Assembly (NCBI RefSeq): GCF_000455345.1
Contig: NZ_HG315691.1
Span: 754,217 to 818,216, forward strand
Direction: 5' to 3'
DNA: 64,000 nt
From: Halopiger goleimassiliensis
GTDB taxonomy: Archaea > Halobacteriota > Halobacteria > Halobacteriales > Natrialbaceae
Numbering within the stretch: position 1 is the first letter of the stretch; the number at the start of each line of letters is the position of its first letter. The notes beneath the pieces were generated by a model that was not told where the DNA came from, ran no database searches, and was given only the letters and a program-made list of their open reading frames with translations. Below are positions 1 to 64,000 of this stretch, piece after piece. The translations under genes and the position numbers were made by a program.

Positions 1-78
1 GTGAGTCTACGTGGGGACGTGGGCGATATGTGGACTCACAGCCCGCCGTGTCGGTTCCACAGCGGGGAATCCACACCG

Positions 79-84
79 CTTAAG
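79..84 (+). promoter_or_regulatory. TATA-like box of tRNA-Arg
   Basis: A CTTAAG hexamer ends 26 nt before the first base of the tRNA. This is the usual distance between an archaeal TATA box and the transcription start. Confidence 0.5.
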
Positions 85-110
85 CCGTTCGGTCGGTGAG
101 AAGAACTCGA

Positions 111-186
111 GGGCACGTAGCTCAGTCCGGATTAGAGCGTCGGACTTCTAATCCGACGGTCGTGGGTTCAAATCCCATCGTGCCCG
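111..186 (+). tRNA. tRNA-Arg (anticodon UCU)
   Basis: The cloverleaf is complete. The acceptor arm GGGCACG pairs with CGTGCCC. The anticodon stem TCGGA/TCCGA encloses the loop CTTCTAA, giving anticodon TCT, which reads AGA arginine codons. The T arm is GTGGG-TTCAAAT-CCCAT. CCA is not encoded and no intron is seen. The 3' end (166-185) is repeated exactly at 270-289, the usual signature of a tRNA used as an integration site. Confidence 0.95.
166..185 (+). repeat. att-like core, copy 1 (tRNA 3' end)
   Basis: The last 20 bases of the tRNA before the discriminator base are repeated identically at 270-289. A near-exact inverted copy, missing one T, occurs at 217-233. Tyrosine recombinases of haloarchaeal elements commonly use such tRNA 3' ends as att sites. 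No integrase gene is seen in the window. Confidence 0.6.
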
Positions 187-216
187 TGCAACGAGTCGCG
201 GAGTGACGAGTGAACC

Positions 217-233
217 GGCACGTGGGATTTGAA
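217..233 (-). repeat. inverted copy of the tRNA 3' end
   Basis: Read on the minus strand, this 17-nt block matches the T arm and 3' acceptor strand of the tRNA at 111-186, except for one missing T. With the direct copy at 270-289 it could form a hairpin with a loop of about 37 nt. It suggests repeated recombination at this site. Confidence 0.45.
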
Positions 234-269
234 GTAGACGGCGGCGAGCGATAGCGAGCCGACGGCGTA

Positions 270-289
270 GTTCAAATCCCATCGTGCCC
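270..289 (+). repeat. att-like core, copy 2
   Basis: This is an exact 20-nt duplicate of the tRNA-Arg 3' end at 166-185, followed by a run of C. It lies only 104 bp downstream. Either a small remnant of an element remains between the copies, or this copy is the left border of the island carrying the restriction-modification genes, with a right copy lost or outside the window. Confidence 0.6.
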
Positions 290-290
290 C

Positions 291-886
291 CTCAGAACCG
301 TTTTCAGAGACGCTATTTCGAATCGTGCTACCATCTCGAGGGTAGCCTAGGACGCCGACCGACTCGAGGAGCGCCTGGTCAACCTCGGTGAAATCGTTAC
401 CGAGCAGGGCCGCGGCTTCGCGATCGCGCCCCGGTACCGCTGCCTGGAGTAGTGGCAACACTATCGTTCTGGCTTATTTCACTATTTTGTGGTTGCGTTT
501 TCCAGAATACCGGGGATCCTGGCGGGTGCGGTCGGGGCCGATACTCGATAACGCTGCGTTCGGCCCCAGCCGCACTCATCCCGGAATCCGATCCGACGGG
601 TCAAATTCCGGGTTAGTGGGTAAGGCCAAAGCTCCAAATCAACTGCCCGCCTTCGTACCGCTGCCATTCGATTGCGTGGATTCTACCTTTATATCGGAAC
701 ACTAAGATAATGTGAAATGAAACATAATGGCAAGAGAACGTGAGAGGTGTGGTACTACAGACAGGTGGGAGAGAACTTCGGCTAAGGCCAAACACACAAA
801 TTAACGGCTACGCCACTGTGCTGTTGACAATAGCTACGATAATATTTTCCATCATTCAGTAGTGCGTCCCATCTCTGGTAGTGTAT
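291..886. other. gene-poor island border
   Basis: No intact gene is recognised. The stretch holds a possible gene remnant (351-452). It also has an imperfect direct repeat of about 25 nt beginning TAAGGCCAAA (about 619-643 and 782-806). After about 700 the base composition becomes clearly more AT-rich than the flanking chromosome, consistent with acquired DNA. Confidence 0.5.
351..452 (+). pseudogene. possible 3' remnant of a gene
   Basis: An open stretch of 33 codons without a start codon ends in TAG. Its translation contains LEERLVNLGEIVTEQGRG and looks protein-like, perhaps the C-terminal end of a helix-rich regulator. It is bounded upstream by an in-frame TAG. It lies just inside the att-like repeats, where truncated genes are common. 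The family is not recognised and it may not be a gene. Confidence 0.25.
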
Positions 887-1123
887 CTACTCATTGGTGC
901 GTTCGGCTTGTAGAATGAGCTTGCCACGCTCAGTAAGCGAGTACACCTTCCGCCGGTCTTGCTCTTCGACCTCGACATAGCCGGCCTCTTCCAGTTCCTG
1001 TAGGTGTTCATACACTGTAGGTCCTTGTCTACCGAGGTCCTTGGCGAGTGCGTAGCCGTGGCGGGGCTCTTCATCAAGTAGAGTGAGTATCCTACGCTTC
1101 GCGTCCGTCAGCGTTAGCCCCAT
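887..1123 (-). CDS. PadR-like winged-helix regulator of the R-M island
   Basis: A 78-aa protein consisting almost entirely of one winged helix-turn-helix domain of PadR type. It contains the hallmark RHGYALAKDL (residues about 21-30), followed by PTVYEHLQELEEAGYV and a beta-wing with a basic DRRKVYSLTERG. The C-terminal dimerisation helix of full PadR proteins is largely missing, as in short archaeal versions. It is transcribed divergently from the methyltransferase operon. The 61-bp gap holds an ATGCAT palindrome at 1175-1184 and a half copy at 1159-1165. PadR proteins usually repress neighbouring genes, so it is the natural candidate to control the R-M genes, but this is inferred from position only. 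Some haloarchaeal chromosomal regulators of this size look alike. Confidence 0.75.
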   Translation of the reverse strand: MGLTLTDAKRRILTLLDEEPRHGYALAKDLGRQGPTVYEHLQELEEAGYVEVEEQDRRKVYSLTERGKLILQAERTNE

Positions 1124-1158
1124 CTTGTCTTGGGGTTTGCATGGGTCGTTGATAAGCG

Positions 1159-1184
1159 ATGCATACCCGAATGTCTATGCATAG
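1159..1184. promoter_or_regulatory. palindromic operator upstream of the methyltransferase operon
   Basis: CTATGCATAG at 1175-1184 is a perfect 10-bp palindrome. A partial copy, ATGCATA, lies at 1159-1165. The full palindrome recurs at 2820-2829 before the endonuclease gene. Its place between divergent promoters suggests binding by the PadR-like protein encoded at 887-1123. The binding protein is an inference. Confidence 0.55.
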
Positions 1185-1934
1185 GTGACCGACTACTTAT
1201 TAGTGAAGATGGTGCAACAGTCAAGTACCCAAAGTGGGAAACGAGAGATCAATCAGATGTACCTCGTTGATCTCGGACGGGTGGTGTCGAACGCCGACAT
1301 CCAAGAAGATGTCCTAAACGCGACAGAGGGGATCTGGAGTGCTATCTACGATCGCATGGACCCGACCGAGACATTGTGGGTCGTCGCGCCGAACGCGTAC
1401 CGAGACGGCCGGATGTGGCCTGTTGCAATGGCGGTAGCTGATTACGCCAGAGAAGAATCAGGGCTCTCCCTGAAGAACACGATAACAGTCCACCGGTGGG
1501 AGGACCGTGGCGGCGATATGGAATCAGCATATGATGAAATTCTGTTCTTCGTAAAAGACAAACGGAAGTATCAGTTCTACAAGGACGATATTCGGGTGGC
1601 ACACGTATACGAAGGGAACGAATGGGGAGGCGAACGTGAGGAAGGTAACAGCGCCTACCACGACACTAAGGTTCGCCGATACAATCCAGACGGCAAGGAC
1701 CCGGGCAACGTCTGGCTAGATGAAGACCGCACGCAGACAGATAACCAAGAGGTCGACGAGGTAGAGACAATACCACTTCGCGAGGCGCTCCGCCGGTGTA
1801 TTCTCGTGGGCTCCGATGAAGGCGAAACCATCTATACACTCTGGACAGATGATATTGAAGGTGTTTTCTCCGAGGAGGAACGCGTTGCTGAACCACTTGA
1901 TGCGACCGCGCTACGTGAAGAGGTGAACGAATAG
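1185..1934 (+). CDS. methyltransferase-like protein without catalytic motifs (R-M subunit)
   Basis: At most 249 aa from the GTG at 1185. That GTG abuts the operator, so the ATG at 1209 or 1257 may be the true start. The fold resembles the middle of beta-class DNA methyltransferases: LWVVAP, then VADYARE, then a YDEILFFVKDKRKYQFYKDDIRV block, then RRYNPDGKDPGNVW. The same order (MWVVVD, HIAERVEDVGF, KEYVVYLSKSKDHKF, LGNLWRHP) is seen in the next protein. The catalytic TSPPYW motif and the FxGxGTT cofactor loop are both absent. It is therefore probably a non-catalytic partner or specificity subunit of the enzyme at 1935. Its stop codon directly abuts that ATG, implying co-translation. Its function is inferred. 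Confidence 0.65.
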   Translation: MTDYLLVKMVQQSSTQSGKREINQMYLVDLGRVVSNADIQEDVLNATEGIWSAIYDRMDPTETLWVVAPNAYRDGRMWPVAMAVADYAREESGLSLKNTITVHRWEDRGGDMESAYDEILFFVKDKRKYQFYKDDIRVAHVYEGNEWGGEREEGNSAYHDTKVRRYNPDGKDPGNVWLDEDRTQTDNQEVDEVETIPLREALRRCILVGSDEGETIYTLWTDDIEGVFSEEERVAEPLDATALREEVNE

Positions 1935-2717
1935 ATGGTTGACCTTGACGCAATCGACGACCTCGAAATTCACTGGAGTACGAGCGAAGAGATGACCGAG
2001 GTCGAGGATGGCACTGTACAGTCGGTTATCACTTCACCACCCTACTGGGACCTCAAGGACTACGGACACGAGAACCAAATCGGAACGGCCGACGAGTCGT
2101 ACGAACACTACCACGACCGAATGGAGGCCGTTTGGAGCGAGTGTTACGACGTACTACGCGATGACGGAACGATGTGGGTGGTCGTTGATACCGTCATGGA
2201 GCGTGGCGACCTCCGACTCCTTCCGTACCACATTGCTGAACGGGTTGAGGATGTTGGATTCGTTCTCCAAGATATGGTCACTTGGTACAAGCCTACCGCT
2301 ATCGCCGGCATGACCGACCGCAACGTGGTGAATAAGAAGGAGTACGTTGTCTACCTCTCCAAGTCGAAGGACCACAAATTCCGCGAAGAAGAGGGACAGA
2401 ACGGGCTCGAAGACCCTGCTGTTGCGGAAGAACACCGTCTTGGTAATTTGTGGCGGCACCCGGTCAAGCGAGGGACTGTAGGCCAGAACGTACTCCATCA
2501 GGCCCCTTACCCGACATCGCTCATCGACCGCATCGTCAAGGTTTCGACGGACCCCGGCGATACAGTGCTTGACCCGTTCTTCGGAAGTGGAACAACCGCA
2601 GCTTCTGCTCTCGAACTCGATCGCCGATGTATTGGCTACGAGCTGAACGAGGAGTTCCGAGACGTTATCTCTGAGCGGCTCGCGTCGTTACAGCAACGCT
2701 CGTTAACTGAGTTCTAA
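1935..2717 (+). CDS. DNA adenine/cytosine-N4 methyltransferase, beta class
   Basis: A 260-aa amino-methyltransferase that would use S-adenosylmethionine to protect host DNA. The catalytic motif TSPPYW is at residues about 33-38. The cofactor-binding motif DPFFGSGTT is at about 213-221, followed by CIGYELN. Catalytic motif before cofactor motif defines the beta class. SPPY fits either N4-cytosine or N6-adenine chemistry. It starts at an ATG immediately after the stop of the methyltransferase-like gene, with no gap. It is followed 160 bp later by the endonuclease gene. The recognition sequence cannot be read from the protein. Confidence 0.9.
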   Translation: MVDLDAIDDLEIHWSTSEEMTEVEDGTVQSVITSPPYWDLKDYGHENQIGTADESYEHYHDRMEAVWSECYDVLRDDGTMWVVVDTVMERGDLRLLPYHIAERVEDVGFVLQDMVTWYKPTAIAGMTDRNVVNKKEYVVYLSKSKDHKFREEEGQNGLEDPAVAEEHRLGNLWRHPVKRGTVGQNVLHQAPYPTSLIDRIVKVSTDPGDTVLDPFFGSGTTAASALELDRRCIGYELNEEFRDVISERLASLQQRSLTEF

Positions 2718-2805
2718 TATCCTCCAGTTTCTTATCTGAATAACTGTAATGTGCATACGGACTCTCTCTGTTTCACCTAATTCTCAAATACCAGGTATAT
2801 TACTA

Positions 2806-2829
2806 CCATAGGTGTAGCCCTATGCATAG
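2806..2829. promoter_or_regulatory. palindromic operator upstream of the endonuclease gene
   Basis: CTATGCATAG (2820-2829) is identical to the palindrome at 1175-1184. A partial copy, CCATAGG, stands at 2806-2812, and another half, TCTATG, lies at 2872-2877 beside the GTG start. The same regulator could thus act on both the methyltransferase operon and the endonuclease, the classic need of an R-M system entering a new host. Confidence 0.55.
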
Positions 2830-2877
2830 GAAAACAGGGATTCATAGATTATTTCGCCGCAGGATAGGTTTGTCTAT

Positions 2878-3756
2878 GTGACTGACAAGGATCCATGGAC
2901 CGATACACTTGGGTTTACGGACTTAGGTACCGACAAGCGTGAAAAGACCTTGGACGAGGTTAAAGAGCTAATCCAGTCGCTTGGGAATGAACACCCAGAG
3001 GTGTTTGAGGAGTGGGATATTAATGCCGGTGACTATCAACGTGAACTTAAGGATGCGGTCTTCTCACTCGGTGGAACCTTCCGTCAGTCCCACGGCGCGG
3101 ACAATGAGGACATTGTTCGCGAGGTTTTCCTAGAACCGGCCGAGAAGCAAGGATATCTCTCGTTCACTGACCAGCGTGGGAGTGAACGTATCGATTTCAA
3201 AGGTCGGCTCAAAGACACGGGGGAGGTCTTTGCGATGGACGTGAAGGGTGGTGAAGGACAGAGCATCGGTCACCTGCTGGTTCCAACCAATACAGACACA
3301 CTGATGGTGTGGAGCGAGCGGAATGCTCGCAACACCAAGTCCCCTGCGTCTCGGCTGAACGAGGTCATCAACCGAGCAGTGCGGTGGGGATTAAACCAAG
3401 ACGAAGACCCAGGTTACATGATTATTCGCGATCCTCCAGCAGGTGCCCGTACGGAGAACGGTCGTGTCATCCCCGATGTGGTTGTTTTTCCAAATAAATA
3501 TCCGTCACCGAGTAACCCAGACCCAGAGATGCCGACACTAGATGATCTCCACTTTGCTGAGATCCTGTTCAAAGTCACGACTGGTATCGGTGATCTCAAC
3601 GATGAACAATGCCTGAAACATATCTGGTGGCATGAGATGCACTATGACGGACGAAATGGTGGAAAGATAGATAAGAATATTTACAATGCGTACGACGAAA
3701 ATATCGAGTTGCAGACGAGATCTATCGACTACTCCCGCATCTCTGACGTAACCTGA
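2878..3756 (+). CDS. putative type II restriction endonuclease, PD-(D/E)XK
   Basis: A 292-aa protein starting at GTG; the overlapping ATG at 2876 runs into a stop at once. The likely nuclease core is near residues 103-131. An acidic residue in ERIDFKG (D106) is followed by MDVKGGEGQS, giving D106-x14-D121-x-K123, and then a hydrophobic strand. This fits the PD-(D/E)XK fold. The N-terminal half is helical and charged. The C-terminal half includes WWHEMHYDGRNGG. No family name is recognised, so the endonuclease call rests on this motif and on adjacency to a methyltransferase. It has its own upstream operator and is separated from the methyltransferase by 160 bp, which allows delayed expression. 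Confidence 0.7.
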   Translation: MTDKDPWTDTLGFTDLGTDKREKTLDEVKELIQSLGNEHPEVFEEWDINAGDYQRELKDAVFSLGGTFRQSHGADNEDIVREVFLEPAEKQGYLSFTDQRGSERIDFKGRLKDTGEVFAMDVKGGEGQSIGHLLVPTNTDTLMVWSERNARNTKSPASRLNEVINRAVRWGLNQDEDPGYMIIRDPPAGARTENGRVIPDVVVFPNKYPSPSNPDPEMPTLDDLHFAEILFKVTTGIGDLNDEQCLKHIWWHEMHYDGRNGGKIDKNIYNAYDENIELQTRSIDYSRISDVT

Positions 3757-4443
3757 TTGGAAGTATTCTATTCCAGTGGTGGCCTCAACTGTCCTAGCAA
3801 AAAGACGGCATTCGTTCCAGCGCGTGGGGTTGCAAGCCAACCACCCACCGGTTGCACAGCGCGAAGATCGATTTCCCGAATATGAACACAAGCACGAATC
3901 GGCCGTGTTCATATTTCGTCGATCACCGTCGCGATGGGCGTGCCGATCGACCCGATCACATCGGATCCCGATACCACATTTATAACTGAACCGCGAGTGA
4001 GTAGCCGCAAAAATCTAGGAATAGCGGTTTGTGTCCACGAACATGACCTGCAACGACAGATCCGGACCGGTTACACCGGAAGGCCGTGAGGCGCATTAGG
4101 AAAATCAGCGTGTGAACGACTCGAGCACACGACCTCGACTCCTCCCGAAGTATCCGAAGAAACTCTCACCCACCAAAATCGCCCACAATCCATACTAACG
4201 ACGCAATATCCACGTCAATTAGCAGTAGATATAAGTCGGTTCACATCAACGTACAACACGGAAGCCCGTCTCCGCGGGGACATACACACGAAATGTCCCG
4301 GGTGCTGGAACACCCGAGACGCGGCTTCCAACCCATGCAGGGTTCGAAAGCCATGTTTGCGTACATTCTACCGGGATATAAACGTCCCGCACGACCGCCG
4401 AATCGCCCGCCTCGAGTACCCTCCCGTACCCCCAGCGACAGCC
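3757..4443. other. intergenic, right side of the R-M island
   Basis: No gene is recognised. AT-rich sequence continues to about 4000, after which GC rises to the chromosomal level. Near 4304-4318 there is a hairpin (CGGGTG/CACCCG). A promoter-like block TAGCAGTAGATATAAGT (4220-4236) is shared with the paralogous locus at 6194-6210. A second TATA-like GGATATAAAC lies near 4374. The stretch appears to be the long leader region of the zinc-ribbon gene at 4444. Confidence 0.5.
4220..4236 (+). promoter_or_regulatory. conserved promoter block of the zinc-ribbon gene, copy 1
   Basis: This 17-nt block with a TATATAAG core differs by only one base from 6194-6210. Each lies about 190-210 nt before a paralogous microprotein start. 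A second shared block, GAATCGCCCGCCTCGAG, is at 4400-4416, with a counterpart at 6342-6358. The conservation suggests a shared promoter and a long leader, which is unusual for haloarchaea. Confidence 0.5.
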
Positions 4444-4608
4444 ATGAGCGGTGACGCCGACAGTCCGCCCGACGCACCGCTCTCGAGCTGTCCGCGCTGT
4501 GATCGCCCGGTCGCCACCGTGACGGTGGTCGGTCCCGGGGAGGCCGTCGCGGCCCCCTGTGGCTGTCGGGTCGCTCCCGGGACGATCACCGCCTCGCGGC
4601 TCGAGTGA
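4444..4608 (+). CDS. zinc-ribbon microprotein, paralogue 1
   Basis: A 54-aa protein with CPRC (residues about 16-19) and a C-terminal CGC (about 38-40), a CPxC-type zinc-binding pattern. Between the cysteine pairs it reads RPVATVTVVGPGEAVAAP. The protein at 6402 has RRVATVSVLGPTDAVAAP in the same place, so the two are paralogues. Small CPxCG-type zinc-finger proteins are abundant in haloarchaea and some affect biofilm formation or swarming; the role of this one is unknown. The reading frame is open upstream to 4357, but the ATG at 4444 matches the paralogue's start. No operon partner is evident. Confidence 0.7.
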   Translation: MSGDADSPPDAPLSSCPRCDRPVATVTVVGPGEAVAAPCGCRVAPGTITASRLE

Positions 4609-5079
4609 CCACCCGCTCGAGCCGCGGCGGTATGCCGGGCGTCGCGGCGACAGTCGGACGGGCTGCTGGCCGCCAGTGTCGGCGCAGCCGCGACCACCCT
4701 GCGACTGCGTCGGCGACCCGACGGCAGTCCGTCTCGTCCGCGGCGATGGCCGTCGGTACGGGGGGAGACGCCGACGGCATCGATTCCCAACGAAATCACC
4801 CACGCGACGCCCGGCCCGTAAGCGCGACTCGAGTGAATCGCTCGTCCGGCTGCGGTTCGAATTACCACGAAATCCCCCTCGAGCATCGCGAACGCCTCGC
4901 GTTCGCTCGACGCCGGCCCCGTTCAGTCCCGCCTGTGTCGGCTGGCCGGACTGGCCACCGTGGGGTGGGACCTTCGTAGTGGCCACACGTCGTCGGTCAC
5001 CGACTCGCGTTACTCGTCGCCTTCGTAATTAAATACGCGAACGTGCACACAGCAAATAGCGCACCCGCCCGTCTCGACG
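4609..5079. other. intergenic, no gene recognised
   Basis: High-GC sequence with several overlapping open frames, none with recognisable protein features. Frequent CTCGAG and arginine-rich translations indicate fortuitous open frames. No strong repeat or RNA signature is seen. Confidence 0.4.
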
Positions 5080-5210
5080 ATGAGCGACTGGATCACGACT
5101 CGGCAGGTGATACTCGAGGCGATCACTGCTGGATAGCGGTCGGGCTGGTCTACTGGTGGTTCGGCCGTGGCGTCGGCTCGACGCTCCTCGTTCCGTCCTC
5201 GCTGGAGTGA
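5080..5210 (+). pseudogene. frameshifted tiny membrane protein
   Basis: From the ATG at 5080 the frame reads MSDWITTRQVILEAITAG and stops at a TAG. The frame offset by one continues from about the same point as IAVGLVYWWFGRGVG and ends at 5208-5210. Joined, they would give a one-helix membrane protein of about 43 aa. A single-base indel near 5125-5135 separates the halves. Either it is a recent pseudogene, a sequencing error, or not a gene. Confidence 0.3.
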
Positions 5211-5358
5211 CGTGGGGCCTCGGGAGAGCTGTCCTTCGCTACTGATCGTTACTGTCGCTCGCCGCTCGAGCGTTGTGCGCGGCGTCACGACCGCCGACGC
5301 CCCTCGAGTGCGGGCAACCGATATACCGGACGCGAACGAACTGGATGACGAGAGACGG

Positions 5359-5514
5359 ATGCTCGAGGCTATCGGCTGGCTTCTCGTGCTCGTGGCCGCG
5401 GGACTGGCACTGCTCGTCCTCGCACTCCCGGCGATCGCCGTGCAGTGGTGGCAGTCCAACGCGTCGCCGCGGGAGCCGACCGCAGAACGCGAGGAAGAAT
5501 CGGAACGCGAGTAG
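5359..5514 (+). CDS. one-helix membrane microprotein
   Basis: A 51-aa protein with a single strongly hydrophobic helix (residues about 4-28, GWLLVLVAAGLALLVLALPA) and a short acidic, glutamate-rich tail. The open frame extends upstream to 5167, but that part has arginine-rich, non-haloarchaeal composition, so the ATG at 5359 is preferred. Function is unknown. It lies in a cluster of very small genes at 4.4-6.6 kb. Confidence 0.5.
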   Translation: MLEAIGWLLVLVAAGLALLVLALPAIAVQWWQSNASPREPTAEREEESERE

Positions 5515-5565
5515 CCGACCGCTCGAGTGAGTCGGCGATTCGACGCCGTCGGCTATCGACTCGCG

Positions 5566-5763
5566 TTACTCGTCACCGGCACCGGCAGCCTTCGAGTCGT
5601 CCTCGAAGTCCGGTAGCGGCGTGAACGCCGTTTCGCCGCAGGCGGTACAGCCGTCGCGGCTGCCGATGGGCCGGATGGTACCGTCGGAGTGCTCGAGAGC
5701 AGCGTAGACGGAGCCGCAGTTTTCGCACGCTGCCACCAGTCGGTCATCCCCATCGCCTGACAT
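5566..5763 (-). CDS. small zinc-ribbon protein
   Basis: A 65-aa acidic protein with two CxxC knuckles, CENC (residues about 13-16) and CTAC (about 39-42), separated by about 22 residues. This is the spacing of a rubredoxin-like zinc ribbon. The start chosen is MSGDGDDR; an in-frame ATG nine codons upstream exists but adds an atypical segment. No partner gene is adjacent. It may bind nucleic acid or protein, but its function is unknown. Confidence 0.65.
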   Translation of the reverse strand: MSGDGDDRLVAACENCGSVYAALEHSDGTIRPIGSRDGCTACGETAFTPLPDFEDDSKAAGAGDE

Positions 5764-5862
5764 CCCACTCGCGAGATTCGAATCGACCACGAAAAGCGAC
5801 GTGCGAGTACGCGACTCCTCACAGTGTTGTTGTGATCTGAGTCACAACGGCAGGTCGGCTGC

Positions 5863-6069
5863 CTACAGGTCGTCCCGGTCGGTCAACACCGCGCGTTTCA
5901 TCTCGGGGCAGCCGGCTTCGTGGGACACGCGCCCGTCGCTGGTGTACTCGACGACGGGGCAGTCCTCGGCTAGACACAGGTAACACGTCGCACCGCCCAG
6001 CGACTCGTCGGCCCGGCGTCGCCCCACGCTGTCGCACTCCGGACACGCGTGTTCTACCTCTGTGGCCAT
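5863..6069 (-). CDS. small CPxC zinc-finger protein
   Basis: A 68-aa protein starting MATEVEHACPEC. Cysteines occur as CPEC (residues about 9-12), CYLC (about 29-32), then C37 and C53, enough for one or two zinc sites. It is short, acidic and charged at the C terminus. It is transcribed away from the zinc-ribbon paralogue at 6402. The family is haloarchaeal; the role is not known. Confidence 0.65.
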   Translation of the reverse strand: MATEVEHACPECDSVGRRRADESLGGATCYLCLAEDCPVVEYTSDGRVSHEAGCPEMKRAVLTDRDDL

Positions 6070-6401
6070 GTGTGTGGTTCGCACTCACGGAAGATAAGTC
6101 GGTCGCCCACCTCCCGCACGGTGGGACTGGACCGGTCACGTCACTGGGGTCGATAACCGATTCCAATCGCTTCTCGCAAATATTGTCGGTTGCTAGCAGT
6201 AGGTATAAGTTGCAGACGCTTGACAGGGGGAACGAACGCTGGCCGTCCCCGGTATGAGTTGGCGAACGCCACGCGGGGACGGCGACCACCGACGAGACGT
6301 CGAACCATGTACGGAGCCCACGCGACGCACTACCGACGGACGAATCGCCCACCTCGAGCAGCGACGACGAGCGGGAGCCCCCCCGCCGCCTGGAGGTCCC
6401 G
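6070..6401. other. intergenic with duplicated leader
   Basis: This stretch separates two divergent zinc-finger genes. It contains the promoter block at 6194-6210 shared with 4220-4236 and the shared leader block at 6342-6358. The translated leader frame (DGRIAHLE) resembles that of copy 1 (DRRIARLE) but is out of frame with the downstream start. The conservation is therefore more likely at the DNA or RNA level. Confidence 0.45.
6194..6210 (+). promoter_or_regulatory. conserved promoter block of the zinc-ribbon gene, copy 2
   Basis: TAGCAGTAGGTATAAGT differs from the block at 4220-4236 by one base. It contains a TATA-like GTATAAG. The predicted transcription start near 6235 would leave a leader of about 165 nt before the ATG at 6402. 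Confidence 0.5.
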
Positions 6402-6584
6402 ATGAGCGACGGGGCCGACCACCCCCCTTCGTCGGAGGGGGTGGAGGAGGGAGAGCTGCCGGAGTGTCCCCACTGTGGCCGCCGGGTCGCCACGGTCTCG
6501 GTGCTGGGACCGACCGACGCGGTTGCGGCCCCCTGTGGCTGTTCGATCGCTCCCGGAACGTTCTCGGAACCGGACTTCGAGTGA
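6402..6584 (+). CDS. zinc-ribbon microprotein, paralogue 2
   Basis: A 60-aa protein with CPHC (residues about 22-25) and CGC (about 45-47). The segment between them closely matches the 54-aa protein at 4444. The N terminus differs and is acidic. Two copies 2 kb apart, each with the same upstream block, point to a local duplication that carried promoter and leader along. Function is unknown. Confidence 0.7.
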   Translation: MSDGADHPPSSEGVEEGELPECPHCGRRVATVSVLGPTDAVAAPCGCSIAPGTFSEPDFE

Positions 6585-6743
6585 CGACCCACGTCGGATC
6601 GCCGTCTCACGCCGTCCCCGGAACGTCCGCGTCGGTCCCGGCCCGCTCGAGAGTCGCCGTTCGCGCCCACGTGACGGACGCGGATCGACGACCGTTCGCT
6701 TGCATGCCGGGAGTACAACCGGGTCGAGTCCTCTCGTTCAGCC

Positions 6744-7982
6744 ATGGACGACACCGGCGTCGACACGAGCCCCGAGACGATCGCGTACAGCGACACCATC
6801 GCGGGCGCGGACTCCTTCGCCGAACAGGCCCGCCGGCGCGCGGAGACCGAACGCGAGGCCGTCGAGTGGGCGATCGACGAACTCGAGGAGTTGATCGCCG
6901 CCCGGGACGTCGACCTCGAGCCGCTGCTCGAGTACGCCCGGCGCAGTCGCGAGAGCCTCCCAAAGCGACACGACCGGGCCTACGAGGCGATGGCGGAGGT
7001 CTTCGACGTGGACGCCGACGTCTACGAGGTCTACGCCTTCGCGTACTCGGAGCTGTGCGAGAAGCTCTCGAGGGGCGAGGGTCGATCCGAGAAGAACCCG
7101 ATGGGGACGGCGAACGGCTGTACCAACGTGCTGGTCTCGCCGCAGCGGGTTGACCCCGGGGCGAGCGTCGAGGGTGCGGCCAGCGACGACGCGGCCGGCG
7201 GCCCGCTGGTACTCAAGAACCGCGACATCGCGGGCCGCGGGACGCGACCGAAGTCGGTCGTCGAGCAACCGCCGATCGACGACTACTACGGGATCCTGAC
7301 GGTCGATACCTGCGGGACCGTCGCGATGTTCAAGGGGGTCAACGACCAGGGACTGGTCGCGGCGAACACGTACATCGACAGCAAGTGCGAGTCGGTTGCC
7401 CCCGAGAAGCAACTTCGCAACGGGACGGTCATCCGCATGCTGCTCGAGGAGACGGCGACGGTCGACGAGGCCCGGGCACAACTCGAGTCCTACCCTACTC
7501 GCCGACTCTGCGGGCAGACGCTGTTTCTCGCGGACGACACCGACGCCGTCTTGCTCGAAGTCGACCCCGGTGCCGAGCGAATTATCGTCGACGACGAGCG
7601 GGTCGTCACGCGGACGAACCACTTCGTTCGCTCGGAGTCGACGCAGACCGAGAGTTCGACGAAACGACGCGAGCGCGCCCGCGAGTTGCTCGAGGGCACC
7701 GCGCGGATCGACCGGGACGACCTGTGGACGATCGCCCAGGATCACACGAACGGACCGGGCGACGACTCGATCTGTCGCCACCCCGAACCCGAGGTCGGCG
7801 AGCACGCGTTCGGCCAGCTCACGACGGCGAGTACGGCTATCTTCGAGGGCGGCTCGCCAACCATCGAAGTCGGGATGGGCAACCCCTGCGAAACCGAGCG
7901 CACGCGTTGTCGGTTCGGCGAGGAGGTGCCGGCCGATCTCCGGACGGGCGGACGCTGGCTCGAACGGGTTCAGTCCCGGTAG
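6744..7982 (+). CDS. C45-family autoproteolytic Ntn-hydrolase (acyltransferase-like)
   Basis: A 412-aa protein of the acyl-CoA:6-aminopenicillanate acyltransferase (peptidase C45) type. Such enzymes cleave themselves to expose an N-terminal cysteine nucleophile and then hydrolyse or transfer amide-linked acyl groups. The Gly-Cys-Thr junction NGCTNV is at residues 124-129, with C126 the predicted nucleophile. It is preceded by a helical prodomain of about 125 residues and followed by family-like blocks LVLKNRDIA, DTCGTVAMFKGVNDQGL and TRTNHF. There is no signal peptide, so it should act in the cytoplasm. Substrate is unknown. It stands alone. Confidence 0.8.
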   Translation: MDDTGVDTSPETIAYSDTIAGADSFAEQARRRAETEREAVEWAIDELEELIAARDVDLEPLLEYARRSRESLPKRHDRAYEAMAEVFDVDADVYEVYAFAYSELCEKLSRGEGRSEKNPMGTANGCTNVLVSPQRVDPGASVEGAASDDAAGGPLVLKNRDIAGRGTRPKSVVEQPPIDDYYGILTVDTCGTVAMFKGVNDQGLVAANTYIDSKCESVAPEKQLRNGTVIRMLLEETATVDEARAQLESYPTRRLCGQTLFLADDTDAVLLEVDPGAERIIVDDERVVTRTNHFVRSESTQTESSTKRRERARELLEGTARIDRDDLWTIAQDHTNGPGDDSICRHPEPEVGEHAFGQLTTASTAIFEGGSPTIEVGMGNPCETERTRCRFGEEVPADLRTGGRWLERVQSR

Positions 7983-8113
7983 CGACACGGCCGGCGGTAC
8001 GGGACGCGACCGTCCGTCCCGTCTATTGCGTTCCACTGTCGACTTTCCTGCACGACGTTGGGATATATACTAGAAATACGTACCTTTAACTGCGAGAACT
8101 AACGGGTCGAATT

Positions 8114-11100
8114 ATGGGAACGAATCCCGATCGTAATCGGTCCCTGTTCAGCCGCCGCGGTTTCATGGCGGTGGGTGGGACGGCACTCGGAACGGCACTC
8201 GCCAGCGCCGGTCTTCGGACCGCAGCGGGGGAGTCAGCGCCCGAGACGGAGCTCGAGGCGCTATCCTTTTACTCCGCGGCGAGCCAGATCGCTCCCGACG
8301 GCGAGAGCGAACTGACCGACGAGGAGACGGTCGTCGTCTGGGCGGAGCCGACCGCGTACAACTTCGAGACGACCGATGACGGGCCGGAGACGGTCGTCTA
8401 CGAGGACGCCGACATCCCGCTGGTCTCCGAGGACGGCAACGTGGTCGGCATCGGGACGGTCGATTTCCTCAGCGACGACCAGGGCGGGTTCGACGTCGAC
8501 AACGAGCAGTTCATGCTCAACCTCTTCGACGCCAAGCTGGGCGGCGAGGGGACCGTCCTCTGGGACGAGGGCCACGACCAGTTCCACGAACTGGCCCTCG
8601 AGCACTACCACTCGTTCAGCCAGTACGCCGCGGACGCGGGCTACGACCTGACTGCGACGACGGACCTTCTGGGCGGCTCGACGCTGGTGTTGCCCTCGAC
8701 GGCGAGCCAGGTCGCACCGGGCGGCGGCCCGCTTTCCGACCCCGAACACGTGCTGGTGTGGGCCGAACCCACCGCCGAAACCGTCGACGAGGCGGGCGAC
8801 GAGGCGACCTACGACTACGGCGACGACGAGGCGATTCCGCTCGTCTCCCGCGACGGGGCCGTCGTCGGCTTCGGAACGCCGGAACTGCTCGAGGACGGTG
8901 ATTTCACCGGTGCCAACGAGTCGTTCGTCCACGAGTTACTCGCCGACACCGTCGGCGAGGAGGGGACGATCCTCTGGGACGACGCTCACGACACCTACTA
9001 CGACTCCTCGACGTTCGGCGCGTTCGCGAGCAGCGTCGAGAGCGCCGGCTACAGTTTCGAGGCCGTCGGCGACCTCCTCGGCGGCGACGCCGGCGTCGCG
9101 GAACTCGAGTTCTTCTCGACGGCCAGCCTGCTCGACGCGGACGGCGAGGCGCTGACCGACGACTCGCTGGTCGCGGTGTGGGCCGAATCGACCGCGGAGA
9201 ACGTCGACGAGGCGGGCGACGGCTACGTCAGCTACGACGGCGTCGACGCGGACGTCCCGCTGGTCGCCGCGACGGAGCAGGTCGTCGGCGTCGGCGCGGC
9301 GCTGGCGACCGACGAGAGCGACGTCGACGCCAACCGCGAGTTCCTGGTCGAGGCCTGGATCGATCGCCTCGGCGGCACGGGAACCGTCTACTACGACGAG
9401 AGCCACGGCCAGGAACTGGCGCTCGCGGACTATAGCGACCTCGCGGCCGCCGCCGAGGAGCGTGGCTTCGACGTGACCGCGACCGACGACCTCGCGGCCG
9501 ACCTCGGGGCCGCCGACCTCGTGATGATCACGACGCCGGACGAGCCGTTCACGGCGGCCGAACTCGAGGCACTCGCGTCGTTCGTCGCCGACGGTGGCGT
9601 CGTCTTCCTCCACGACGAGGCGGATTACGGGGGCCACGCGACCGAGACGCTGAACGACGTCGCCGCGGCGCTCGAGGCCCCCTTCCGGTTCAACTCGGAC
9701 CAGGTCGTCGACGAGGAACACAGCGACTGGGCTCCGTTCGTGCTTCGAACGTCGAATTTCAACGACTCGTTCGACTTCTTCGGCGGCGGGGACGGCGACG
9801 CGCCCATCGACGAGGCGGACGTCGTCGCCATTCCCTCGCCCGCCGAGGCCTACACCGACGCGGAACTGGCGGCGCTCTCGAGTCACGTCGCCGACGGCGG
9901 TGCCCTCTTCCTCTTCGACGAGTCGGAGTTCACCAACGAGGAGACGGCGAACCTCAACGCCATCGCCGAGGAACTCGACCTCGCGTTCCGGTTCAACGCC
10001 GACCAGGTCGAGGACCAGCAACACAACGACGGCGCGGCCTTCGTCCCCACGACCTCGAACTTCAACGAGGCGTTCGACCTCTTCGACGGGCTGGAGACGA
10101 CGGGACTCGAGGCCGCGGACGGGCTGGTCGTTACGTCACCATCCGAGTCGTTCTCGGACGCAGAACTCGAGGCACTGCAGTCGTTCGTCGCCGATGGCGG
10201 TGCCCTCTTCCTCTTCGACGAGTCGGACTTCGGCGGGCAGGGCAACACCGACTACGGCTTCGACGAGACGGAGAACCTGAACGCCATCGCGGACGCGCTC
10301 GACCTCTCCTTCCGGTTCAACTCGGACCAGGTCAACGACGGCGACGGGGAGTTCGACGTCACGACGACGAACTTCAACCCCGCGTTCGATTACTTCGACG
10401 AGCGCGAGGCCTCCATCGGCATCGAGTTCGACCCCGACGAGACCTACTACGGTCGCGTCGTGCGCGTCTTCGACGGCGACACCGTCGAGGTCGAGTTCGA
10501 CACCGAGTACGACTACCGCGAGGTGGTCCGCCACCTCGGGGTCGACACGGCCGAGACGGGCGAGGACGCCAACGAAATCTACGAGTGGTTCGGCATCGAG
10601 GACCGCGACCACCTCGACACCTGGGGGACGAAGGCGAGCGAGTTCGCCCTCGAGCGGCTGACTCCCGAGGGAACCGAGACGGGCGACACCGACGTCGAGG
10701 GCCGGCGGATCGCACTCACGTTCGACGACGTCGAACCGATCCGGGGCAACTACGGCCGACTGCTCGGCTACATGTCCTACGACCCCGACGACTTCGACGC
10801 CGACCCCGATACGGGCTCGTTCTCGGTCGAGTACAACCTCGAGATGGTCGAGGAGGGCTACGCCCGCGTCTACTCCTCGGGCTTCGCTCGCCACGACGAG
10901 TTCGCGGCCGCCGAGGAAGCCGCCCTCGCCGAGGGACGGGGCGTCTGGTCTGCCGCCGACTTCGACGCGGTTCCGGAACGCCGGAACGATTCCGTCGAGG
11001 ACGTCTTCGTGCCCCGCGCCTCGAGCGTGACGACTGCCAGCGGCCCGCTCGCCGACGACCGAGCGCCCGTCGTCGCCGGCCCGTCGGCCCAACAGGAACC

Positions 11101-11929
11101 GCTCGGTGATCGCGCCGTCGACGCCTACGACGACGTTCCCCTGATCGGCGTCGACCGCGAGCACCGCGTTGCGATGATCGGCGGCCTGCTGTTCAACGAG
11201 GCCTACGAATCCGGGGAGGAGTTCCCGGTCGACACGAGCGGCTACGGCAACTTCCCGCTGGTCACGAACCTCGCGCGCTACCTCTCGGCCAACGACGGCG
11301 ACTTCCTCGTCGAGGGCGGCCACGCGCAGTTCGACGTCCCGGGATCGCTCTCGCTCGAGCGCACCCAGTACTACCTCCGCTACCTCGAGGGCGTCGGCTA
11401 TCGCTTCCGCCAGCTCAACGACGTCGTGCAGACGCTCCCCGAGGAGGACGACCCGACCGTCCTCTTCGTCACCGCACCGGGACGGCCCTACACCGACGCC
11501 GAACTCGCCGCCTTGCGCGAGTACCGCGACGCCGGCGGCGCGGTGATCCTCGTCGGATCGGCCGCGGCCGACCCCGCACACCGCGACAACCTGGACGCCG
11601 TCGCCGCCGGCCTCGGCTCCGACCTGCGACTCAACGACGACCGGGTCGTCGACCCCGAGGACAACCTCGCCGACGAGCCGGACCTGCCGGTGACGAGCCG
11701 GTTCGACCGGTCGTTCCCGCTGTTCTCGCCGGTCGGCGACGGCCCGTTCGGGGACCTCGACCCGGACCAGCGGGCGTACCTCCGGCTGATCGCCGACGAC
11801 GACGGCACCGTCAGCCGTGAGGCGGTCGACGGGGCCGTCGAGGACTGGTCGGCCGGCCGCATCGACCGCGAGACGCTCGAGGCGGCCATCGAGGCGTGGT
11901 CCGAGGGCCTGCAGGTGATCGTCTCATGA
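8114..11929 (+). CDS. giant Tat-exported repeat protein with internal SNase domain
   Basis: A 1271-aa acidic protein with a Tat signal (SRRGFMAVGG, arginines 14-15, then a hydrophobic stretch). Unit A, about 130 aa and containing a VVWAEPTA-like motif, occurs three times (about 45-465). Unit B (TPDEPFTAAELEALASFVADGG type, resembling DUF4350/GATase-like folds) occurs three times (about 470-770). A thermonuclease/SNase-like domain follows (about 771-958) with RVFDGDTVEVEF and VRHLGVDTAETG, keeping the calcium-site and catalytic Asp/Arg/Glu pattern. Another unit-B-like copy and an EF-hand/dockerin-like end (DDDGTVSREAVDGAVEDW) close the protein. A TATA-like TTTAA lies about 22 nt before the ATG, so the mRNA may be leaderless. 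It overlaps the next start by 4 nt, hence co-translation. It is probably extracellular; DNA cleavage is plausible but unproven. Confidence 0.8.
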   Translation: MGTNPDRNRSLFSRRGFMAVGGTALGTALASAGLRTAAGESAPETELEALSFYSAASQIAPDGESELTDEETVVVWAEPTAYNFETTDDGPETVVYEDADIPLVSEDGNVVGIGTVDFLSDDQGGFDVDNEQFMLNLFDAKLGGEGTVLWDEGHDQFHELALEHYHSFSQYAADAGYDLTATTDLLGGSTLVLPSTASQVAPGGGPLSDPEHVLVWAEPTAETVDEAGDEATYDYGDDEAIPLVSRDGAVVGFGTPELLEDGDFTGANESFVHELLADTVGEEGTILWDDAHDTYYDSSTFGAFASSVESAGYSFEAVGDLLGGDAGVAELEFFSTASLLDADGEALTDDSLVAVWAESTAENVDEAGDGYVSYDGVDADVPLVAATEQVVGVGAALATDESDVDANREFLVEAWIDRLGGTGTVYYDESHGQELALADYSDLAAAAEERGFDVTATDDLAADLGAADLVMITTPDEPFTAAELEALASFVADGGVVFLHDEADYGGHATETLNDVAAALEAPFRFNSDQVVDEEHSDWAPFVLRTSNFNDSFDFFGGGDGDAPIDEADVVAIPSPAEAYTDAELAALSSHVADGGALFLFDESEFTNEETANLNAIAEELDLAFRFNADQVEDQQHNDGAAFVPTTSNFNEAFDLFDGLETTGLEAADGLVVTSPSESFSDAELEALQSFVADGGALFLFDESDFGGQGNTDYGFDETENLNAIADALDLSFRFNSDQVNDGDGEFDVTTTNFNPAFDYFDEREASIGIEFDPDETYYGRVVRVFDGDTVEVEFDTEYDYREVVRHLGVDTAETGEDANEIYEWFGIEDRDHLDTWGTKASEFALERLTPEGTETGDTDVEGRRIALTFDDVEPIRGNYGRLLGYMSYDPDDFDADPDTGSFSVEYNLEMVEEGYARVYSSGFARHDEFAAAEEAALAEGRGVWSAADFDAVPERRNDSVEDVFVPRASSVTTASGPLADDRAPVVAGPSAQQEPLGDRAVDAYDDVPLIGVDREHRVAMIGGLLFNEAYESGEEFPVDTSGYGNFPLVTNLARYLSANDGDFLVEGGHAQFDVPGSLSLERTQYYLRYLEGVGYRFRQLNDVVQTLPEEDDPTVLFVTAPGRPYTDAELAALREYRDAGGAVILVGSAAADPAHRDNLDAVAAGLGSDLRLNDDRVVDPEDNLADEPDLPVTSRFDRSFPLFSPVGDGPFGDLDPDQRAYLRLIADDDGTVSREAVDGAVEDWSAGRIDRETLEAAIEAWSEGLQVIVS

Positions 11930-14631
11930 GGCGTCGGGTCACGCTCGGAGTCGCGACCGCGGCGCTGCTGCTCGTCGCGACGCTGGCGTTCGCTCCCGCC
12001 GCGTTCGGACTCGCCGAGGGCACGGCGCTGTCGCTCGAGAGCGACGACGCCGGCGCGGAGACGACCCACACCTGGTCGGTCGACGACGTCGACTTCGACG
12101 GCGAGGTGGACGCGATCGCCGTCGACTACCCCGTCGGAACGAGCCTCGACGGTCTCGACGACGGCGACGTGACGGTCGAACTCACGAGAGAAGGCGAGAG
12201 CGAGCCGACCGAGATCAGCGTCAACAGCGACGCCTACGCCGGGTCGGCGGCGACGTTCGACCTCAGCGGGAACTACAACACGGATATCGACGGCCCCGTC
12301 GTCGTCGAGATCGACGGGATCGAGAACCCGCCGGCCGGCGACGGCGAGGCGACGCTCACGTTCGTCGGCGACGACACGGTCGCCGTCGACGCCGCCTTCT
12401 CGAGCACGGAGTCGGCAACTGCGCCCGACTACGCCGACGCCGCGCTGGCCCTCGAGTCCGACGCGGCCGGCGCGCCGACGGTCCACTCCTGGACCCTCGA
12501 GGACATCGCGTACGAGGGCGAGGTCGATACCATCACCGTCGACTACCCCGACGGCACGCGGTTCGACGGCCTCGAGGACGGCGACGTCACCGTCGGGATC
12601 ACGCGCGCAGGCGAGGACGAACCGACGACCATCGACGTCAACAGCGATACCTACGCGGGCTCGCAGGCGACGTTCGACCTGAGCGGCTGGTACGACACGG
12701 ACGTCGACGGCCCGGTGACGGTCACGGTCGACGGCCTCGAGAACCCGCCGGCGGGCGAGCACGCGGCCGTGCTCGTCCTCGACGGGGACGACACCGTCAC
12801 CGCCGAGGCCACGTTCGCAGTGGGCGAGACCGACGACGCCCTCGCCCTGACGATCACCGACGCCGACGGCGAACCGCTCGCGGAGACGCCCGTCGCCGTC
12901 GAACTCGAGGGGCCGAGCGAGACCGTCGCGCTCACGACGACCGACGCCGACGGCGTCGCGACCGTCGACGTGTCCGAGGCGGGGACTTACGAGGTTACCG
13001 TCACGGCCCAGGAGAAGGGCACGGCGACCGACACCGTCGCGGTCGCGGGCGAAACCGAGGCGTCGATCACGCTCGAGACGCCGACCACCGGCGCGATCGA
13101 CGCACTCGTAACCGACGCGGACGGCGACCCGCTCCCCGAGGGAACGTGGGTGGCCGTCGACGGCGACGGCGCGTTCGGTCCGGTTCGAACCGGACAGGTC
13201 GGGACCGACGGCACCGTCCTGCTCGAGGGGATCGAGCCCGGAACGTACGACCTGACGGCGACGACCGTCGCGCACGGCGAGACCGACGCGCGGACGGTGT
13301 CGGTTCCCGCCGGCGGGACGGCGGCGACGGAACTGACCTACGCCGACGCGCCGACGAGCGGAACGATCGCGGGCACGGTGTCGACGCCCGACGGTGACCC
13401 GCTCGCGGAGACGACCGTCGTCGTGGAGTACGACGGCCCCGAGACGGGCGTCTCGATCGTCGAGACCGACGCCGACGGCGCGTTCGCCCTCGATCGCGTG
13501 CCGGCCGGGGCGTACGAGGTCGCCGTCACGGTCCAGGGGTACGCCTCGAGCGACCCCGTCACGGTCGACGCGACGGCCGGCGAGCAAACGGAGTTCGTCG
13601 TGACCGATCCCGAGACCGGTGCGATCGCGGGCACCGTCACCGACGCCGAGGGCGAGCCCCTCCCCGAGGGAACGTGGGTGACGTTCGCCGCCGACGGCTT
13701 CGAGGCGGACGAGACGGTCCAGCTCGAGGCCGACGGCGAGTTCCTGCTCGAGGGCGTCGCGCCCGGCGAGTACGCGGTCGTCGCCGAGACGCTCTCCCAC
13801 GGCGAGACCGCGGCAGTCGACCTCGCGGTCGCGGCCGACGAGACGACGACCGTCGAGTTCACCTACGCGGAGAGCGACGACGGAGACGTCCCCGAGGACC
13901 GCGGCGAGGACGTCCCGGAACTGCACTACTGGAGCGAGGACGTCGACGGCGACGTGGTCGTCCACGGCGACGTCGAGGGCGACGTCGTGCTCGGCGGCGC
14001 GACCGAGATCGACGGCGACCTCCTGATCGCGGGCGACGTCGCGGGCGACGTGATCGTCCGCGGCGCGTCGTCGGTCGACCGGATACTCGTCGGCGGCGCT
14101 GTCGAGGGTGACGTGCGACTGCTCGGCAGCGGTTCCGTCGGTGGCGACGTCACCGCCGAGTCGGTCGAGACGGTCGCTGTCCGGGGCAACGCGGCCATCG
14201 AGGGCTCGCTCGAGGTCGACGCGATCGGTTCCCTCGAAGTCGTCGGCTCCGGATCGATCGGCGACGTGGCCCTCGAGACGGTGGACCGAATCGACCTCCG
14301 TGGCGGCTCGAGCGTCGATAGCGTCACCGTCGCGGACGAAACGGGCACGTTCGAGGTTCGCGGCGGCGTGACCGTCGACGGGACGGTCTCGCTGTCGACG
14401 GTCGAGACGGTCCGGCTGGTCGGCGGCGTCACCGTGGCCGGCGATCTGGTCGCTACGGAGGTTACGGCGGAACTCGACGCGCCGTCGCGACTCGTCGACG
14501 GAGAAATCCTGATCGAGGAGACGCCTGACGGTGCGTCCAACGGTCCCGGGAACGGCGACGGCCCTGGGAACGAAAACGGTAATGCTCCCGGGAACGGCAA
14601 CGGCCCGCCGTGGGCCGCTCTCCCGGGCTGA
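11926..14631 (+). CDS. exported repeat protein with bactofilin-like C-terminal domain
   Basis: A 901-aa protein starting at the ATG that overlaps the previous stop (ATGA). The Sec signal peptide is at residues about 1-30. Two copies of a module of about 135 aa (TVDYPDGTRFDGLEDGDVTV type) occupy about 30-303. Four to five carboxypeptidase-regulatory-like beta-sandwich repeats (GTVTDAEGEPLPEGTWV type) occupy about 305-645. Then comes a short-repeat beta-helix (DGDVVVHGDVEGDVVLGG, about 665-860) resembling polymer-forming bactofilins. The tail is G/N/P-rich. No PGF-CTERM anchor is seen. Co-translation with the SNase-containing protein suggests a shared surface or extracellular structure. Function is unknown. 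Confidence 0.8.
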   Translation: MRRRVTLGVATAALLLVATLAFAPAAFGLAEGTALSLESDDAGAETTHTWSVDDVDFDGEVDAIAVDYPVGTSLDGLDDGDVTVELTREGESEPTEISVNSDAYAGSAATFDLSGNYNTDIDGPVVVEIDGIENPPAGDGEATLTFVGDDTVAVDAAFSSTESATAPDYADAALALESDAAGAPTVHSWTLEDIAYEGEVDTITVDYPDGTRFDGLEDGDVTVGITRAGEDEPTTIDVNSDTYAGSQATFDLSGWYDTDVDGPVTVTVDGLENPPAGEHAAVLVLDGDDTVTAEATFAVGETDDALALTITDADGEPLAETPVAVELEGPSETVALTTTDADGVATVDVSEAGTYEVTVTAQEKGTATDTVAVAGETEASITLETPTTGAIDALVTDADGDPLPEGTWVAVDGDGAFGPVRTGQVGTDGTVLLEGIEPGTYDLTATTVAHGETDARTVSVPAGGTAATELTYADAPTSGTIAGTVSTPDGDPLAETTVVVEYDGPETGVSIVETDADGAFALDRVPAGAYEVAVTVQGYASSDPVTVDATAGEQTEFVVTDPETGAIAGTVTDAEGEPLPEGTWVTFAADGFEADETVQLEADGEFLLEGVAPGEYAVVAETLSHGETAAVDLAVAADETTTVEFTYAESDDGDVPEDRGEDVPELHYWSEDVDGDVVVHGDVEGDVVLGGATEIDGDLLIAGDVAGDVIVRGASSVDRILVGGAVEGDVRLLGSGSVGGDVTAESVETVAVRGNAAIEGSLEVDAIGSLEVVGSGSIGDVALETVDRIDLRGGSSVDSVTVADETGTFEVRGGVTVDGTVSLSTVETVRLVGGVTVAGDLVATEVTAELDAPSRLVDGEILIEETPDGASNGPGNGDGPGNENGNAPGNGNGPPWAALPG

Positions 14632-14668
14632 TCGCGCGCCGGCCCGTTGCCGACTGCGGCTTTCGTTT

Positions 14669-15778
14669 TCAGACTCTTGCCCGACGAGTCCCGAGGTCGG
14701 CCTCGAGTCGGTCGGCGGCCTGGAGTCGACACTGTTTCGCGTGGCGCTTCGACAGCCGTCCGTCGGGGAGTCGATCGGCGTAGGGCCGGTAAGCCGACGG
14801 CGAGAAGCCCAGCCGCCGGAGGTACCGGCGGACCCGGGGGCTCTCGAGGCCGTCGTGGATCGCGGCGTCGGTGACGTGCTCGACGGTCTCGAACGGCGGG
14901 AGCGAGACCGGCCCGCCGCGGCCGTCGGGGGTGGGTGCCGTGCCGCCGTCGGCGGCGACCGTCGGCCCGCCAACGCTCGTACCGTTGGCGTCCGCGCGCA
15001 TGACCGTCGATCGCACGTCCTCGGCCAGCTGGAGCACCTGGCCCGGCAGCGCCGTATCGGGCGAGCGCCACTCGACGGTGGGCATCGCCGTCCGGAGGCG
15101 AACGGGGGTCCAGACGGCGTCGTAGGGGTCGAACTCGTCGTCGAACGTCTCGAGGTCGACGCCGCGCTCTCTCGCGCGTTCGCGGAAGCAGTCGTAGGCC
15201 GACTCGAGGCGGGCCTCCCACTCGGCGACGCTGTCGACGTAGGGCCACAGCTGGCCCTGTTCGGGGCAGGTATCGTAACACGAGCGCCGGTAGAGGTAGG
15301 GGCGGGCACACTCGAGAATCGGCTCGCCGCGGTAGTGCGAGGCGCTGTTGACCAGCGCGAAGGCGGGGTCGATCGCCGTCAGCGTGTTCAGCTGGTCGAC
15401 GACGTTCGACTGCTCGAGGTGGAGGTGCGTGCCGGCACACACCCGCGCGTCGTCGAACGTCGGGCCGACGATCCGGCGCTGGAGGTCGGTGCCGCGCTTG
15501 TCGCGGTAGGGGATCTCCGCCGGCGTGGCCCGCAGCGGCGTCGCCAGCGGGACGAGCCGCTTGTCCTGGTCGCGGGCCGCGTCGACGACCTCCGCCAGGA
15601 GGCCGAGAAACTCCTCGCGGAGTTCGTCCATCGAGGCACACGGGGTCGTTTTCAGCTCGAGCATCGGCTCGACGAACTCGGGATCGATCTGCTCCGAGAC
15701 GTCGAGCAGCGTGTCGGGTGCAGTCAGGTCGCCGTCGTCGTCGACGACCCAGTACTCCACCTCGAGGCTTGTGTTCAT
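14669..15778 (-). CDS. gshA: glutamate-cysteine ligase family protein (GCS2 type)
   Basis: A 369-aa ATP-grasp-like carboxylate-amine ligase of the GCS2/YbdK family. Haloarchaea use gamma-glutamylcysteine as a main thiol, and the haloarchaeal GshA belongs to this family. Visible features are the N-terminal LEVEYWVVD, the substrate-site FVEPMLELKTTP, the metal/ATP-site CAGTHLHLE and RTAMPTVEWRSPD near residue 230. The length fits the family. It is divergent from the flavoprotein gene at 16108. The gene symbol depends on substrate: YbdK-like members with only weak ligase activity cannot be excluded. Confidence 0.8.
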   Translation of the reverse strand: MNTSLEVEYWVVDDDGDLTAPDTLLDVSEQIDPEFVEPMLELKTTPCASMDELREEFLGLLAEVVDAARDQDKRLVPLATPLRATPAEIPYRDKRGTDLQRRIVGPTFDDARVCAGTHLHLEQSNVVDQLNTLTAIDPAFALVNSASHYRGEPILECARPYLYRRSCYDTCPEQGQLWPYVDSVAEWEARLESAYDCFRERARERGVDLETFDDEFDPYDAVWTPVRLRTAMPTVEWRSPDTALPGQVLQLAEDVRSTVMRADANGTSVGGPTVAADGGTAPTPDGRGGPVSLPPFETVEHVTDAAIHDGLESPRVRRYLRRLGFSPSAYRPYADRLPDGRLSKRHAKQCRLQAADRLEADLGTRRARV

Positions 15779-16107
15779 GGATGTGTCTCCGTTGAACCGG
15801 GATCGCGGTGGCCCTCGAGGAAGCTGTCACCGGGCCACGGTTCGCGGACGAACTCCCGGAATCGCACTCCGGGAGCGGGGCGTCCGGACACCGCTCCTGT
15901 CCTGTGGATCGGAGATAGGCAACGTCCGGGTGAAGCCGTTGAGCCTGCACCTGCCGGTCACAAGGTTGACAGGGGCTCTCACCCACCCGCACTGACGCCG
16001 AGGAGGGTCGCCGCCTGCTCCCGAATCGCTACTGACATCGGCGTCACGTGGTTGGGGTGGGGTTGCTACCGCATTCATACTCGTCCGGTAACAAAGTGAC
16101 ACTGCAC
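15779..16107. other. divergent intergenic region with hairpin
   Basis: This 329-bp stretch lies between two divergent genes and contains no ORF of note. It holds a perfect 8-bp stem-loop at 15853-15875 (CTCCCGGA/TCCGGGAG) and a TATA-like CATTCATACT near 16072, about 30 nt before the start at 16108. Confidence 0.45.
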
Positions 16108-16722
16108 ATGAGCGCCAACGGAGACGAGACGGAGCGTAGCGCGTCGGTAATCGTCGTCGGCGGCGGCCCCGCCGGCCTGAGCGCGGCGCTGTTCGCCGCG
16201 AAGAACGGCCTCGAGACGACGGTCTTCGACACGGACGAGACCTGGATGCACAAGGCACACCTGTTCAACTACCTCGGGATCGGCTCGGTCGGCGGCACCG
16301 AGTTCATGGCGACGGCGCGCCAGCAGGTCGACGACCTCGGCGCGGACCGCCACCAGGGCGAGGAAGTGACGAGCGTGGAGGAACGCGGCGACGGCTTCGT
16401 CGTCGAGACGGACGCGGACAGTTACGAGGCTGACTACGTGATCCTCGCCACGGGCGCGAACCGCGACCTGGCCGAGGAACTCGGCTGTGCGTTCACCGAG
16501 GAGGGCGTCGTCGACGTCGACGTCGACATGGAGACCAGCGTCGAGGGCGTCTACGCCACCGGCGCGATGGTCCGCCCCGAGGAGTGGCAGGCCGCCATCG
16601 CCGTCGGCGACGGTGCTGCCGCCGCGTTGAACGTCCTCTCGACCGAGAAGGGCGAGTACTACCACGACTTCGACGTCCCGGACGACGCCGCGCGCGTCTT
16701 CGGCGAGCACGTCGCGGAGTAA
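16108..16722 (+). CDS. small FAD/NAD-binding oxidoreductase (thioredoxin-reductase-like)
   Basis: A 204-aa flavoprotein with the FAD dinucleotide-binding motif VIVVGGGPAGLSAALFAA (residues about 11-28), a YVILATGA motif (about 109-116) and a C-terminal VYATGAM...QAAIAVGDGAAAAL FAD-closing motif. It covers only the FAD half of thioredoxin reductase. The NADPH-binding insertion and the redox-active CxxC are absent. The chosen start MSANGDE lies 20 codons inside a longer frame and is preceded by a TATA-like box. Similar mini-reductases are widespread in haloarchaea; the redox partner is unknown. Confidence 0.75.
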   Translation: MSANGDETERSASVIVVGGGPAGLSAALFAAKNGLETTVFDTDETWMHKAHLFNYLGIGSVGGTEFMATARQQVDDLGADRHQGEEVTSVEERGDGFVVETDADSYEADYVILATGANRDLAEELGCAFTEEGVVDVDVDMETSVEGVYATGAMVRPEEWQAAIAVGDGAAAALNVLSTEKGEYYHDFDVPDDAARVFGEHVAE

Positions 16723-16934
16723 CGCCCGATCGATCGGCTTCTCGATTCAGCCCGGTTCCCTAAGGCTCTCGGGGTCGTATCCCCGTACGATACGTGTAAA
16801 GCCAACACACAACACACTGAACCGTGACGCGACCGTCGTCACATCCACCACGACCACGGTCCGCGATCCTCGAGCACGCCCTCGCGATCCACGACGCAGA
16901 CACGCGATTCACCATCGACGACCCACGATCACCA

Positions 16935-17549
16935 ATGTCAGACGACAGCATTCCCGTCACGCCAGAACTGCCGGACAGCCCCGTCCACACGACCGGAACC
17001 GACCACATCACCGTCTGGGGAAGCAACGCGGAGGACACCATCGCGTTCTATCGCGACCTCCTCGGCATGCCGCTGGTTCTCCGCCAGCCCAATCTGGACG
17101 ACCCCTCCCAGACCCACCTCTTTTTCGACACCGGGGATGGTCGCATCCTCACGTTCTTCGTGGGCGACCGCCCCTCCGCCCGCGGCCAGCGCGCCGGCGT
17201 CGGTGCCGTCCACCACCTCTGTTTCAGCGTCGACCCCGACGAGTACGAGGACACCATGCGCGCCCTCGAGGACGCCGGCAAGGGCTACAACGTCTTCGAC
17301 CGAGGCATCTTCCACTCGATCTACACCCGGGACAACAACGGCCTCGTGATCGAACTCTCGACGGACAAGTACGAGATCCCCGACGACCGCCGCGGCGAGG
17401 TGCTCGCGAAGGCCCAGGAACTCCGCGAGGAAGACGGTGCCGACTACGCCAAGGACGAACACCTGCGGGGCGCGATCGAGGCGCTTGGCCTCGAGGTGGT
17501 CGAACACGACCTTCCCGACGCCGACGCCGGCGTCGGTGGTCTCGAATGA
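16935..17549 (+). CDS. VOC-superfamily dioxygenase/glyoxalase-like protein (MhqO-like)
   Basis: A 204-aa vicinal-oxygen-chelate protein. The first beta-alpha-beta-beta-beta module starts TGTDHITVWGSNAEDTIAFY, with the metal-ligand candidate His in TDHI. A second His follows in GAVHHLCFSVD, and a Glu ligand in GLVIELSTDKYE. The pattern fits ring-cleaving dioxygenases of the MhqO/MhqE type. It overlaps the next gene by 4 nt (ATGA). In Bacillus, mhqE-mhqD and related operons pair such a dioxygenase with a carboxylesterase for quinone or electrophile defence. Applying that here is inference. Confidence 0.8.
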   Translation: MSDDSIPVTPELPDSPVHTTGTDHITVWGSNAEDTIAFYRDLLGMPLVLRQPNLDDPSQTHLFFDTGDGRILTFFVGDRPSARGQRAGVGAVHHLCFSVDPDEYEDTMRALEDAGKGYNVFDRGIFHSIYTRDNNGLVIELSTDKYEIPDDRRGEVLAKAQELREEDGADYAKDEHLRGAIEALGLEVVEHDLPDADAGVGGLE

Positions 17550-18238
17550 GCGACGGCTCGCCGGACGCGTCGGCCGTCGCCGACTACGACGCCGACGGTC
17601 CCCACCAGGACCAGCCCCTCGTGACGGCCGGGACCGACCTCGGCGACGCCGAGGCCGCCGTCGTGTTCACCCACGGCCGCGGCGCGACGGCCCGTAGCAT
17701 CATTCAGATGGGCCGGGAGGTCCATCGCGAGGGCGTCGCCCTGCTCGCCCCGCAGGCCCGGCGCAACACCTGGTACCCGAACTCGTTTCTCGCCCCCGTC
17801 GCGGAGAACGAACCCGGGCGCACGTCCGGTCTGCGGGCCGTCGCCGACGCCATCGGCGAGGCGACCGCCGCCGGCATCCCGGCAGAGCGCGTCCTCCTCG
17901 TCGGCTTCTCCCAGGGGGGCTGTCTCGCCAGCGAGTTCGTCGCCCGTAATCCGCGACGCTACGGCGGGTTGGCCGCCCTGAGCGGCGGCCTCATCGGCGA
18001 GTCGGTCGACCCCGAGGACTACCTCGCAGGCGACGGCGACCTCGAGGAGACCCCCGTCTTCCTCGGCTGCAGCGACGTCGACCCCCACATCCCCGAGGAG
18101 CGCGTCCACGAGACCGCCGACGTGCTCGCGGCGCTCGGTGGCGACGTCACCACCCGCATCTACGAGGGGATGGGCCACGGCGTCAACGAGGACGAACTCG
18201 AGTTCGTCTCCGGGATGGTCGAAAATCTGCTCGAGTAG
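17546..18238 (+). CDS. phospholipase/carboxylesterase-family hydrolase (MhqD-like)
   Basis: A 230-aa alpha/beta hydrolase. It has an oxyanion HGRGA motif (residues about 39-43), the nucleophile elbow GFSQGG (Ser about 120), an acid in CSDVDPHIPEERV and a C-terminal His in GMGHGVNEDE. It belongs to the short carboxylesterase family (Pfam Abhydrolase_2). Its translation is coupled to the VOC dioxygenase. The pair probably handles a common aromatic or quinone-adduct substrate, but the substrate is unproven. Confidence 0.8.
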   Translation: MSDGSPDASAVADYDADGPHQDQPLVTAGTDLGDAEAAVVFTHGRGATARSIIQMGREVHREGVALLAPQARRNTWYPNSFLAPVAENEPGRTSGLRAVADAIGEATAAGIPAERVLLVGFSQGGCLASEFVARNPRRYGGLAALSGGLIGESVDPEDYLAGDGDLEETPVFLGCSDVDPHIPEERVHETADVLAALGGDVTTRIYEGMGHGVNEDELEFVSGMVENLLE

Positions 18239-18458
18239 CGTCACTCGGCGGCTCTCCGTTCGATTCCGGGTGTGTATTGATGGTACCGTGATGGCAGCGG
18301 AACGGTTGTCGGCGACTGGATCGAGCACACGTTGAAAGCCCCCGGCCGTCTCGAGTCGGGGGACTCGTTGCGCGCTTCGCTCACTGCGTTCGCTGTAGTG
18401 CTACCGTCGTCCGCCTTCCTCGAGACGGCCGGCCCCTTTCAGTCCCACCCGGAGCCTC

Positions 18459-18640
18459 TCCCTCCCCAGCCGGCTCGTTCGCTTCGCTCACTCGCCCCTC
18501 GCGTGTCGACGAACCGTCCTTCGCATCTGCTCACGGCTCACTCCGTTCGCCGTTCGCGTTCCGAGGTGCTCCCGTTGGTCGCACCTCGCTTTGCTCGGAC
18601 GGTTCGCCAGCGCGCCAGGTGGCCGGGAGCACGCCTCCGC
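18459..18640 (+). repeat. dispersed non-coding repeat, copy 1
   Basis: Shares several blocks with 37764-37935: CCCTCCCCA(A/G)CCG, CTCACGG(C/G)TCACTCCGTT, CCCTCGCG and CGCGCC(T)CCGC. Order and approximate spacing agree, although the sequences have diverged. No coding capacity is evident in either copy. Confidence 0.5.
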
Positions 18641-18661
18641 GCCTCCCGCGTGGAGGCGTGC
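18629..18661 (+). repeat. 10-bp stem hairpin
   Basis: GCACGCCTCC (18629-18638) is the exact reverse complement of GGAGGCGTGC (18652-18661), with a 13-nt loop. It is not followed by a T-run, so it is not a simple terminator. Confidence 0.6.
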
Positions 18662-18708
18662 GACCCGGGGAAGGGCAGGGTGCGGTCCCTGGTGGACTGA
18701 AAGGGCGA

Positions 18709-18792
18709 GCCGCTGTGGCGTTTCACGTGGTCGTCTCAGCGACCCCTATCCGCGCAAGCGCGGATATGTCGCTGAGCGACCGCCACAGCGGC
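18709..18792 (+). repeat. long nested inverted repeat
   Basis: Three perfect stems are nested: 18709-18720 with 18781-18792 (12 bp), 18735-18743 with 18768-18776 (9 bp), and 18747-18754 with 18759-18766 (8 bp, tetraloop CAAG). An RNA copy would form a rod-like hairpin of about 84 nt. It may be a structured RNA or a palindromic mobile element. Confidence 0.65.
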
Positions 18793-19030
18793 GAGGGCTT
18801 TCGAGGGATTCGACGTTCGAGTTCCCCGCTGCACTAGCGAAAATCACATCACCGACTCGATCGAAAAGTCCTCAATTCACACCCGAAATTTATCGCGGTA
18901 ATCCGACGAGGCACCCGAACCCGATCGCTTCGAGAACGCTGACGGTACGGCGGAGTCGACGGATCAGATCGGATCACTGTTCGGACGCGCCGGACGACCG
19001 CTTTTGGCGCTCGATCGCGTAGGTCGGCTC

Positions 19031-19528
19031 ATGAACTCGAGCGACGACTCGCGCCGCTCGTTCCTGGCGGGGGTCGCCGGCCTCGCCGCCGTACCGGTTG
19101 CGGGCTGCCTGGGCGGGGACGACGACGATCCGTCCGTCGAGGAGCCGGTGGTCGACGTCGCGGAGGCACTCGAGGGCGAGACCGATCCCGACGCGTGGCG
19201 GGACGTCTCCGAGATCAGGTTCGAGGGGTGGGTCGGTGGCTGGGTGGGCGTCGAGCCGCCGGCGATCGATCGGGTGGAGAACCCGACCTTGGTCCTGTTC
19301 GACGGCCGGGAGTACGAACTCACCTGGGAGAACATGGACGGGATCCACCACAACGTCGCGTTCTGGGACGCGGATCGGGAGGTCGTCGACGGCTACGCGA
19401 CCGAGGGCAACGAGGAGGAGGGTCGGACCGAGACGCTGGCGTTCGAGGCGACGCCCGAGATGGCGACCTACCGCTGTGAGTACCAGCCGGCGGGACAGGT
19501 CGGCGACGTCGAGGTCCGGCGGGAGTAG
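19031..19528 (+). CDS. cupredoxin-like (halocyanin-type) lipoprotein with altered copper ligands
   Basis: A 165-aa protein. The Tat-type signal (SRRSFLAGVAGLAAV) ends in the lipobox AGC, with Cys26 as lipid site, so it should be anchored outside the membrane. An acidic linker precedes a plastocyanin-like domain. GIHHNVAFWD supplies the first His ligand and YRCEY the Cys ligand. After the Cys, the usual His and Met of type-1 copper sites are replaced by Gln (CEYQPAGQ). Copper binding is therefore uncertain; it may be a modified electron carrier. The start at 19031 gives a proper signal peptide. It is monocistronic. Confidence 0.75.
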   Translation: MNSSDDSRRSFLAGVAGLAAVPVAGCLGGDDDDPSVEEPVVDVAEALEGETDPDAWRDVSEIRFEGWVGGWVGVEPPAIDRVENPTLVLFDGREYELTWENMDGIHHNVAFWDADREVVDGYATEGNEEEGRTETLAFEATPEMATYRCEYQPAGQVGDVEVRRE

Positions 19529-19551
19529 GGCCGATTCGCGACCGCGAGCCC

Positions 19552-19968
19552 CTATCGGACGACCGTCACCGGGACGGGCGCGCGACGAACGATCTTCTCC
19601 GCGACGCTGCCCAGCAGCACGCGCGAGACGCCCGTCCGGCCGTGGTTGCCGACGACGATGTGGTCGACGTCGTGCTCGCCGGCGAACTCGACGACCTCGT
19701 GGGCGGGGTCGCCGACCCTGACCTCGGTCCGGAACGCGGCCTCGCTCGAGCCCGCGAGGTCGGTGACTTCCTCGAGCAGTTCCTCGTCGGCTTCCTCCGT
19801 GCGCTCGCCCAGCGCCTCGCGGGCGAGTTCGACGCCCGCACCGGTGTAGCCCTCGGCCAGCTCGAGGACGCGCAGCAGGACGATCTCCTCGTCGGGATAC
19901 TCCTCGAAGGCGTAGGTCGCGGCGTCCTGTGCTGGCGCGGAACCGTCGTAGGCGACGAGTACGCTCAT
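19552..19968 (-). CDS. universal stress protein UspA family
   Basis: A 138-aa single-domain Usp. It begins SVLVAYDGSAPAQDA. The nucleotide-binding loop VGNHGRTGVSRVLLGSVAEKIVRRAPVPVTVV near the C terminus fits the ATP-binding G-2x-G-9x-G(S/T) motif. The start is the ATG at 19966-19968; longer frames upstream are not Usp-like. It is convergent with the cupredoxin gene. A stress-related cytoplasmic role is known for the family; the trigger here is unknown. Confidence 0.85.
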   Translation of the reverse strand: MSVLVAYDGSAPAQDAATYAFEEYPDEEIVLLRVLELAEGYTGAGVELAREALGERTEEADEELLEEVTDLAGSSEAAFRTEVRVGDPAHEVVEFAGEHDVDHIVVGNHGRTGVSRVLLGSVAEKIVRRAPVPVTVVR

Positions 19969-20053
19969 ACTGGCCGGTAGGCGTCCCGCGCACATAACTA
20001 TCCGCGATCGCGGAAACGAATCCGGTCCATTATACGGGTTCGCTCGGTAGCCC

Positions 20054-21205
20054 GTGATCGTGAGCGACTGGAACCAGTACAAGGGCGACGCCGCCCACTC
20101 GGGGATCGCGCCCGACCGGGAGGGGCCGCGGCTGATCGAGGAGGCCTGGACGGCCGACCTCGTCGGCCCGGTCGGAACGCCCGTCTGCGACCACGACACC
20201 GTCTACGTCGGCACGACGCGGGGCAACTGCTACGCGCTCGAGGCCGAGACGGGCCGGCGACGATGGACGGTCGAGACCACGCAGGCGACCGACACCGCGC
20301 CGGTCGTCACTCGCGAGTTCCTCTACTTCGGTACCGAGGACGGGCGGATTCACGCAGTCGATCCCGCGACCGGTGACCCGCGGTGGGAGCGGACCCTGCC
20401 CGGCGAACTCGGGGGCGCGCCGACGCTCGCGGATGGACGGCTCTACGCCCCCCACGAACGCGGCGTGACGGCGCTCGAACCGGAGACGGGTGATCCGCTG
20501 TGGACGGCCGAGACCGAGGCCGCGGCCCTCGAGCCGCCGGCCGTCGGTGACGACCGGTCCTGGAGCGGCCCGCGCGTCTTCGTCGGGACGGCCGACGAGA
20601 CTGTCCACGCGTTCGAGGCCGCCGACGGCGAGGAAGTCTGGAGCGTCCCGCTGGGCGACGACCTCGCTGGCGCGCCGACGGCCGTCGACGGCCGGGTCTA
20701 CGTCGCGGACGGGAGCGGCACGATGGTCGCGCTCGACGGCGACTCCGGGCAGTCGTGGTTCTCCTACGACGGGACGAGCCGGTTTACCTCCTCGGTGACG
20801 GTCCTGCCGGGCGAGGACCTGGCCGTCGACGAGATTCCGACGGCCGACGGTGACGCCGAGGGCGGGACGACGTTCGTCGGCGCGGCTGACGGCTACGTCC
20901 ACGTCACCGACACGACGTTCGGCCGGCGGAAGGTCCGCGGTTGGCTGTTCTCGAAGAAAGGGCTCGCACTCGATGGCGAGGTCCACGCCACGCCGGTCGT
21001 CGTCGGCGGCGTCGTCTGCGTCGCGGACACGACCGGGTCGATCTACGGCATCGACGCCGACCGCTACGATCACTGGTGGCACTTCGCCGCCGACGGCCCC
21101 GTCACGAGCACCCCCGCGGTCGGCGACGCGAGACTGTTCGTCGGCAGTGAGGACGAACGACTCTACTGTCTCGAGTGGACGCCGGGCGACCAGCCGGGTG
21201 CGTAG
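20054..21205 (+). CDS. PQQ-type beta-propeller repeat protein
   Basis: A 383-aa protein built of seven to eight repeats with the pattern DG-x-V/L-Y-V-A/G...ALD-x-x-TG-x-x-W (for example YFGTEDGRIHAVDPATGDPRW and YVGTTRGNCYALEAETGRRRW). These are hallmarks of PQQ/Pyrrolo-quinoline-like (BamB-type) propellers. No signal peptide is visible, so a cytoplasmic location is likely. No PQQ-dehydrogenase active-site residues stand out, suggesting a scaffold or binding propeller. The start is GTG at 20054 or 20060. Confidence 0.75.
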   Translation: MIVSDWNQYKGDAAHSGIAPDREGPRLIEEAWTADLVGPVGTPVCDHDTVYVGTTRGNCYALEAETGRRRWTVETTQATDTAPVVTREFLYFGTEDGRIHAVDPATGDPRWERTLPGELGGAPTLADGRLYAPHERGVTALEPETGDPLWTAETEAAALEPPAVGDDRSWSGPRVFVGTADETVHAFEAADGEEVWSVPLGDDLAGAPTAVDGRVYVADGSGTMVALDGDSGQSWFSYDGTSRFTSSVTVLPGEDLAVDEIPTADGDAEGGTTFVGAADGYVHVTDTTFGRRKVRGWLFSKKGLALDGEVHATPVVVGGVVCVADTTGSIYGIDADRYDHWWHFAADGPVTSTPAVGDARLFVGSEDERLYCLEWTPGDQPGA

Positions 21206-21234
21206 CGACGGTTCGTCGCTCGCGCCCCGGTCGT

Positions 21235-21568
21235 TCAGATGACGTCGTCCGGATCGTGGCTCTCTGCCATCCGCCGGGCTTCGCGTACTGTTCGCGCTCG
21301 CGTTCGTCGTCGACCATCCCCAGGTTGTGCGGTTCGACCTCGAGCGCGGCGGTCGGCTCGCGAACGTCGCCGTATGAGGTCAGCGCCCGTTCTTTCCGGA
21401 CGTATCGGCGGCCGTCCGCGTCGCGTACGTGAGGATGATCAGGTTCTGCTCACCGTGAGAGCGGCGCTCTCACGACCCCTCGCTCGTTTCACTCCCGAGG
21501 ACGCCGTCGGAGTAGGTCCGCTCGACCAGCCAGACCCGGACGACGTCGTCGCTGTCGGTCACGTCCAT
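21235..21568 (-). pseudogene. disrupted small haloarchaeal gene
   Basis: Three minus-strand fragments fall in order: MDVTDSDDVVRVWLVERTYSDG; then NLIILTYA followed in a second frame by RDADGRRYVRKERALTSYGDV...LEVEPHNLGMVDDERERE; then a third frame VREARRMAESHDPDDVI ending at 21235. Together they read as one conserved-looking acidic protein of about 95 aa. It is interrupted by an insert (about 21450-21500) carrying a perfect 9-bp palindrome and a TGA stop, and by two frame changes. The family name is not recognised. Confidence 0.6.
21455..21473. repeat. palindrome inside the pseudogene
   Basis: GTGAGAGCG and CGCTCTCAC flank a single G, a perfect 9-bp-arm palindrome. It is followed by CCCTCGCTCGTTTCAC, a wording similar to sequence beside palindromes in leuS and pheT. 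It lies within the segment that breaks the reading frame. Confidence 0.55.
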
Positions 21569-21781
21569 CGGTATTCTACGCACGCTGAAATGGGTTCGGT
21601 CAGGGTGTCGTCGCGACGGACCTCCCCCGACCACCGCGACGGATCGCCAGTAGCGACGTTCTCGCTCTCGAATCGCTCTCGAGATCCGAGGGGTCGTTCT
21701 CGAGCCCCGTGCCGGCCGGCACTTTCACTTTCACTTCCCTGTTAACGAGGGTTTATGAGGGGTCCGGCGCAACGATGGAGT

Positions 21782-22813
21782 ATGCCAGAAGCAGATCTCG
21801 AGGAACTCCCCGGCGTCGGACCGGCAACCGCAGACAAACTCAAGGACGCAGGCTTCGACTCCTTCCAGAGTCTCGCCGTCGCCTCCCCGTCGGAGCTGTC
21901 GAACACGGCCGACGTCGGCGAGTCCACGGCCGCTGACATCGTCAACGCCGCCCGCGACGCCGCCGACGTCGGCGGCTTCGAGACCGGCTCGACGGTGCTG
22001 GAGCGTCGCAACAAGATCGGCAAGCTCTCGTGGCACATCGACGAGGTCGACGACCTGCTCGGCGGCGGGATCGAGACCCAGTCGATCACCGAAGTGTACG
22101 GCGAGTTCGGCTCCGGCAAGTCGCAGGTCACCCACCAGATGGCCGTCAACGTCCAGCTTCCCCAGGAGGTCGGCGGCCTCCACGGCAGCGCCATCTTCGT
22201 GGACAGCGAGGACACGTTCCGCCCCGAGCGGATCGACGACATGGTCCGCGGGCTCCCCGACGAGGCCATCGAGGCCGCGCTCGAGGACCGCGAGATCGAG
22301 GGCTCGCCCGGCGACGAGGACGCGATGGAGGAACTCGTCGACGACATCCTCGAGAAGATCCACGTCGCGAAGGCGTTCAACTCCAACCACCAGATGCTGC
22401 TCGCCGAGAAGGCCAAGGACCTCGCGAGCGAACACGAAGACTCCGAGTATCCCGTCCGTCTGCTCGCGGTCGACTCCCTGACCGCCCACTTCCGTGCCGA
22501 GTACGTCGGTCGTGGCGAACTCGCGGACCGCCAGCAGAAGCTCAACAAACACCTCCACGACCTCGACAAGGTCGGCAACCTCTACAACGCTGCCGTCATC
22601 GTCACCAACCAGGTCGCCTCGAACCCCGACTCGTTCTTCGGCGACCCGACCCAGCCCATCGGTGGGAACATCCTCGGCCACAAGTCGACGTTCCGCATCT
22701 ACCTGCGCAAGTCCAAGGGCGACAAGCGGATCGTCCGCCTGGTCGACGCGCCGAACCTCGCCGACGGGGAGGCCGTCATGCGCGTCGAGGACGCGGGGCT
22801 GAAGCCCGAGTAG
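21782..22813 (+). CDS. radA: DNA repair and recombination protein RadA
   Basis: A 343-aa archaeal RecA/Rad51 recombinase, which forms filaments on single-stranded DNA and drives strand exchange. An N-terminal helix-hairpin-helix domain ([17 protein letters not shown], residues about 8-24) precedes the ATPase core. Walker A is GEFGSGKS (107-114) and Walker B is [17 protein letters not shown]. The strand after loop L1 includes [14 protein letters not shown], and the C terminus is [11 protein letters not shown]. No intein is present. The start MPEADLEE fits orthologues. Confidence 0.97.
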
Positions 22814-23128
22814 ATCGTAATCACCCTACTGCGTTCGACCGACGGGCTACGTGTATTCGGTTCGTACGTTCGCTTGAGGCGTTTCCGACGGACCACTTCA
22901 CTGATCCCGCCGTTCGAATCCATCCGGAATCGATTGCGTTCGACCCTTCTTCGATCCGAACTACTCGTTCTCGCCGCAAGACGGCCTGTTACCCGACCAC
23001 TCGAGTGCCCCGACAACTATCCGCGACCGTTCGACTGCGTCGAACTCGCGTGCTGATCCACTACACCCGCTGGCCGATGAGGGCTGCTCCGGGCTGAAAC
23101 TCGTTATTGCACCTCGATCAATATGAAC

Positions 23129-23144
23129 TTTAGGTTAGCCTAAA
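23129..23144. promoter_or_regulatory. DtxR/Idr-type iron box 1
   Basis: TTTAGGTTAGCCTAAA is a near-perfect palindrome matching the TTAGGTTAGCCTAA core recognised by DtxR-family metalloregulators (Idr/SirR in haloarchaea). It lies 36 bp upstream of a second box, ahead of siderophore genes. Repression under iron sufficiency is inferred. Confidence 0.8.
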
Positions 23145-23164
23145 GATCGGTACGCTTTTCATTA

Positions 23165-23180
23165 TTTAGGTTGGCCTAAA
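23165..23180. promoter_or_regulatory. DtxR/Idr-type iron box 2
   Basis: TTTAGGTTGGCCTAAA is one base off box 1 and again palindromic. It overlaps the likely TATA region (CATTATTTAGG) and ends 4 nt before the ATG at 23185. A bound repressor would block the core promoter. Confidence 0.8.
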
Positions 23181-23184
23181 AATT

Positions 23185-23250
23185 ATGCTGCCCCGACAAT
23201 CGCCGCTCGATATTCCGGGCGGTAACGAACGCAGCGGTGGTGTAGTGTGA
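23185..23250 (+). CDS. possible 21-aa leader peptide
   Basis: An ATG directly after iron box 2 opens a 21-codon frame (MLPRQSPLDIPGGNERSGGVV). Its TGA overlaps the GTG start of dat as GTGA. In a leaderless transcript starting at about 23185 this ATG would be the first codon, and dat would be reached by translational coupling. Nothing in the peptide suggests a catalytic role. It may be fortuitous, or dat may start in its own right. Confidence 0.35.
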   Translation: MLPRQSPLDIPGGNERSGGVV

Positions 23251-24620
23251 CCGATACGACCCCGTCGACTGCACAGCTTTTGGCGCAACAGGCCCGTCGC
23301 GAGTCGAACGCGCGGACGTATCCCCGGTCGCTTCCACTCGCGATAGCACGGGCGGAGGGTGCAATTCTCGAGGACGTCGACGGAGACGAGTACATCGACT
23401 GTCTCGCAGGAGCCGGAACGCTCGCGCTCGGCCACAACCATCCCGCAGTCGTCGAACGAATCGAACGCCTGCTCGAGTGCGGACAGGCGCTCCACACGCT
23501 CGATCTGACGACGCCGATCAAGGAGCAATTCGTGGACCGGTTGCTCGAGAGCCTGCCCGACGAGTTCGCCGCGAACGCGACGGTGCAGTTCTGTAGTCCC
23601 GCGGGGACGGATGCCGTCGAAGCCGCGCTGAAACTCGTCAAGACGGCCACCGGAAATCGATCGCTGCTTACCTTCCAGGGTGCGTACCACGGGATGACCC
23701 AGGGAGCGCTCGAGTTGATGGGCGATACGGAGCCGAAAGCGCCGATCACGGGGAGTACCTCGGACGTCCATCACCTGCCCTATCCCTACGCCTATCGGTG
23801 TCCGTTCGGGCTCGGCGGCGAGGACTGCTGGCAGACGAGCGCCGAGTACGTCGAGCGAACGCTCTCGAATCCCGAGAGCGGGATAGTGGAGCCGGCCGGA
23901 ATGATCCTCGAGCCGATCCAGGGCGAAGGCGGTGTCGTACCGGCCCCGGACGAGTGGATTCGGGAGATGCGCCGGCTCACACGCGATCACGACGTCCCGT
24001 TGATCGTCGACGAGATCCAGACCGGTCTCGGCCGCACGGGGGAACTGTACGCCGTCGAACACGCCGACGTCGTTCCTGACGTACTGACGCTCTCGAAGGC
24101 CGTCGGCGGCGGCCTCCCGCTGTCGGTCGTCGTCTACGACGAGTCGCTCGACGTCTGGGACCCTGGTGCCCACGCGGGTACCTTCCGTGGCAACCAGCTC
24201 GGGATGGCCGCCGGTGTCGCCACCATCGAGTACGTCCTCGAGAACGATCTCGACGACCGCGCCGCCGAGATGGGCGAGCGGCTGCGCGGTCACCTCGAGG
24301 AGACCGCCGCGCAGTTCGAGGCCGTCGGAGACGTTCGGGGCCGGGGCCTCATGCTCGGGATGGAACTCGTCGATCCCGGCAGCGATTCCGACTCGCTCGG
24401 GCACCCGCCTGCGGACGGCGATCTCGCCGAAGCCGTCCAGTCGGCGGCGTTCGAGCGCGGGCTCGTCCTCGAGACGGGTGGCCGGCACGGCAGCGTCGTT
24501 CGGTTCCTTCCGCCGTTGACCATCTCGCGCTCACAAGTCGACGAGATCGGTGCTATCGTCGCCGAAAGCGTGCGTGCGGCCGTCGAGACCGATCACGATC
24601 GGACGGAGGCGATGGGATGA
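23247..24620 (+). CDS. dat: diaminobutyrate-2-oxoglutarate aminotransferase
   Basis: A 457-aa class-III PLP aminotransferase. It would convert aspartate semialdehyde plus an amino donor to L-2,4-diaminobutyrate, the first step to 1,3-diaminopropane. Motifs include SPAGTDAVEAALKL (residues about 117-130), YHGMTQGAL, the PLP aspartate in PLIVDEIQTGLGRTG (D255) and the Schiff-base lysine in TLSKAVGGGLP (K284). It starts at GTG, overlapping the leader frame. It overlaps ddc by 4 nt (ATGA). It is the first enzyme gene of the iron-box operon. The order dat-ddc-iucA-iucB-iucD-iucC matches, from memory, the Haloferax volcanii siderophore locus. Confidence 0.92.
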   Translation: MTDTTPSTAQLLAQQARRESNARTYPRSLPLAIARAEGAILEDVDGDEYIDCLAGAGTLALGHNHPAVVERIERLLECGQALHTLDLTTPIKEQFVDRLLESLPDEFAANATVQFCSPAGTDAVEAALKLVKTATGNRSLLTFQGAYHGMTQGALELMGDTEPKAPITGSTSDVHHLPYPYAYRCPFGLGGEDCWQTSAEYVERTLSNPESGIVEPAGMILEPIQGEGGVVPAPDEWIREMRRLTRDHDVPLIVDEIQTGLGRTGELYAVEHADVVPDVLTLSKAVGGGLPLSVVVYDESLDVWDPGAHAGTFRGNQLGMAAGVATIEYVLENDLDDRAAEMGERLRGHLEETAAQFEAVGDVRGRGLMLGMELVDPGSDSDSLGHPPADGDLAEAVQSAAFERGLVLETGGRHGSVVRFLPPLTISRSQVDEIGAIVAESVRAAVETDHDRTEAMG

Positions 24621-26164
24621 CCGCGGGACGCTCTCACTCCGATGTCGACCCCGTTCCACCGGCTGCCACGAGCGCCTTCCTGGGTGATCCTGACGGGCAC
24701 GTCAGCTACGAAAACGCGATCGAGCAGGCGTGCGACCTCCTCTTCGAATCGTTCGCGACGGTCGAGGGGCCTTACGCGGGAACCGATCACGAGACGTTAC
24801 GCGAGCGCCTGTCCGACCTTACGGTCGTCCCTGCGGACGGCGATTCGCTCGAGTCGGTTCTCGAGACGGTCGCAGACGAGATCCTCGTCGACTCCGTTCG
24901 GGTCCACGATCCAGACTGCGTCGCACACCTCCACTGTCCGCCGACGATCCCCGCGCTCGCTGCGGAACTGTTGCTCTCGGCGACGAACCAGTCGATGGAT
25001 TCGTTCGATCAGGCACCTGCAGCGTCCGTGCTCGAGGAGCGCATCGTCGACGCCTGCTGTGAACTGTTCGGCTATCCGCCCGGTGCCGACGGCGTCTTCA
25101 CGAGCGGCGGTACGGAGTCGAACCACCTCGGACTGTTGCTCGCGCGAGACTGGTACTGCGAGACGCGGTTCGACTGCGAGGTCCAGACCGCTGGACTACC
25201 GTCGGGGGCGGACCTCCGACTGCTCTGTTCGGAGGATGCCCACTTCACGGCTGAACAGGCCGCCCACCACCTCGGGCTCGGCGAAGACGCGGTCGTGACG
25301 GTCGCGACCGACGACGACCGCCGGATCGATCTCGACGCGCTCGACGACGCACTCGAGCGGATCGCGGCCGACGGTCACCACCCGTTTGCGATCGTCGCTA
25401 CCGCCGGTACGACCGATTTCGGTAGTATCGATCCTCTCGCGCCGCTCGCGGATCGTGCTTCCGCATACGACTGCTGGTTGCACGTCGACGCCGCCTACGG
25501 CGGGGCGTGTGCGATCAGCGATCGACTCCGGCCGAAGCTTGCAGGGATCGACCGTGCCGACTCCATCGCGGTCGATTTCCACAAGCTGTTCTACCAGCCG
25601 CTGGGCTGTGGGGCCTTCCTGTTGCGAGACGGCGATCGATATCGGCTGCTCGAGCGCAACGTGGCGTATCTCAATCCCGAACGAGACGACGACGTCGGCG
25701 TCCCGAACCTCGTCTCGAAGTCCCTCCGGACGAGTCGCCGCTTCGACGCGCTGAAGCCGTACGTCACCTTCAACGCCCTCGGTCGGTCCGGGCTCGCGGA
25801 GTGTGTCGAGTACGTCTGCGACCTCGCCGACGCCGTCGCCGAGGAGATCCGCGCCGCGCCGGCGCTGGAACTATGCTGTGAGCCCGAACTGAGCACAGTC
25901 GTCTTCCGGTACCGACCGGATCGGGGGACCGACAGCATCGATTCGAACGATCACGACGACGTCGGCCGGATCAACCGCGCCATCCGCGACGAACTGTTGA
26001 CCGACGGCGAGGTGTTGCTGGCCCGCACCGACGTCGACGGCGTTTCCGCCCTGAAGTTCACCCTGCTAAACCCGAGAACGACGGTTTCCCACCTCCGGGC
26101 CGCTCTCGAGGCGGTCGTCGATCGCGGCGAGACCCTCGAACACGAGTTGATCGATTCAGTATGA
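24617..26164 (+). CDS. ddc: L-2,4-diaminobutyrate decarboxylase
   Basis: A 515-aa group-II PLP decarboxylase that removes CO2 from diaminobutyrate to give 1,3-diaminopropane, the diamine backbone of schizokinen-type siderophores. The N-terminal part contains VAHLHCPPTIPALAAE. GGTESNHLGLLLARDWY precedes the PLP aspartate and alanine in WLHVDAAYGG (D291). The Schiff-base lysine is in VDFHKLFYQPLGCGAF (K323). It overlaps dat and iucA by 4 nt on each side, so the three genes are translationally coupled. Haloarchaeal annotations also call it bdb. Confidence 0.92.
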   Translation: MTAGRSHSDVDPVPPAATSAFLGDPDGHVSYENAIEQACDLLFESFATVEGPYAGTDHETLRERLSDLTVVPADGDSLESVLETVADEILVDSVRVHDPDCVAHLHCPPTIPALAAELLLSATNQSMDSFDQAPAASVLEERIVDACCELFGYPPGADGVFTSGGTESNHLGLLLARDWYCETRFDCEVQTAGLPSGADLRLLCSEDAHFTAEQAAHHLGLGEDAVVTVATDDDRRIDLDALDDALERIAADGHHPFAIVATAGTTDFGSIDPLAPLADRASAYDCWLHVDAAYGGACAISDRLRPKLAGIDRADSIAVDFHKLFYQPLGCGAFLLRDGDRYRLLERNVAYLNPERDDDVGVPNLVSKSLRTSRRFDALKPYVTFNALGRSGLAECVEYVCDLADAVAEEIRAAPALELCCEPELSTVVFRYRPDRGTDSIDSNDHDDVGRINRAIRDELLTDGEVLLARTDVDGVSALKFTLLNPRTTVSHLRAALEAVVDRGETLEHELIDSV

Positions 26165-28029
26165 CGTCACCATCCACGACACCGACCACGACCGATGCTC
26201 GCGTTGATCCGACGTGGATCGCGCGCGAGGCGACGGTGCACAGCTTTCTGAACTGCTACTGTCACGAGACCCAGGCTGGCGAGTTCGTTCCCGCGGCGGA
26301 CGCACCGATCGATTGTGCGCCGACCAGCGGACTCGTGCTCCGTTGCGCGCTGGCGAACCAGGGGATCGAACTCTTCGTTCCCGTCGCCTACCGGTCGCCC
26401 ACCGGTCGCCACCTGTTCGATCTCCCCGGCTACTACCGCACCGACGACGATCCGATCGAACTCGATTACGTAACGCTCGCGACCCTCGTGACGAAGGACC
26501 TCGAACTCGAGGGCGACGCTGATGCGCGCGATGACCTCCTCGAGCGGGTGATCCGTTCCTGTCGGAACGTCGAACGCTACGTCGCGGCCCGCGCCGACGA
26601 CGGGGAGACGCTGTACGGAACGGCGTTTACGTTCCGCGAGGCCGAACAGTCGCTGGTGTTTGGCCACCTCCGCCACCCGACGCCGAAGAGCCGGCGCGGG
26701 ATGGGTCGACACGCCGACCGCTACGCGCCGGAGCTCGAGGGATCGTTCCCGCTGCAGTATTTCCGCGCCGACCCGGATATCGTCACCTCCGAGTCCGCAC
26801 TCGCAGTCGCCGCGGCCGAGTGGGTTCGCGAGGCGCTTCACGACGATCCGGCCGCCGATCTCGAGGACCGACTCGACGCGGACGACGTCGTGATCCCGTT
26901 GCATCCGTTGCAGGCCGAACACCTGCTCGACCGGCCCGCCGTCCGTGATCTCGTCTCGGCGGGTCGTCTAGAGTCGCTGGGCGAACTGGGCCGGGAGTTC
27001 CACCCGACGGCGTCCGTGCGGACGCTGTACGCACCCGACGCGCCGTTCATGGTCAAGTGTTCGCTACCAGTCGAGATCACCAACTCCCTGCGGACGAACA
27101 AGCGCGACGAACTCGAGCGCGGCGTCGCGGTCGCCGAACTCCTGTCGACCGAACTGGGGCAGGAACTCCGCGACCGGTTCCCGGCGTTCGACGTGATCCG
27201 CGACCCCGCGTATCTGACGATCGAACCGAACGCGCTGGCGATCGACGCGGACGAATCGGGATTCGAGGTCGTGTTCCGCGAGAACCCCTTTCAGGGTGAG
27301 GACGCTCGACGAGCGTCGCCCGTCGTCGCGCTCTGTCAGGACGCGATCGATGGTCGGTCCCGGCTCGCCCGACTCGTCGACTCCATCGCGACCAATGAGG
27401 GACGCGATCCAGCGGCCGTGAGCGAGGCGTGGTTCCGCCAGTACCTCGAGATTTCCGTGCGTCCGCTCCTGTGGCTCTATCTCGAGTGGGGACTGGGTCT
27501 CGAAGCCCACCAGCAAAATAGCGTGGTCAGGCTCGACGAGGAGGGGTATCCGGCCGCGTTCCGCTACCGGGACAATCAGGGCTTCTACATGCCCGAGGGG
27601 GCGAACGATCGTATCGATACCGTCGCCCCCGGGATCGGCGAGCGGGCGAACTCGCTGTGTCCAGCCGCGGTCGCCGACGAGCGGATCCGTTACTACGTCG
27701 TACTCAACAATGCGTTCGGCGTAATCAACGCCTTCGGAACCGCCGGCTTGGTCGACGAGCATCGGTTACTCGACGTTCTCCAGGCGGAACTCGAGTCGCT
27801 TCGTCAGTTCGATCGGTTCGACACGACGATCCTCGATCCGCTGCTCGAGTCCGCGACGGTGCCACGGAAGGCGAACTTGCTGACCCGGTTTCGCGGTCTA
27901 GACGAACTCGAGGCACCCTCGCTGGACGAGCAGTCGGTCTACGCCGACGTGCGGAATCCGCTGGTCGACACGTTCGACGCGGCTGTCGACGATTCGGGTG
28001 GAGCCACGGACGCGGAGGTGAGCCAATGA
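26161..28029 (+). CDS. iucA: IucA/IucC-family siderophore synthetase 1
   Basis: A 622-aa NRPS-independent siderophore synthetase. It would use ATP to adenylate a carboxyl of citrate and couple it to N-hydroxy-N-acetyl-diaminopropane. Family features are HPLQAEHLL, KCSLPVEITNSLRTNKR (residues about 300-316), the long central domain and a C-terminal FhuF-like iron-reductase-type part with LEAHQQNSVVRLDEEGYPAAFRYRDNQGFYM. It overlaps ddc and iucB. A second synthetase gene ends the operon, as expected when both ends of citrate are modified. Which synthetase acts first is unknown. Confidence 0.9.
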   Translation: MTSPSTTPTTTDARVDPTWIAREATVHSFLNCYCHETQAGEFVPAADAPIDCAPTSGLVLRCALANQGIELFVPVAYRSPTGRHLFDLPGYYRTDDDPIELDYVTLATLVTKDLELEGDADARDDLLERVIRSCRNVERYVAARADDGETLYGTAFTFREAEQSLVFGHLRHPTPKSRRGMGRHADRYAPELEGSFPLQYFRADPDIVTSESALAVAAAEWVREALHDDPAADLEDRLDADDVVIPLHPLQAEHLLDRPAVRDLVSAGRLESLGELGREFHPTASVRTLYAPDAPFMVKCSLPVEITNSLRTNKRDELERGVAVAELLSTELGQELRDRFPAFDVIRDPAYLTIEPNALAIDADESGFEVVFRENPFQGEDARRASPVVALCQDAIDGRSRLARLVDSIATNEGRDPAAVSEAWFRQYLEISVRPLLWLYLEWGLGLEAHQQNSVVRLDEEGYPAAFRYRDNQGFYMPEGANDRIDTVAPGIGERANSLCPAAVADERIRYYVVLNNAFGVINAFGTAGLVDEHRLLDVLQAELESLRQFDRFDTTILDPLLESATVPRKANLLTRFRGLDELEAPSLDEQSVYADVRNPLVDTFDAAVDDSGGATDAEVSQ

Positions 28030-28673
28030 CCGCGACGGATTCCGTTCGCGACCCCCACGCCACGGCCGTCGGTGAGTACGACTTCGCGTACTACGACGAG
28101 ACGATCGACCGGCACATCGGTTTCCGACCGGTCGATCTCGAGCGCGACCTCGGCCGACTGCACGCCTGGCTCGGCTCGGATCACGTCAAACCGTACTGGG
28201 ATCTCGACGAGCCGCTGCCGGCGTTCCGAGAGACGTGCCGGGAGAAGCTCGCGGACGACCACCAGACGCTCTACATCGGTTTTCTGGATCACGTTCCGAT
28301 GAGCTACTGGGAGACCTACTGGGCCGCCGAGGACGACCTGGCCGCGTACTACGATGTACGGCCCGGCGACCGGGGAGTTCACCTCCTACTTGGTCCACCG
28401 GAGTACCTCGGTGGGGGGTTCGCAACGCCGCTGCTCCGGGCGATGATGGCCTTCCAGTTCCGTCATCCCGACACCGATCGGGTGGTCGGCGAACCCGATG
28501 CGCGCAACCAGCCCGTCCTCGAGGTCGCAAAGCGGTGTGGCTGTGAACTGCGCGGCGAGTTCACGTTCCACGAGGAGGAGAAGACGGCGACCCTCGTAAC
28601 CTGTCCGCGCGAGCGGTTCGAACGCGAAATATGGCCGCCCACGGCTGCCGATGGAGGTGAACGAAATGACTGA
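28026..28673 (+). CDS. iucB: N-hydroxy-diamine acetyltransferase (GNAT, IucB-like)
   Basis: A 215-aa GNAT-fold acyltransferase. It would acetylate the N-hydroxylated diamine to form the hydroxamate iron ligand. The acetyl-CoA region is LLLGPPEYLGGGFATPLLRAMM (residues about 121-142). The catalytic-site-like VGEPDARNQPVLEVAKRCGCE follows, as in IucB/RhbD-type enzymes. It starts at the ATG overlapping the iucA stop and runs 8 nt into the next gene's preferred start. Context fixes the role better than sequence does. Confidence 0.85.
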   Translation: MTATDSVRDPHATAVGEYDFAYYDETIDRHIGFRPVDLERDLGRLHAWLGSDHVKPYWDLDEPLPAFRETCREKLADDHQTLYIGFLDHVPMSYWETYWAAEDDLAAYYDVRPGDRGVHLLLGPPEYLGGGFATPLLRAMMAFQFRHPDTDRVVGEPDARNQPVLEVAKRCGCELRGEFTFHEEEKTATLVTCPRERFEREIWPPTAADGGERND

Positions 28674-30141
28674 CGGGTCCTCGGCTGCCACCGGGACGGC
28701 CGATCCCGGAACCGTCGTCGATTGTGGTCACTACGATGTCCTCGGCGTCGGTCTCGGGCCGTTCAATCTCGGGCTCGCGGCGCTCCTCGAGGGGGTCGAC
28801 GACGACCTCGATGCGGTCTTTCTCGAGCGCGAACCCGAGTTCGCCTGGCACGAAGGCATGTTGATCGAGGGGGTCACGCTCGAGGTGCCGTTCCTCGCGG
28901 ACCTGGTGACGATCGCCGATCCGACGAACCCCTACAGCTACCTCAACTACGTCCGCGAACGCGACCGGATGTACGAGTTCTACTTCTACGAGACGTTCCA
29001 GGTCCCGCGCCGCGAGTACGACGACTACCTGCGCTGGGTCGCCGAGACCGTTCCCACGACGCAGTTCAGCCGGGATGTGACGGACGTCGAGTACGTCGCG
29101 GCGGACGACGGCGACGCGAGTGCGGACGAGCCCGCAGCCGGAACGTTCGTGGTCGAATCAGCCGATCCGGAGAGCGGCAACCGGTACCGCTACAGCGCCG
29201 ACGACCTCGTCGTGGGCATCGGCTCTCGGCCCGCGGTGCCCGAGTTCGCTCGCGAGTACGTGACCGCGGACGACGGATCGGAGCGTGCGTTCCACACTGC
29301 CGACTACCTCGAGCGCCGCGCGGACGTCCTGTCGGCCGATTCGATCACCGTAATCGGTTCCGGGCAAAGCGCCGCCGAGGTCGTCCTGGATCTGCTCGAG
29401 CGCCAGTCCCACCGTGACTACCGCCTCGACTGGATCACCCGCTCGGACGGGTTCTTCCCGATGGAGTACTCGAAACTCGGGCTCCAGCATTTCACGCCCG
29501 AGTATCTCCGGTACTTCTACGACCTGCCGCAATCCCGAAAGGACGAGTTGCTGGCGGAGCAGGACCTCCTCTACAAGGGGATCGACGTCGAGACGAGCGC
29601 CCGAATCTACGAAACCCTCTATGAGCACTCGATCGGCGACCGCGATCCCGACTTCGGAATGCTCGCGACGACCGCCGTCACCGACCTGGAACGCGCCGAC
29701 GGCAGCTACTGGCTCGCGTGCGAACACCGTCAGCAAGAGCAATCGTTCGTCCTCGAGACCGACGCCGTCGTCTTCGGGACGGGCTACCAGCGGCCGGCCC
29801 CGACATTCATCGAACCGATCGCCGACCGGATCGCGTTCGACGATCGCGGACGGTTCCGCGTGAGCGAGGACTACCGCCTCGAGGGCGACCTCGGCGGTTC
29901 TGACGACGCCGGCGGTCGCGTCTTCGTCCAGAACGCCGAACTTCACACCCACGGCGTCGGGACGCCGGATCTCGGCCTCGGCTGTTACCGGAACGCCGTC
30001 ATTGTGGACCAACTCGTCGGTCGCGAGGTGTATCCGATCGACCGGGACACCGTCTTTCAGGATTTCGACGTCGATCGGTTCGCCGAGCACGCGCCCGTCC
30101 GAACTGACACGGCAGACTCCGCAGAACGCGACACGGAATAA
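28666..30141 (+). CDS. iucD: diamine N-monooxygenase (IucD/lysine N6-hydroxylase family)
   Basis: A 491-aa flavin- and NADPH-dependent N-hydroxylating monooxygenase that would hydroxylate 1,3-diaminopropane. The FAD motif GVGLGPFNLGLAALLEG is in the N-terminal 50 residues. The NADPH motif VIGSGQSAAEVVLDLLERQ is near residue 225. A C-terminal TGYQRPAPTFIEP block and VGTPDLGLGCYRNAVI close the FAD fold. An in-frame ATG at 28651 offers a slightly longer form; 28666 is preferred because its overlap with iucB is short. It is separated by 2 nt from iucC. Confidence 0.9.
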   Translation: MTDGSSAATGTADPGTVVDCGHYDVLGVGLGPFNLGLAALLEGVDDDLDAVFLEREPEFAWHEGMLIEGVTLEVPFLADLVTIADPTNPYSYLNYVRERDRMYEFYFYETFQVPRREYDDYLRWVAETVPTTQFSRDVTDVEYVAADDGDASADEPAAGTFVVESADPESGNRYRYSADDLVVGIGSRPAVPEFAREYVTADDGSERAFHTADYLERRADVLSADSITVIGSGQSAAEVVLDLLERQSHRDYRLDWITRSDGFFPMEYSKLGLQHFTPEYLRYFYDLPQSRKDELLAEQDLLYKGIDVETSARIYETLYEHSIGDRDPDFGMLATTAVTDLERADGSYWLACEHRQQEQSFVLETDAVVFGTGYQRPAPTFIEPIADRIAFDDRGRFRVSEDYRLEGDLGGSDDAGGRVFVQNAELHTHGVGTPDLGLGCYRNAVIVDQLVGREVYPIDRDTVFQDFDVDRFAEHAPVRTDTADSAERDTE

Positions 30142-30143
30142 CG

Positions 30144-31988
30144 ATGGACGACCCACGACACGACCACGATCTGGAGTACGGACTCGACGGGACCGAAACG
30201 CTCGACGACGTGCTGACCGACGACCGCTGGACCGACGCGGAACGAGCGTTGCTCGCGAAGATCCTTCGTGAGTTCACCTACGAAGGGATCGTCGATCCCG
30301 AACCGGTTGATGCCGACCCGTCGGACGAGTCCTGGACCCGATACGAAATCGATCTCGACGGGACGCGCTACCGGTTCGACGCCCAGCAGCGGTACTGGGA
30401 CAGCATCAGTGTCCGCCCCGCGTCGATCGAGCGCGAACCGGACGACGGCGACGGTTTCGACCCCGCCGACGATCCGCTCCGGTTCGTCGTCGACCTCGAG
30501 CCGACGGTCGATCTCGACGGCATCACGGCCGGCCACCTCGTTCGCGAGTACACCAACACGCTGCTCGCGGACGCACACATCGCCGCCGACGAGACCGACG
30601 TGTCGGTCCTCGATATGACCTACGCCGAAATCGAGGGCGAGATGACCGGTCATCCGTGGCTCACCTTCAACAAGGGGCGAATCGGCTGGGGATACGACGA
30701 TTACCTGCAGTTCGCCCCCGAACGATCCGAGCCGATCAGCCTGTCGTGGTGTGCCGTATCCCGCGAGGCGGCCACCTTCGTCGGGGTCGAGGACCTCGAG
30801 TACGAGACGCTGGTCCGCTCCGAACTCGGTGGCCACTACGATCGGTTCCGCGACGAACTCGCGGACCGGGGGCTCGAACCCGACGACTACCGCGTCGTCC
30901 CGGTCCACGACTGGCAGTGGTCGAACACCGTCGTTCCGCTGTTCGGAAAACAACTCGCGACCGACGTGATCGTTCCCCTAGGGCAGGGGCCGGACGAGTA
31001 CCGCCCCATGCAGTCCGTTCGGACGTTCGTCAACGTCGACGAGCCCGACAAACACAACGTGAAGCTCCCGATGCGCATCATCAACACGCTCGTCTGGCGC
31101 GGTCTTCCGGGCGAGCGCACCGAGGCTGCGCCGATCGTCACGGAGTACATCAAGGGAATTCGCGACGACGATCCGTTCCTGCGGGACGAGTGCGAACTCG
31201 TTCTTCCCGGCGAAATCGCCGGGATCGACGTCGACCATCCGACGTTCGACGCGCTCTCCGGCCCGGCCTACCAGTACGACGAACTGCTCGGCTGCGTCTG
31301 GCGCGAGAGCGTCACTGCGCTGATCGACGACGACGAGCGGGCGATGACCCTCTCCGCCTTGCTGCACGTCGAGGACGACGAGCCGGTCGTCTCGAAACTG
31401 GTCGAGCGCTCCGGGCTGTCGCTGTCCGAGTGGCTCGAAGAGCTGTTCGCGACGATGCTCCCGCCGCTGTTGCACTACCTCTACCGGTACGGGACTGCCT
31501 TCTCGCCACACGGCGAGAACACGATCCTCGTGCTCGAGGACGGCCGTCCTTCGCGGCTCGGCGTCAAGGACTTCGTCGACGACGTGAACGTAACCGAACA
31601 CCCGATCGAAGAACTGCAGGCGCTGCCGGACGAAGTCGACGACGTACTCCTCTCGGTGCCCCCGTCGGATCTCCGACTGTTCCTCGTCTACGGGCTGTTC
31701 GTCGGCGTCTACCGTTACCTCGCGGACGTTCTGGTTCGTCACCACGAGTACCCCGAGGAGCGGTTCTGGCGACAGGTCCGGGCCGCCGTCGAGGACTACC
31801 ACGCGCAGTTCCCCGAACTCGAGGACCGGTTCGCGCTGTTCGACCTGCTCGAGCCCACGTTCCCTCGACTGACGCTGAACCGCAACCGAATCATCGATTA
31901 CGGCTACCAAGACCTCCCCGAGCGTCCGCATCCGATCGAACACGGGACCGTCGAAAACGCCCTCTACGCGGTCAGTCCGGATCGGTGA
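30144..31988 (+). CDS. iucC: IucA/IucC-family siderophore synthetase 2
   Basis: A 614-aa NRPS-independent siderophore synthetase, paralogue of the protein at 26161. Conserved segments are GHPWLTFNKGRIGWGYDDY, VPVHDWQW, PMQSVRTFVNVDEPDKHNVKLPMRIINTLVWRG and GTAFSPHGENTILVLEDGRP. It should add the second hydroxamate arm to citrate and complete the siderophore. No transporter or export gene follows; uptake genes must be elsewhere. It is the last gene of the operon. Confidence 0.9.
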   Translation: MDDPRHDHDLEYGLDGTETLDDVLTDDRWTDAERALLAKILREFTYEGIVDPEPVDADPSDESWTRYEIDLDGTRYRFDAQQRYWDSISVRPASIEREPDDGDGFDPADDPLRFVVDLEPTVDLDGITAGHLVREYTNTLLADAHIAADETDVSVLDMTYAEIEGEMTGHPWLTFNKGRIGWGYDDYLQFAPERSEPISLSWCAVSREAATFVGVEDLEYETLVRSELGGHYDRFRDELADRGLEPDDYRVVPVHDWQWSNTVVPLFGKQLATDVIVPLGQGPDEYRPMQSVRTFVNVDEPDKHNVKLPMRIINTLVWRGLPGERTEAAPIVTEYIKGIRDDDPFLRDECELVLPGEIAGIDVDHPTFDALSGPAYQYDELLGCVWRESVTALIDDDERAMTLSALLHVEDDEPVVSKLVERSGLSLSEWLEELFATMLPPLLHYLYRYGTAFSPHGENTILVLEDGRPSRLGVKDFVDDVNVTEHPIEELQALPDEVDDVLLSVPPSDLRLFLVYGLFVGVYRYLADVLVRHHEYPEERFWRQVRAAVEDYHAQFPELEDRFALFDLLEPTFPRLTLNRNRIIDYGYQDLPERPHPIEHGTVENALYAVSPDR

Positions 31989-32073
31989 ACTGACCGACCG
32001 GGTTCCCCTCGTGCGATCGCGACGGCCCACCGCGGGACGAGGCCGACGAGAATCGTCGCTTCCGATCCGCGAG

Positions 32074-32469
32074 TCAGGACTTGACCGCCTCGAGCGCCGC
32101 CTGCCGTTTCTCGACGACGGCCTCGATCCGCTCTTTCTTGTCCTCTGGGTCCTCGAGGCCGTCGAGCCACGAGAGCCCGCTGTAAAACGAGACGAGGTGG
32201 CCGATCTCGTCCTCGGTGAGCAGGCCCAGGTCGCCCGCAGCGGACCGGTAGATCACGGGAGCCTCGACCCGCTCGGTGATCCGCTCGTAGCCGCCGTCGG
32301 CGACCAGTTCGTCCACGTACGCGTAGGAGCGCAGTTCCTCCTGGAACGCCCGCCGGAGCCGACGGGTGGCGTCGCGCTCGCGTTTCCAGTACAGCAGGTA
32401 CGACCCCGCCGCGGTGGCGATCGCGCCGATGACCGCACCGAGGACGAAGCCGAGCGCCGTCTCGACCAT
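32074..32469 (-). CDS. membrane-anchored hypothetical protein
   Basis: A 131-aa protein with one N-terminal transmembrane helix (ALGFVLGAVIGAIATAAGSYLLYW, residues about 5-28). A basic stop-transfer segment and a helical, charged cytoplasmic domain follow. The chosen start MVETALGF places the helix at the N terminus; upstream extensions are arginine-rich. No known domain is recognised. It lies between the siderophore operon and sufU, both convergent or separated by non-coding DNA. Confidence 0.65.
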   Translation of the reverse strand: MVETALGFVLGAVIGAIATAAGSYLLYWKRERDATRRLRRAFQEELRSYAYVDELVADGGYERITERVEAPVIYRSAAGDLGLLTEDEIGHLVSFYSGLSWLDGLEDPEDKKERIEAVVEKRQAALEAVKS

Positions 32470-32561
32470 GGCCGTTCCACGGGAAGCAGCGGGGTAAGGG
32501 TGTGGCCAGCAGCGAAACCGAGGGTAGCGAGAGCGCAAGCGGGGCACCCGCGAGAGAACGA

Positions 32562-32582
32562 ACGCGGCGCTCTGCGCCGCGT
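32562..32582. repeat. 9-bp-arm palindrome
   Basis: ACGCGGCGC and GCGCCGCGT flank TCT, a perfect palindrome in the non-coding gap between the membrane-protein gene and sufU. The neighbouring words GAGCGGTC and GAACGAACGCGG resemble sequence beside palindromes in leuS and pheT. Confidence 0.5.
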
Positions 32583-32673
32583 GACGTGATCGAGCGGTCT
32601 TTTTTGGTCCAGATTTTTTGCGGGAGTGGTGAGCGACCGCAGGGAGCGAACCCGACCGCAAAAAAGGTGGGTG

Positions 32674-33093
32674 CTAGTCTTCGGTCGTCGTCTTCTCCTT
32701 GTCCAGATCGCCCTGGTAGATCTCCGCGCCGTCCTGGGCGACCTTCTCGGCCAGGACCGCGCACTTGACCCGCATCGGCGAGATGTCGACGCCGAGCATG
32801 TCGATGACGTCGTCGCGATCCATCTCGAGCAGTTCGTCGACGGTCTTCCCCTGGAGTTCCGTCGAGAGCATGCTCGCGGAGGCCTGGCTGATCGCACAGC
32901 CGTCCCCGGAGAAGGCGACCCGCTCGATCGTCTCCTCTTCCTCGTCGAGTTCGACGTCCATGCGGATCTCGTCGCCGCACATCGGGTTCTCGCCGACGTG
33001 TGAGAAGGTGGGATCCTCGAGTTCCCCGTAGTTGCGAGGGTTCTTGTAGTGATCGAGGATCTGCTGTCGGTACATGTCCGAGCCCAGTCCCAT
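32674..33093 (-). CDS. sufU: Fe-S cluster assembly protein SufU
   Basis: A 139-aa U-type protein that accepts sulfur from SufS or acts as scaffold. Cys39 (NPMCGDEI), Cys66 (GDGCAISQAS) and Cys111 (MRVKCAVL) are the three conserved cysteines, with the following Asp41 typical of the zinc site. The insertion between the second and third Cys (about 20 residues longer than IscU) marks it as SufU type. The family start is around MYRQQILDHYKNPRN, so ATG 33093 or the internal Met may be used. sufS lies 1.3 kb away on the same strand, with two unrelated genes between. Confidence 0.88.
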   Translation of the reverse strand: MGLGSDMYRQQILDHYKNPRNYGELEDPTFSHVGENPMCGDEIRMDVELDEEEETIERVAFSGDGCAISQASASMLSTELQGKTVDELLEMDRDDVIDMLGVDISPMRVKCAVLAEKVAQDGAEIYQGDLDKEKTTTED

Positions 33094-33269
33094 TGGTATG
33101 CCGGAATAGACCGCTCCGTTGTAAAAGGGTTCCGGGGCTCGGCGTCGCGCGATACCGAAACCGGTTGCGATCGGCGCTCGGACGGTCCCTTCCGGCGGTT
33201 CGGACGCGTCGCTACGGACGAAAAATGGGCGGTTGCACCGTCACGGCGAGCGGTTGGTGGTCGGTGCTG

Positions 33270-33518
33270 CTACGCGGATCCCTGGTCGGTGGGGGGATGC
33301 AGGTAGCAGGCGTCGGCGATGGCGAGGACGCCGACGACCGACGCGACGGTCACGGCGTGTCGCATCGCCACGCCGAAGGCGTGGGTTGCGACCAGTGCAA
33401 CCGCGAACGCGACCGGAATAACGGCGAGTACGAGATCGTACCGGTCGGCCGCGGTGAGAACACCGACCAGGGTCTCGAGCGGGTCCCGTTCGGGACGGCC
33501 GATGGGTTTCTCGTACAC
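33270..33518 (-). CDS. two-helix membrane protein
   Basis: An 82-aa protein starting at GTG, with two hydrophobic helices (LVLAVIPVAFAVALVATHAF and HAVTVASVVGVLAIADACYL) and a polar N terminus. It is typical of many small haloarchaeal membrane proteins. Function is unknown. It lies between sufU and a DUF7344-like regulator on the same strand. Confidence 0.6.
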   Translation of the reverse strand: MYEKPIGRPERDPLETLVGVLTAADRYDLVLAVIPVAFAVALVATHAFGVAMRHAVTVASVVGVLAIADACYLHPPTDQGSA

Positions 33519-33650
33519 GTGTTCTCACCTCGGCACGTTATCGTAGGACGCCGGGATGGAAAAACCCTACGCGAGTTTGTTGTTGTTTGCTCGGCGACCG
33601 AAAACCCGGCCTCTGGCGTTGCCCTACCTGTCGTCGGCCGTACCGGCCGG

Positions 33651-34049
33651 TTACCACTCGGACCCGTCGAACTCGCGCTCGAAAGGATGACAGCCTCGGA
33701 CGAGTCGATCCGGGAGATCGTCGGCCGTCGCGTACAGCCCGCACATCACCGCCTCGAGTTCGGCGAACTGCGGGCCGCGGCTCGCCGAGAACGGACGGTG
33801 TTGCCACTCCACGTAATCGGCGTCGGCCAGCATCGGCAGGTGCTGGTGGCGCAATTCGAGGCGGAGTCGGTCCGGGTCCCGCTCGAGGTCGGGGTTGGCG
33901 GCCGCGTCCGGCAATTGGACGGCACCACCGTCAGGCACGTCCATCAGCGCATCCACGAGTTGGCGACGCGGATCGACCGCCAGTACCTCGAACACGCGAT
34001 TCCAGCGGCGTATTGCGGACGAGGAATCCTGCCGTTGGTGGCCAGTCAT
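33651..34049 (-). CDS. DUF7344-type winged-helix protein
   Basis: A 132-aa protein. RRQLVDALMD begins the first helix of an HTH-like domain, and LRHQHLPMLADADYVEWQ supplies the recognition helix and wing. This pattern is common in haloarchaeal DUF7344 proteins, thought to be transcriptional regulators. The target is unknown. An AT-rich promoter (TATAATATAGTGG region, minus strand) lies just upstream near 34050-34066, implying a leaderless transcript. Confidence 0.65.
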   Translation of the reverse strand: MTGHQRQDSSSAIRRWNRVFEVLAVDPRRQLVDALMDVPDGGAVQLPDAAANPDLERDPDRLRLELRHQHLPMLADADYVEWQHRPFSASRGPQFAELEAVMCGLYATADDLPDRLVRGCHPFEREFDGSEW

Positions 34050-34355
34050 ACCACTATATTATGGGTTCCGTAGCATAAATGTGTGCAATGGTATCATGGA
34101 TCGGATCAGTCGTAGGTGCATCCGCTGACGGGTCGACCGACCGTTCTCACCGACGACGCTGTCGGTTTCGGTGATACCCATCGTATCCGGAACGGGGTCG
34201 GACCCACCTCTGAGGAGCCGCCGCCCCCTCCGGCCGATTCGTTCGCGATGATCTGGCGATCAACTGGCGCGCATCGGTCTGTGCGGCGCGGTACTCGCTC
34301 ACCGCTCACGAAAAAAGCTGGACCAAAACGCCGCTCACTCCGTTCGCGGTCTGCC
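34050..34355. other. intergenic upstream of the DUF7344 gene
   Basis: The left end carries an AT-rich promoter for the DUF7344 gene. The rest shows no gene and no clear repeat. It separates that gene from the 3' end of sufS. Confidence 0.4.
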
Positions 34356-35600
34356 CTAGGCGAACAGTTGCCGCGCGTCCTCGAGCGCGGCGACCAACTG
34401 GTCGACTTCCTCTCGGGTGTTATAGATGTAGAACGACGCCCGCGTCGAGGCCGGGACGCCGAGTTTGTCGTGCAGCGGCTGGGTGCAGTGGTCGCCGGCC
34501 CGGACGGCGATGGTGTGGTCGTTCATGATCGAGGCCAGATCGTGAGCGTGGACGCCCTCGAGGTTGAAGCTGACGAGGCCGCCGCGGTCGGGACCGCCCT
34601 CGGGACCGTAGATTTCGACGTCGTCTTCCTCGGCGAGACGGTCGTAGGCGTAGGCCGCCAGTTCTTCCTCGTGGGCGCGGATGCGGTCCATGCCGATCTC
34701 CTCGAGCCAGTCGACCGCGGCGTGGAGGCCGACGGCTTCGGCGATGGGCGGCGTGCCGGGTTCGAACTTCCAGGGGAGGTCGCCCCACGTGGAATCCTCG
34801 AAGGTGACCTTGCGGATCATGCCACCGCCGTAGAGATAGGGCTGGAGGTCCTCGAGCAGGTCCCGTTTACCGTAGAGGACGCCGATGCCGGTCGGGCCGG
34901 CCATCTTGTGCCCGGAGAAGGCATAGAAGTCCGCGCCGATCTCCTTCACGTCGACCGGGCGGTTAGGAACGGCCTGTGCGCCGTCGATGAACGAGAGCGC
35001 GCCGTGTTCGTGGGCGAGGTCGGTGAGTTCGGAGACGGGATTGACCGTCCCCAGGGTGTTCGAGACGTGGACCGCCGAGACGATGGCGGCGTCGTCGTCG
35101 ATCAACTCGCGGGCGTGGTCCATGTCGAGGCGGCCGGTCTCGTCGATCCGGATGTACTCGACGTCGGCACCCGTCCGCTTGGCGATCTGTTGCCACGTAA
35201 CCAGCGAGGCGTGGTGTTCCATCTCCGTGAGGACGACCCGGTCGCCGGGCTCGAGTTCGTTCAGCCCCCACGAGTAGGCGATCAGGTTCTCGCCCTCGGT
35301 CGTGTTCTTGGTGAAGACGACCTCCTCGCGGCCGTCGGCGTTGACGAAGTCGGCGACGCGGTCGTGGGCCTCCTCGTAGGCGATGGAGGCCTCCTGACTG
35401 AGGTGGTGGATGCCCCGGTGGACGTTGGCGTTCGTCTGGCGGTAGTAGTCGCTCATCGCGTCGACGACCGCGTCGGGGGTCTGGGTCGTCGCCGCGTTGT
35501 CGAGGTAGACGACCTGCTGGCCGTCGAACTCGCGCTCGAGGATGGGAAACTCCTCGCGGATGGCCTCGACGTCGAGCGACTCGAGGTTCTGGTGGCTCAT
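34356..35600 (-). CDS. sufS: cysteine desulfurase SufS
   Basis: A 414-aa group-II PLP cysteine desulfurase that mobilises sulfur from cysteine for Fe-S clusters. It starts LDNAATTQTPDAVVDAM near residue 34. PLP contacts include EMEHHASLVTW (His130), IDGAQAVPNRPVD (Asp206) and the Schiff-base lysine in FSGHKMAGPTG (K232). The persulfide-forming Cys372 is in RAGDHCTQPLHDKLG. The length matches SufS. With sufU at 32674 it gives a minimal sulfur-mobilising pair; sufBCD are not in the window. Confidence 0.95.
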   Translation of the reverse strand: MSHQNLESLDVEAIREEFPILEREFDGQQVVYLDNAATTQTPDAVVDAMSDYYRQTNANVHRGIHHLSQEASIAYEEAHDRVADFVNADGREEVVFTKNTTEGENLIAYSWGLNELEPGDRVVLTEMEHHASLVTWQQIAKRTGADVEYIRIDETGRLDMDHARELIDDDAAIVSAVHVSNTLGTVNPVSELTDLAHEHGALSFIDGAQAVPNRPVDVKEIGADFYAFSGHKMAGPTGIGVLYGKRDLLEDLQPYLYGGGMIRKVTFEDSTWGDLPWKFEPGTPPIAEAVGLHAAVDWLEEIGMDRIRAHEEELAAYAYDRLAEEDDVEIYGPEGGPDRGGLVSFNLEGVHAHDLASIMNDHTIAVRAGDHCTQPLHDKLGVPASTRASFYIYNTREEVDQLVAALEDARQLFA

Positions 35601-35764
35601 TGGCGACTAGCAGGGGTCCCATACAAAACACTCCTTCGGTTCCGCGACCGCGAGACGGACGAAATCGCCGGTTTCTCCGACGCCGGGATCCGACTGACCC
35701 GGGGCTTTTCCCTGCGTGAGAGGCACCCGCCGGATTAACTGTCCGTTCGTGGTAGCCGCCCGCG

Positions 35765-36763
35765 ATGGCAGCGATACGGACGGTCGATCTGACGAAACGC
35801 TACGGCGACGTCACGGCCGTCGAGGGACTCTCGTTGACCGTCGCGGAAGGGGAGGTGTTCGGATTTCTCGGGCCGAACGGGGCCGGCAAGTCGACTACGA
35901 TCGACCTCCTGCTCGATTACGTCCGCCCGACCGCCGGCTCTGCCGCGGTCCTGGGATACGACGCCCAGGCGGAGTCCGCCGCCGTGAGCCGGCGGGTCGG
36001 CGTCCTCCCGGAGGACGTCGACGTCTACCCGCGGCTGACTGGCCGCCGCCACCTCGAGTTCGCCATCGAGACGCTCGAGGCTGACGACGATCCCGACGCC
36101 CTCCTCGATCGCGTCGGCCTCGCACCCGAGGCCAGGGACCGTCCCGCGGGCGACTACTCGACCGGCATGCGCCAGCGACTCGCGCTCGGGATGGCGCTCG
36201 TCGGCGACCCGGACCTGCTCGTCCTCGACGAACCCGCGACGGGGCTGGACCCCCACGGCATTCGCGAACTCCAGGCGCTCGTCCGCGAGGAGGCCGACCG
36301 CGGGACGACCGTCTTCTTCTCGAGCCACATCCTCGAGCACGTCGAGGCTGTCTGTGACCGCGTCGGCGTCCTGTTCGAGGGCGAACTGGTCGCCGTCGAC
36401 ACGATCGCGGGGCTGCGCGAGTCGATCGGCGACGGCGCGACGATGCGCGTGGCCTTCGCCGAGTCGCCCGCCGATGCCGAGGCCGTCGTCGCCACGATCG
36501 ACGGCGTGACCGACGTCGTCACCGCCGAGGCCTCCCTCGAGTGTACGGTCACGGATCCGCCGGCGAAAGCAACCGTCGTGACCGCGCTCGACGACGCCGG
36601 CGCGACGATCCGGGACCTCCGCCTCGAGGAGCCGTCCCTCGAGTCGCTGTTCACGACGCTGGTCGGCCCGTCGGCGACCGACGACGCAACGGAGCCGTCC
36701 CCCGAGACGGATCGCGACGCCGACTCCTCCGACGTCGAACGCGGCGCGGAGGCGGTCGAATGA
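35765..36763 (+). CDS. ABC transporter ATP-binding protein
   Basis: A 332-aa ABC ATPase. Walker A is GPNGAGKST (residues about 38-46). The signature is YSTGMRQRLALG (a variant of LSGGQ), with Walker B LLVLDEPATGLDP and H-loop SSHILEHVEAVCD. A C-terminal domain of about 100 aa (TMRVAFAESPADAEAV) resembles the regulatory part of exporters of NatA/CcmA type. It overlaps the permease gene by 4 nt. The cargo is unknown; the partner permease is of ABC-2 type. Confidence 0.88.
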   Translation: MAAIRTVDLTKRYGDVTAVEGLSLTVAEGEVFGFLGPNGAGKSTTIDLLLDYVRPTAGSAAVLGYDAQAESAAVSRRVGVLPEDVDVYPRLTGRRHLEFAIETLEADDDPDALLDRVGLAPEARDRPAGDYSTGMRQRLALGMALVGDPDLLVLDEPATGLDPHGIRELQALVREEADRGTTVFFSSHILEHVEAVCDRVGVLFEGELVAVDTIAGLRESIGDGATMRVAFAESPADAEAVVATIDGVTDVVTAEASLECTVTDPPAKATVVTALDDAGATIRDLRLEEPSLESLFTTLVGPSATDDATEPSPETDRDADSSDVERGAEAVE

Positions 36764-37635
36764 GTACGGCCGTCTGGGCGGTCGCCCGCAAGGAGTTCGA
36801 CGACGCCGGCCGCTCGCGGCTGCTGTGGGCGCTCGTGGCGCTGTTGCTCGTCGTCGCGGCGGTCGGCTACGCGGGGCTGTGGGCGGCCGGCGAGTCGATC
36901 ACCGCCCTCGAGGCGCTGGTCTTCCTGGGCCTCCCGCTGCAGGTCCTGTTGCCCGTCGCCGCACTGGTGGTCGGCTACATGGCCGTCGTCGGCGAGCGAC
37001 GATCCGGCCGGATCAAACTCCTGCTCGGGGTGGTGCCGACCCGGGCGGACGTCGTCTTCGGGACGCTCCTTGGCCGGTTCGGCGTCGTCGCCGCCGCCGT
37101 CGGGCTGGCTTTCGCCGTCGCCCTCGTGGCCGGCGCGGTCTTCTTCGGCTCCGCGCCGATCTTCGACTGGCTCGCTTTCGGGGCGATCACGCTCGCGTTC
37201 GGCGCGGCGTTTCTCGCCATCGGCGTCGGCATCTCGGCCGCCGTCGCCTCGCGGGGCCGCGCGCTGGCGCTCGCCGTCGGTTCGTACGTCGCGTTCGTCG
37301 GCCTCTGGGAGTTGCTCACCGCCGGCCCCTACTACTTGCTCTATGGCCACGGCCCGCCCGTCCAGGCGGCCCCCTGGTACCTCGCGCTCGAGCAGTTCAA
37401 TCCGATCGTCGCCTATTCGACGCTCACCGACTACGCGCTGGGGGTCGAGTTGCTCCCGCTCCGGTTGCAGTACGGCCTCGAGACGCCCGCGGCGATCGGG
37501 ATGACGCCCGCCGAGCGGTACTGGGCGGAGATCCCGTTCTACCTCGAGGAGTGGTTCGCCGCGGTGGGGCTGCTCGTCTGGATCGTCGTCCCGCTCGGGA
37601 TCGGCTACTACCGGTTCAGCCGAGCCGACCTGTGA
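36760..37635 (+). CDS. ABC-2 type permease
   Basis: A 291-aa integral membrane protein. It begins STAVWAVARKEFDDAGRSR, the amphipathic start usual in ABC-2 permeases, and has about six hydrophobic helices. It starts at the ATG overlapping the ATPase stop. The large extracytoplasmic segment (PAAIGMTPAERYWAEIPFY) lies before the last helix. Together with the ATPase it forms a half-transporter operon, probably an exporter or membrane-maintenance system. Confidence 0.85.
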   Translation: MSTAVWAVARKEFDDAGRSRLLWALVALLLVVAAVGYAGLWAAGESITALEALVFLGLPLQVLLPVAALVVGYMAVVGERRSGRIKLLLGVVPTRADVVFGTLLGRFGVVAAAVGLAFAVALVAGAVFFGSAPIFDWLAFGAITLAFGAAFLAIGVGISAAVASRGRALALAVGSYVAFVGLWELLTAGPYYLLYGHGPPVQAAPWYLALEQFNPIVAYSTLTDYALGVELLPLRLQYGLETPAAIGMTPAERYWAEIPFYLEEWFAAVGLLVWIVVPLGIGYYRFSRADL

Positions 37636-38065
37636 TCGCTCTCTCGAGAGTGTACGCAATGTCTCGATGTTGTTCACTTCTCCTTCGAATCTGTTTACGG
37701 CGCGTTTGGACGGAGAACATCGAAATGAAGCGTCCTGCTATCGTGGACTCGAGGAGTGGCCACGCCCTCCCCAACCGATTCGCTCCCTTCGGTCGCTCAT
37801 CCCTCGCGCGGTTTCGTCGTCCGGTCTCGAAGGTGCTCACGGGTCACTCCGTTCCCCGTTCGCTCTCCGAGGGATTCGCTCCGCTCATCTCTCGCTTCCC
37901 TCGACCGGACGACAGCGCGCGCCTCCGCACACGGGATGGATGCAGCGCGATCCTTCCTCAGTCTGCGCGCCCGGTTATCGGTCGTCGGACGGAGGCCGAG
38001 CGAACGCTTCGACGAAACTTCCGTCGAGAGCCGGTCGGAGCCGTCGAAGCGTCCGAACTGACCCT
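37636..38065. other. intergenic with dispersed non-coding repeat
   Basis: No gene is seen. AT-richer sequence follows the permease gene (to about 37740). Then comes a C/T-rich segment matching 18459-18640, and an unremarkable stretch to the end of the DUF424 gene. Confidence 0.45.
37764..37935 (+). repeat. dispersed non-coding repeat, copy 2
   Basis: Blocks CCCTCCCCAACCG, GGTGCTCACGGGTCACTCCG, CCCTCGCG and GCGCGCCTCCGC follow in the same order as in 18459-18640. The strong hairpins of copy 1 are not preserved here. Confidence 0.5.
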
Positions 38066-38359
38066 TCAGTACATCCGCAACAACTGCGCGTGGCGCGTCT
38101 CGCCGATCTCGAGGACGTTCGCCTCGTCGATGACGCCCTCGTCGATAGCGAGCGCGACCGCCTGCGTGCCGACGATGTTGGCGATGTCGGCACGGGCGAG
38201 ACTGTCGGCGACCGCGGGTTCGTCGCGTTCTTCGCCGCCGTAGAACTCCTCGGTGACCGTCAGCGAGAACTCACCCTCCTCGAAGGTCTCGCCGAGGACG
38301 TCGCTGTCGCAGACGGTGACCAGCAGCCCCTGTTCGGTCTCGCGCTCGGTGACCAGCAT
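38066..38359 (-). CDS. DUF424 family protein
   Basis: A 97-aa archaeal protein matching DUF424 in length and wording: a start like MLVTERETEQGLLVTVCDSDVLGETFEEGE, then the helical NIVGTQAVALAIDEGVID. The family is widespread in archaea, and a link to translation has been proposed on genome context. It starts 3 nt after the TPR gene stop on the same strand, so they are co-transcribed. Confidence 0.75.
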   Translation of the reverse strand: MLVTERETEQGLLVTVCDSDVLGETFEEGEFSLTVTEEFYGGEERDEPAVADSLARADIANIVGTQAVALAIDEGVIDEANVLEIGETRHAQLLRMY

Positions 38360-38361
38360 GC

Positions 38362-39204
38362 TCACTCGAGTCGCCACTCCTCGTCGCGGTCGTGCTCGCG
38401 GCCGGGATCGGTGATCTCGACGTCCTCACGTGGCGGCGCGCCGCCCGTCGGCTGGCCCTCCATCTCCCGGCGCTGTTCCATCACGTGCTGTTCGGCGCGT
38501 TCGCGTAGTTCGTTGGCCTCGTCGGCGATCTCCTCGGCCTCGTCGTACTCGCCCAGTTCCTCGAGGATGCGGGCTTTCTCCTCGAGAACCGGCGCGTTGC
38601 GCATCCCGAGACGGATGGCGTTGTCGATGCAGTGTAAGGCCTCCTCGGCGAGTCCGCGCTCGGAGAGGAAGAAGGCGCGGTTGTACCACCCCTCCGCAAA
38701 TCGTTCGTCGATCTCGACGGCGCGCTCGGCGTGTTCCAGCGCCTGTGCGGTCTCGCCGAACTCCCAGAGGGCGTAGGCGAGGTTCGTCTCGGCCGTCGCG
38801 GCGTGTTCGCTCGCGTCGTCGATCGCGATGGCCTCCCGGTGGGCCCCGATCGCCTGGTCGTACTCCTCGAGTTCGGCGTGGGCGATGCCCTTGTTGACCC
38901 AGGCCTCCTGCTCGAGGCGGTCGTCCTCGGCGAAGCGGGCGGCCCGCTCGAAGGCCTCGGTGGCCTGCTCGTAGCGGTTGATGCCCATGTAGTTCAGCCC
39001 GACGTCGAGCAGTTCGCCGGCGTCGACCTCGTCCGCCGGTAGCTGTTCCCGGTCGAGCGTGTCGGCGATCACCCGCGAGTCGACGGGGTCGACCTTCGAG
39101 GGGTCGACGTCCAGTTCCGGCGGATCGAGATCGAACTCGTCGTAGGGATCGTCGAACCCCTCCCCTTCGGAGAAGTCGTGACGGTCTCGCTCTCGGTCGG
39201 TCAT
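38362..39204 (-). CDS. tetratricopeptide repeat protein
   Basis: A 280-aa protein with an acidic N terminus (residues about 1-50) followed by about five TPR units (for example NRYEQATEAFERAARF, AHAELEEYDQAIGAHREAIAID and GETAQALEHAERAVEIDERFAEGWYNRA). The tail is charged and non-repetitive. TPR arrays mediate protein-protein contacts; the partner is unknown. It is followed directly by the DUF424 gene. Confidence 0.8.
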   Translation of the reverse strand: MTDRERDRHDFSEGEGFDDPYDEFDLDPPELDVDPSKVDPVDSRVIADTLDREQLPADEVDAGELLDVGLNYMGINRYEQATEAFERAARFAEDDRLEQEAWVNKGIAHAELEEYDQAIGAHREAIAIDDASEHAATAETNLAYALWEFGETAQALEHAERAVEIDERFAEGWYNRAFFLSERGLAEEALHCIDNAIRLGMRNAPVLEEKARILEELGEYDEAEEIADEANELRERAEQHVMEQRREMEGQPTGGAPPREDVEITDPGREHDRDEEWRLE

Positions 39205-39286
39205 TGACGGAACGTCGCGGCCACGACTGTTAAGACCTGCGACCCGGGGTCGGCCCCGTTCGCCGCGTCTCGAGCTTCGATCCCCG

Positions 39287-39976
39287 TCACGACCGGCCGA
39301 ACCCGAGCAGCGAGCGTAGCGTCCGCGTCCGGACGCCGCACTCGCCGGCGTACTCGCAGGACTCGCACTTCGACCGGTTCGTCGTCCGGGGCGGCGGCCC
39401 GTCGAGTTCGCGGACCGTCCGCAGTGCGCGGCGGTAGCGGGCCGTCCGCCGGACCGTCGTCGAGACCGACCGCACGACGCCGTAGGCGGGGTACTCGAGC
39501 CACGCACGTTCGACCGGCTGCTCGTGTTCCCAGGCGAGCGCCTTCGCCGCGGCGACGGCCTGCACCGACTGGCTCTCCCAGACGCCGCGGTCGGGCGGTG
39601 CTCCGCTCGAGACGAGGACGGGTTCGATGGGATCTGCGAGCACCTTGTGGACGACGCCACGGCAGTCACGGCCCGTCACGAGTCGGTTCCGGTCGCGCGG
39701 GTCGCGGAGTCGGTCCCACTCCCCCTCGTCGGCGAGTCGCTCCCGCGTGGCTGCCAGCGTCTCCCGGTAGTCGACCGACGGGACGGCGATCGGTTCGTCC
39801 GCGAGCGTTCCCGCCGGCGCTGCGAGCAACTCCTCGTACCGTCGCTCGAGGTCGCGGATCGCGTCGACACGGGACGGCGGGTCGGGATCGTCCTCGTGCG
39901 TCCGTCGGTAGTAGAGTTTCCGCGGACAGTAGGCGGCGGTTCGCAGGTCGCTGAAGGTGACGTACTCGCTGGCCAC
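39287..39976 (-). CDS. solo Cas4-like protein with degenerate nuclease motif
   Basis: A 229-aa protein of the Cas4/RecB-like (DUF83) group. The first Fe-S cysteine is in AAYCPRKLYY (residues about 15-24). The C-terminal trio is in KCESCEYAGEC (about 204-214). The four cysteines would bind a 4Fe-4S cluster. The middle GVVHKVLADPIEPVLVSSG segment lies where Cas4 has G-(V/I)-I-D and E-x-K. Here the Asp is His and E-x-K is missing, so nuclease activity is doubtful. No CRISPR array or other cas gene is present. Confidence 0.7.
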   Translation of the reverse strand: MASEYVTFSDLRTAAYCPRKLYYRRTHEDDPDPPSRVDAIRDLERRYEELLAAPAGTLADEPIAVPSVDYRETLAATRERLADEGEWDRLRDPRDRNRLVTGRDCRGVVHKVLADPIEPVLVSSGAPPDRGVWESQSVQAVAAAKALAWEHEQPVERAWLEYPAYGVVRSVSTTVRRTARYRRALRTVRELDGPPPRTTNRSKCESCEYAGECGVRTRTLRSLLGFGRS

Positions 39977-40013
39977 GCCCCCGTTGGCCGCCCGATCGGA
40001 TAAAAACGGTCGG

Positions 40014-40604
40014 CTAGAAGTCCACGTTCGTCTCCATCCCCTCGGTGGCGTCCTCGAGGCCGTCCTCGCGGACGTCCGTGGTCATCCGCTCGGAGAGTTC
40101 GGCGTCGGCGAGGATGCTGTCGAACTCGTCGCGGTAGCGGTCGTTCGCGGTGCGGGACTCGTCTTCGGCCTCGGCGACGCGCCGGTAGCGCCGGATCTGC
40201 TCCTCGCTGACGTCGAACTCCGCGGCGAGCGTCGCGTCGTCCTCGTCGCGGCCGCGGATGACGGCGAGGTCGATCTCGGAGGCGTCGTCCTCGCCCACGA
40301 GGTGCAGGGACATGCGGGCCTCGAAGACCGTCTCCGGGTCGACGCCCAGGTCGTCGGCGATTTCGGCGTCGCTCTCCTCGTCGTAAAAGCCCCGTGCGAC
40401 CTGGATCAGTTCGTCGGTCGATAGGGGAGTGTCGAACGCGTAGCGCTCGCGCATCTGGCTGATGACGTTCTCGAGGCGCTCTTCTTCGCTTCGTTCGTCG
40501 GTCGCCAGCGATCCCCGGGTGTTCTCCTGGGATTCGGTGACGGTCTCCTCGCCGTCGGTGACGTCCGTGAAGATATCTCGGAGTTCCTCGGTTTTGTCGT
40601 TCAT
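40014..40604 (-). CDS. conditioned medium-induced protein 4 (Cmi4)-like
   Basis: A 196-aa very acidic protein, rich in Asp and Glu, with two HTH-like segments (DAEIADDLGVDPETVFEAR and DATLAAEFDVSEEQIRRYRRV). It resembles the haloarchaeal Cmi4 family known from growth-phase or medium-induced genes. The TATA-like CTATATAAG at 40628-40636 lies about 26 nt before the ATG, giving a leaderless mRNA. It is divergent from the HdrD-like gene. Function is unknown; a DNA-binding role is inferred from the HTH-like segments. Confidence 0.65.
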   Translation of the reverse strand: MNDKTEELRDIFTDVTDGEETVTESQENTRGSLATDERSEEERLENVISQMRERYAFDTPLSTDELIQVARGFYDEESDAEIADDLGVDPETVFEARMSLHLVGEDDASEIDLAVIRGRDEDDATLAAEFDVSEEQIRRYRRVAEAEDESRTANDRYRDEFDSILADAELSERMTTDVREDGLEDATEGMETNVDF

Positions 40605-40779
40605 GGGTGGACACTCCCGACGGGCGGCTATATAAGCCTGTTGCCAGATTGCGTTGGCCGGCGATAGCTGACACGATCGACAATTATAAACGTGAAACCG
40701 AATCAAAATTTCCGCGGGCAAGCGACGGGATGGGCCACGAGACGGTGTGACAAGAGTTAAGTCACGTCCCCGCACGTCC

Positions 40780-42999
40780 ATGAATATGAACGTGGTAGCG
40801 CAGTCGGTACCAGGCAGGGAGACGTACCTGGGGATCAGCAACACGGAGTACCTGTTGTTCTATCTCCTGGTCGCCATCACCATCTCGGTCTTCCTGTACG
40901 GCGCGTATCAGCGATTCAGCCGATACGCGGCGGGCGACGACGATCCGTTCCCCCGCGTGAACGATCTCCCGGGCCGCATCGTCGGCGCAACCAAGACCGT
41001 CATCTCGAACGAGAAGAACTTCAACAGGGACCTCTACGGCGGGCTGATGCACTCCTTTATCCTCTGGGGGTTCCTGACGCTGTTCATCGCGACGCTGATC
41101 ATCGGTTTCGAACAGTACGGGACGTCGAAACTCATCGGCCTGTACTTCTGGCAGGGCGACTTCTATCTCGCCTACCAGTTCATGGTCGACGCGATGGGCC
41201 TGCTGTTCGTCGTCGGCATCGGGATGGCGATCTACCGGCGCTACTGGGTCCGTAACCACCGACTCTGGGGGCGTCACACCTCCAACGAAGACGACATCTT
41301 CATCTGGACGCTGTTCCTGCTCGGGGTCGGCGGCTTCCTCCTCGAGGGTGCTCGCATCTACGCCACCGGAATGCCCGAACACGAGGTCGTCAGCTTCGTC
41401 GGCTACGGCATCGCGATGGTGTTGCAGGCGATCGACCTGCCGACGCTCGGCCTCGCCGTCGAGGCGACCGAGGCCGGGGCCTACTACAGTTCGGCCGCAC
41501 ACTTCGGTATCAACGCCGAGACGCTCCACTGGCTGTTCTGGTGGTCACACTCGCTGCTGGCGCTGTTTTTCGTCGCGTGGATCCCCTACGCCAAGCCGTT
41601 CCACATGATCTCGTCGTTCGCGAACGTCGTCACGCGCGACGAGAAGGCCGGACAGCGCCTCCCGAACGTGCCCTCTGATCTGGACGCGACCAACGCCGAG
41701 TCCATCGACGATTTCACCTGGAAGGAAATCCTCGACCAGGACGCCTGTACCAAGTGTGGTCGCTGTTCGTCGGTCTGTCCCGCGAAGGCCTCCGACCGCC
41801 CGCTCGATCCGCGCAACGTCATCCTCGACCTGAAGAAGTACCGTGAGGAACTCGACGCCGGCGGCGAGGAGAAGGCGATCATCGCCGACGGCGGCACCTC
41901 GGTGATCGACACCGAGACGATGGAGTCCTGCATGGCCTGTATGGCCTGTATGGACGCCTGTCCCGTCGAGATCGAGCACCTCAAGAGCTTCACCAAGCTC
42001 AACCGCCAGATGACCGACCAGGGCGACGTCGCCCCCAGCATGCAGGACGTCTTCCAGAACGTCATGCAAAACGGCAACACCTTCGGCGACAGCCCGCGCA
42101 ACCGCGGCGACTGGGCCGACGCCCTCGAGTTCGACGTCCCTGACGCCCGCGAGGAGGACGTCGACTACCTCTGGTACGTCGGCGACTTCCCGAGCTACGA
42201 CGAGCGCAACAAGCAGGTCGCCCGGTCGCTGGCGACCATCCTCAAGGAGGCCGACGTCAGCTTCGGCATCCTCTTCGACGACGAGAAGTACGACGGCAAC
42301 GACATTCGCCGCGTCGGCGAGGAACTGCTCTACGTCGAACTCGCCGGTCACCACGTCGAGACCTGGGAGGACTGCGAGTTCGACAAGATCGTCTGTACGG
42401 ACCCCCACTCCTACAACACGTTCAAGAACGAGTATCCGGAGCTCAACTTCGACGAGTTCGCGGACGACCCGATGATGCCGTTCGAGTACGACGAGCAGTG
42501 GAACGCGGACGGCGAGATCGAGGTGCTCCACTGGACCCAGGCCGTCGAGGAACTCGTGAACGAGGGCAACCTCGACCTGAACGGCGACGAACTCGACTAC
42601 ACCGTCACCTACCACGACCCCTGTCACCTGGGCCGGTACAACGACGAGTACGAGGCCCCGCGCGAACTCATCCGCGCCACGGGCTGTGAACTCGACGAGA
42701 TGCCCCGCAACCGCGACAACTCCTTCTGTTGTGGCGGCGGCGGTGGCGGCCTCTGGATGGACTTCGAGGAAGAGCCCAAACCCAGCGAGGAACGCATCCG
42801 CGAGGCGCTCGAGGACACCGACAACGGCCCCGACGTCGAGAAGTTCGTCGTCGCCTGCCCGATGTGCATGACGATGTACGAGGACGGCCGCAAGACCGGC
42901 GGCTACGAGGACGAGATCGAAATCGTCGACGTCGCCGAACTCATCGTCGAGGCGATCGACGCCGAGGACGAGGCGAAACTCGAAGTCGCCGCGGACTAA
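40780..42999 (+). CDS. HdrD-like membrane Fe-S oxidoreductase
   Basis: A 739-aa protein. The N-terminal 290 residues hold about six transmembrane helices of the NarI/HdrE-like cytochrome-b type (YLLFYLLVAITISVFLYG and others). Two 4Fe-4S clusters follow, CTKCGRCSSVCPAK (residues about 320-333) and CMACMACMDACPVEI (about 380-394). A C-terminal part carries one full CCG domain (HDPCHLGRYNDEY...CCGGGGGGLW...ACPMCMTMY). The first CCG-like segment lacks its cysteines. Such proteins pass electrons between a soluble donor (often ETF) and the quinone pool. TTAAG near 40758 lies 22 nt before the start, fitting a leaderless mRNA. Confidence 0.85.
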   Translation: MNMNVVAQSVPGRETYLGISNTEYLLFYLLVAITISVFLYGAYQRFSRYAAGDDDPFPRVNDLPGRIVGATKTVISNEKNFNRDLYGGLMHSFILWGFLTLFIATLIIGFEQYGTSKLIGLYFWQGDFYLAYQFMVDAMGLLFVVGIGMAIYRRYWVRNHRLWGRHTSNEDDIFIWTLFLLGVGGFLLEGARIYATGMPEHEVVSFVGYGIAMVLQAIDLPTLGLAVEATEAGAYYSSAAHFGINAETLHWLFWWSHSLLALFFVAWIPYAKPFHMISSFANVVTRDEKAGQRLPNVPSDLDATNAESIDDFTWKEILDQDACTKCGRCSSVCPAKASDRPLDPRNVILDLKKYREELDAGGEEKAIIADGGTSVIDTETMESCMACMACMDACPVEIEHLKSFTKLNRQMTDQGDVAPSMQDVFQNVMQNGNTFGDSPRNRGDWADALEFDVPDAREEDVDYLWYVGDFPSYDERNKQVARSLATILKEADVSFGILFDDEKYDGNDIRRVGEELLYVELAGHHVETWEDCEFDKIVCTDPHSYNTFKNEYPELNFDEFADDPMMPFEYDEQWNADGEIEVLHWTQAVEELVNEGNLDLNGDELDYTVTYHDPCHLGRYNDEYEAPRELIRATGCELDEMPRNRDNSFCCGGGGGGLWMDFEEEPKPSEERIREALEDTDNGPDVEKFVVACPMCMTMYEDGRKTGGYEDEIEIVDVAELIVEAIDAEDEAKLEVAAD

Positions 43000-43047
43000 C
43001 TCCGCGGACGAATCCGTTCGCTCGAGGGGACGCCGATCCGGCCTTTT

Positions 43048-43485
43048 TCACGATGAAATCGTTCTCGGATCGATGCGATCGACGAGTCCATCGAAGTCGT
43101 CGTCGAAACTGAGCACGGCGTCGATGTCGTTCGTTTCGACGATCGCAATCGTGCTCGCATCCGTGAAACTGAGCGAGTGATCCGCGTACGTTTCGAATAC
43201 CTCGAGCGTCTTTTCGAACAGATCGGGCGTTATCGTCGTCAACTCGATCCGTTCCGGATACGCTCCTCGGCCGAGGATTCGCTGACCGAGCGTCCAGGCG
43301 TCGTCGTGACTACCGGTTCGTTTTCTCGTCAGAGTTATCGCCTCGTCGACGACGTAATCGCTCGTGTACGGCCGTCCGAACCGCCCTTCGAAGACGGCTC
43401 GCATCGCGTTCGATGCGGACTCGTGTCTCGCAGCGTCCGTGTCGTACTGAGCGAAGAAGACGCCAGTATCGATAACTACACTCAT
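43048..43485 (-). CDS. vapC: PIN-domain toxin (VapC-like)
   Basis: A 145-aa PIN-domain ribonuclease. The acidic catalytic residues are in VVIDTGVFFAQ (Asp6), VVDEAITL (Glu near 49), FTDASTIAI (Asp near 109) and SFDDDFDG (Asp near 127-129). It overlaps the upstream antitoxin gene by 4 nt. VapC toxins cut specific RNAs, often initiator tRNA or rRNA. The RNA target here is unknown. Confidence 0.85.
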   Translation of the reverse strand: MSVVIDTGVFFAQYDTDAARHESASNAMRAVFEGRFGRPYTSDYVVDEAITLTRKRTGSHDDAWTLGQRILGRGAYPERIELTTITPDLFEKTLEVFETYADHSLSFTDASTIAIVETNDIDAVLSFDDDFDGLVDRIDPRTISS

Positions 43486-43760
43486 TCGTCGTATAACACG
43501 TCGTCGATGTCTGCTTCCGCCGTTTCGACGCCGGAGCTAACCGTCTCGGAAAGCCACTGGTCGATCTCCTCCGCTGACAGCGGTTCGAACTCGTCGCGGA
43601 ACGAATCGATCAACTCGTCTTTCGACTCGTAGCTGTCGGTGACGATCCGTTCGAGCAGTTCCTGCTGGGTCACGTTCGTCCCGGTCTCGAGCCTGATCTC
43701 GGCCTGTAGCTCCTCGAGGCGGGATTTCGTCGCGTCCGTGACCTTGATCGAGGTGGCCAT
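43482..43760 (-). CDS. vapB: antitoxin of the VapBC pair
   Basis: A 92-aa protein. The N-terminal part MATSIKVTDATKSRLEELQAEI has the beta-strand and helix pattern of ribbon-helix-helix DNA-binding domains. The C terminus is acidic and would wrap the toxin. The chosen start MATSIKV is preceded by an operator-like palindrome; upstream extension is not RHH-like. It probably represses its own promoter. Confidence 0.8.
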   Translation of the reverse strand: MATSIKVTDATKSRLEELQAEIRLETGTNVTQQELLERIVTDSYESKDELIDSFRDEFEPLSAEEIDQWLSETVSSGVETAEADIDDVLYDE

Positions 43761-43761
43761 A

Positions 43762-43784
43762 CCAGTAGTAGAGCCTTCTACTGG
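43762..43784. promoter_or_regulatory. palindromic operator of vapBC
   Basis: AGTAGA-GCCT-TCTACT at 43767-43782 is a perfect inverted repeat. CCAGTAG (43762-43768) and CTACTGG (43778-43784) form a second, overlapping one. It directly precedes the vapB start, between it and an AT-rich element near 43786-43791. Such placement is typical of autoregulated antitoxin operators. Confidence 0.6.
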
Positions 43785-43889
43785 GAAAAACCTTCTTCCG
43801 GGAACCACAGCAGAGGGTGCGCTCGCGGCGCGCGGCGATGCTGTAACTCGAACTAGGTGTTTAAGCCCCGGGGAGTTGGAACGGTGGGC

Positions 43890-44219
43890 ATGGACGAGAT
43901 TACCATCACGACGACCGACTCGCTCGAGGGGCGAGAGATCACCGACTACTACGGCGTGGTCGCTGGCGAGGCGATCATCGGTGCCAACGTCGTCAGCGAC
44001 ATCGCCGCGGGCATCCGCGACGTCGTCGGCGGTCGGAGCGCCTCTTACGAGAAGAAGATCGCGAAGGGGCGCGAGGAGGCCAAGGCGGACGTTCGCGAGG
44101 AAGCACGCGAGGTGGGCGCGGACGCCGTCGTCGGCGCGTCGTTCGACTACGAGGAGATGGCCGAGGGGATGCTCTGGGTCAATATCTCGGGAACCGCCGT
44201 CAGGACGCGACGCGCGTAA
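43890..44219 (+). CDS. YbjQ/UPF0145 family protein
   Basis: A 109-aa protein of the YbjQ (heavy-metal-binding-type) family. The N-terminal strand ITITTTDSLEGREITDYYGVVAGEAIIGANV, then helices, then GADAVVGASFDYEEM follow the family order. It starts at the ATG that matches orthologues; a longer frame begins at 43857. No metal site is certain and function is unknown. It is monocistronic. Confidence 0.8.
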   Translation: MDEITITTTDSLEGREITDYYGVVAGEAIIGANVVSDIAAGIRDVVGGRSASYEKKIAKGREEAKADVREEAREVGADAVVGASFDYEEMAEGMLWVNISGTAVRTRRA

Positions 44220-44319
44220 CCGGTAGATTCCACCCGGACCGACGACGCGGCCGCAGTCAGCTCAAACGAACGTTGTAGTTCCCGGATACTTTTTCTCGCC
44301 GGGTACCGTCGCCTTCGCC

Positions 44320-45444
44320 ATGGATCGACTCGCGGGCAAACTCGTCCGCCGGTTCCGCGAGGAACCCGACGAGCCGAGCGTCGTCGGCCTCGAGGGCGAG
44401 GACGCCGACCAGGTGTTCGACGCCCTCGGCTCGGAGACCTCCCGGGCCGTCCTCGGGGCCTGCTACGAGGAGGGGCGAACCCGCTCGGAACTGGCCGACC
44501 TGCTCGAGACGAGCGTCCAGAACGTCGGCTACCACGTCGACAAACTCGAGTCCGCGGGGCTGCTCGAGGCGGTCGAGACCCGCTACGGGGAGAACGGCCG
44601 CGAGGTGACCGTCTACGAGCCGTCGAAGCGGGCGCTCGTGATCGCGGCGGGCGAACCGGGGGTCGTCGAGCGGATCGCCGCGGCGGTCGACCGGCTGTTC
44701 GCTCCCGTCGCGATCGTGGGGTTGCTCGCGCTGGTCGCCGGCGTCGTCGTCCGGGAGCCGGCAGGGATCGGCTTGCTCGCCGGCGACGAAGCGGGGGCGG
44801 CGGACGCGACTACCCGGAGCGCGACCGTCGTCTCGCCAGCCGTTACCGCCGCCGTGACGACGTTCCTGCTCGGACTGCTCGCGGTGCTCGCCGCGGATCG
44901 GCTCGGGGCGTTCGACCGTGATCGGGCACGGCTCAGCGCCGAGCGAAGCGGAGTGGCGAAGCGACTGCTCGGCCGTCGACCCGGTGTGACCCGCCGGTAC
45001 GCCGCCTCGATCCTGGCCGGGACGCTCGCGGTGTTCCTCGTGCTCGACCTCGTCGCGGTCGGGACGGCCTACTGGCTGACGCTGCTCTCGTGGCTGCTGG
45101 TCCAGTGGGCGATCCCGGCCTGGCTGGTCGCGGCCGTCGTGGTCGCCGTCCGAAACGACGGGCTGCTGGTCAGCTGGGGAGTCGCGAGCACGCCGTTCGT
45201 CGGGATCTGGGGCTACCTCGTGGCCGGCGACGCCGTCAGGGGCGGCGTCAGTCAGACCCTGCTCGCGCTCGGTCCGGCCACCGTCGCGCTCGTCGCCATG
45301 CCGCTGGGATCGATCGCGTACCTCGTCGGTCGGTACGTCGCCCGGCGACGCCGGGACGCCGACCCGCTCTCGAGGCGGGCCGTCGCCCTGCTCGTGGCTC
45401 ACCCGCTCGCAGCCGTCGCGATCCTGGTCGTCTGGTTCGGATAG
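44320..45444 (+). CDS. ArsR-type HTH membrane protein
   Basis: A 374-aa protein. The N-terminal winged helix (ALGSETSRAVLGACYEEGRTRSELADLLETSVQNVGYHVDKL, residues about 36-77) is joined to about seven hydrophobic helices between residues about 120 and 370. It probably binds DNA while sitting in the membrane. The pattern is common in haloarchaea, and the signal sensed is unknown. An AT-rich TACTTTTTC upstream near 44287 gives a promoter about 30 nt before the ATG. Confidence 0.75.
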   Translation: MDRLAGKLVRRFREEPDEPSVVGLEGEDADQVFDALGSETSRAVLGACYEEGRTRSELADLLETSVQNVGYHVDKLESAGLLEAVETRYGENGREVTVYEPSKRALVIAAGEPGVVERIAAAVDRLFAPVAIVGLLALVAGVVVREPAGIGLLAGDEAGAADATTRSATVVSPAVTAAVTTFLLGLLAVLAADRLGAFDRDRARLSAERSGVAKRLLGRRPGVTRRYAASILAGTLAVFLVLDLVAVGTAYWLTLLSWLLVQWAIPAWLVAAVVVAVRNDGLLVSWGVASTPFVGIWGYLVAGDAVRGGVSQTLLALGPATVALVAMPLGSIAYLVGRYVARRRRDADPLSRRAVALLVAHPLAAVAILVVWFG

Positions 45445-45547
45445 GTACGCCTCCGATGTGTGATGCGGCGGTTGCGTGGACCGATCCGTTCGCCGGCAGT
45501 GAGGGTCGTGTTTCGTGGCGGCCGCTCGAAACGGGATCGCCGACCGG

Positions 45548-45721
45548 TTACGGGTCTCGATTCTCGTCCGCCACCTCCTCGAGACGTTCTAGCTCACGCC
45601 GCGCTTCGGGTGACCGGCGGTGTTGCGGCGACGTGATCGCCTCGCCCGAGCCCTCGATGCGCTCGTCGGGATCGTCGACGGCGACCCACTCGTGCACGCG
45701 AGCGAAAAGCGATCGGAGCAT
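45548..45721 (-). CDS. small hypothetical protein
   Basis: A 57-aa acidic helical protein, MLRSLFARVHEWVAVDDPDERIEGSG and on, with an E/R-rich C terminus. Composition fits a haloarchaeal gene. Upstream sequence is AT-richer and TATA-like (GAATATGC region). No domain is recognised and it could be non-coding. Confidence 0.45.
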   Translation of the reverse strand: MLRSLFARVHEWVAVDDPDERIEGSGEAITSPQHRRSPEARRELERLEEVADENRDP

Positions 45722-45839
45722 ATTCGATTCTACCGTGGCCAGCGGCAAAAGTGTACGCTACCGAACCAGTTCTGTCGATCGATCGCACTCGAGTTCGATC
45801 GTCGGTAGAACGCCTTCGAACCGGTGAGCGCTGACGGCC

Positions 45840-48800
45840 CTACTCGAGGTGGATGGCCGGCCGGAACGGCTGGGCCTGGCTCGCCTTCCCGTCGGGATCG
45901 ACGGGGTCGCCGTCCTCGGCATACACCTCGACGTCGGCGTCGAACTCGCGGGCGAGGAAGTCGGCGGCCTCCTCGTAGACCGCGCGCTCGTCGATCTCCG
46001 AGAGGGTCGCGAGCGTCTCGTCGTCGCGCTCGCGGACGAACGAGACGAGGTCGCCGACGAGCTGGTTGACGGCGTCGCCCTTCTCGCGCAGCTCGTCGTT
46101 CTGCATCACTTCGCCCATCACCTGCCCCTGGTTCGGGCCGACGTCGATTACGGTATCGAGGACGTCACGCTTCCAGTCGGCCGCCACGTACAGGCGGATC
46201 GTCTCGGGATCGGTGTCGGTGACGTCGACGATGTCGCGCACGTCCTCTAAGACGTCCTCGACCAGGCTCTCCTGGGCGACGACCGCCCGATCCTCGAACT
46301 CCGGCACGGGCTCGGGCCACGGGACGTCCTCGGCGGGTTCGCCCGTGAGCCGCTCGTGAAGTTCGTTCGCCATGAACGGGATAAAGGGAGCCAGCAGCCG
46401 CAGCCGCGTCTCGAGCACCGTCCGGAGCGTCCACCGGGAACCCGGCCGATCGAGGTCGGCGCGCCGTCGGTACCACTTGAGGTGCTCCTCGAAGCGGTAG
46501 AAGGCGTGCTGGCTGGCGGTGCGGGTCTCGAAGCGCTCCATGGCGTCCGTCACGTCCCGAACGGTCTCCTGCAGTTGGGCGAGCAGCCAGCGGTCGATCG
46601 TCTCGAGGTCCCGCTCGCCTTCGGGAGCCTCAATAACGTCGATCGCACGGTTCCAGAACCGCTCTAGCTGGTCGCGGGTCGAGCCGACCTCGTCGGCCCG
46701 CCAGTCGAAGTCCTGCCACGGCTCGGAGCTGTTGAGCAGGAAAAAGCGCACGGTGTCGGCACCGTACTCCTCGATGGCCTCGTCGGGGAGGACGACGTGG
46801 CCCTTCGAGGAGCTCATCTTCTCGCCCTCGAGCAGGCCCATCCCCATGCTGGTGATGCCCTGGGGCCACTGCTCCTCCTCGAAGAGTTCGGCGTGGTGGT
46901 AGAGGAAGAAGGTCAGGTGGTTCGAGATCAGGTCGTTGGCCGAGCACCGGTAGTCCACGGGGTACCAGTAGTCCCACTCCTCGCGCAGCTCCAGCGCGCG
47001 CTCGTCGGGGTTGTCGACGGCGTCCGCGCCGTAGAACAGCGTGTCGAAGAAGTCCTTGTCCATCGCTTCCGGTGGGACGTCCTCCAGCCGGTGGGCGATG
47101 GTGTAGTAGGACATGTAGATCGTCGAGTCCGAGAGGGGTTCGATGACGAACTCGTCGTCCCATGGCAGCCGCGTTCCCAGACCGTAGTTGCGGATGCAGG
47201 GCCACTCCTCGAGCCAGTCGACGGTGTGGGTGTACTGCTCGCGGGTGGTCTCCGGGATCGCGTCCAGGTTCTCGATCGCCCGCAGGACCTTCTCGCTCCA
47301 CGCTTCGTCGTTGTACCGCAAGAACCACGTCTCCTGCTCGGAGACCTCGACGTCGCCGCCGCAGCGACAGACGACCTCTTCCGCGAAGTCGTACATCGAG
47401 TCGAACGCGCCCTGGCTCTGGTAGTGGGCTTTCAGTTCGTCGCGGACGTCCTCGATCACTTCGCCGGCGAACTCGCCGTACTCCTCGATGAGTTCGCCCT
47501 GGTGGAACTCCCGATTGTAGAGTTCCTGGGTGGCCTCCTCCAGGGCGGGATCGTTCGCCGAGTCGACGCCGTGCTCCTCGACGGCGTCGCGGGCGGGGAA
47601 CTCGCCGTAGCCCTCGATGGTGAGGATCGCCCGGGGCTCGATCGCGCGCACCTCGTCGGGATCGACGCCGTACTCGGTCAGGTCGTCGGCCCGCGCTTTG
47701 GCCTCCTCGAGGGCGACCCAGTCGTCCGGCGAGTGGGCCGGGACGGACATCACGACGCCGGTCGCGTTGTCGGTGTCGACGAAGTCGGCGGGGATGATCA
47801 GGATCTCCTCGCCGGTGACGGGGTTCGTGACGTGCTCGCCGACCAGCTCGGCCCCCTCGAAGGTCTCCTCGACGCTGACGTCGCGGGCCTGCAGGTCGAA
47901 CTTCTCGGTGGCTTCTTCGGAGACGATCCACTCCTCCCCGTCGACGATCGCGCGGGCGTAGGTCGCGTCGGGGTCGACGTAGGCGTTGGTCACCCCGCGG
48001 ACAGTCTCGGGGCGGAGGGTGGCCATCGGATAGATCGTCCCGTCGTCCTCGGCTCGCGGTTCCGTCCCGTCACCGCTCGCTCGTTCCGCGTCGCGTTGCG
48101 ACGCGCGGAACTTGATGAGGGTGTACTCCTGGTACTCGGCGTCCTCGCCCTCGAGCAGGTCGTGGGTCGTGACCGGCTGCTCCTCGTTCGTACAGTAGTT
48201 GACCGGGTGCAGCCCCTTCTCGAGCAGGCCGCGCTCCTTGAGGGTCTCGTACTGCCAGGTGATGAACTTCGAGTAGCGCTCGTCGTTCGTCGTGAACTCG
48301 CGACGCCAGTCGATCGAGAGGCCGAGCTGGCGCATCCCCTGCTTGTAGTGGTTCTCGATGAAGTGGCGGGCGAAGCCCATCGGGGTCTCGAGCTCCTCGA
48401 GGGTGTCCTCGGGGACGTTGTAGGTGTCCCGCAGAACCGACAGCTGCTCCTCTTCACCTTTCTTGAGCCGTTCGACGGCACCGATGATCGGCGTGCCCGT
48501 AACGTGCCAGCCGATCGGGAAGAGGACGTTATCGCCCTGCTGGCGTCGATACCGGGCGTAGACGTCCGGGACGGTGTAGGTTCGGGCGTGCCCGATGTGC
48601 ATCCCGCCGCTGGGATAGGGGTAGGGGACCGTCACGAACGTCGCGTCTCGCGGTTCCTCATCGTCACCGCTCGACCGATTCGAGGCGCGTCGCGCCTCGC
48701 CGGCCTCGTCGTCGCGGCCGTCGGGGTCGGCCTCGTACCGCCCCGACTCGGCCCAGCGCTCGCGCCACTCGGCCTCGAGTTCCTGCGGGTCGTAGCTCAT
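45840..48800 (-). CDS. leuS: leucyl-tRNA synthetase
   Basis: A 986-aa class-I synthetase that charges tRNA-Leu. The HIGH-type motif YPYPSGGMHIGHART is at residues about 59-73. The editing domain holds TLRPETVRGVTNAYVDPD. The KMSKS-type motif is EKMSSSKGHV, followed by the anticodon-binding and C-terminal domains. The start MSYDPQELEAEWRERW fits orthologues. Compared with haloarchaeal LeuS recalled from memory, it carries two extra in-frame stretches: residues about 31-53 (coded 48642-48710) and one before the editing domain (about 48040-48115). Each is built on a palindrome plus a shared flank. Confidence 0.95.
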   Translation of the reverse strand: MSYDPQELEAEWRERWAESGRYEADPDGRDDEAGEARRASNRSSGDDEEPRDATFVTVPYPYPSGGMHIGHARTYTVPDVYARYRRQQGDNVLFPIGWHVTGTPIIGAVERLKKGEEEQLSVLRDTYNVPEDTLEELETPMGFARHFIENHYKQGMRQLGLSIDWRREFTTNDERYSKFITWQYETLKERGLLEKGLHPVNYCTNEEQPVTTHDLLEGEDAEYQEYTLIKFRASQRDAERASGDGTEPRAEDDGTIYPMATLRPETVRGVTNAYVDPDATYARAIVDGEEWIVSEEATEKFDLQARDVSVEETFEGAELVGEHVTNPVTGEEILIIPADFVDTDNATGVVMSVPAHSPDDWVALEEAKARADDLTEYGVDPDEVRAIEPRAILTIEGYGEFPARDAVEEHGVDSANDPALEEATQELYNREFHQGELIEEYGEFAGEVIEDVRDELKAHYQSQGAFDSMYDFAEEVVCRCGGDVEVSEQETWFLRYNDEAWSEKVLRAIENLDAIPETTREQYTHTVDWLEEWPCIRNYGLGTRLPWDDEFVIEPLSDSTIYMSYYTIAHRLEDVPPEAMDKDFFDTLFYGADAVDNPDERALELREEWDYWYPVDYRCSANDLISNHLTFFLYHHAELFEEEQWPQGITSMGMGLLEGEKMSSSKGHVVLPDEAIEEYGADTVRFFLLNSSEPWQDFDWRADEVGSTRDQLERFWNRAIDVIEAPEGERDLETIDRWLLAQLQETVRDVTDAMERFETRTASQHAFYRFEEHLKWYRRRADLDRPGSRWTLRTVLETRLRLLAPFIPFMANELHERLTGEPAEDVPWPEPVPEFEDRAVVAQESLVEDVLEDVRDIVDVTDTDPETIRLYVAADWKRDVLDTVIDVGPNQGQVMGEVMQNDELREKGDAVNQLVGDLVSFVRERDDETLATLSEIDERAVYEEAADFLAREFDADVEVYAEDGDPVDPDGKASQAQPFRPAIHLE
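48054..48110 (-). repeat. palindromic mini-insert in leuS, copy 2
   Basis: A CTCGCGGTTC...CGTCACCGCTCG flank (48054-48083) is followed by the imperfect palindrome TTCCGCG...CGCGGAA (48084-48110), with perfect inner arms CGTCGC/GCGACG. It is translated in frame as an ASQRDAERASGDGTEPRAE-like stretch absent from other LeuS as recalled. Confidence 0.6.
48647..48699 (-). repeat. palindromic mini-insert in leuS, copy 1
   Basis: The flank CTCGCGGTTCC...CGTCACCGCTCG (48647-48680) matches that of copy 2. It is followed by a perfect palindrome, CGAGGCGCG-T-CGCGCCTCG (48681-48699). It is translated in frame as GEARRASNRSSGDDEEPRDA near the N terminus. Confidence 0.6.
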
Positions 48801-48933
48801 ACCCCCTCGTTGTGTCGGCTCCGGTAAAAGCACTCCCACATCGGGCGATACGAACCGGTGGCGATAGTGGCGGCCGCGCGCAACGGAACGGGTCGCCGCG
48901 ACGGGAGCGGTCGCGACCGGCCGCGCCATCGCG

Positions 48934-49350
48934 TCACTCGATGTCGATCTCTTTGGACTCCTCGCCGCCGCCGACCTTCGGCAGGCGGACCGTCAGGACG
49001 CCGTTCTCGTAGCCGGCCGAGACCGAATCCTCCTCGACGGGTTCCGGGAGCCGGATCCGACGGTTGGCCGTCGTCTTGCTGCGCTCGCGGCGGACGTACT
49101 GGCCCTCGTAGTGTTCCTCGCTCTCGGCTTTGCTCGCCTCGAGGCGGAGCGTGCCGTCAGAGAGGGTCAGTTCGATGTCGTCGGTCTCGTAGCCGGGGAG
49201 GTCGGCCGTGACGACGTACTCCTCGCCGGTGTCGACGACGTCGACGGGGACCGACCCCGGGACCTGGAGGCCGCCGCCCATCCCTTGCTCCACCTGCTGG
49301 CTCAGCCGATCGAGTACGTTCTCGAACTCGTCGAACGGGTTCCCTCGCAT
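48934..49350 (-). CDS. Hsp20/alpha-crystallin small heat-shock protein
   Basis: A 138-aa small chaperone. The alpha-crystallin domain runs from about residue 35 (VDVVDTGEEYVVTADLPGYETDDIELTL) to ENGVLTVRLPKV near residue 127. The A-x-x-x-n-G-v-L motif is seen as AGYENGVLTVRLPK. The N terminus MRGNPFDEFENVLDRLSQQ is typical of haloarchaeal Hsp20. It holds unfolding proteins in the cytoplasm. It lies between leuS and bcp, all on the minus strand. Confidence 0.92.
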   Translation of the reverse strand: MRGNPFDEFENVLDRLSQQVEQGMGGGLQVPGSVPVDVVDTGEEYVVTADLPGYETDDIELTLSDGTLRLEASKAESEEHYEGQYVRRERSKTTANRRIRLPEPVEEDSVSAGYENGVLTVRLPKVGGGEESKEIDIE

Positions 49351-49416
49351 ATCGTTCCGTAGGGCCTGGATCGGGATAAATCTGCCCGCGACGGACGGTC
49401 ACAATGAACGGCGGCG

Positions 49417-49878
49417 TCACTCCGGCAGCGAGACCAGTCCCGCGTCCAGCGCGTCGAACAGCACCTCGCGGGCGTGGCCGTCCGGATCGACGTTCTCGTA
49501 GACCGCCTGCACCTCGCCGTCGGCGAGGACGAACGTCGTCCGGGCGGTCGGTCCGTCGCCGCCCCGTCGCTCGACGTCGAAGGCCGCGGCCACCTCGCCG
49601 TCGGGGTCGGCCAGCAGGTCGAACTCGAGGCCCTCCTGCTCGCAGAAGGCCGCGTGGGAGTCGACGTCGTCGACCGAGACGCCGTAGACCGAGACGCCGG
49701 CGTCGCGGTAGCTCTCGAGTTCGCGCTGGAACTGGCTGGCCTCGGTCGTACAGCCGGGCGTGTCGTCCTTCGGGTAGAAGTAGAGCACGGTTGGCTCGTC
49801 GAACGCGAGCGTGACCGTCTCGTCGTCCTGATTCCGTGCGGTGACCGTCGGCGCGTCCGTACCCTCCTCGAGTGACAT
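49417..49878 (-). CDS. bcp: peroxiredoxin, BCP/PrxQ family
   Basis: A 153-aa thiol peroxidase that reduces hydroperoxides. The peroxidatic cysteine is in YPKDDTPGCTTEA (residues about 35-47). No Cys lies five residues further, where many BCPs have the resolving Cys. Another Cys in AAFCEQEGLEFDLLAD could serve, or the enzyme is of 1-Cys type. The thioredoxin fold is complete. It is followed by a conserved haloarchaeal gene on the same strand. Confidence 0.9.
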   Translation of the reverse strand: MSLEEGTDAPTVTARNQDDETVTLAFDEPTVLYFYPKDDTPGCTTEASQFQRELESYRDAGVSVYGVSVDDVDSHAAFCEQEGLEFDLLADPDGEVAAAFDVERRGGDGPTARTTFVLADGEVQAVYENVDPDGHAREVLFDALDAGLVSLPE

Positions 49879-49927
49879 ACGGGAGCGTACTGCGAACGCG
49901 CGGAAACGGCTTTCGGTGGCCGACGGG

Positions 49928-50320
49928 CTAGGCCGACGCCCACTCGAGGGCGGCCTCGAGGTCGTCGAAGCTCTCGACGTCCGCGCCGTCGACCTCGACC
50001 TGCGATTTGACCGCCATCGCGGCGATCCCGCTGGAGACGAAGCCGATCCGGTCGACGCCGGTGTACTCGCCGTTGGCGGACCACGCCTCGCCCATGTACT
50101 CCTGGGTTTCCTTGGGCAGGGTCGTCGCGTCGCCGAAGACGGCGAGGGTCGCCTCGACGTCCGGTCGACTCCCTCGCTCTCGGTAGTGTTCGCTGGCCGC
50201 CTCGAGGTCCTCGTCGGCGAACCCCTGCCAGCCCTTCATGAACCAGATGCCCACCGAACCGCGTTTCTCGAAGTCCCACTCGTACTCGGCCGGATCGGGA
50301 ACGTCCCGTGTCGTTGCCAT
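49928..50320 (-). CDS. conserved haloarchaeal hypothetical protein
   Basis: A 130-aa protein with an N terminus rich in aromatic residues (EYEWDFEKRGSVGIWFMKGWQGF) and a C-terminal alpha/beta pattern (TGVDRIGFVSSGIAAMAVKSQVEV). The latter resembles the SpoIIAA-like STAS fold seen in small regulators. The chosen start MATTRDVPDPAEYEW is at 50320; the longer frame is not plausible. Function is unknown. Confidence 0.65.
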   Translation of the reverse strand: MATTRDVPDPAEYEWDFEKRGSVGIWFMKGWQGFADEDLEAASEHYRERGSRPDVEATLAVFGDATTLPKETQEYMGEAWSANGEYTGVDRIGFVSSGIAAMAVKSQVEVDGADVESFDDLEAALEWASA

Positions 50321-50405
50321 ACCCCACAGCAACGACCATCGGTACATAAACGGTCTTCCCAACGCGAGGGAACCGGCCGGTCTCGATACGTGTTCCCGCC
50401 GGCCG

Positions 50406-51224
50406 TCACTCCACGACGTGTTCCGTATCGTAGGAGCCGAGCCGTCGCACCCAGCCGTCCGCGGCGAGGGCCTCGATCTCCTCGAGGGCTTCCTGCGTCC
50501 GGGTTTCGTACAGTCCGGCTTCGATGTCGATGTGGAAGACGTAGTCGCCGAGTCGCTGCCCGCTCGGCCGGGACTCGACGCGGGCCATGTTGATGTCCCG
50601 TTCGGCGAACGGCTCGAGCATCTCGAGCAGCAATCCGGGATAGTCGACGTCGGGATAGACGACGATCGAGGTCTTGCCGCCACCCTCGGATCGTTCGCTG
50701 GCGGGCGCGAGCGCGAAAAAGCGCGTCGCGTTCGAATCCTGGTCCTGGATGTCCTCGGCGAGTACCTCGAGGCCGTTCCCGCCGTCGGCGTTCGCGGGGT
50801 GGCCGATCCCCGCGACGGAGGGATCCTCGCGGGCGAACTCGACGCCCTGGGCCGTGCTGGCGACGGCCTCGAGCGTGGCGTCGGGGTACTCCTGCTCGAG
50901 GTAGGTCCGACACTGGGCGAGCGCCTGGGAGTGGCTGGCGACCGTGTCGAATTCCTCACCCTGAGCGAGCAACGCGTGGCGAATGGGGGTGACGATCTCG
51001 CGGACGACGGCGACGTCGTACTCCGCGAGGGCGTCGAGGCTCTCGGTGACGGAGCCCTCGATACTGTTCTCGATGGGGATCACGCCGCGGTCGTACTCGC
51101 CGGCCGCGACGGCGTCGACGATCGAGGTGACCGACTGCCGAAACGCGATCGCGTCGCCGTCGGCGATCGCACGCGCCGCCCGGTGTGAGTAGGTTCCTTC
51201 GGGCCCGAGTGTGACTGCAGCCAT
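50406..51224 (-). CDS. pheA: prephenate dehydratase
   Basis: A 272-aa enzyme converting prephenate to phenylpyruvate in phenylalanine synthesis. It begins AVTLGPEGTYSHRAA. The PIENSIEGSV motif is at residues about 50-59, and the catalytic T-R-F motif appears in NATRFFALAP. A C-terminal ACT domain (TSIVVYPDVDYPGLLLEMLEPFAERDINMARVESRPSG) should bind phenylalanine for feedback inhibition. There is no fused chorismate mutase, as usual in archaea. The start at 51224 is supported by orthology. Confidence 0.95.
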   Translation of the reverse strand: MAAVTLGPEGTYSHRAARAIADGDAIAFRQSVTSIVDAVAAGEYDRGVIPIENSIEGSVTESLDALAEYDVAVVREIVTPIRHALLAQGEEFDTVASHSQALAQCRTYLEQEYPDATLEAVASTAQGVEFAREDPSVAGIGHPANADGGNGLEVLAEDIQDQDSNATRFFALAPASERSEGGGKTSIVVYPDVDYPGLLLEMLEPFAERDINMARVESRPSGQRLGDYVFHIDIEAGLYETRTQEALEEIEALAADGWVRRLGSYDTEHVVE

Positions 51225-51589
51225 CGTCCCCTCGTAGCGGCGAGACCGTCAAAAGACCGTCGGGTTCCCTGCCGGTCGCTCTCCCGGGTGAAGGCACCGA
51301 AACGAACGGTCGAGTTCGATTCATGCCAGCGGTTCGAGATACCGTCTGGCGTCGATCGACGACATAATAGCTGGCGAACACGACCAGAGTTCGGTGTGTG
51401 AATACGGGCATTCGTGAACGCACTTGTACTGAGAACGGAGGGATCGTTCCAGACCGCACTCATTACTAGGTTGATAGACACGTCGAACTCGTCCCGTTTC
51501 GGCGATAACAGTTATCTGCATCCCTGACAGTCGCTTCACCTAGCCGACGCCTGCCGTCACGACGGTGGGCTCACTCGGGCAGGGCTACG
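51225..51589. other. intergenic upstream of the transducer operon
   Basis: A 365-bp gap between divergent genes. It contains the pheA promoter at its left end. To the right is a GC-rich inverted repeat (CTGCC...GGCAG near 51551-51583) just before the transducer start. AT-rich words near 51456-51475 may belong to a promoter. No gene is seen. Confidence 0.4.
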
Positions 51590-53230
51590 ATGGTACTCGA
51601 AACGTTCACTCCGAATCGGTTACGCGAGCAGTACAGTGCGAAAATCGCCGCGATGGTCGGGATCGTCATGGGCGTCACCCTCTTCATCGCGGTCATACTG
51701 GGGAGACACGCCGTGACGGGACCGGCCGAGGAGGCCCAGGCACGGGCGATCGCGTCCATCACCGGGCTGGTCGTCGTGTTCCTGATGAACCTCGGCCTCC
51801 TGGGGATCGTCCTCGGGGGCAACGTCTCGCTGTCGCTTCGCCGGCTCAGCCGGCGCACCGAACGGATCGGTGAGGGCGAGTTCGACGTCGACCTCGAGTC
51901 CGACCGCATCGACGAGATCGGCCGGCTCTACGGCTCGATCGAGGAGATGCGCGACTCCCTAGAGGAGACCCTCGAGGACCTCGAGGAGGAACAACAGCGC
52001 GCCCAGCAGGCCCAGCAGGAGGCAGAAGAGCGGGCCGAAGAACTCGAGGAGGAGCGCGAACGCGTCCAGCAGACGCGCGAGAAAGTCGAACGGCAGAACG
52101 AGCGTCTGGTCGCCGAAGCCGAACGCTTCTCCGAGGTCATGGACGCCTGTGCAGAGGGCGATCTGAGCCGGCGACTCGAACCGCAGGTCGAGGACGAGGC
52201 GATCGAAGCGATCGCCACGTCGTTCAACGAGATGCTCGACCGGATGGGCGAGACCATCGCCCAGGTTCAGACCTCGGTCGACACCGTCGAGTCGATCTCG
52301 GTCGAACTCGAGGACTCGAGCCAGCAGATCAAGACGGCTAGCGAGGACGTCGCCGAGTCCGTCCAGGAGATCGCCGACGGTGCCGCCGAGCAGTCGGGCA
52401 ACTTGGACGACGCGGCCGGCGAGGTCAGCGAACTCTCGGCGGCGACCGAGGAGGTCGCCTCGACGACCAACGAGATCGCCGATCAGTCCCAGCAGGTGTC
52501 CGAACTCACCGACGACGGACAGGAACTCGCGGGCGAGGCGGCCGAGACGATCGACGAACTGGCCGACAAGACCGAGACCGTCGTGAAGACGGCCGACGAA
52601 CTCTCCCGGGAGACCGAACAGATCGAGGAGATCATCGCCCTGATCGACGACATCGCCGACCAGACGAACCTGCTGGCACTGAACGCGTCGATCGAGGCGG
52701 CGACCGCCGGTGACGCCGGCAGCGGGTTCGCCGTCGTCGCCGACGAGATCAAATCGCTCGCCGAGGAGACGATGGACGCCGTCGACGACATCGAGGCGAC
52801 CCTCGAGTCGATCCGGGAACGCACCCAGACGACGGCCGACGAGATCTCGGAAGTCGACGACAACATGGAGACGACGGCCGCGATCGTCGACGACCTCGAG
52901 TCGCGTCTGGAGACGGTCTCGAACGAGATGGACGCCGTCGACGCGAGCATCCAGCAGATCGCACAGACGAGCGACGATCAGGCCGACTCCGCACAGGAAC
53001 TGTCGGTGATCGTCGACGACGTCGCCGACGTCGCCGACGAGACGAGCAACACGGCCCAGCAGGCCGCGGCGGCCTCCGAAGAGACGAGCGCGACGATCGA
53101 TACGGTCTCGCAGACCGCGAGGGATCTCGGCGAGAACGCCGAGGACCTGAAACGGTTGATCGACGAGTTCACGCTCGCAGAGGACGGACGGGCGGATCCG
53201 ACCGCCGCGGGCAGCGTGGGGGGTGACTGA
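51590..53230 (+). CDS. HtrII-like halobacterial transducer (methyl-accepting chemotaxis protein)
   Basis: A 546-aa membrane transducer. TM1 is at residues about 18-38 and TM2 at about 54-77, with only about 15 residues outside and hence no ligand-binding domain. Two HAMP-like regions with a coiled coil between (about 78-235) and the MCP signalling hairpin (tip [17 protein letters not shown]) follow. Methylation-type helices flank the tip. The plan equals that of Natronomonas HtrII. TM2 [12 protein letters not shown] aligns with GLIILLGINLGL (as recalled), keeping the Asn that contacts sensory rhodopsin II (here Asn67). It is co-transcribed with the rhodopsin-like gene 2 nt downstream. Confidence 0.9.
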
Positions 53231-53232
53231 CC

Positions 53233-53958
53233 GTGCTCGACGCCAATCAGCTCCTCGCCATCTCGGCGCTGGTGTTCGTCGTCACGACGCTCGCGTTCCT
53301 CGTCTGGTCGCGTTCGCTCTCGCCCGAGAGTCGACGCTACGGCTACGTGGTGACGATTGCGGCCGGTGCGATGGCCGTTTCGTACGTCGTGATGACTGCC
53401 ATCGAGTTCACAAACAGCGGTACCACTGACCTCGTCCGTTTCCTCGGGTACACCGGGTTGTGGCTCCCGATCATCTACGTCATCGCTGCCGTCGCCGGCG
53501 TCGGCACGCGACTGACAGGGGTCCTGTACGCCATCGTGCTGGGTCGCGTCTGGATCACGTACGTCGCCGGGTTCCTCGACGGCGTGCTCGCAACCGTGGG
53601 ATCGTTAACCCCGATTGCCCTGTTGTTCGCGGGTATCTACGTGTTGTTCGGACCGTACACGCACGTGGTAAACACGCAGTCGCCCCAGCGTCGCCTGCTC
53701 TTCAACAAACTCAAGTATCTCGTCGTACTCGCCTGGATCGGTCTCGTCGTCAACGGCCTCATCTCCGGCATGGGTCTCGTCGACGACTTCGTCGGCCAGA
53801 TCTCGCTCATCTACGTCGAGGGGATCCTCGTGATCGGCTTCGGAGGCATCGTTCTACGTAGCCCCGACGCACTCGAGGACACCGCCGAGGCCGGAGCCGC
53901 CGGTGACGACGGCTCCCTCGAGCGGGTCGAGGCCGGCGACTCCCAGCCCGCGGACTGA
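53233..53958 (+). CDS. sensory-rhodopsin-II-like 7TM protein lacking the retinal lysine
   Basis: A 241-aa, seven-helix protein from GTG (helices about 7-25, 36-57, 67-90, 94-115, 118-140, 158-180, 187-208). It aligns end to end with Natronomonas SRII from memory: shared TLAF...RRY...AVSYVVM, LFGPYTH, KLKYLVVLAW and IGFGGIVL. Helix G reads SLIYVEGILVIGFGG, placing Val200 where the Schiff-base Lys205 should be and Glu196 at Asp201. Helix C reads RFLGYTG, with Gly72 at the counterion Asp75. Tyr194 matches SRII Tyr199, which contacts the transducer. The gene follows the HtrII-like transducer, in the same order as htrII-sopII. Covalent retinal binding appears impossible; its signal is unknown. Confidence 0.85.
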   Translation: MLDANQLLAISALVFVVTTLAFLVWSRSLSPESRRYGYVVTIAAGAMAVSYVVMTAIEFTNSGTTDLVRFLGYTGLWLPIIYVIAAVAGVGTRLTGVLYAIVLGRVWITYVAGFLDGVLATVGSLTPIALLFAGIYVLFGPYTHVVNTQSPQRRLLFNKLKYLVVLAWIGLVVNGLISGMGLVDDFVGQISLIYVEGILVIGFGGIVLRSPDALEDTAEAGAAGDDGSLERVEAGDSQPAD

Positions 53959-54188
53959 GACGGATTGCCGATGTACCGGCGCACCCGCGACCCGGGCGGG
54001 TGCGCCGGAAACGACGTACAGGAAACCGTCTGAACGGACGGCTCTCGGTTCGTTTTCACTCGCGGTTCGTTTCGGTAGAACGCGACCGTGTTTCTCGATT
54101 ACTTCGTCACTCGAGGCCCAGCGCCGTTGCACTCACGGCTCTCGAGGCGTTCGTGGATATCGCGACGCAAAAACGACCGGTCCGCTCC

Positions 54189-54497
54189 TCACTCCTCGAG
54201 GTGTTCGATCCCTTTCTTCGAGACGTTCGCTTCGGTGATCTCGTCGGGCATCCAGTCGGGTTTGTCGTCGGGTGCCGTCTCTTCCCAGGCCCAGCCGTCG
54301 TAGATGTGTACCTTGTCGGTCCCCTTCTCGCGGAGTCGGAGTTCGACCCGATCGGCCTCCTCCTCGCTCGGTCCGGGCTCGAGCCGTCGGGCCGCTTTCA
54401 GTGCTGCCTGCCGTGGCGTGTTCCCCGAAAAGACGCTAGTTTCCTCACCATCCGACTCGCGCAGTGCGAAGTTTCGCTTACCGTCTTCACGTACCAT
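54189..54497 (-). CDS. chromosomal protein MC1
   Basis: A 102-aa DNA-bending nucleoid protein of the MC1 family. KRNFALRESDGEETSVFSGNTPRQAALKAARRLEPG is the family's conserved core, followed by ELRLREKGTDKVHIYDGWAWEE. Haloarchaeal MC1 proteins are acidic overall with a basic face. The start MVREDGKRNFALRE is clear. It is transcribed divergently from the small gene at 54726. Confidence 0.92.
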   Translation of the reverse strand: MVREDGKRNFALRESDGEETSVFSGNTPRQAALKAARRLEPGPSEEEADRVELRLREKGTDKVHIYDGWAWEETAPDDKPDWMPDEITEANVSKKGIEHLEE

Positions 54498-54725
54498 GGT
54501 TTCGCCTCCGTGTCAACCCAGCACACGGCCCGACATAAAGATATCCCTGAAAACCGACCGACAGCGTCGGTATTTTTAAGTGCGTGGGGTGCACTATTGC
54601 TCCGCAATAGCGTCACGGACGCTGTTCTCCCGACTCAGTGTCGTTGGTACTCCGACGTATCAGTGGCCGTGTCGTAGAAAACACTTAAGTATATCCTACG
54701 GCGAAGTTCGTCATAGAATCCCGCG

Positions 54726-54923
54726 ATGGTACGGAAAAAGAAGCTGAGTCCGAGCGGTGCGAAAGACGAAGACGGCAACTACCACAACGTCCACCTCAAC
54801 CTCCACGAGGACGAACTCGCAGTCGCGGGGATGGACATCGGTGACGAGGTGTTCGTCCGGGTCCGAGACGGCAAGATCATCATCCAGAAAGCCGACGAAG
54901 ACGACGTCGAACACGAATTCTAG
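54726..54923 (+). CDS. 65-aa SpoVT/AbrB-like protein
   Basis: A 65-aa protein starting VRKKKLSPSGAKDEDGNYHNVHLNLHEDELAVAGMDIGDEVFVRVRDGKIIIQKADED. The strand pattern and VGDEVxVRVxDGxIxIxK resemble a SpoVT/AbrB DNA-binding domain. An AAGTATATCC promoter lies about 30 nt before the ATG. It may act as a small regulator or dimeric nucleoid factor. Conservation among haloarchaea is likely but cannot be checked here. Confidence 0.75.
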   Translation: MVRKKKLSPSGAKDEDGNYHNVHLNLHEDELAVAGMDIGDEVFVRVRDGKIIIQKADEDDVEHEF

Positions 54924-55122
54924 TTCTCTCGCTGCCGTCTACGCGCTTGCCGTCGTGGTCTGTTCTGGTGGCGTTCGTTCGAGTCGGTAAGACGCCACTC
55001 GAATCGATGCGCTCGAGTCGGCTGGGGGCCGATTTCGGAAGCGATATGGCCGGCCCAGGCTGCTATGTTGGTGTGATATCGGCCCGAGTGCGATGGGTTG
55101 CTCCCCACGACCGCTACAGGTT

Positions 55123-55136
55123 TTAGGTCTACCTAA
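55123..55136. promoter_or_regulatory. iron box (upstream) of the 55-kb operon
   Basis: TTAGGTCTACCTAA is a perfect palindrome of the DtxR/Idr type. It stands just upstream of a TATA-like TTTATACT (55141-55148), overlapping the BRE position. Confidence 0.7.
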
Positions 55137-55156
55137 CTATTTTATACTCGCCTTGC

Positions 55157-55172
55157 TTTAGGTTAGCCTAAA
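55157..55172. promoter_or_regulatory. iron box (downstream) of the 55-kb operon
   Basis: TTTAGGTTAGCCTAAA is identical to the box at 23129-23144 before the siderophore operon. It abuts the ATG at 55173 and lies between TATA and start, so a bound regulator should block transcription. Confidence 0.8.
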
Positions 55173-56063
55173 ATGGTCGGCGCGACACTCGACGACATTC
55201 GGCGATACGTTGAATCGATAGCCAGCGATTCCGGCGACTACGTGCTCGTCTGCGGCCGGACGGGCGAACGGCCGGTTCCCGCCGCGGGGCTCACGTTCGA
55301 CACGCGCCCGACCGCTCGAGCGGCTGCGCGAGCGACCGAGCAGTATCGGGCCGCCCTTCGACGATACGACCCGCAGGTGCCCTACTACGACGTCGTGGTC
55401 TGTCAGCGGTCGGCCGCCGGGCGAGACTCGGACCCGGAGCGCCGCCGATCGTCCGAGACCGAGGACCCACTCGATGACCGCGCGTCGATGATCGACTTCT
55501 GTCACACCGTCGCCGGCGCGGTCTTCGAGAGCGTCGCGGCGTCGTCGTACACGGACGTCGAAGACGCGATCATGGACACCTACTTCTCGGTCGCCGAATC
55601 CGTCGACGGGCCGGACGAACTCTGTATCCGCCTGATCGAGAGCATGGCGACGGAACTCGAGGACTCCCTCGACCCCGACGAGCAACGGGAGATCCTGCTC
55701 GCGAGCGCGAACCGGCTTCCGCCCGGTCCCGCCGACGAGGAACCGCTCGAGTCGGCGCTGTCGCGACTCCAGGCGGCGACGGTCCTCGAGGCGTTCACGC
55801 TCGATCCCGACTCCGATGACGCCGACGAAACCGCCGGGTCGTGGACCGTCACGCTCGACGAGTACGCGTTCGGCGACTCGGACGAACGGCTCGTCACCTT
55901 GCCAATCGTCCTCGACGTGTTGCGCCGACGGCCGGACCGCGAACTCGAGATTTCCGCGGTCGAACGGCTCTCCGAGGAGTCCGCGACGTGGCGACTCGAC
56001 GTCTCGACGGAGGCGACGTCGTCGAACGGCCTGATCCACGCCTCCCCGGAGCCCGAACCATGA
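55173..56063 (+). CDS. iron-box-controlled haloarchaeal protein of unknown function
   Basis: A 296-aa acidic protein. The first 90 residues (TLDDIRRYVESIASDSGDYVLVCGRTGERPVPAAG) form an alpha/beta-like segment. The rest is mostly helical, with VFESVAASSYTDVEDAIMDTYFSVAES. No signal peptide or transmembrane helix is seen, so it is cytoplasmic. The ATG abuts an iron box and lies about 25 nt after a TATA-like TTTATACT, giving a leaderless, iron-regulated mRNA. It overlaps the next gene by 4 nt. The family appears haloarchaea-specific. A role in iron homeostasis is inferred only from control. Confidence 0.7.
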   Translation: MVGATLDDIRRYVESIASDSGDYVLVCGRTGERPVPAAGLTFDTRPTARAAARATEQYRAALRRYDPQVPYYDVVVCQRSAAGRDSDPERRRSSETEDPLDDRASMIDFCHTVAGAVFESVAASSYTDVEDAIMDTYFSVAESVDGPDELCIRLIESMATELEDSLDPDEQREILLASANRLPPGPADEEPLESALSRLQAATVLEAFTLDPDSDDADETAGSWTVTLDEYAFGDSDERLVTLPIVLDVLRRRPDRELEISAVERLSEESATWRLDVSTEATSSNGLIHASPEPEP

Positions 56064-56851
56064 CCGTCGAAACCCTCGTTCACCGCGCGATCGACCGCGT
56101 CGACGGCGAACGCGAGCAAGTCGCGGCCCACCGCGAGAGCGTCGAGCGGTTCGCCAAAGAGGTCGCCGACCTCGACCCGGTCGAGGTAGACACGCCGACC
56201 CAGCCACGTCTCACGGACGGCGGGATGGTGACGACCATCGATCGCTCGGACTCGACGGCGGACCGGTGCCGGCAGGTCCGGGAGTCGTTCGCCGAGACGA
56301 TCCGGCCCCACAGCGTGACCGACGCCGACGACGAACCGTTGCTCGAGACGATCGGCGAGGAACTCGGCCGCGATATCGCCGTCGCGCTAGCCCCCGGAAC
56401 CGACGGCGCGTTCACCCCGCAGGTCAAGCGTGCCGTCACCTCGGCGACCGCCGATCGTCGGGCCGAACTCGAGGCGTTCGACCTGGCGCTCGAGCGCGAA
56501 GCCGACTCGCTCGAGGCGGCCCGATCCGATATCGACGTGATCACGGCGTGGCTCTGCCGTGCGAACGAGACCCCCCTGCTGGAACTGGATTTCGAGGCGC
56601 TTCGCGAGCGCCACGAGACGCTCGAGCGCCACCGCGAGCGCTGTCGGGACCTCCTGCGCGAGCGACAGTCGGTCCTCCAGGAGACGGCGACGTACAACGG
56701 CAGCGCCGGCGTCCGCCAGCGAACGGTCGCCGGTTTCCTCTACCGGGAGTTTTCGACCGCACATCCCGTGTTGACGACGGCCCTTCGGCTCGAGGAGGTC
56801 TGTGCCGACTGCCAGCGGACGGTCCGGGATCACCTCACGCGACGGGTCTAA
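56060..56851 (+). CDS. DUF7260-like helical protein
   Basis: A 263-aa protein, nearly all helical, starting at the ATG that overlaps the previous stop (ATGA). LVHRAIDRVDGEREQVAAHRESVERFAKEVADL begins a coiled-coil-like bundle. A later ERHRERCRDLLRERQ helix and a C-terminal VCADCQRTVRDHL with a CxxC follow. It resembles haloarchaeal DUF7260 proteins, by recollection only. Coupling to the iron-box gene suggests a joint task. Confidence 0.65.
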   Translation: MTVETLVHRAIDRVDGEREQVAAHRESVERFAKEVADLDPVEVDTPTQPRLTDGGMVTTIDRSDSTADRCRQVRESFAETIRPHSVTDADDEPLLETIGEELGRDIAVALAPGTDGAFTPQVKRAVTSATADRRAELEAFDLALEREADSLEAARSDIDVITAWLCRANETPLLELDFEALRERHETLERHRERCRDLLRERQSVLQETATYNGSAGVRQRTVAGFLYREFSTAHPVLTTALRLEEVCADCQRTVRDHLTRRV

Positions 56852-56879
56852 CTGGGTCGCTCGGAACGAAAATAGCCGG

Positions 56880-58694
56880 TTACCGCAGCGCCGCGAGGTC
56901 GAACTCGAACGCGGCCGCGGGCACCTCGAGGTCGTGTTCGACGAGCACTTTCGGGTGGATCTCGCCGATCACGCCGACCTCCTCGCCGTCGATGACGACC
57001 GCGGCCGTTCGACCGGAGATGAACGTCGGGTGGTCGGTCGGCGGCGTCTCGAGGTCGACGTCGAACTGGCGGCAGAGCGCCTGCAGGCGGGCCTTGGCGT
57101 CCTCGTAGCCGGCGTCGTGGCTCGCGAGGACGGCCCCGACGTGGCGGTTCTCGGCGACGCCGGTGTTCTCCGTCTCGTCGAGACGGGCCGTAAAGCCGAT
57201 CTCGGAGAGGTGCTGTGGGTACGAGCGGTGGGTGTTGCGCTCGAGGACCGTCAGCAGCGAGGGCAGCACCCAGGTCCGCAACATCGTGTAGTCCTCGCTG
57301 TAGACCTCCTTGATGGTGGTGGGCTCGCCCGCGCCGTAGGCGTCGGTGCCCGGTTCGAGGTCCAGGCGCTCGTAGTTCTGCTCCTCGTTGATCATGTGGA
57401 AGTTCAGCAGGTCCTCGAAGCCCAGCCCGACGAGTTGCTCGCGGGCCGCGCGCTCGAGGCGCGAGCGCTCGTGGCGGCCGCCGACGGTTCCCACGTCGGG
57501 GTAGGTCGGCTCGAGGTCGTTGAAGCCGTAGGCCCGCCCGAGGTCGTCGATCACGTCCAGCGGGTGGAGGACGTCGACGCGGTACGGCGGGATCGTGACC
57601 TCGTAGACGAGGTTCCCGTCGTCGTCCTCCTCGCGCTCCGCTTCGAGCCCCGACCGCTCCGCGAGGTCGATCACCTCGTCGGGCGCGAGTTCGATGCCGA
57701 GGATGGTCTCGATGCGGTCGTGGGCGACCGTCTTGGTCTTCGTCGAGAGGTCCGGGCGAACGATCTCGCGTCCGCCGGACTCCGTCCGGCTCCCGTCCGA
57801 GGCCGCGTTCGCGGCCTCGCTGTCCGGGTACTCGACGCGGACCTCCTCGAGCGTGGCCCCGCGCGCGGCCAGCGCGTAGCAGACGATGTTCAGCATCTTG
57901 TCGATCGTCCACTGGTCGGTGCCGGTCATCTCGACGAACAGGTCTCTCGAGTCCGTCGAGACCTCCGTGCGGCGGCCGTTGATGACCGGCGGGAACGAGA
58001 ACAGCCCGAGGTCGTCGTAGATCGCGGGGTAGCGCTCGTACTCGCTGACGAGGTCGGCGTAGGTCTCGCCCGTCGGGTGCTCCTCGAGCACCTGTGCCGG
58101 CGTCATCTCTTTGTCCGAGTCCAGCGGGACGAACGTGTCCTCGTCGGGCTCTATGCCGACGTACTCGATCGTTGGATTCCCCTCCGTCGCGGGGCTCGCT
58201 CGCGGCTCATCGCCGCTCGCGTGTTCCGATGCGCGTAGCGCATCGTGACCCTTGAGCATCGTCAGGTCGTGAATGCCGATCGCGCCCTTGGCACGCTTGC
58301 GGCCCATCGTCGCGTGGAGCTTCTCTTGCAGTTGGATGAGCGACTCGAGGGCTTCCTCGTCCAAGTCGACGTCACGGACCACCGCGCCGGTCACGTACGG
58401 TCGCTCGTCGGGGACCGACTCGTCGACCTCGATCGTCCAGTCCGCGGCGTTCGTCGAGGGGACGTGGACGCCCCGCGAGTCGCCGTAGTGGTAGCGCAGC
58501 GACCGGGCGACGCCCTCGACCGAGAGCCGGTCGAGGCGGTCGGGGGCGAACTCGAGTTCGAACGCGCCGTCCTCGGTGCGGCCCTCGAACTCGAGGCCGA
58601 GGCCGAACAGATCGTCCTTCAGCTCCTCGTCGCTCTTCTCCTCGTGGTCGGTCAACTCGCGCAGTTCGTCGGGATCGATGTCGACGGTGGGCAT
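56880..58694 (-). CDS. pheT: phenylalanyl-tRNA synthetase beta subunit
   Basis: A 604-aa beta subunit of the (alpha-beta)2 enzyme that charges tRNA-Phe. It holds a PTVDIDPDELRELTDHE start, the B3/B4 editing region, the B5 domain (PYRVDVLHPLDVIDDLGRAYGF) and a C-terminal domain ending GEIHPKVLVEHDLEVPAAAFEFDL. It overlaps pheS by one base (TGATG). Two extra stretches, LRASEHASGDEPRASPATEG and EAANAASDGSRTESGGRE, correspond to palindromic inserts (58197-58245 and 57766-57818). Confidence 0.94.
   Translation of the reverse strand: MPTVDIDPDELRELTDHEEKSDEELKDDLFGLGLEFEGRTEDGAFELEFAPDRLDRLSVEGVARSLRYHYGDSRGVHVPSTNAADWTIEVDESVPDERPYVTGAVVRDVDLDEEALESLIQLQEKLHATMGRKRAKGAIGIHDLTMLKGHDALRASEHASGDEPRASPATEGNPTIEYVGIEPDEDTFVPLDSDKEMTPAQVLEEHPTGETYADLVSEYERYPAIYDDLGLFSFPPVINGRRTEVSTDSRDLFVEMTGTDQWTIDKMLNIVCYALAARGATLEEVRVEYPDSEAANAASDGSRTESGGREIVRPDLSTKTKTVAHDRIETILGIELAPDEVIDLAERSGLEAEREEDDDGNLVYEVTIPPYRVDVLHPLDVIDDLGRAYGFNDLEPTYPDVGTVGGRHERSRLERAAREQLVGLGFEDLLNFHMINEEQNYERLDLEPGTDAYGAGEPTTIKEVYSEDYTMLRTWVLPSLLTVLERNTHRSYPQHLSEIGFTARLDETENTGVAENRHVGAVLASHDAGYEDAKARLQALCRQFDVDLETPPTDHPTFISGRTAAVVIDGEEVGVIGEIHPKVLVEHDLEVPAAAFEFDLAALR
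57766..57818 (-). repeat. palindromic mini-insert in pheT, copy 2
   Basis: The perfect palindrome GAGGCCGCG-TT-CGCGGCCTC (57799-57818) is preceded by CTCGCGTCCGC and a second small palindrome, CCGGAC-TCC-GTCCGG (57775-57789). It is translated in frame as SEAANAASDGSRTESGGRE. Layout resembles the leuS inserts, though the flank has diverged. Confidence 0.5.
58197..58245 (-). repeat. palindromic mini-insert in pheT, copy 1
   Basis: The flank GCTCGCGGCTCATCGCCGCTCG is close to the leuS flank. It is followed by a perfect palindrome, CGATGCGC-GTA-GCGCATCG (58227-58245). It is translated in frame as ALRASEHASGDEPRASP. Confidence 0.6.
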
Positions 58695-60220
58695 CAGTAG
58701 GTCACCTCCGCGTTGCGCAGGAACTCGAGGTCGGCGAGCGTCCCGTGGAGGTCGCGGATGTCCTCCGCGCCGGTGGTCAGCATGGCCAGTCGCTCGAGGG
58801 CCAGTCCCCAGGCCATGACGTCGCAGTCGACGCCCAGCGGCTCGAGCATCTCCTCGCGGAAGATGCCGGAGTTACCGATCTCGATCAGTTCGCCCGTCGT
58901 GGGGTGGGTGCCGAACAGTTCGAAGCTCGGCTCCGTGTAGGGGTTGTAGTGGGGTTTGAACTGGATGTCCTCGATGCCGAACTGGGCGTAGAACTCCTCG
59001 AAGGTGCCCATCAGATCCCGCACCGAGAGGTCCTCGGCCATCACCCACCCCTCGATCTGGTAGAACTCGAGGAGGTGTGTTGCGTCGAGCGTGTCGTTCC
59101 GGTACGCTTTCTCGACGCTGAAGAAGCGCGCGGGCGGTTCGATCTCGCCGATCTGTTCGCCCGACAGGTAGCGCGTCGAGAGCGAGGTGGTGTGCCCCCG
59201 AAGCGCGAGCGCCCGGGCGAAGTCCTCGTCCCACGGCGAGTGGTACCCCTCGCTGTCGTCACCGAGTCCCTCGCGGTGGACGCGCTCGACGTCCGCGACG
59301 AGGTCCTCGGGGAGGTCGTCGATGTGGCTGGGCTGCTCCATCGCGAAGCGGTCCCAGTGCGTGCGAGCGGGGTGGTCCTGGGGCATGAACAGGCAGTCGT
59401 TGATCCAGAAGTCCGCGTCGACGTGGGGACCGTCCATCTCCTGGAAGCCCATCCCGACGAGGACGTCCTTGACGCGCTCGGCCATCTGGCGCAGGACGTG
59501 GACCTTGCCGCTCTCGACCGCCTCGGCGTCGGCCTCGACGTTGTAGTCGGCGAACTCCACGTCTTCCCACTCGCCGCTCGTGAGCAGTTCCGGCGTCACC
59601 TGGCCGACCGTCTCGGCCGTCTCGACGCCGGCCATCAGTTCCGTGACGCCCTGCTCGGTCAGCGTCACCTCGCGGACGGTCGACTCGCGCACCTCGACGA
59701 GGCCGCGCCGCTCGAGTTGCTCGAGCGTCTCGTCGTCGACGCCCACGTCCTCGAGCCCGAGTGCATCCTGGCCCGACAGCCTCTCGAGGGCGTTCGCCTC
59801 GGCGTCGGCCGACGGATCGGCGTCGGGGTCGGCGGTGATCTCGCCGCTCTCGATCGTACCGTACCCCTTCCGGGCGTAGTTCGACAGCGCGATGTCGACC
59901 TGCGGCCCCTCGAGGCCGGACTGGCCGATGACTCGCCCCATCTCGACGGGGTCCTCGTCCGCGCTGGCCTCGAGGGCTGCCTCGTACAGTCGCACCTCGG
60001 GCAGGCCCTCCGTGGCGTAGGTCCCCCCCTCGTCGGTCAGCGTGATCGTTTCGTCGACGCGCTCCTCGACGGCGACCAGGCCCTCCGATTCGAGTTCGAA
60101 CGCCGCCCCGGTGACGGTTTCCGGCGGCAGGTCGGTCGCCGCGGCGAGGGCGTCGACGGCCGTCGCCTCGTCCGCGCTCGCGGCCTCTAGGACCGCGACC
60201 TGTGATTCTGGAAGTTGCAT
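58694..60220 (-). CDS. pheS: phenylalanyl-tRNA synthetase alpha subunit
   Basis: A 508-aa class-II catalytic subunit. The N-terminal winged-helix-like part (about 1-200), typical of archaeal/eukaryotic PheS, contains QLPESQVAVLEA. The catalytic core has GPHVDADFWINDCLFMPQDHPART, TSLSTRYLSG, FSVEKAYRNDTLDATHLLEFYQIEG (motif 2 region), FKPHYNPYTEPSFE and GLALERLAML (motif 3). It starts MQLPESQ at 60220 and is directly followed by pheT, so they form an operon. Confidence 0.95.
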   Translation of the reverse strand: MQLPESQVAVLEAASADEATAVDALAAATDLPPETVTGAAFELESEGLVAVEERVDETITLTDEGGTYATEGLPEVRLYEAALEASADEDPVEMGRVIGQSGLEGPQVDIALSNYARKGYGTIESGEITADPDADPSADAEANALERLSGQDALGLEDVGVDDETLEQLERRGLVEVRESTVREVTLTEQGVTELMAGVETAETVGQVTPELLTSGEWEDVEFADYNVEADAEAVESGKVHVLRQMAERVKDVLVGMGFQEMDGPHVDADFWINDCLFMPQDHPARTHWDRFAMEQPSHIDDLPEDLVADVERVHREGLGDDSEGYHSPWDEDFARALALRGHTTSLSTRYLSGEQIGEIEPPARFFSVEKAYRNDTLDATHLLEFYQIEGWVMAEDLSVRDLMGTFEEFYAQFGIEDIQFKPHYNPYTEPSFELFGTHPTTGELIEIGNSGIFREEMLEPLGVDCDVMAWGLALERLAMLTTGAEDIRDLHGTLADLEFLRNAEVTY

Positions 60221-60486
60221 TCGCTTGGGTAGATAGCTGGGTGGCTCTCAGTTAGCGGTTCCGACTCGGCTCGAGAGGGCAGTCGCTCGAGCCGTCCCGA
60301 ACTGGACGGTTTCGCCGGGCCGACCGGTGTGGTCGTCCCCGGGTCCACCGCCCCGTCCTACCCGCGAAAACGGAAGCCGAATCCCGGGCGTCGCTGCTGC
60401 GGTCGATCGCCGACACCGCCGTCGTGGGATTCGGGCGTCATCGTTCGAGAATTCGCGACCCTCGGCAAAAACGTTGCGGTGTGCCC

Positions 60487-62286
60487 TCACTCCCCACGCC
60501 CCATCGACGGTGGCTCGCGGTCGCCGCCGTCGGTCGTCACCAGCCCCGCTTCCGAGCGGTCGCGGACGATGGTCGGGTCCTGCAGCGACTCGGGCGTCGA
60601 CTGCCGCGGCAGGTCCACGTGGACGATCGTTCCGCGGGGGTCGTTCGCCGCGAACTGGAGGTCGCCGCCCAGCAGCGTGACGATCCAGCGGACGCCCCAC
60701 AGGCCGAGGCCGCTGCCGTGGACGAGCGGCGACTCCTCGCCCGACTGGATGGCGACGCGTTCTTCCTCCGGAATGCCGGGACCGTTGTCCACGATCGAGA
60801 CGATGCCGTGGCGCTCGTCGTCCGCCGTCACCGTCACCTCGACTCGCGGCGACGCGGCGTCGTTGTGGGCGATGGCGTTCTCGATCAGTTCGCCCACGAC
60901 GTACTCGAGCGCGCGGCCGCTGGCCTCGATGGTCCAGCTCTCGCGGATCGCGACGTCGATCTCGTAGTCCTCGTTTCGCGCCCGGACGTCCTCGACGACG
61001 GACTCGACGACCGCCGCGACCCGCGTGGGATCGACGTTCGATCGCTGGGCGTCGAGCACCGACTCGATCATGCGAGCCTTCTCGCCGAGCGCGAGCAGTT
61101 CGTCCGAGACGGCCTGGATCTCGGTGGCGATCGAAGACGGTTCGTCGACGGTCCGCACCCGTTCTGCGTTCCCCCGGACGACCGCGAGTTTGTTCCGCAG
61201 GTTGTGCCGGAGCACGCGATTGAGGATTCGGATCCGCTGTTCGCGGAGTTCCCGCTCGGTGACGTCCCGGAAGTTCACCACCGTCCCGACCCACTGGTCG
61301 TCGACGACCAATCCGGTCGCCTGGGAGTCGAACCGCCGCGTGCCGTCGACCGTCTCGAGGCGGACGACGTCGTCGGTGTCGAGGCTCTCGAGGCGCTGGC
61401 CGACGAGGGCGTCCACGGGGTCGCCGATCACGTCCTGGGAACGCACGTCGAACGTCCGCATGGCGGCGTCGTTCAGGTCGACGATCCGGTTTCGATCGTC
61501 GAGGACGACGATGGCGTCCTCGAGTTCCGAGAGGACGCGCCGTCGGGCGAGCGTGCTGACGGCGACGGCCGAGGAGCCGAACGCCTCGTACCGATCGATC
61601 GCCACCCAGCAGGCGACCGCACAACTCCCGAATCCGATCGCGTAGATGGCGAGGAGCCCGCCAGTGCCGATCGCGTCGTTGACCGTCGAGCCGACGAACG
61701 AGGCGACCAGCGGGCTCACGACGACGACGCCGAGCGTGCCGGCCAGTCCGGCCGAGAACCGGTCGCTCGCGAAACTCGTCTGGAGGAGGATCGCGATGCC
61801 GGCGAACGCGAAGGCGAACGGAAAGAGGCCGAACAGCAGGACGCCGACGGCGATCCAGAGGGTGCCGCCAGCGGTGTCGAGGACGGAAACGATGTCGGCT
61901 GGCGAGCCGTTCTGTCCGGCGATTCCGACGTCGAGCGTCGTCAGCACGACGGCCGCGACCAGCGGGCTCATCAGGGCGATGGTTCCTCGTCCAGTGAGTG
62001 ACTCGCTCCGTCCCGTGTACTGGACGACGAAAACGAACCAGGCACCGACGGCCAGATACGCTGGCGCACGGACGAGGTGATTCCAGCCGTCGATCGTCGG
62101 CTCGACCCCGACGAGCAGTCCGACCGCGCCACTCAGCGCGGCTACCGCGACGACGCCGGCAAACAGGCCGAACGCCGTTCGTCCCGGTCTGTCGGGCCGT
62201 CTGGCGACGACGAGGGCGAGCCAGCAGAGGGCGAGCCCGCTCGCGCCGAGGACGCCCGCTGCTCCCATCGTCGCCGTCGCTGTCAT
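60487..62286 (-). CDS. 7TM sensor histidine kinase with PAS domain
   Basis: A 599-aa kinase. Seven hydrophobic helices (residues about 8-235) match the histidine-kinase N-terminal 7TM module. A PAS domain follows (ELEDAIVVLDDRNRIVDLND, about 254-365). The dimerisation/phospho-acceptor segment LRHNLRNKLAVVRGN has the His typical of haloarchaeal kinases. ATP-binding boxes follow (GELIENAIAHND, DNGPGIPEEE and GSGLGLWGVRW). No response regulator is adjacent, so the partner is elsewhere. The signal is unknown. Confidence 0.9.
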   Translation of the reverse strand: MTATATMGAAGVLGASGLALCWLALVVARRPDRPGRTAFGLFAGVVAVAALSGAVGLLVGVEPTIDGWNHLVRAPAYLAVGAWFVFVVQYTGRSESLTGRGTIALMSPLVAAVVLTTLDVGIAGQNGSPADIVSVLDTAGGTLWIAVGVLLFGLFPFAFAFAGIAILLQTSFASDRFSAGLAGTLGVVVVSPLVASFVGSTVNDAIGTGGLLAIYAIGFGSCAVACWVAIDRYEAFGSSAVAVSTLARRRVLSELEDAIVVLDDRNRIVDLNDAAMRTFDVRSQDVIGDPVDALVGQRLESLDTDDVVRLETVDGTRRFDSQATGLVVDDQWVGTVVNFRDVTERELREQRIRILNRVLRHNLRNKLAVVRGNAERVRTVDEPSSIATEIQAVSDELLALGEKARMIESVLDAQRSNVDPTRVAAVVESVVEDVRARNEDYEIDVAIRESWTIEASGRALEYVVGELIENAIAHNDAASPRVEVTVTADDERHGIVSIVDNGPGIPEEERVAIQSGEESPLVHGSGLGLWGVRWIVTLLGGDLQFAANDPRGTIVHVDLPRQSTPESLQDPTIVRDRSEAGLVTTDGGDREPPSMGRGE

Positions 62287-62362
62287 CGATACGCGCTACT
62301 TTCGACCCGCGGCTAAAACCTATTGTGGCAGTTTCGGGTCGGGTCGAACGACAGCACTCCGT

Positions 62363-63805
62363 TCACCCGTTCGAGACGCGGGTCCGATCGAGGGTGCCCG
62401 CGTCGACCCAGACGAAGCCGGACTGTTCGGCGGCGGCTCTCGCCTCGTGCAACGCGCCGGGATCGAACGGGTCCTCGAACTCGATGCGCGTCCGTTCGGG
62501 TTCGGCCGCGGGCAGTTCCGGCAAGAACTCGTCGTCCTCGAGCAGGCCGCGCACGGAGACGCGGCCGCCGGCACCGAGAGCGGCACCCAGCGCCCGGTAG
62601 CGGTCGGTTTCGGTGTCCCAGGCGACGTCGCTGCCGAACGAGTCGTTCGAGACGCGGGCCGTCCGGGTCGTGCCCGAGAGCGTCCCGAACGCGTCGTCGG
62701 CGCGCGAGTTCGCGTCGGCGTCGGACGAGTCCGAGTCGGCGGCGAGGAGCGACCGATCCGCTCGGCGGCACTCGGGGGGTGACGTCGTCTCGGTCGGGGC
62801 GTCGTCGGACACTCTCGAGACCGACGGCGACCCTCGAAGTTCGAAGCCGTCCGTCGCTGCGGTCGACGAGGCGGCTGCCGGCTCCACGGGCGATCGACCC
62901 TCGGTCGTCTCCCCTGCCGTACCGGGGCCGGCGGCAGCGTCGTCCGCCGCTCCACGGTCGTCGGTCGCGTCGTCGGATTCGTCCGCTTCGGCGGACGACC
63001 CGGCGGCGTCCGCTTCGGCGTGGTCGTCGGTTTCGGGGTCCTCGATCAGCGAGGCCACGTCGGTCAGCGTCGACTGGCTGGCGTCCGCGCCGTCGGCTCG
63101 AGCGGCCGCTCCGTCGTCCCGTTCCCGGGTCTGTGCCCAGTCGGGCCAGGGGTCGGTCTCCTCGGCCGACGACGGGCGTCCGTCGGCCGAGTCGGCGTCC
63201 GGAACGTACGCCTCGATCGGGTGTTCGGGCAGCAGCGGCCGCTCGACTGCGGTGATGCGTGGGCCGTACCGGTCGCGCAGCCGCTCGAGTTCTTCGGGAT
63301 CGACGAGGGCGGCCTGCCAGCGATCGCGCCCGCTCGAGAGCAAGACGAACCGCGCGTCGGTGCCGGCGAGCAGGGAGGTGTTGAGCGCGTGGAGGATTGC
63401 CGGGAGGTTGTCGGTTCCGAGCGGCGTATCGGGGTACGCGACCGTCGTCTCGGCCTGTCGTCCGCGGTGGTCGCTGACCCGGACGGTCCAGCGGTCGCGC
63501 CGTTCCGTCGCGGGGACCATCTCGAACGACCAGTCGACCGACTCGAAGAGGGTCTCGAGTTCGTCGACGAGCGCGTCGTGGGCGTAGCGGGCGGCACAGC
63601 CGAGGCCGGGGTCGCTCCGCGCGATCGTTCGCCGGAGGACGCTGGTCCGGTGCTGGCCGTCGGCGAGGGCAGTTGCGAGCGCCTCCTCGAGCGTGTCCGC
63701 GTCCGCTCGGGCGACGTCCGTCGGGCCGACGCCGAACGCACCCAGCACGTCGGCACAGATCAACAGCTCGTCGGCGTCGCGTGGCGGGCCGGAGGGGCGG
63801 GGCAT
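62363..63805 (-). CDS. haloarchaeal hypothetical protein with acidic linker
   Basis: A 480-aa protein. The N-terminal domain (residues about 1-205) is alpha/beta-like: DELLICADVLGAFGVGPTDVARADADTLEEAL, then GCAARYAHDALVDELETLFESVDWSFEMV and TDARFVLLSSGRDRWQAALVDPEEL. A low-complexity Asp/Ala/Ser-rich linker follows (about 210-385), then a C-terminal domain of about 90 aa (YRALGAALGAGGRVSVRGLLEDDEFLP). A TATA-like AAATATTTAC near 63832-63842 lies about 28 nt before the ATG at 63805, so the leaderless start there is preferred over GTG 63823. Function is unknown. Confidence 0.7.
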   Translation of the reverse strand: MPRPSGPPRDADELLICADVLGAFGVGPTDVARADADTLEEALATALADGQHRTSVLRRTIARSDPGLGCAARYAHDALVDELETLFESVDWSFEMVPATERRDRWTVRVSDHRGRQAETTVAYPDTPLGTDNLPAILHALNTSLLAGTDARFVLLSSGRDRWQAALVDPEELERLRDRYGPRITAVERPLLPEHPIEAYVPDADSADGRPSSAEETDPWPDWAQTRERDDGAAARADGADASQSTLTDVASLIEDPETDDHAEADAAGSSAEADESDDATDDRGAADDAAAGPGTAGETTEGRSPVEPAAASSTAATDGFELRGSPSVSRVSDDAPTETTSPPECRRADRSLLAADSDSSDADANSRADDAFGTLSGTTRTARVSNDSFGSDVAWDTETDRYRALGAALGAGGRVSVRGLLEDDEFLPELPAAEPERTRIEFEDPFDPGALHEARAAAEQSGFVWVDAGTLDRTRVSNG

Positions 63806-63944
63806 CCGTGGCGGCTCTACCACGGTGGGTCGTAAATATTTTCGTCAGACGCCGCCGTGTACGTTAGGCTGACAGATCCGACGGCGGCGGCCGGTTCGAC
63901 CCGGTCGCGGTCCCGGCGGCGGTCGACTTCCACGCCCGGGACCG

Positions 63945-64000
63945 TCAGGCCCGTCGGGGCGACTCGAGTTCGACGTCCGCCGCCTCGAGCAACTCCTCGA
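63945..64000 (-). CDS. 3' end of a partial gene
   Basis: The last 18 codons of a minus-strand frame read EELLEAADVELESPRRA, then TGA. Acidic, helix-rich composition fits a haloarchaeal protein. The rest lies beyond the window edge, so no function can be given. Confidence 0.5.
   Translation of the reverse strand, partial: EELLEAADVELESPRRA

Follow-up and report, generated by a model that had tools for sequence, protein, structure and literature searches.

What do two haloarchaeal proteins with no recognizable activity contribute when iron is scarce? The question arises from a two-gene operon of Halopiger goleimassiliensis, encoded within a 64,000-nucleotide stretch of contig NZ_HG315691.1 (hereafter the window). 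Gene A (55173..56063, + strand) specifies a protein of 296 aa and gene B (56060..56851, + strand) one of 263 aa, with the stop codon of A and the start codon of B overlapping by 4 bp (ATGA, 56060-56063). A sequence-only reading of this DNA had proposed an uncharacterised iron-starvation function for the pair, offering siderophore handling, iron-protein turnover or regulation as options.

The promoter supplies the first part of an answer. Two copies of the palindrome TTAGGNNNNCCTAA, both with zero mismatches, lie before gene A: a distal box (TTAGGTCTACCTAA, 55123..55136, no strand assigned) directly 5' of a TATA-like element (TTTTATA, 55140..55146, + strand), and a proximal box (TTAGGTTAGCCTAA, 55158..55171, no strand assigned) over the inferred transcription start. 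Elsewhere the 64-kb window has no exact sites except a comparable pair, also unstranded, at the siderophore biosynthesis operon (23130-23143 and 23166-23179). The proximal box of A-B equals the one at 23130, and 17 bases that include it, CTTTAGGTTAGCCTAAA, are identical in the siderophore promoter; the shared box is proximal in the A-B promoter and the distal member of the pair in the siderophore promoter. A box identical to that of the siderophore operon had been said to abut the start at 55173, and a single base indeed separates the proximal box from this ATG. The second box, described as overlapping an upstream promoter element, fits as well, since with TTTTATA between the boxes the distal one overlaps the region just 5' of TATA. 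The center of TTTTATA lies about 30 bp 5' of the ATG of gene A, implying a transcript that is probably leaderless or nearly so, with the start site placed from the TATA position. This arrangement recurs: the element keeps its position between the boxes in orthologues, and in 30 of 32 orthologous two-box promoters a TATA-like stretch is flanked by boxes at a spacing of 33-36 bp. Genomes with longer leaders do contain small ORFs between box and A, none of them conserved as a leader peptide.

Directly 5' of the A-B boxes is a gene for a 65-aa protein (54726-54923) with weak SymE/MazE (SpoVT-AbrB-like) similarity; farther 5', on the opposite strand, lies a gene for an MC1 chromosomal protein (54189-54497). 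The gene at 53233-53958 directly follows that of a methyl-accepting transducer; its product weakly resembles the bacteriorhodopsin family (E 3e-4, below cut-off) and is possibly a sensory rhodopsin relative.

Genome-wide (3.9 Mb), the exact box occurs 24 times, compared with 1 occurrence of a mirrored control and about 1 expected from base composition, and the boxes are thus not due to chance. Those that could be assigned precede siderophore ABC transporters, siderophore biosynthesis genes and a flavoprotein gene, with a DtxR-type regulator and Dps nearby. Pfam confirms Peripla_BP_2, FecCD, SBP_bac_8, the DtxR-type regulator, Dps/ferritin and the siderophore-operon aminotransferase as members; an ABC ATPase, a DUF5059-plastocyanin lipoprotein and an HTH_10 regulator are also found behind or beside boxes. 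The siderophore biosynthesis operon begins with a class-III aminotransferase gene, followed by IucA/IucC genes, and the DtxR-type regulator, which carries both N- and C-terminal Fe_dep_repress domains (L010:3030-3527), itself adjoins iron boxes. Judged by sequence, the boxes mark an iron-starvation regulon of the FerR kind, with the response to iron itself predicted. Such a regulon has been described for Haloferax, and the fhu genes of Haloferax volcanii carry ferR signals, as cited in PMC11349517.

The DUF5059 and plastocyanin-like lipoprotein gene lies directly behind an iron box (L008:1374-2885; G000:C1 about 691.4-692.9 kb). At two Halorubrum loci (L157, L164) a large lipoprotein gene, apparently related to it when judged by eye, sits behind a box immediately 5' of A; its product is a possible further regulon member. 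The HTH_10/BAT-type regulator gene starts 78 bp behind an exact iron box (L016:2677-3339; G000:C2 about 379.7 kb), and the paralogue of gene B in the same genome (C1:881008) has no iron box nearby.

Iron control of A extends well beyond this species. A perfect box occurs no more than 300 bp 5' of the gene at 61 of 111 orthologous loci (a set that includes the window's own locus), and the mirrored pattern at none. A named set of 74 loci shares part of its genomes with the larger set and is not independent of it; here 43 loci have their own box and none the mirrored pattern, while 23 of the other 31 belong to an operon, inferred from a shared strand and gaps under 300 bp, with a perfect box further 5'. 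Most of these operons specify ferrisiderophore ABC transporters, many together with a thioredoxin-reductase-like flavoprotein that lacks CxxC. A box therefore precedes the gene or its inferred operon at 66 of the 74 loci. Of the eight that are left, half immediately follow genes for siderophore uptake or a flavoprotein, and some are near contig ends. Orthologues that generally lacked the boxes would have spoken against iron control; both sets point the other way.

The proteins themselves belong to families for which Pfam states no function. A joins DUF7552 (residues 5-79; E 2e-35, 121.1 bits against a curated cut-off of 27) to DUF7551 (residues 106-290; E 1e-63, 215.2 bits against 52.6), and B is a DUF7260 protein (E 1.4e-69, 234.6 bits against 27); both are full-length members. 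Apart from a sub-threshold HBS1_N match, the Pfam search returned only these DUF families, in agreement with the initial description of two proteins without transport or enzyme signatures: no transport or enzyme family, FhuF or siderophore-interacting FAD domain, metal-site family, protease, chaperone or Fe-S assembly domain was found in either. None of the papers searched names DUF7551 or DUF7552. DUF7551 is present in 168 of the 292 Halobacteria genomes sampled, and DUF7552 is confined to Halobacteria within the phylum sample. An identification of A as an RdfA/Sph3 cell-shape protein was set aside, as nothing indicated that RdfA is a DUF7551 protein; in PMC11349517, iron starvation raises Sph3 17.7-fold.

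A is acidic, has no transmembrane stretch and is rich in cysteine (1.85%, versus 0.80% in neighboring proteins). Among 65 aligned A proteins, the invariant or near-invariant residues include R10, C27, R29, R45, Y58, R59, R63 and D66 in DUF7552, and C110, H111, F118, E119, Y137 and C151 in DUF7551; the conserved Cys/His and Arg residues suggest that A may bind a ligand. Its AlphaFold2 model has a mean pLDDT of 90 and a pTM of 0.69, a value that leaves the arrangement of the two domains uncertain. B has no hydrophobic stretch and is predicted to form a bundle of soluble-looking long helices (mean pLDDT 89, pTM 0.82), for which a fold search gave only generic helical bundles and spectrin-like repeats and was uninformative. 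B adjoins A at 45 of 111 loci, and most of these share the 4-bp overlap.

One reading of the A structure is that the protein senses rather than handles: DUF7551 would bind siderophore, haem or NO in the manner of H-NOX or V4R proteins, B would be its output partner, and A would tune the iron response or the importer. We give this reading a low but real probability. It draws on a VIA-align comparison of A, in which residues about 107-282 matched H-NOX, V4R (MopR, PoxR) and Bet3 structures, which share a fold superfamily, at Z 5.5-7 over about 150 residues, and on the resemblance of the DUF7551 N-terminal helices to the N-terminal end of a PAS histidine kinase from haloarchaea (E 1.3e-4). However, VIA Z scores below 8 often arise by chance, and Foldseek with the A model found nothing at E below 0.001. 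The HNOB sequence profile does not match A in Pfam, and profile-profile comparison of DUF7551 with HNOB and V4R gave no signal (hhalign HNOB probability 0.2%), although HNOB and V4R alignments built from the same phylum do recognize each other; a solved-structure search with the A profile returned nothing up to E 10. The kinase match falls below the Pfam cut-off, and neither A nor B has a DNA-binding or kinase domain. Given no sequence or profile signal, the faint, unproven match of DUF7551 to the H-NOX/V4R fold superfamily is kept only as a lead; a true resemblance would fit a sensor just as well as an iron handler. The kinase in question is encoded two genes 3' of A (L167:6033-7292) and matches DUF7551 positions 8-75; several genomes have a similar family near A.

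Gene neighborhoods bear on the process that A serves. Genes of the Peripla_BP_2/FecCD families occur within 4 kb of A at 32 of 80 loci, mostly immediately 5' and on the same strand. Whole haloarchaeal genomes hold about 4.8 Peripla_BP_2 matches each, so that such proximity would be expected, by estimate, at about 1-2% of random places. DUF7260 is encoded directly 3' of A at 26 of the 80 loci and a flavoprotein directly 5' at nine; DtxR-type and Dps genes recur nearby, and a NifU-like gene appears in some neighborhoods. In other species A lies inside ferrisiderophore importer operons, an arrangement absent from the window itself. An FAD oxidoreductase adjoins A in several clades, and on annotated plasmids of Halosolutus, Halobellus and Halobacterium A is likewise accompanied by importer and FAD oxidoreductase genes in the same order. 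For Haloferax mediterranei, Table 2 of PMC11218638 shows that an NAD(P)/FAD-dependent oxidoreductase with a neighboring locus tag falls together with siderophore genes and those for iron permease and ATPase.

The FAD half of the flavoprotein is related to thioredoxin reductases, and the CxxC motif is absent except in one overlong ORF call. Its gene is not adjacent to A in the window or in Natrinema-type loci; here the orthologue, 48% identical, follows an iron box of its own (C1:994446) that lies 169 bp before the ATG. A-B and the flavoprotein are therefore separate units of one regulon here and neighbors elsewhere. Genes encoding DUF7552 without DUF7551 are also found behind boxes, with DUF7260 or the flavoprotein as partner, a pattern that points to DUF7552 as the module's core. 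At two loci with this stand-alone DUF7552 variant (L281, L284) the box, DUF7552 and DUF7260 adjoin an opposite-strand gene with P-type metal ATPase sequence.

These neighborhoods also bear on two explanations in which A and B handle no siderophore. They might take part in iron sparing or in the turnover or repair of iron proteins (such as Fe-S or haem protein maintenance), being merely co-regulated with uptake. Stand-alone boxed A-B operons distant from transport genes, as in the window and Natrinema, would suit this idea, as would Dps and the NifU-like gene in some neighborhoods. At many loci, however, A lies within a ferrisiderophore transporter operon, a linkage that co-regulation alone does not need, and the absence of protease, chaperone or Fe-S assembly domains weighs further toward regarding the explanation as quite unlikely. 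Less credible still is a role within the ABC importer, with A and B as soluble accessory subunits that regulate its ATPase from the cytosol and do not handle iron. Such a role would match the operon place right behind substrate-binding protein, permease and ATPase genes and the helical, soluble B, but not the many loci without a nearby transporter gene, the conserved Cys/His and Arg residues that suggest ligand binding, or the FecCD-type importers themselves, for which we know of no cytosolic accessory subunit of this kind.

Among the options first offered for an iron-starvation function, then, gene neighborhood favors siderophore handling. With the boxes conserved, A a member of importer operons and the remaining regulon concerned with siderophores, A and B very probably belong to the iron/siderophore acquisition pathway. 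Co-occurrence with iuc genes had been put forward as a check: the association is positive and only weak (53 of 77 iuc-positive genomes hold DUF7551, as do 115 of 215 iuc-negative genomes; p = 0.02, ignoring phylogeny). This weakness points to a link with siderophore uptake, not with production of the cell's own siderophore, and it fits a role in using siderophores, foreign ones included, rather than making them.

More specifically, we propose an iron-repressed accessory module of ferrisiderophore acquisition, a mechanism that, taken whole, we regard as plausible at somewhat short of even chances. As long as iron is available, both palindromes would be occupied by a DtxR-family regulator of the FerR/Idr type, which would block TBP/TFB and RNA polymerase; starvation for iron would lead to joint production of A and B. 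Both would be soluble in the cytosol and act at the step just after a FecCD-type ABC importer delivers the ferrisiderophore. A would hold the ferrisiderophore or the released iron through the conserved Arg-rich surface of DUF7552 and a putative Cys/His site in DUF7551, the thioredoxin-reductase-like flavoprotein would work with A by donating the electron that reduces Fe(III) to Fe(II) for release, and B would be a frequent helical partner or scaffold of A. Computation shows the boxes, the regulon, the conservation, the operon linkage, the domains and the conserved residues, from which we infer that iron represses the operon, what A binds and where in the cytosol the pair acts, that the flavoprotein cooperates with A, and what B does; placement after import draws on the cytosolic look of the proteins, the need for release in the cytosol, the dithiol-less flavoprotein found with A and the conserved Cys/His/Arg residues.

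Comparison with known systems helps to delimit the proposal. FhuF, SIP/ViuB and IruO-type flavoproteins are bacterial ferrisiderophore reductases or interacting proteins, and they are alike in the proposed place of action, a cytosolic step after import. The flavoprotein accompanying A recalls IruO of Staphylococcus. In contrast, FhuF and SIP have no sequence relationship to A or B in Pfam, and A, not itself a flavoprotein, would serve as partner or iron acceptor. It is conceivable, and on present evidence doubtful, that DUF7552-DUF7551 proteins are the first of a class of haloarchaeal cytosolic ferrisiderophore iron-release factors, with a Cys/His ligand, service by a CxxC-less flavoprotein and a DUF7260 partner, unrelated to the FhuF, SIP or esterase routes. 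The haloarchaeal FerR/Idr (DtxR-family) regulon is alike in its target classes, shared palindrome and nearby DtxR-type genes; A and B differ as targets in being proteins without assigned function. The regulon itself is already known. Leyn and Rodionov 2015, reportedly the source of the ferR signals at the Haloferax volcanii fhu genes, may list the A-B genes as hypothetical targets.

To our knowledge, the release of iron from imported siderophores has not been worked out in archaea. Three Pfam families of no stated function here gain the context of an iron/siderophore pathway, and candidate genes (A, B and the flavoprotein gene) and residues (C27, C110, H111 and C151) are at hand for genetic and biochemical testing, with relatives present in genetically tractable Haloferax.
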